A stretch of 13,068 nt of DNA from Deltaproteobacteria bacterium (GTDB lineage: Bacteria; JAUYMQ01). The notes beneath the pieces were generated by a model. That model was not told where the DNA came from, ran no database searches, and was given only the letters and a program-made list of their open reading frames with translations. This document shows, piece by piece, positions 1 through 13,068 of this stretch; position 1 is the first letter of the stretch; every line of letters starts with the position of its first letter. Location: positions 1 to 13,068 of the forward strand of contig JAUYMQ010000281.1 in assembly GCA_030698575.1 (NCBI GenBank), in the 5' to 3' direction. The position numbers and the translations under genes were made by a program.

Positions 1-9
1 AAGACATAG

Positions 10-66
10 CCTCCGGTCCAAACGAGGAGTCCAAACCTGGTGGGTGACCACCAGTCCTCGGAGGAG
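10..66 (+). promoter_or_regulatory. Structured 5' leader of the proteasomal ATPase gene
   Basis: Seen directly: a perfect 7-bp dyad CTGGTGG/CCACCAG (37-43 and 48-54) closes on GTGA, which as RNA is a GNRA-type tetraloop. A flanking 6-bp match CGAGGA/TCCTCG (23-28 and 55-60) can extend it across an 8-nt bulge. The octamer GTCCAAAC occurs twice (16-23 and 29-36), the second copy being exactly that bulge. CCTCCG (10-15) is complementary to CGGAGG (59-64), which overlaps the Shine-Dalgarno GGAGGAG (60-66). The leader could therefore fold to hide the ribosome binding site. Alternatively the dyad and octamer repeats could be protein-binding DNA sites. Which of these applies is inference, and no known riboswitch class is recognised. 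Confidence 0.4.
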
Positions 67-77
67 AGCCAAAAGTC

Positions 78-1727
78 ATGGGCACGCGTCTTGAAAAGCT
101 CCTCAGTGAATTCGAAACCCTGAAGCGCCGGTACGAGATTACCAAAGATCAGCTCTACGAGGCTGAGAAGCAGAACGAGAAGCTCGTAGCGGCTCTTCAG
201 GACGCCAAGACGCAGATCGACGCTCTGAAAGAAGAGGTCGACAAGCTCTGCGCCCCTCCGAACACCTACGGCGTTTTCCAGCGGGCCAACAAGGACAACA
301 CCGTCGAGATCCTGGTCGACGGCCGGCAGATGCGCGTGAACGCGCATCCGCGCGTGGACATTCCCATCCTCCAGGAAGGCCAGCAGGTCGTCCTGAACGA
401 GGCCTTCAACGTTATCGAGGCCTGTGACTACGAGACCCGCGGCGAGGTCGTCACGATCAAGGAAGATCTCGGCGATGGTCGCGCGGTGGTTCTCGGGCGC
501 GCCGACGAGGAGCGCGTGGTCTCCTTCTCGGGTCCTATGCGGCGCCAGAAGCTGGAAGTCGGCGATCCGCTCCTGATCAATCCCAGGACGGGCATAGCCA
601 CCGAGAAGCTGCCGAAGTCGCAGGTCGAGGAAGTCGTACTCGAAGAGGTTCCCAACATCGAGTACAGCGACATCGGCGGACTCAGCGCCCAGATCGAGAC
701 GCTCCGCGACGCCATCGAGCTTCCCTACCTCTATGCCGACGAATTCCGGAAGCACAAGCTCAATCCGCCGAAGGGCATCCTTCTGTACGGCCCGCCGGGG
801 TGCGGCAAGACGCTCATTGCGAAGGCGGTGGCCCACAACCTCGCCAAGCGTATCGAGGAGCGGAGCGGCAAGGAAACACGGAGCTACTTCCTCAACGTGA
901 AGGGGCCCGAACTGCTCAACAAGTACGTGGGCGAGACGGAACACAAGATCCGCGAGGTCTTCAAGAAGGCGCGGGAGAAGGCCGAGCAGGACATGCCCGT
1001 CGTGCTGTTCTTCGATGAGATGGATTCGCTCTTCCGGCTTCGTGGATCCGGGATTTCCTCGGACATGGAAGCCACCGTGGTCGCGCAGTTCCTTTCGGAG
1101 ATCGACGGCGTCGAATCGCTGAGAAACGTGATCGTCATCGGCGCTTCGAACCGTCAGGACCTGATCGATCCCGCCGTGCTTCGGCCGGGCCGGCTCGATC
1201 TGAAGATCAAGGTTGCCCGCCCGGGTGAGGCCGGTGCGACGGAGATCTTCTCGAAGTACCTCACGCCCGATCTTCCGTTCCATGAGGACGATCTGGCTGC
1301 CTACGGCGGCGATCCGAAGAAGCTCGTTGAAGAGAAGATCGTCCAGATCGTCTCGGAGATGTATGCCACGAGCGAGGAGAACAAGTTCCTCGAGGTGACT
1401 TACGCCAAGGGCGATCGCGAGGTGTTCTACTTCAAGGACTTCTCGAGCGGCGCGATGATCGAGAACATCGTGGCCAGGGCGAAGAAGATGGCCGTGAAGC
1501 GGTACATCACGATCGGTGAACGGGGGATAAAGTTCACCGATCTCGAGCAGGCGGTCCGCGACGAGTACAAGGAGAACGAGGATCTGCCGAACACGACGAA
1601 CCCCGACGACTGGGCCCGGATCTCCGGCGCCAAGGGAGAGCGGATCGTCAACGTGCGGACGCTCATCAGTGGCATCAGCCGGAACGAGAAGACCATCGAG
1701 AACGTCACGGCCGGCCAGTACCTGTAA
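78..1727 (+). CDS. mpa: Proteasome-associated AAA ATPase (Mpa/ARC)
   Basis: Ring-forming unfoldase that captures pupylated proteins and threads them into the 20S proteasome in the cytoplasm. Visible in order over 549 residues: an N-terminal heptad-rich coiled coil (about 1-57), which binds Pup in the family; two OB-type interdomain segments (about 62-190); then one AAA module. The module has Walker A GPPGCGKT (238-245), pore loop KYVG (282-285), Walker B VVLFFDE (308-314), sensor-1 Asn358 and arginine fingers Arg369/Arg372. The segment [19 protein letters not shown] (437-455) and the stretch [18 protein letters not shown] (500-517) match mycobacterial Mpa closely. The protein ends in GQYL, the proteasome-docking tail of Mpa. 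It is about 60 residues shorter than M. tuberculosis Mpa (609). The ATG at 78 has GGAGGAG (60-66) upstream and keeps the whole coiled coil. It is separated from dop by a terminator-like hairpin, so it may be its own transcript. Confidence 0.97.
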
Positions 1728-1742
1728 TTACTGTAAAATCGA

Positions 1743-1770
1743 GCCCGGGCGGGTGGTCTTCCGCCCGGGC
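1743..1770 (+). terminator. Terminator-like hairpin after the ATPase gene
   Basis: A perfect 10-bp inverted repeat GCCCGGGCGG (1743-1752) and CCGCCCGGGC (1761-1770) surrounds an 8-nt loop. It starts 15 nt after the ATPase stop codon. Only a short T stretch follows (CGTTTG), so termination may be partial, or the element may act mainly as a 3'-end stabiliser. The remaining 144 nt to dop contain no gene. A lone TATAAG at 1838-1843 could be a -10 box but lacks a convincing -35. Confidence 0.6.
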
Positions 1771-1914
1771 CGTTTGTCCAGAAGGAGGGGACGGACAGCA
1801 GACCGACAGACCGCTACCCGTATCCGGCCGCATGGTTTATAAGGGTAAGAGTGTGGGAAAGCAGTTCCCTGGAGCGAAAGAGTCCCAGAATCGGCAGGCA
1901 TCACAGGAGCGAGC

Positions 1915-3402
1915 ATGGCGGTCAAGAAGGTAATGGGCACCGAGGTCGAATACGGGATCACAGTCGTCAACGACCGCGACTTCGATCCGATCTCGAGCTG
2001 CGTTCTTCTCGTAAACGCCTATCGCGACAAGACCGATGCGAAGATTCTCTGGGACTATGACCAGGAGAATCCTCTCGCCGACGCCCGGGGCTTCCAGGCC
2101 GACGGCGAGAAGTACACGCCGAACCAGCAGGAGAACATCACCCGCAACAAGACGCTGGTGAACGGCGCCCGCTACTACGTCGATCACGCCCATCCGGAAT
2201 ACTCGACGCCCGAGTGCACGAACGTCCTCGATCTCGTCAAGCACGAGAAGGCCGGCGAGCTCATCCTCGAGCGAAGCCGCATCGAGGCCAACGCGCTCGT
2301 GCCTGATCGCTGCCAGATCCTCGTCTACAAGAACAACAGCGACAGGAAAGGGAACAGCTACGGCTGCCACGAAAACTTCCTGATGGATCGGCGGACTTCC
2401 TTCAAGCAGATCATCGAGAAGTTCATCCCGTTCCTCGTGAGCCGGCAGGTCTACACGGGCGCGGGAAAGGTGGGATCGGAGAACCGGGCCGGCGCCGTCG
2501 ACTACCAGATCAGCCAGCGATCGGACTTCTTCGAGACCGAGGTGGCCCTCGACACCATGGTCAAGCGGCCGATCATCAACACCCGTGACGAGCCGCACGC
2601 CGATCGCGAAAAATACCGGCGACTGCATGTCATCGTGGCCGATTCGAACATGGCCGAGCCGACGATCTACCTGAAGAGCGGCGTGACTGCGATCATTCTG
2701 TCGATGATCGAGGACGGCGCCATCCAGACCGACCTCGTGATAAGAGACCCGGTCAAGGCCATGAAGGAGATCTCGCACGACACCTCCTGCACGAAGAAGG
2801 TCCAGCTCGACAACGGGAAGAAGCTTACCGCGATCGAGCTCCAGGAGGAGTACCTGGATCTGGCGCACAAGTACTTCGCCACCCGGGAAGCCGACGCGGT
2901 CACACGGGACGTGATCGTCCGCTGGGAGTCCGTCCTCAAGCGGCTGAAAGAAGATCCCGATCAGCTCGGCAGGGAGATCGACTGGGTGATCAAGAAGCAG
3001 TTGATTCAGGCCTTCATGAACCGCAAGAACTATACATGGGACAGTCCACGGGTCGGGATGATCGATCTGCAGTACCACGACATCCGGCCGGAAAAGGGGC
3101 TGTATCATCTTCTCGTGAGGCAGGAGAAGGTCGATCGCATCGTCTCCGATCAGGACATCGAGGACGCGGTCTACAACCCGCCGGAGGATACGCGAGCATA
3201 CTTCCGGGGGATGTGCCTCAAGCGGTATGGCTCGGCGATCTTTGGTGTAAACTGGGACTCGATTTCCTTCAACCTCAAGGATCAGCCCATCAAGCGCATC
3301 CTGATGGCCGAGCCGCTGAAGGGGACGAAGGAGCACGTTCAGGAACTTCTCGATAGGTCGACGAGCACCGAAGAGCTCGTTGCGAACCTCACCGCCGAGT
3401 GA
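1915..3402 (+). CDS. dop: Depupylase/Pup deamidase Dop
   Basis: Carboxylate-amine-ligase-fold enzyme that hydrolyses the isopeptide bond between Pup and substrate lysine, and in GGQ-type systems also deamidates Pup. Of 495 residues, GTEVEYG (8-14) provides the metal/ATP glutamates (Glu10 aligns with mycobacterial Glu8). Asp90 in NGARYYVDHAHPEYS is the counterpart of the Dop nucleophile Asp95. The Dop-loop, absent from PafA, is present between WDYDQENPLADARGF (46-60) and the Asp90 motif. The C-terminus WDSISF...PLKGTKEHVQELLD matches Dop rather than PafA. The ATG at 1915 has AGGAG at 1905-1909. The Pup encoded next door already ends in Glu, so only the depupylase activity should be needed here. 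The internal segments GNSYGCHEN and DEPHADREKYRRLHVIV are more PafA-like than in mycobacterial Dop. Confidence 0.96.
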   Translation: MAVKKVMGTEVEYGITVVNDRDFDPISSCVLLVNAYRDKTDAKILWDYDQENPLADARGFQADGEKYTPNQQENITRNKTLVNGARYYVDHAHPEYSTPECTNVLDLVKHEKAGELILERSRIEANALVPDRCQILVYKNNSDRKGNSYGCHENFLMDRRTSFKQIIEKFIPFLVSRQVYTGAGKVGSENRAGAVDYQISQRSDFFETEVALDTMVKRPIINTRDEPHADREKYRRLHVIVADSNMAEPTIYLKSGVTAIILSMIEDGAIQTDLVIRDPVKAMKEISHDTSCTKKVQLDNGKKLTAIELQEEYLDLAHKYFATREADAVTRDVIVRWESVLKRLKEDPDQLGREIDWVIKKQLIQAFMNRKNYTWDSPRVGMIDLQYHDIRPEKGLYHLLVRQEKVDRIVSDQDIEDAVYNPPEDTRAYFRGMCLKRYGSAIFGVNWDSISFNLKDQPIKRILMAEPLKGTKEHVQELLDRSTSTEELVANLTAE

Positions 3403-3425
3403 CGGCGGCCCCGGGAGGCTCCTGA

Positions 3426-3445
3426 GGGCCGGCGTGCGCCGGCCC
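3426..3445 (+). promoter_or_regulatory. GC-rich stem-loop in the dop-pup gap
   Basis: GGGCCGGC (3426-3433) and GCCGGCCC (3438-3445) form a perfect 8-bp stem with loop GTGC. It lies 24 nt after the dop stop and 17 nt before the pup Shine-Dalgarno. No T-tract follows (GGGAAAGG), so it is unlikely to be a full intrinsic terminator. An mRNA processing or stabilising element that raises pup levels relative to dop is plausible, because Pup is consumed stoichiometrically. That role is inference. Confidence 0.5.
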
Positions 3446-3461
3446 GGGAAAGGCAGCACCG

Positions 3462-3470
3462 AAGGAGGAG
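3462..3470 (+). promoter_or_regulatory. Strong ribosome binding site that fixes the pup start
   Basis: AAGGAGGAG contains the full AAGGAGG complement of the 16S rRNA tail, with 6 nt between AAGGAGG and the ATG at 3475. It is the best ribosome binding site in the cluster. It supports the long form of Pup, because the next in-frame Met is residue 59, inside the conserved core. Confidence 0.8.
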
Positions 3471-3474
3471 CAAC

Positions 3475-3738
3475 ATGAAGATCCACGCAATCCTCGGTCG
3501 CGACCCTGACAGCCAGGGCTTGCTCCAGGTTACCCGCGCTGCGGATCAGACCCAGTCGCGGAAGACCCAGGACAAGGAATCGGGAAAGTCCAAGGAGACC
3601 CGGGAAGCCAAGGACCTCTCGGAACGCGGCAAGAAGCTAAAAGAAGACATGGACGAGCTCGTCGACGAAATCGACGAAGTCCTGGAGGAGAACGCTGAGG
3701 AGTTCGTGAAGAACTACATTCAGCGGGGAGGGGAGTAA
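3475..3738 (+). CDS. pup: Prokaryotic ubiquitin-like protein Pup (GGE type, extended)
   Basis: Small, mostly disordered modifier that PafA attaches through its C-terminal Glu to target lysines, marking them for the proteasome. Of 87 residues, the last 35 carry the Pup signature: LVDEIDEVLEENAEEFVKNY (62-81) followed by IQRGGE. This amphipathic stretch is what folds onto the Mpa coiled coil in the family. The end is GGE, so the ligation-competent Glu is encoded directly and no deamidation is required. Classical Pup is about 64 residues, and here there are about 20-25 extra N-terminal residues beginning MKIHAILGRD. Arg84 stands where M. tuberculosis Pup has Lys61 (QKGGQ), while Lys79 sits five residues further in. 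The ending differs from the R(T/S)GE tails I recall for UBact, so I call it Pup. It sits between dop and prcB, and its TAA is 1 nt from the prcB start. Confidence 0.95.
   Translation: MKIHAILGRDPDSQGLLQVTRAADQTQSRKTQDKESGKSKETREAKDLSERGKKLKEDMDELVDEIDEVLEENAEEFVKNYIQRGGE
3725..3735 (+). promoter_or_regulatory. Ribosome binding site for the TTG start of prcB
   Basis: The purine run GGGGAGGGGAG lies inside the last pup codons and ends 4 nt before a TTG codon at 3740. No in-frame ATG occurs until residue 73, well after the catalytic Thr. TTG is therefore the only start that retains the propeptide and has a ribosome binding site. Confidence 0.65.
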
Positions 3739-3739
3739 A

Positions 3740-4543
3740 TTGTTCTTCGGGAAAGGCCGTTATGATGGCTCTTCCTTCATCGAGCTTTTGAGGACCGAGT
3801 GCGAGCATCTGACGCCTCGCCTCGACATCGCGGCCGACAACGACGGCCGGCTTGCCAGCGGCATTCCGCATGGCACCACCGTCGTCGCCCTTCGCTATGC
3901 CGACGGGGCCGTGATTGCGGGCGACCGCCTGGCGACTGAGGGTTATCAGGTCGCGATGCGCAGCATCGAGAAGGTCTTCAAGACCGATGAACATTCGGCG
4001 ATGGCGATCGCGGGCGCCGCCGGGCCCTGCATCGATATGGCGCGACTGTTCCGGATCGAGCTGGAGCACTACGAGAAGATCGAGGGCGTCGAGCTCGACC
4101 TCGAAGGGAAGGCCAACAAGCTGGGACAGATGATCCGGCAGAACCTCCCCATGGCCATGCAGGGGCTGGTGGTCGTGCCGATCTTCACCGGCTTCGATCT
4201 CAAGCTCTCGAAGGGGCGTATTTACAAATACGACGTGACCGGCGGCCACTACGAGGAAACCGACTATTACGCGATCGGCTCCGGCGGAAAGGATGCCCGC
4301 AGTTCCTTCAAGAAGACCTACCGGACCAACGCCTCCGAGGAGGAGGCGCTCCGGATGGTTCTCGAGGCGCTCTTTGACGCCGCCGACGAGGACCGGGGCA
4401 CGGGCGGCGTCGACTCGGTCCGCGGCATCTACCCGACGGCGAAGACCGTGACCAGCAAAGGCATTATCGACATCCCCGAGGATCGGATCCGGGCCCTGTA
4501 CGAAGGCGTTCTGGCGAATCGGCGCGCGGTGGAGGCTGCCTGA
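3740..4543 (+). CDS. prcB: Proteasome subunit beta PrcB
   Basis: Catalytic Ntn-hydrolase subunit of the 20S core, made as a proenzyme that self-cleaves to expose an N-terminal Thr. In the 267-residue precursor, IPHG|TTVVALRYADG places the cleavage after Gly45 and the nucleophile at Thr46. Counting from it as Thr1, the family's Asp17 and Lys33 are both present (Asp62 in AGDR, Lys78 in IEKVF). GSGG at about 180-183 and the long helices after it fit the beta fold. The propeptide of 45 residues is a little shorter than the 57 of M. tuberculosis. It begins with TTG 1 nt after the pup stop, which suggests coupling to pup translation. Its last stop base is the first base of prcA, consistent with balanced alpha/beta synthesis. 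Confidence 0.96.
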   Translation: MFFGKGRYDGSSFIELLRTECEHLTPRLDIAADNDGRLASGIPHGTTVVALRYADGAVIAGDRLATEGYQVAMRSIEKVFKTDEHSAMAIAGAAGPCIDMARLFRIELEHYEKIEGVELDLEGKANKLGQMIRQNLPMAMQGLVVVPIFTGFDLKLSKGRIYKYDVTGGHYEETDYYAIGSGGKDARSSFKKTYRTNASEEEALRMVLEALFDAADEDRGTGGVDSVRGIYPTAKTVTSKGIIDIPEDRIRALYEGVLANRRAVEAA

Positions 4544-5241
4544 TGGCGATGCCCTTCTACGTTTCGCCCGAACAGATGATGCAGGACAAGGCCGAGTATG
4601 CCCGCAAGGGCATAGCCCGGGGGAAGTCCATCGTCGCGATCGAGTACCAGGACGGAATCGCACTGGTGGCCGAAAACCCCAGCCGCAGCCTTTCGAAGCT
4701 CTCCGAGATATATGACAAGATCGCATTTGCCGGAGTCGGGAAGTACAGCGAGTTCGAGAACCTCCGCAAGGTCGGGATCCGCTACGCCGACGTGAAGGGG
4801 TACTCCTACAGCCGACACGACGTCACCGCCAAGTCTCTCGCGAACGCCTACTCCCAGGCCATCGGGCAGGTGTTCACGCAGGAGATGAAGCCGCTCGAAA
4901 TCGAGATTCTCATTGTCGAGGCGGGCGATGAAGGCCATCCGAACGAGATGTATCATCTTCTCTACGACGGAACGATCACCGACTACCGGCGATTCGTCGT
5001 GATGGGAGGCGCGAAGGAATCGGCGATGCAACTTCTCGAGGAGTCCTATCGCGACAACCTGACGTTGACCCAGGCTGTTGATCTCTGCCAGAAGGCGCTC
5101 CTCAAGACGAACGGAAACAAGGAGCTGACGGCCGACACGATCGAGGTCGCGATACTGAACCGAAAGCGAGGGGGCAGAAAGTTCCAGCGGCTCCAGGCCG
5201 CAGAGCTTCAAGCAATACTGGAGGAGGCGGGGAGCGCCTGA
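4543..5241 (+). CDS. prcA: Proteasome subunit alpha PrcA
   Basis: Non-catalytic outer-ring subunit that gates the 20S core and receives the C-terminal tail of the ATPase. Its 232 residues open with MAMPFYVSPEQMM, aligning with M. tuberculosis MSFPYFISPEQAM, the gate region. Next come ARKGIARGKSIVAIEY (20-35) and AENPSRSLSKLSEIYDKI (43-60), the conserved alpha-type segments. FVVMGG (151-156) is also family-typical. There is no processing site or N-terminal Thr, as expected for alpha. The ATG at 4543 overlaps the prcB TGA as TGATG, with GGAGG at 4531-4535. The C-terminus is shorter than the mycobacterial acidic tail. Confidence 0.96.
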   Translation: MAMPFYVSPEQMMQDKAEYARKGIARGKSIVAIEYQDGIALVAENPSRSLSKLSEIYDKIAFAGVGKYSEFENLRKVGIRYADVKGYSYSRHDVTAKSLANAYSQAIGQVFTQEMKPLEIEILIVEAGDEGHPNEMYHLLYDGTITDYRRFVVMGGAKESAMQLLEESYRDNLTLTQAVDLCQKALLKTNGNKELTADTIEVAILNRKRGGRKFQRLQAAELQAILEEAGSA

Positions 5242-5244
5242 CCA

Positions 5245-6651
5245 ATGCGGAAGAGAATCTTCGGCCTGGAAAATGAGTACGGGATCGTCTTCACCCCGGA
5301 AGGCCGAAAGACCTTGCCCGTCGAGAAGGCGATCCGCTTCCTCTTCGAAAAACTCATTACCACCGAGCACTTCCTCAACGTCTTCCTCGAAAACGGCGCG
5401 CGATTCTACCAGGACACCGGTTGCCACCCCGAGTACGCCACTCCCGAGTGCGCTTCGCCGCGCGACCTCGTGCTCTATGATCGCGCGGGCGAGCGAATCC
5501 TCGAGGATCTTCAGGCCTACGCCGAGGGCAAGGTGCGCGAGGACGGCGTCGCCGGGACCCTTTCGATCTTCAAGAACAACACCGACTTCGTGGGAAATTC
5601 CTACGGTTGCCACGAGAACTACCTGGTCGACCGCGACGTTGACTTCTACTACCTGGCAGAGCAGCTCATCCCGTTCCTCGTCACGCGCCAGATCTATACG
5701 GGTGCGGGCAAGGTCTTCCAGACGCAGGACGGCGTTCACTACTGCATAAGCCAGCGCGCGCAGCACATCTATCAGAAGATCTCGGGAACCACGACGAACG
5801 ACCGGAGCATCATCAACACGCGCGACGAGCCGCACGCCGACCGCGAGAAGTACCGGCGGCTCCACGTGATTGTCGGCGATTCGAACATGTCGGAGTACAC
5901 CAATTTCCTCAAGGTTGGCACCGCAGCGGTCGTCCTTCAGATGATTGAAGACAACTTCATCAAGAAGGATCTGACGATGCGCAACCCGGTCAAGTCGATC
6001 AAGGACATTTCCTACGACGTGACCTGCAAGAAGCGGATTCGCCTCGATAACGGGAAGGAGTACAGCCCGATCGAGATCCAGCGCGAGTACCTCGACCTGG
6101 CGCAGGACTATCAGGAGCGCTACGGAGTCGACGATCAGCTCAAGGACGTCATCCAGAAGTGGGCCTACGTGCTGGGCAAGCTCGAGGACGACCCCAACAA
6201 GCTCGATCGGGAAATCGACTGGGTCATCAAGCGCCACATGATCGAGGAGTACCTCGACCGCCGTGGAATGCGGTGGACCAACCCGCGCGTCTATATGATG
6301 GATCTCCAGTTCCACGACATCCGGCGGGACAAGGGGCTGTTCTACTTGCTCGAAAGGACGGGCCGCGCCGAGCGCATCCTGAATGACGAGGAGATCGAGC
6401 ACGCCAAGGAGCATCCGCCGAGCGATACGCGCGCCAAGCTGCGGGGCGACTTCATCAAGCTCGCCCGGAAGAACAATATCCAGTACGATCTCGACTGGTC
6501 GAACATCCGGCTCGGCAATCTTCTGAACGTCCGCGTCATCTGCAACAACCCTTTCGAGACCGACACCGAGAAGGTGACCGAGCTGGTAAGGACGATCCAG
6601 AAGACGAATCTCCGCAAGACCTCGCTCTCGAAACTCGTCATCCAGAGCTGA
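5245..6651 (+). CDS. pafA: Pup--protein ligase PafA
   Basis: ATP-dependent ligase that phosphorylates the C-terminal Glu of Pup and joins it to a substrate lysine. Of 468 residues, RIFGLENEYG (4-13) gives Glu9 and Glu11 at the same positions as in M. tuberculosis PafA. Asp57 in NGARFYQDTGCHPEYATPEC aligns exactly with the mycobacterial catalytic Asp57. FKNNTDFVGNSYGCHENYLV and the INTRDEPHADREKYRRLHVI block are diagnostic. There is no Dop-loop between Gly13 and Asp57, which separates it from the paralogue encoded by dop. The C-terminal Pup-groove domain (WSNIRLGN onward) is present and the length is close to the 452 of M. tuberculosis. It starts 3 nt after the prcA stop with GGAG at 5231-5234, so it is the last core gene of the operon. 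Confidence 0.96.
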   Translation: MRKRIFGLENEYGIVFTPEGRKTLPVEKAIRFLFEKLITTEHFLNVFLENGARFYQDTGCHPEYATPECASPRDLVLYDRAGERILEDLQAYAEGKVREDGVAGTLSIFKNNTDFVGNSYGCHENYLVDRDVDFYYLAEQLIPFLVTRQIYTGAGKVFQTQDGVHYCISQRAQHIYQKISGTTTNDRSIINTRDEPHADREKYRRLHVIVGDSNMSEYTNFLKVGTAAVVLQMIEDNFIKKDLTMRNPVKSIKDISYDVTCKKRIRLDNGKEYSPIEIQREYLDLAQDYQERYGVDDQLKDVIQKWAYVLGKLEDDPNKLDREIDWVIKRHMIEEYLDRRGMRWTNPRVYMMDLQFHDIRRDKGLFYLLERTGRAERILNDEEIEHAKEHPPSDTRAKLRGDFIKLARKNNIQYDLDWSNIRLGNLLNVRVICNNPFETDTEKVTELVRTIQKTNLRKTSLSKLVIQS

Positions 6652-6662
6652 CGGCGCTAGCG

Positions 6663-8315
6663 ATGCACCGGGCCGGCATCATCATTGTCTTTCTGGCCGT
6701 AACCGCCTCCTATCTTCCGTTCGTTGACAAGGCATTTCATCTCGACGATCCGGTCTACCTGCGCGTTGCCCATGAAGTAGTCGCAGACCCCGCGAATTTC
6801 TACGGGTTCGACATCAACTGGTACGGCTACTTCGCGCCCGTCTATGAGGTCAACAAGAACCCGCCGCTGGTCAGCTTCTACGTCGCCGGCATGGCTCAGC
6901 TCGTCGGCTGGAGCGAACGCGGCGTGCATCTCGCGATGCTCCTGCCCGCCCTCGGACTGATTCTCGGAACCTATCTGCTTGCTCGCCGTCTGGGGGCCCA
7001 GCCGCTCGTGGCGGCGCTCGCCACCTGGCTCACGCCCGTGGTCCTGGTCTCGAGCACCACCGTCATGTCCGATGTCCTCATGCTGGCCCTCTGGTGCTGG
7101 GCGGTGTTCTTGTGGGTGAGCGGGCTCGAGGAGAGAAGCACCCCGCGACTGATCGCGGCGGGCCTGCTCATGGGCCTCTGCGCGCTCGCCAAGTACTTCG
7201 GCCTCGCCCTGACACCGCTGCTGCTCGCCTACGGGCTTTTCCGTGAGCGGCGCGCCGGGGCCTGGCTGCTCGTTTTCCTGATTCCCGTCGCCATCGTGGG
7301 GGCCTATCAGTTCTACGTTCGCGCCCGCTACGGGCTGGATCCCCTGATGGACGTGGCGCAGTACGCGCTCACGCTGGAGTCCAAGAGCAGATACAGCTAT
7401 CCGGAGAAGCTGCTGGTGGGTCTGGTATTTCTCGGCGGATGTCTTCTCCCGACCCTGCTCTTTGCGCCCCTTTGCTGGTCGCGCTCCGTTCTCGCGGGGG
7501 GGCTTGGCGCCCTGGTCGCTGGCGCGGCCGCCGTCCCCCTGGTCGGAGAGCTGGGCGGCTTTCCCCTGGCGGCGGCAGGGGCGATCCGGTGGGGCGTGGC
7601 GCTGCAGGTCGTGATCTTCGCACTGGCCGGCGCGCAGATCATCGCCCTCGCGGCCGCGGATCTCAGCCGGCGGCGGGACGCAGGCGCTCTCCTGCTCGTG
7701 CTCTGGGTGGGGGGCGTCTGGATCTTCGCAACCTTCACGAACTGGACCACAACGGCCCGGGCGGTGCTTCCGGCCGCGCCCGCCGTCGGAATCGTGATAG
7801 CCCGCCGCCTCTCTCTTACAGAGTCGGCGTTCTCCCTTTCGCGAAAGCGGTTCATAACGATTGCGCTCGTTGTGGGGCTGCTCATTTCAGGGGCTGTGGC
7901 CTGGGGCGACTACAGGCTTGCCGGTTCGGCCCGTTCGGCGGCGGAGGAGCTTTCGGGCCGGTACGCGCGGGGGGGAAGCCGTCTGTTCTTCCAGGGTGGA
8001 TGGGGTTTCCAGCACTACATGGAGAAGGCCGGGGCAACGCGCACGAGCTGGGACGGCACGCAGTTCTCGCCCGGCGACATCCTGCTCGTGCCGGGCCAGG
8101 GCTCGAACCTCTTTCCGCCTCCGCAGAATCTCACCCGGGTTCTCGAGGAAGTGAAGTACACGCCGACCTCCTGGATCTCCGTCATGTCCAAGCTGGAGGG
8201 CGCGGGTTTCTACGCATCGCTCTTCGGTCCGCTCCCCTTTGTCTTCGGTCCGACCTCGCCCGAACGCTACTACGCCTTCCGCGTCGAGAAACCCTTCGTT
8301 CTGAAGCGAGAGTAG
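6663..8315 (+). CDS. GT-C fold membrane glycosyltransferase (PMT/ArnT-like)
   Basis: Polytopic inner-membrane protein of 550 residues, probably transferring a sugar from a polyprenyl-phosphate donor on the outer face of the membrane. The substrate is unknown. Seen: a first membrane span (about 5-20), then the loop motif FHLDDPVY with Asp28-Asp29, typical of the catalytic Asp in the first extracytoplasmic loop of GT-C enzymes. A KNPPL motif (65-69) resembles the (H/K)PPL of PMT-type proteins. About ten further hydrophobic spans follow between 88 and 412, including a TARAVLPAAPAV segment. A soluble domain (about 418-550) ends the protein and contains no motif I recognise. It starts 11 nt after pafA without a clear Shine-Dalgarno, so it is probably read through from the proteasome operon. 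A functional link to pupylation is not shown. Confidence 0.8.
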   Translation: MHRAGIIIVFLAVTASYLPFVDKAFHLDDPVYLRVAHEVVADPANFYGFDINWYGYFAPVYEVNKNPPLVSFYVAGMAQLVGWSERGVHLAMLLPALGLILGTYLLARRLGAQPLVAALATWLTPVVLVSSTTVMSDVLMLALWCWAVFLWVSGLEERSTPRLIAAGLLMGLCALAKYFGLALTPLLLAYGLFRERRAGAWLLVFLIPVAIVGAYQFYVRARYGLDPLMDVAQYALTLESKSRYSYPEKLLVGLVFLGGCLLPTLLFAPLCWSRSVLAGGLGALVAGAAAVPLVGELGGFPLAAAGAIRWGVALQVVIFALAGAQIIALAAADLSRRRDAGALLLVLWVGGVWIFATFTNWTTTARAVLPAAPAVGIVIARRLSLTESAFSLSRKRFITIALVVGLLISGAVAWGDYRLAGSARSAAEELSGRYARGGSRLFFQGGWGFQHYMEKAGATRTSWDGTQFSPGDILLVPGQGSNLFPPPQNLTRVLEEVKYTPTSWISVMSKLEGAGFYASLFGPLPFVFGPTSPERYYAFRVEKPFVLKRE

Positions 8316-8318
8316 AGT

Positions 8319-8337
8319 TCCGGCGATCCGCGCCGGA
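8319..8337. terminator. Hairpin between converging genes
   Basis: TCCGGCG (8319-8325) and CGCCGGA (8331-8337) form a perfect 7-bp stem with a 5-nt loop. It lies in the 34-nt gap between the glycosyltransferase stop and the mltG stop on the other strand. There is no T-tract on either strand, so a bidirectional terminator is suggested by position rather than by a complete signal. Confidence 0.35.
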
Positions 8338-8349
8338 GGCGCCTGAAGT

Positions 8350-9438
8350 TCAGGATCGCGATTCCGCGTTCGGCGCGGGCGCGGCGCGGGGGCGCTTCTG
8401 GTAGCGGCGGACGGCGCGGTTGTGCTCGGCCAGGGTGCGCGAGAACGCGTGCGAGCCGTCGTTCCGGCTTACGAAGTAGAGGTAGTCGTCGGGCGCGGGC
8501 TCGAGCACCCCTCGCAGGGCCGCCCGGCCCGGATTGGCGATCGGTCCCGGCGGGAGTCCCGCGCGGACGTAGGTGTTGTAGGGACCGGGCCGGGCGAGGT
8601 GCTCGCGCGTCAGGTTGCCGTCAAAATCCGCTATCCCGTAGATGACCGTCGGATCACTCTGGAGCCGCATGCCCAGGCGCAGGCGGTTCAGGAAGACGGC
8701 GGCGATGAGCGCCCTCTCCCCGGGGACGCCGGTTTCCTTCTCGACGATGGACGCGAGCGTCACGATCTCGTGCTCGCTGAGATCCCCCCCCGCCTCCGCT
8801 CCTGCAGCGGCCTTTTCCTCGGCGTAGACCTCCCTGAAACGTGAAACGAGCCGCTTCAGAATCGCCCCGGCGGACATTCCGCGCGTGAAGGCGTAGGTAT
8901 CGGGAAAGCAGTAGCCCTCGAGCGTCTCTCCGGGCAGATCCAGCGCGCGGGCGAAAGCCGGGTCGCCGGACAGCGCCAGGAGTTCCGCCCGTCGCGCGAG
9001 ATTGGCCCCCGCGATGGCGTCGGCCATCTGCGCGACGGTCCACCCTTCCTGCAGCGTCACGAAGTGGCGCTTCGTGCGGCCGCTCCGCAGGATCGTGAGG
9101 ACCTCCCAGGGAGATCCCCCCTCGGCGAATTCGTATTCCCCCGCCCGGAGTTCCCCCTGCGCCCCTGCGGCGAAAGCGAGCATGACGAAAAGCCGGGGGC
9201 GCCCGATCACGCCCGCGTCCTCGAGGGCCGCGGCGATGTCGGCCAGCCCCGCTCCTTTCGAAATGTCCACGACGGCGGGCGACTTCGAATGGGGGGTCGG
9301 GGTGCGCGCCCAGAGGGCGAAAAGAAAGACGGCGGCGATCAGGACGAGTGAAGCCAGGACGACGAGGGGCCCGAGCAGGCGGCGGGCAAGGCTCCACCGA
9401 TGCGGCGGGGGCGCGGGCTGGGGGGCCGGGTCACTCAT
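8350..9438 (-). CDS. mltG: Endolytic peptidoglycan transglycosylase MltG (YceG-like)
   Basis: Inner-membrane lytic transglycosylase that cuts nascent glycan strands and so helps terminate peptidoglycan chains. With the ATG at 9438 it has 362 residues. A Pro-rich cytoplasmic tail is followed by one membrane anchor (about 22-43), then a LysM-like/YceG region (about 55-125). The catalytic block is LASIVEKETG, with the likely Glu at about 233. RLGMRLQSDPTVIYG and YNTYVRAGLPPGPIANPG are signature motifs of the family. The start overlaps the ruvX stop as ATGAGTGA (8 nt), suggesting coupled translation. Another in-frame ATG at 9453 would add five residues, and neither start has a strong Shine-Dalgarno. 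A diderm or other walled cell is implied. Confidence 0.93.
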   Translation of the reverse strand: MSDPAPQPAPPPHRWSLARRLLGPLVVLASLVLIAAVFLFALWARTPTPHSKSPAVVDISKGAGLADIAAALEDAGVIGRPRLFVMLAFAAGAQGELRAGEYEFAEGGSPWEVLTILRSGRTKRHFVTLQEGWTVAQMADAIAGANLARRAELLALSGDPAFARALDLPGETLEGYCFPDTYAFTRGMSAGAILKRLVSRFREVYAEEKAAAGAEAGGDLSEHEIVTLASIVEKETGVPGERALIAAVFLNRLRLGMRLQSDPTVIYGIADFDGNLTREHLARPGPYNTYVRAGLPPGPIANPGRAALRGVLEPAPDDYLYFVSRNDGSHAFSRTLAEHNRAVRRYQKRPRAAPAPNAESRS

Positions 9439-9862
9439 TGCGGGGCGGCGCATGCTTGATCGACTCGATATAGCCTTCGAGGATGAGTTGCGCGGCGATG
9501 CGATCGACCAGCTGCCGTTTCTTCGATCCCCTGACCCGCCCCTCGGCGAGCGCCCGCTCCGCGGCGACCGTGGTCATCCGCTCGTCCCAGGTGTCGACCG
9601 GAATGCCGAGCGCCTCCCCCAGCTCGCGGGCGAAGGCCAGCGCCTCCTCCGCCCGGGGCCCCGGGGTGCCGTTCATGTTGAGGGGAAGCCCCAGGACCAC
9701 GCGCTCGACGCCATGGGCCTCGACCAGCCCCCGGACCGCCTCGATGAAACCCTTCCGGCCGCGCCGTTCGATGGTCGGCAGGCCCTGGGCGGTCAGGCCG
9801 AGGGGGTCGCTGAGCGCGACGCCGACGCGCCGGGTTCCGAGGTCGAGGGCAAGAATTCGCAT
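9431..9862 (-). CDS. ruvX: RuvX/YqgF family RNase H-like nuclease
   Basis: Member of the YqgF/RuvX family (RNase H fold), implicated in 16S rRNA 5'-end maturation and in Holliday-junction resolution. The 143-residue protein begins MRILALDLGTRRVGVALSD, with the first catalytic Asp at position 7. LGLPLNMNGT (58-67), DERMTT (93-98) and VDRIAAQLIL (119-128, Asp120) complete the family pattern. Length is close to the 138 of E. coli YqgF. The frame stays open upstream to an ATG at 9940, but that stretch contains the promoter at 9912-9940, so the start at 9862 is preferred. It is the first gene of a two-gene unit with mltG. Confidence 0.92.
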   Translation of the reverse strand: MRILALDLGTRRVGVALSDPLGLTAQGLPTIERRGRKGFIEAVRGLVEAHGVERVVLGLPLNMNGTPGPRAEEALAFARELGEALGIPVDTWDERMTTVAAERALAEGRVRGSKKRQLVDRIAAQLILEGYIESIKHAPPRNE

Positions 9863-9911
9863 GGGGCGGCGAGAATCTCCGGCGCGGGGTGTGAGCTGGG
9901 GGGGAGAGAAA

Positions 9912-9940
9912 ATTATGGCCTCCGGGGCGCCCCGCATCAA
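9912..9940 (-). promoter_or_regulatory. Sigma70-type promoter for ruvX-mltG with palindromic spacer
   Basis: On the minus strand TTGATG (9940-9935) and CATAAT (9917-9912) are separated by exactly 17 nt, matching the -35 and -10 consensus at 4/6 and 5/6 positions. Transcription would begin near 9905, about 43 nt before the ruvX ATG. The spacer contains a perfect 12-bp palindrome CGGGGCGCCCCG (9923-9934), a possible operator, though chance in GC-rich DNA is possible. Confidence 0.6.
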
Positions 9941-9996
9941 CCGTCCGGTGACGCGCTAAAGGTTTTTCCCGGGCGCTCCGATCTAGGAAGCGTGGA

Positions 9997-10032
9997 GGGA
10001 TCCAGGAGCCCGGGCGCCCCGGTGCGGATCCC
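9997..10032 (+). promoter_or_regulatory. Nested hairpins in the leader of the HEAT-repeat gene
   Basis: GGGATCC (9997-10003) pairs with GGATCCC (10026-10032), enclosing CCGGG/CCCGG (10010-10014 and 10018-10022). It ends directly before the purine-rich ribosome binding site at 10033-10043. CCCGGGCGC also occurs as a direct repeat at 9968-9976 and 10009-10017. The structure may influence translation, but GGATCC and CCCGGG are self-complementary, so chance pairing is likely in such GC-rich DNA. Confidence 0.25.
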
Positions 10033-10046
10033 GGAGGGAGGGGACA

Positions 10047-10613
10047 GTGTACGAGCAGCGAATCCAGAAGCTCAAGGTGATGCTGAAGGACGCCATTCCC
10101 GAGGTTCGCAACGCGGCGGCCCAGGCCATCGATCAGCTTCAGGCGAAGGCCTCGATCGATCGCTTCCAGCAGATCCTGGAGGGGGACGACAACGCCGCAA
10201 AACTCCGGGCCGTCTACGCCCTGAGCGAGCTGGACGGCGATGAGTCCCTGAAGCTCATCGTGGGGGCCCTGAAGAACGACAGCCCCGATGTCCGGTGCAC
10301 GGTCATCCGAATTCTCGGCGAGAAGGCCGATCCGCGCACGCTCGGTCCGGTCTTCGAGCAGCTCGACGATCCCGATCCCGCCATCCAGGCGCTGGTCATC
10401 GAGGCGCTCGGCAATTTCCGTGATCGGCGGCTGGCGGACAGCTTCCTTTCGATGCTCTCGAGCGACAACCCAGACATCCTGACCCGCGTGGTGATCGCCC
10501 TGGGACGCCTGGGCGAAACGCGCGCCGAGCAGGCCTTCGTCGAGCTCCTGGGTCACCCGCAGCCCGCCGTGCGCGAGGCGGCAGCCGGCGCTCTCGGCTC
10601 CCTCGGCGCCTGA
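10047..10613 (+). CDS. Small HEAT-repeat protein
   Basis: An all-helical scaffold of 188 residues with six tandem HEAT/PBS-lyase-type repeats at a strict 31-residue period, beginning at about residues 17, 48, 79, 110, 141 and 172. Each repeat has the pattern xPDVRxxxIxxLGxL, for example SPDVRCTVIRILGEK and QPAVREAAAGALGSL. There is no signal peptide, membrane span or catalytic motif, so it is probably a cytoplasmic protein-binding module. The start is GTG at 10047, preceded by GGAGGGAGGGG (10033-10043). No in-frame ATG precedes the second residue of the first helix. It is divergent from ruvX and converges on the HD-GYP gene, whose upstream partner also encodes HEAT repeats. A shared pathway is possible but unproven. 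Confidence 0.85.
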   Translation: MYEQRIQKLKVMLKDAIPEVRNAAAQAIDQLQAKASIDRFQQILEGDDNAAKLRAVYALSELDGDESLKLIVGALKNDSPDVRCTVIRILGEKADPRTLGPVFEQLDDPDPAIQALVIEALGNFRDRRLADSFLSMLSSDNPDILTRVVIALGRLGETRAEQAFVELLGHPQPAVREAAAGALGSLGA

Positions 10614-10634
10614 CCCCGACCTGACCCGCGTTTG

Positions 10635-11987
10635 CTAGCCGATGTATTTCGCCGGATCGATTCCGTAAAGGATGGGATTCGTGCTCGCGACGACCTCACG
10701 CCTCTCGCCGCCGGGGCCTGTCGCGTCCTTCAACAGATCCACCTCCAGAGGCTCCGGAAGCAGCGCACCTCCACTCTCGATGATGATCTTGACCTTGGGC
10801 AGGGTGACGTCGAGGTGATTGGGCGTGATGATCACGCCAATCTCGTTCGTGGTGAGCCGGACGTAGGTCCCGGCGGGGTACGTCCCGAGCATGTCCACGA
10901 AACTCTCGAGCATGTCGGGGTCGAGATCCTTCCCCGCCAGGCGCCTCATGAGCTTGACGGCCTCGGTTGCAGGGCGGGGTTTTTGGTAGGGCCGCAGTGT
11001 CGTGAGCGCGTCGTAACAATCCGCGATCGCCACAGCCATGCTGTAGGGGTGCACCGTCCGGGACTTCTCGATGGTGGGGTAGCCCTGCAGGTTGTACTTG
11101 ACGTGGTGCATCAGGATCATCTCGTGCGCGGAGTGGGGAATGCTCTTCATGCGGGAGACGATCTCCGCCCCGAGAACCGGGTGCTTCTTCATGATGGCCA
11201 TTTCTGCTTCCGTGAGGCTCCCGGGCTTCTTGATGATCTCTTCAGCCGTTCGGACCTTTCCCACGTCGTGCAGCATCCCCGCCAGGCCGACGGCACGCAT
11301 TTCCTCGCCGCGCAGCCCCTGGTGGGCCGCAAAGGCAAGGCAGAGGATGCCGACGTTGATCGAGTGAACGTAGGTGTAGTCGTCGTAGCCCTTGAGCATC
11401 GTGAGCGCGAGCAGGGCGTCCTTATCCTTGAGGACAACATCGCTCATCTCGGCGATGACGCCGTTCGCCGTCTCGCCCGAAGGGATGCGCCCCATGCGCA
11501 ACTCGGACATGATGTCGAAGACCACGGTGAGAGAGCGATCGTAGACCTCCCGCGCACGTTCGCGGAGATCCTCCTCCTGCAAATCCTTGATCTTGATGTG
11601 CTCGACCCGCTGCTCAGCCAGGACGGCGGCGATGCCTCCCTTCGCCACTGCGTCTTCAATTTTCAGTGCCAGGGCGTTCACGAGGGCGGTCAGCTCTTCC
11701 TGGGCGAGGCCGCCGCTGAAGGTGATCGACTCGATCTGGTGACCCTTCAGGCGCCCGTAGATTTCCTTCCAGAGGCTGTCGGTTTCGTAGAAGGGGATTT
11801 CATCGAACAGGAGCACGTCATCGATGATTCCCATCACGAGCGGATCGCGCTCCTTGAAGAGGGCGACGATCCTCTCATGAGCCTGCTGAACCGGCCGGGA
11901 TATGGCGGGATGTGACGGCGGGTAGAGGCTCAGGTTCCTGAGCGCGCTGCAGAAGAGCTTTGCCGTCTGTGTCAGTGCTTCCTTCAT
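10635..11987 (-). CDS. HD-GYP-type phosphohydrolase domain protein (degenerate motif)
   Basis: Cytoplasmic protein of 450 residues. Residues 1-180 are mainly helical with no recognised sensor domain; they contain LYPPSHPAI (21-29), a segment I associate with N-termini of similar proteins. Residues about 195-375 form an HD-GYP domain, a family that degrades cyclic di-GMP: HSINVG (208-213), LHDVGK with His240-Asp241, KHPVLGAEI (268-276), MHHVKYNLQGYP (293-304) and IADCYDALTTLRPY (321-334). In the signature HHExxDGxGYP, the Glu, Asp and first Gly are replaced by Val, Asn and Leu, while HH and GYP remain. Activity may be altered or lost, leaving a binding role. Residues about 376-420 form a small beta-rich tail. 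The ATG at 11987 lies 25 nt after the upstream HEAT gene, so the two are probably co-transcribed. The frame is open further upstream but would overlap that gene. Confidence 0.88.
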   Translation of the reverse strand: MKEALTQTAKLFCSALRNLSLYPPSHPAISRPVQQAHERIVALFKERDPLVMGIIDDVLLFDEIPFYETDSLWKEIYGRLKGHQIESITFSGGLAQEELTALVNALALKIEDAVAKGGIAAVLAEQRVEHIKIKDLQEEDLRERAREVYDRSLTVVFDIMSELRMGRIPSGETANGVIAEMSDVVLKDKDALLALTMLKGYDDYTYVHSINVGILCLAFAAHQGLRGEEMRAVGLAGMLHDVGKVRTAEEIIKKPGSLTEAEMAIMKKHPVLGAEIVSRMKSIPHSAHEMILMHHVKYNLQGYPTIEKSRTVHPYSMAVAIADCYDALTTLRPYQKPRPATEAVKLMRRLAGKDLDPDMLESFVDMLGTYPAGTYVRLTTNEIGVIITPNHLDVTLPKVKIIIESGGALLPEPLEVDLLKDATGPGGERREVVASTNPILYGIDPAKYIG

Positions 11988-12012
11988 GGTCGTCCTGTCG
12001 CCTTCCGGGTGC

Positions 12013-13068
12013 TCAGCCCTTTGCCTCGGCATGAAGTGCGGTGCGGCAGACCCGGGCGATCTCCCGGTTGCCCGAGTCGACGCCGCCCGCAAGAACGGCC
12101 CGCGCCTCCTCGGTGTCGATGCGCGCGAGCGCCTGGGCGGCGATGACGCGCAGCCCCTCGTTCCTGGCCCGCGCGAGCAGCGAGCGCCGCCTGAAGAGCC
12201 GTCCGAGCAGCGGAACGGACTGCGGCGTGCCGATCTTGGCCAGGGCCTTGATGATTTCATGTTGCAGCGCGAGATTCGTGAAGACCACGCGGCGCGGGAG
12301 CATGGCGCCCAGGGCCGGGATGGCCTCGTGGTCGCGCAGCACCCCGAGCGCGAATGCGGCCAGCAGCTGCAACTCGCCGCGGGCGTGGGTCAGGAAACGC
12401 TCTAGAACCTTGCGGGACTCCGGATGCCGGATTTTGCCGAAGGCCCGGAGCGCCTCTTTTGCCACCCGTGGCTCCGCGTTCGAGGTAAGCGGCTCGAGGC
12501 TCGAAAGGGAGGAGGGATCTCCGATCTCGCCGAGAATGGCCACCGCGTTGCGTATGACGTACCAGCGATCGTCATTCAGGACATCGAGCAGCGGCGGCAC
12601 GGCCGCTTCCCCGAAACCGCGTATGACGGTCGAGAGAACGCGGCGCGCGTGGATGACCTTCGCGCGCCCCAGGTGGTCAATGAGCTGGGGAATGATCTCG
12701 GAACTCATCTGTCCGAGCAGCGTGATGAGCTTCGCGGCGGCGCCTGGCCGCGAGGCCATCGCCTTGTCGACCAGGAAATCGATGGCCGGCGGCGTCGCCA
12801 GCTCGCGAAGCGCCCAGAGGGCGTGGGGAACGAGATCCCGCTCGCGATCCTCGCGCCCGGCGGCGTGGGAGGAAAGAACGCGCAGGGCGCGGTGGACGTC
12901 CTCGAGTTCGGCGGGGGGTGATGCCGAATTCACCAGCGAGACCAGTGCGGCGGCGCGCTCGCCGTAGGCGCGCGCCTCGGTCGCGGCGTTCAGCTCCAGG
13001 AGGAGCTTGACGATCTGCTCCTGCAGGGGCGTTGCGTCTTCGGGAAGCGCGAACGGATCTTCTTCGGG
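12013..13068 (-). CDS. HEAT-repeat protein, N-terminus outside the window
   Basis: The reading frame is open without a stop to the window edge (at least 351 residues), so the gene is cut at its 5' end. A GTG at 12933 has been a possible start, but the coding pattern continues upstream as helical sequence (EQIVKLLLELNAATEARAYG), so I treat the gene as partial. The visible part is a chain of HEAT/armadillo-type helical repeats of about 31-38 residues, such as DRWYVIRNAVAILGEIGDPS and NAEPRVAKEALRAFGKIRHPE. It has no membrane span, and no catalytic motif is seen. It lies directly upstream of the HD-GYP gene on the same strand and could be its partner scaffold. The product's function is unknown. 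Confidence 0.85.
   Translation of the reverse strand, partial: PEEDPFALPEDATPLQEQIVKLLLELNAATEARAYGERAAALVSLVNSASPPAELEDVHRALRVLSSHAAGREDRERDLVPHALWALRELATPPAIDFLVDKAMASRPGAAAKLITLLGQMSSEIIPQLIDHLGRAKVIHARRVLSTVIRGFGEAAVPPLLDVLNDDRWYVIRNAVAILGEIGDPSSLSSLEPLTSNAEPRVAKEALRAFGKIRHPESRKVLERFLTHARGELQLLAAFALGVLRDHEAIPALGAMLPRRVVFTNLALQHEIIKALAKIGTPQSVPLLGRLFRRRSLLARARNEGLRVIAAQALARIDTEEARAVLAGGVDSGNREIARVCRTALHAEAKG

Follow-up and report, generated by a model that had tools for sequence, protein, structure and literature searches.

A complete classical Pup-proteasome locus with a predicted N-terminal extension of Pup in a non-actinobacterial MAG

The locus described here raises the question of whether a bacterium outside the Actinobacteria encodes a complete and working Pup-proteasome system, how its lineage came by that system, and whether anything in it departs from the classical form. 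The window that we analyzed is an entire contig (C442) of 13,068 bp, and the view of the locus accordingly stops upstream at base 1. Positions 78-6651 on the plus strand of this non-actinobacterial MAG hold a complete six-part system in the classical gene order ATPase-dop-pup-prcB-prcA-pafA, which confirms the order originally claimed. The intergenic gaps, in operon order, are 187, 72, 1, -1 and 3 bases; thus, the last five genes, from dop to pafA, are closely spaced, with prcB and prcA overlapping by a single base. The original prediction of all six components is borne out, in that each lies where it had been placed and matches its own family model strongly, PafA falling 0.6 bit short of the strict cut-off.

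The first gene (78-1727, plus strand) codes for a proteasomal AAA ATPase of the Mpa/ARC type, recovered by TIGR03689 with 734.6 bits (cut-off 504.75) and by the Pfam OB_N, OB_C and AAA models. Its layout comprises an N-terminal coiled coil (judged by eye), a double OB region, the AAA domain and a C-terminal GQYL, with Walker A (GPPGCGKT) from residue 238, Walker B (FFDEMD) from residue 311 and a K-Y-V-G pore loop; hence, none of the elements that define Mpa/ARC proteins is missing, from the coiled coil and the OB domains to an aromatic residue in the pore loop and the GQYL tail. The 20S core is likewise represented by both of its subunits, with the catalytic threonine positioned behind a propeptide. 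PrcB, the beta subunit (3740-4543, plus strand; TTG start; TIGR03690, 301 bits against a cut-off of 191.9), has a propeptide of 45 residues followed by Thr46, which lines up with the first residue of mature beta subunits from Actinobacteria, and the remaining catalytic residues Asp62 and Lys78 occur at the expected positions. PrcA, the alpha subunit (4543-5241, plus strand), scores 315.9 bits with TIGR03691 (cut-off 139.05) and matches bacterial PrcA structures in the PDB. Immediately 3' of pafA, at a distance of 11 bases, lies a gene for a PMT_2-type glycosyltransferase-like membrane protein (6663-8315, plus strand; PF13231), which has no known membership in the Pup system and for which we found no match near the Pup operon in the relatives searched.

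The two remaining enzymes can be told apart. Dop, the depupylase/deamidase (1915-3402, plus strand), scores 578 bits with TIGR03688 (cut-off 492.3), and its alignment to a solved Dop reveals E10 and D90 together with the Dop loop (ILWDYDQENPLADARGF). The Pup ligase PafA (5245-6651, plus strand) reaches 550.7 bits with TIGR03686, just 0.6 bit below the strict cut-off of 551.3, while the Dop model gives it 420.4, i.e. 130 bits less; E9 and D57 are intact and the Dop loop is absent. When 117 PafA and Dop proteins are placed in one tree, each family forms a clade of its own that includes one protein from the window. Based on these sequence features, the product of 5245-6651 is clearly assignable to PafA rather than Dop. 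The catalytic residues named in the original prediction, namely those of Walker A and B and the GQYL of the ATPase, Thr46/Asp62/Lys78 of PrcB, E9/D57 of PafA, E10/D90 of Dop and the GGE of Pup, all prove to be intact.

The tag itself is an 87-residue protein (3475-3738, plus strand) that passes both PF05639 (73.4 bits; cut-off 27) and TIGR03687 (54.7; cut-off 41.45). Its C-terminal half aligns with M. tuberculosis Pup and ends in QRGGE, giving it the conserved C-terminal helix and GG[EQ] terminus characteristic of Pup; among the Pups of the neighbouring clade, GGE and GGQ endings alternate. Gram-negative bacteria have a second ubiquitin-like system, UBact, which a host of this kind would make a candidate identity for the locus. 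We regard this assignment as refuted and its probability as negligible, as the tag passes both Pup models and has the QRGGE end, and as PafA and Dop of the window are far removed from the divergent G005 and G039b enzymes, whose adjoining small ORFs end in RTGE or RTGQ.

We then examined the provenance of the locus, for which the genome and the genes give separate evidence. A scan of named genomes with PafA yielded eleven best matches at 77-84% identity, all from MAGs labelled Deltaproteobacteria or Myxococcota (81% with the PafA of L022), followed by a tier at 49-55% from NC10, Nitrospira, Rokubacteria, Poribacteria and Actinobacteria. The marker genes lie on contigs other than that of the Pup genes (C48 for RpoB and C301 for IF-2, versus C442). 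In an RpoB tree of 48 rows the genome is sister to Deltaproteobacteria/Myxococcota MAGs with an SH-aLRT of 99, and IF-2 gives the same placement with weak support (64/87). Because of this placement by RpoB and IF-2, we take the host to be non-actinobacterial, as originally proposed, and Myxococcota-related. Among the genomes searched, the host's own phylum is represented by this one genome.

The source MAG (4.13 Mb, 91.6% complete) is fragmented into 653 contigs and is 4.6% contaminated, and a contig of just 13 kb might in principle have been binned from another organism, for instance a relative of the Myxococcota MAGs. However, RpoB, on a different contig, recovers the same neighbour clade and the same relation, sister rather than nested, as PafA and PrcB, and the GC3 values agree, which together make contamination very unlikely; even a misbinned contig would leave a non-actinobacterial locus of the same clade.

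The gene trees are largely in accord with the host. PafA and Dop group with Myxococcota-type MAGs with support of 100 and 99, respectively, with G032 as the next branch, and PrcB (99/97) and the ATPase (100) likewise join the Myxococcota-type clade. Of the trees that had been proposed at the outset, those of PrcB, PafA and Dop thus place the window in this clade, while that of PrcA does not resolve its position, and the short length of Pup precludes a tree. PafA, Dop, the ATPase and PrcB also fall outside the actinobacterial sequences, which were the best 80 loci by similarity to the query and hence a biased sample of Actinobacteria. The original prediction had also considered nesting within a well-studied Gram-negative Pup clade: PafA, Dop, PrcB and the ATPase do nest within a Gram-negative clade, but that clade is not a well-studied one.

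The reading that Actinobacteria or Nitrospirota recently donated the operon by horizontal transfer draws on the fact that the best pairwise identities of PrcA and PrcB are to Nitrospirota (59% and 62%). This pattern, however, fits a faster change of PrcA and PrcB in the sister clade, where the stem branches are long, and the four trees that join the Myxococcota-type clade, in which the system is class-wide, render such a transfer highly improbable. The Pup genes have a GC content of about 0.60, as against 0.61-0.71 across the rest of the window, and we considered this as a sign of transfer and dropped it, GC3 being equal to that of the neighbours. Because GC3 of the Pup genes (0.81-0.87) matches that of the neighbours (0.82-0.88) and of rpoB (0.85), there is no trace of a recent foreign insert.

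Gene neighborhoods add to this picture. The identical operon order occurs in eight MAGs (L022, L024-L028, L030 and L031), and in L029 and L032 one end gene each is cut by the contig end. Downstream of the operon and on the opposite strand lies an MltG-RuvX pair (8350-9940, minus strand; Pfam/NCBIfam), which occupies the same 3' position in L023, L024, L026 and L028-L031. The trees, the operon pattern and GC3 together resemble what vertical descent within the clade would leave; an ancient acquisition by the clade's stem lineage is conceivable as well.

The system was originally thought to be rare in Gram-negative bacteria, a view that does not hold for the relatives of this genome. In the phylum of the UBA4427 MAG G068, Pup exceeds the cut-off in 78 of 377 sampled genomes, all 78 of which belong to a single class, that of one of the nearest relatives and presumably the one with the GTDB name UBA9160. 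Of the 90 genomes of this class, 78 carry Pup and 76 carry PrcA above the cut-off; because these counts are reached even though most of the genomes are draft MAGs, we consider the Pup system to be a class-wide trait there. Nor is its presence outside Actinobacteria new: Pup genes of 50-90 residues were reported in 2008 from deltaproteobacteria, Nitrospirae, Planctomycetes and Verrucomicrobia, the deltaproteobacterium reportedly being without the linked proteasome genes (PMC2588565), and pupylation genes outside Actinobacteria were again reported in 2020 (PMC7947786). The Pup system outside Actinobacteria is therefore already known, and the window is a further example of it. In the part of the literature covered, which took in UBact, UBA9160 and the Pup systems of both Myxococcota and Poribacteria, we found no paper describing the Pup system of this clade.

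Taken together, we propose, with a probability of about 0.92, that the locus is a functional and vertically inherited classical Pup-proteasome system; by all sequence tests it is real and intact, and it is mostly ordinary. By homology with the actinobacterial systems, PafA would ligate the C-terminal glutamate of Pup to lysines of target proteins, with no need for a deamidation step because Pup is encoded with a GGE end, and Dop would take Pup off again. The ATPase would bind the Pup helix by means of its coiled coils, thread Pup with its N-terminus first and dock via GQYL onto the PrcA/PrcB 20S core, which would itself be activated by cleavage ahead of Thr46.

The one point of this locus that deserves specialist attention is the length of its Pup. 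Relative to the 64-residue form of M. tuberculosis, the protein carries 23 additional N-terminal residues (3475-3543, plus strand), at the end of which, at the junction with canonical Pup, lies VTRAA (3529-3543, plus strand), recognized by column counts as a weak form of a clade motif [IVL][YWFV]xAA, with T at -2. Among 51 clade Pup loci with starts assigned by ribosome-binding site, two of which come from one and the same genome, the median length is 88 residues, with 46 extended (82-100) and five of 66-67; the G032 Pup is also long, at 96 residues from its best-placed ATG. By comparison, the median among 44 Pups from Actinobacteria, Nitrospirota and Poribacteria is 64 residues, 43 of them falling at 62-71 and hence being without the extension, and the single long one likely reflects a wrong choice of start. 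The motif abuts the canonical start and consists of I, V or L at -3 and Y, W, F or V at -2, followed by any residue and AA; the positions at -3 and -2 are hydrophobic in 95% each of 44 sequences, which are related by descent and hence do not count as independent cases. That Pups across a clade carry some 20-30 additional N-terminal residues and, with them, a conserved [IVL][YWF]xAA motif looks new.

An alternative is that the extension is not translated at all, the real start being internal, or that a leader is processed off; a canonical-start ATG is indeed kept in some relatives, and the window has an in-frame TTG that would yield a protein of 72 residues. Yet the upstream ATG is preceded by a 7-base AAGGAGG ribosome-binding site, compared with a 3-base match before the TTG, and in several relatives an inner start codon is missing altogether. 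Furthermore, pN/pS across 16 close pairs is 0.70 in the extension as against 0.27 in the Pup core, which, with the conserved hydrophobic positions, renders this alternative unlikely, although removal of the extension by processing after translation is conceivable. The sequence evidence fits the extension being a translated but loosely constrained segment.

What such a segment might do is suggested by the structure of the mycobacterial Mpa-20S complex, in which the N-terminus of Pup threads first, with its first 15 residues in the pore, M1 about 35 Å from the 20S gate and residue 22 near the pore entrance, a stalled step that its authors suggest may be rate-limiting (PMC8755798). In our alignment, residue numbers of the window Pup exceed those of their mycobacterial counterparts by 23. 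Because of this offset, 23 residues would lie ahead of M1, which if extended would span about 75 Å and so exceed the gap between M1 and the gate. This would put the motif just beyond M1, in the vicinity of pore loop 2. The extra residues may lengthen the threading segment, allowing it to extend further into the pore of the ATPase and the gate of the 20S core with the Pup helix still held by the coiled coils. Thus, we tentatively infer that the extension of the window Pup may help it to reach into the pore and the 20S gate and thereby aid engagement, though the odds favour other readings. For the neighbour class and its phylum-level sister as a whole, that the extension acts as a built-in initiator, one that reaches as far as pore loop 2 and the gate of the 20S core, is a similarly doubtful proposal. 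If it were true, the extension would relieve the early stall that the short mycobacterial Pup undergoes, making this a Pup variant that engages by different mechanics. In any case, the extended Pup offers natural variation in the segment that the ATPase threads first, by which a limit on Pup engagement becomes testable. More generally, ubiquitin-like tagging coupled to a proteasome, as a complete system, is standard and class-wide in a Myxococcota-related group, and its presence in a phylum-level sister lineage as well makes the label "actinobacterial" too narrow.

In comparison with known systems, the window shares with M. tuberculosis and other Actinobacteria the six components, their order, the catalytic residues, the GQYL tail and the C-terminal half of Pup. 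It differs from them in its host lineage, in a Pup of 87 rather than 64 residues with an N-terminal extension, in the encoded GGE, in the lack of a convincing Bpa in our search (the best candidate, at E 0.016, falls below threshold) and in the additional presence of HslUV in the genome. The UBact-like loci L018 of G005 and L017 of G039 have in common with it an ATPase, two PafA-family enzymes, PrcA, PrcB and a small tag-like ORF, but the enzymes are very divergent and the small ORF ends in RTG[EQ], not QRGG[EQ]. Loci of Nitrospirota, Rokubacteria, NC10 and Poribacteria share the classical PafA and mostly also Dop, PrcB and PrcA in the same order, although their PafA proteins are about 50-55% identical to that of the window and form separate clades; Pup has 64-66 residues in the Nitrospirota and Poribacteria loci, against 87 here, and none was found in those of Rokubacteria or NC10. 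Closest are the MAGs L022-L032, which share the operon, the kind of Pup extension, a PafA of 77-84% identity and, in several cases, the downstream MltG-RuvX pair; yet PrcA and PrcB of the window are just 49-57% identical to theirs, and it represents a separate and deeper lineage.

Comparison of the core-particle subunits PrcA and PrcB from the window (3740-5241) with those of the sister clade, the Pup loci L022-L032 from genomes labelled Deltaproteobacteria or Myxococcota, revealed only 49-57% identity, versus 77-84% for PafA; going by these identities, the core particle in this clade is evolving much faster than the ligase. Among the relatives (L022-L032 and L168-L207) the Pup terminus switches between GGE and GGQ, and because of this alternation the need for deamidation of Pup by Dop seems to have been repeatedly gained and lost. 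The window's own genome additionally codes for HslV and HslU (contig C405, about 1470-3402 of locus L165), and would therefore possess two threonine-type chambered proteases, the 20S proteasome and HslV. At the far end of the window (10047-13068), HEAT-repeat proteins are found on both sides of an HD-domain protein (HD_5/HD).

In genome G032 (loci L003 and L021), PafA, Dop, PrcA and the ATPase all adjoin the window's clade, and its RpoB is placed elsewhere, away from that clade; its operon is thus a candidate for transfer between phyla, or else for a binning error. Two further genomes, G243 (contigs C7 and C43) and G423 (C24 and C115), each carry two Pup genes with a PrcA gene on the same contig as each; these paired contigs represent either duplicate loci or mixed bins.

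In the PafA/Dop tree, the sister of the actinobacterial PafA and Dop is formed by those of Rokubacteria (L040, L054), a position that may bear on the source of the actinobacterial Pup system. Genome G039, which groups with Poribacteria by PafA and Dop, contains both a classical Pup locus (L016, 5779-12303) and a second, very divergent one (L017, 7640-14446) whose small ORF ends in RTGE, as in UBact-like loci. A comparably UBact-like, divergent locus coding for an ATPase, PafA-like proteins, PrcA and PrcB (L018, 7436-14063) is present in genome G005, where it includes a 58-aa ORF ending in RTGQ and supplies the sole PafA-family pair seen in that genome; the classical Pup, by comparison, ends in QRGG[EQ].

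Follow-up and report, generated by a model that had tools for sequence, protein, structure and literature searches.

A clade of long Pup proteins with a conserved motif at the end of an N-terminal extension

We analysed a stretch of 13,068 nucleotides from a Deltaproteobacteria bacterium (contig JAUYMQ010000281.1), the whole of which is called the window below. It carries a complete Pup-proteasome operon in the order ARC-dop-pup-prcB-prcA-pafA:

78 to 1727, forward strand: ARC/Mpa proteasomal AAA ATPase, 549 aa, with C-terminal QYL (TIGR03689, 734.6 bits)
1915 to 3402, forward strand: dop, depupylase/deamidase, 495 aa (TIGR03688, 578 bits)
3475 to 3738, forward strand: pup, 87 aa, with C-terminal GGE and stop codon TAA
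3740 to 4543, forward strand: prcB, 20S beta subunit, with a TTG start (TIGR03690, 301 bits)
4543 to 5241, forward strand: prcA, 20S alpha subunit (TIGR03691, 315.9 bits)
5245 to 6651, forward strand: pafA, Pup ligase (TIGR03686, 550.7 bits, slightly below the cut-off of 551.3; PF03136, 514.7 bits)

The product of 3475-3738 is a true Pup, as judged by family model, terminus and gene neighbours. Residues 25-87 matched PF05639 with 73.4 bits against a cut-off of 27, the protein matched TIGR03687 with 54.7 bits against 41.45, the terminus has the GG[EQ] form, and all five partner genes lie in the window. The helical region also matched the Pup chains of 3m91, 3m9d and 7px9. An earlier note made from the sequence had described an 87-residue Pup with a long N-terminal extension, and the reading frame and both model matches bear this description out. 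The extension reaches about 21 residues beyond the canonical start, and the gene is divided as follows:

3462 to 3468, forward strand: Shine-Dalgarno sequence AAGGAGG, perfect, followed by a 6-nt spacer (AGCAAC) and the pup ATG at 3475
3475 to 3519, forward strand: distal extension, residues 1-15 (MKIHAILGRDPDSQG), where relatives share no conserved sequence
3520 to 3546, forward strand: conserved motif LLQVTRAAD, residues 16-24, immediately 5' of the canonical Pup start position
3547 to 3594, forward strand: linker (QTQSRKTQDKESGKSK), corresponding by alignment to the usual disordered Pup N-terminus, of low AlphaFold confidence
3595 to 3723, forward strand: ARC/PafA/Dop-binding helical region, residues 41-83, an AlphaFold helix whose centre is well predicted
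3727 to 3735, forward strand: C-terminal Gly-Gly-Glu, ready for ligation without deamidation

Compared with mycobacterial Pup (Rv2111c, 64 aa; 3m91, 3m9d, 7px9), the window protein has the same helical core for binding to ARC/Mpa, PafA and Dop, the GG[EQ] terminus, the operon partners and an N-terminal threader that is predicted to be disordered. It differs in having about 21 residues ahead of the mycobacterial Met position, with a hydrophobic-x-x-Ala-Ala-[ED] patch, and in ending with Glu, so that deamidation is not needed. Among 100 Pups compared, the last residue (codon 3733-3735 in the window) was Glu in 59 and Gln in 41, with at least 24 switches on the Dop tree. Dop was kept with either ending, as expected for a depupylase.

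The start of pup is well defined. The perfect Shine-Dalgarno sequence points to it, as had been proposed, and relatives agree: all 79 long Pup genes adjoining dop start with ATG, and 72 of these 79 have a match of at least 4 bases to the Shine-Dalgarno consensus. The claim that no later in-frame ATG lies between this start and the core was likewise correct, the only in-frame alternative in the window gene being a TTG at codon 16, which lacks a Shine-Dalgarno sequence. The gap between the dop stop codon and the pup ATG had a median of 32 nt in long Pups and was 20-39 nt in the short Pups nested among them. This similarity indicated that the extension consists of extra codons and is not a mis-assigned leader.

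We then considered how widely long Pups occur. Using the window Dop as a query, we obtained 76 loci, nearly all from Myxococcota/'Deltaproteobacteria' metagenome-assembled genomes (MAGs), with Dop identities mostly of 63-72%; PF05639 surveys of other genomes added more lineages. These first sets contained 100 distinct Pups, of which 81 had 79-104 aa and 19 had 64-72 aa. The extension, whose absence from related genomes the earlier note had named as a finding that would count against it, is thus kept in relatives. Later sets brought two more long Pups (L234, L235). They also supplied some 60 short Pups of Actinobacteria and of the G508 phylum. The extension was absent from all 30 actinobacterial Pup loci extracted and from all 30 loci extracted from the phylum of G508, and no Dop relatives were found among viral contigs. 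As for the window genome itself (G000), the relatives returned belonged to the same domain only and none to its own phylum, yet its Dop is 72% identical to those of Myxococcota MAGs.

Several genomes showed other arrangements. G380 and G648 have two Pup genes each, one in the proteasome operon (L057 and L120 were compared) and a second, unlinked one (L127, L128) that is also long (HLLLGISYATVDQQK); the latter lies near an MFS-transporter-like gene and, in G380, also a P-type-ATPase-like gene. In the phylum of G508, a Pup match was present in 83 of 95 genomes and short Pups were common. Pup did not adjoin the proteasome operon in the three loci inspected from this phylum (L160, L162, L163), and in L163 it lies between genes named by eye as MoaB-like and FmdB-like. 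G963 holds two Pup systems: L234 (C873), with a long Pup and a Dop 61% identical to that of the window, and L236 (C895), with a divergent Pup match and a Dop-like protein at 44%, the listed contamination of 8% meaning that this assembly may be mixed.

We defined the long-Pup clade by at least 13 residues before the canonical start, with -3 occupied by a large hydrophobic residue and the junction by Ala-Ala (or Ala/Ser/Thr/Cys), and by a Dop that groups with the clade; the window Pup has 21 residues before this start, with V19, A22, A23 and D24. A Dop tree with 93 rows required five changes of the long/short label, read most simply as one gain and four losses. When two extra long rows and the short Pups of the G508 phylum were included and a mixture model was used, all long rows fell into one clade of 63 (58 long and 5 nested short) with an SH-aLRT of 97, this being the only support measure, from a quick search, on a tree in which several deep rows have long branches. 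Outside it were Actinobacteria, the G508 phylum and Poribacteria-type rows. The window Dop lies inside the clade, beside a large Myxococcota group, on a long branch. The nested losses are L005/L009/L010, L004, L069 and L050. The Dop trees thus place a single gain of the extension at the root of a clade that comprises several deep lineages and in which Myxococcota/'Deltaproteobacteria' MAGs predominate. Four or more losses followed within this clade, and they show that the extension is dispensable.

Alignment of the extensions revealed that their conserved part lies at the end, right before the usual Met position. The pattern is a hydrophobic residue, two further residues, then Ala-Ala-Glu/Asp; examples are LPIYGAAES, LLRFASAAES, PFYMAAGE, SIWMAASG, FFHVITASAD, GIVTCAEGG and LVQVVQAAGEQ, beside LLQVTRAAD in the window. 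Among 54 non-redundant extensions, Ala made up 91% of the first Ala column and 87% of the second, and all 54 had a large hydrophobic residue three positions before the first Ala. Summed over the three best motif columns, residue frequency was 2.26 and hydrophobic fraction 2.31, against maxima of 1.20 and 1.70, respectively, in 40 alignments of shuffled extensions. A subclade running from L023 to L075 has extensions that start M-A-[RNKT]-F-[IL] (MARFI, MANFI, MAKFI), a possible second conserved patch at the tip, found mainly there.

Selection was estimated from 24 pairs of relatives. The pN/pS was lowest in the core (0.05), followed by the motif (0.22) and the linker (0.37), and reached 0.72 in the extension before the motif. 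These and the following values are approximate, since the pairs were hand-picked as tree neighbours and the sites are few. With fixed anchoring, the motif (residues 16-24) gave 0.35 (95% interval 0.19-0.58), the middle of the extension a nearly neutral 0.72 (0.59-0.85) and residues 2-5 an unconstrained 0.91 (0.59-1.35). The pN of the motif was below that of the rest of the extension in 100% of bootstraps. The motif is under purifying selection at the protein level. The first ten residues are not the conserved part: MKIHAILGRD, which the earlier note had singled out as the beginning of a tail that could carry an extra signal, is not a conserved signal, and the emphasis on it was misplaced.

The spacing between the motif and the ARC-binding helix is constant as well. 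In long Pups, 38-42 residues (SD 0.9) separate the first motif Ala from the Asp that is D60 in the window Pup, while 13-36 residues (SD 3.9) precede this Ala in relatives, the rest of the motif included. Short Pups, too, have a linker of fairly constant length, their Met and this Asp being 35-44 residues apart (SD 2.0), so that a constraint on the linker, rather than on the motif, may explain the constant spacing or part of it. The Gly content of the linker is 28% over all long Pups; that of the window Pup is not Gly-rich. Collectively, a conserved motif, shared by a large non-actinobacterial group and set at a fixed spacing from the helix, indicates that the extension is probably functional.

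Two resemblances of the motif to known elements were rejected. By inspection, it is not a signal peptide for signal peptidase I, its hydrophobic patch spanning only 4-6 residues and its -3 residue being bulky in most members. Nor does it look like an internal copy, at positions -3/-2/-1, of the C-terminal HbYX gate-opening motif: only 40 of 81 sequences have an aromatic residue at -2, and the motif lies away from the C-terminus.

What might the extension do? In mycobacteria, the Pup N-terminus acts as the threader, and turnover is blocked when it is deleted (PMC5515868). In the Mpa-20S structure, the first 15 Pup residues span ~50 Å and M1 of the M. tuberculosis protein lies ~35 Å above the 20S gate. 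The N-terminus extends no deeper, which leaves pore loop 2 only partly engaged, and at this point, ahead of unfolding, the complex stalls (PMC8755798). The proposal that the extension alters how degradation is initiated fits this known role. It has become our leading explanation, in a more specific form that we hold tentatively, at somewhat less than an even chance: the extension would be a longer disordered threader, adding ~20 residues that end in a hydrophobic-x-x-Ala-Ala-[Glu/Asp] patch serving as a grip or anchor. With the Pup helix docked on the ARC coiled coil, the extension would enter the pore first. By residue count, D60 of the window Pup corresponds to D37 of mycobacterial Pup, which places the patch 5-9 residues past Met1. 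In the mycobacterial Mpa-20S register, it would then occupy the exit chamber, ~5-20 Å above the 20S gate at 3.3 Å per residue, and the tip, ~23 residues past Met1, would pass through or beyond the gate; this estimate applies the geometry of the mycobacterial complex to a distantly related lineage. The bulky patch might be gripped by the pore loops (loop 1, then loop 2) or by the gate region, ahead of a slippery glycine-rich linker, and such a grip would favour commitment to unfolding.

Structure prediction is consistent with a disordered segment. AlphaFold on Pup alone gave the extension low confidence (pLDDT 46-55, predicted disordered) and the core as a helix, with low confidence elsewhere. 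A tentative helix at residues 11-28 had a pLDDT of ~50 and was not believed. In a model of the Dop-Pup read-through fusion, made in frame through the dop TGA, the whole Pup part was of low confidence, the known core included, so that this model is uninformative on contacts of the extension. A parallel is offered by the initiation regions of 26S proteasome substrates and the hydrophobic segments gripped by ClpX (PMC6677533), which work alike in that a disordered segment presents bulky residues to an AAA+ pore. They are not homologous, and in the window the segment belongs to the tag itself. A bolder extrapolation of the grip model, which we consider rather doubtful, is that the whole clade carries a built-in, gate-spanning initiator: its constant distance from the ARC-binding helix would put the patch, in docked Pup, between unfoldase and 20S gate and couple tag recognition to gate engagement or to committed unfolding, a function absent from mycobacterial Pup.

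Other readings of the same data deserve attention. The patch could be a short linear motif for another partner, be it a chaperone, another protease or an adaptor involved in the turnover of free Pup, a second PafA/Dop site or a proteasome cofactor. A short, selected hydrophobic motif in a disordered region with a variable flank is indeed the usual signature of such elements; however, no partner was found, and when ARC, Dop, PrcA, PrcB and PafA were compared, essentially no residue tracked the nested losses of the extension. The lack of such residues in ARC, PrcA and PrcB, together with the dispensability of the extension, speaks against the grip model too. We regard this possibility as real, if on the unlikely side. 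A cleaved leader, cut at Ala-Ala with the motif as protease recognition site, seems to us unlikely. It would account for the leader-like character of the region before the motif, with its near-neutral evolution and varying length, and for the location of Ala-Ala at the junction; moreover, nested short Pups begin M-A-[ED], so that after removal of Met they would have the same Ala-Glu/Asp N-terminus as the cleaved product. Yet a bulky residue (Tyr, Trp, Val, Phe) stands at -3 of the presumed cut, which is unsuited to signal peptidase I; no candidate gene for the processing was identified, and Ala-Ala is absent in deep members (GIVTCAEGG, HVITASAD, WATGG). Besides, the tag is ligated by its C-terminus, and a cut N-terminus would have no obvious use.

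A functionless extension, retained by descent, is improbable: its repeated loss and nearly neutral distal part speak for this reading, but conservation of the motif extends over several deep lineages, and comparison of close pairs shows it to be constrained. A true start further downstream, at the codon 16 TTG or at an internal Met as in some relatives, which would leave the extension untranslated or make it an occasional isoform, is very improbable. There are 26 ATGs close to the junction in 24 of 79 long relatives, but most of them have no Shine-Dalgarno sequence. Nearly all upstream ATGs do have one and stand at the usual distance from dop, and selection acts at the protein level on the motif, which precedes the internal Met.

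The threader with a grip patch remains the reading we prefer. As regards novelty, non-actinobacterial Pups of 50-90 residues, a range that covers the 87 of the window and includes the deltaproteobacterium Plesiocystis, were reported by Iyer et al. in 2008 (PMC2588565), and length alone is therefore not new. In that paper, the Plesiocystis system, unlike that of the window, is membrane-linked and apart from the proteasome genes; a search of its main text showed no mention of an extension or an N-terminal motif. Beyond the 50-90 range, a search of openly available papers returned no earlier account of the long-Pup clade, its motif or pupylation in these lineages.

Present knowledge of how Pup works comes from the short Pups of Actinobacteria. 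The natural losses within one clade supply matched pairs of small proteins, for example, L004 versus L006/L007. If a large non-actinobacterial clade has a selected N-terminal patch, the way in which the unfoldase captures its substrates and commits to them may differ from the mycobacterial model.
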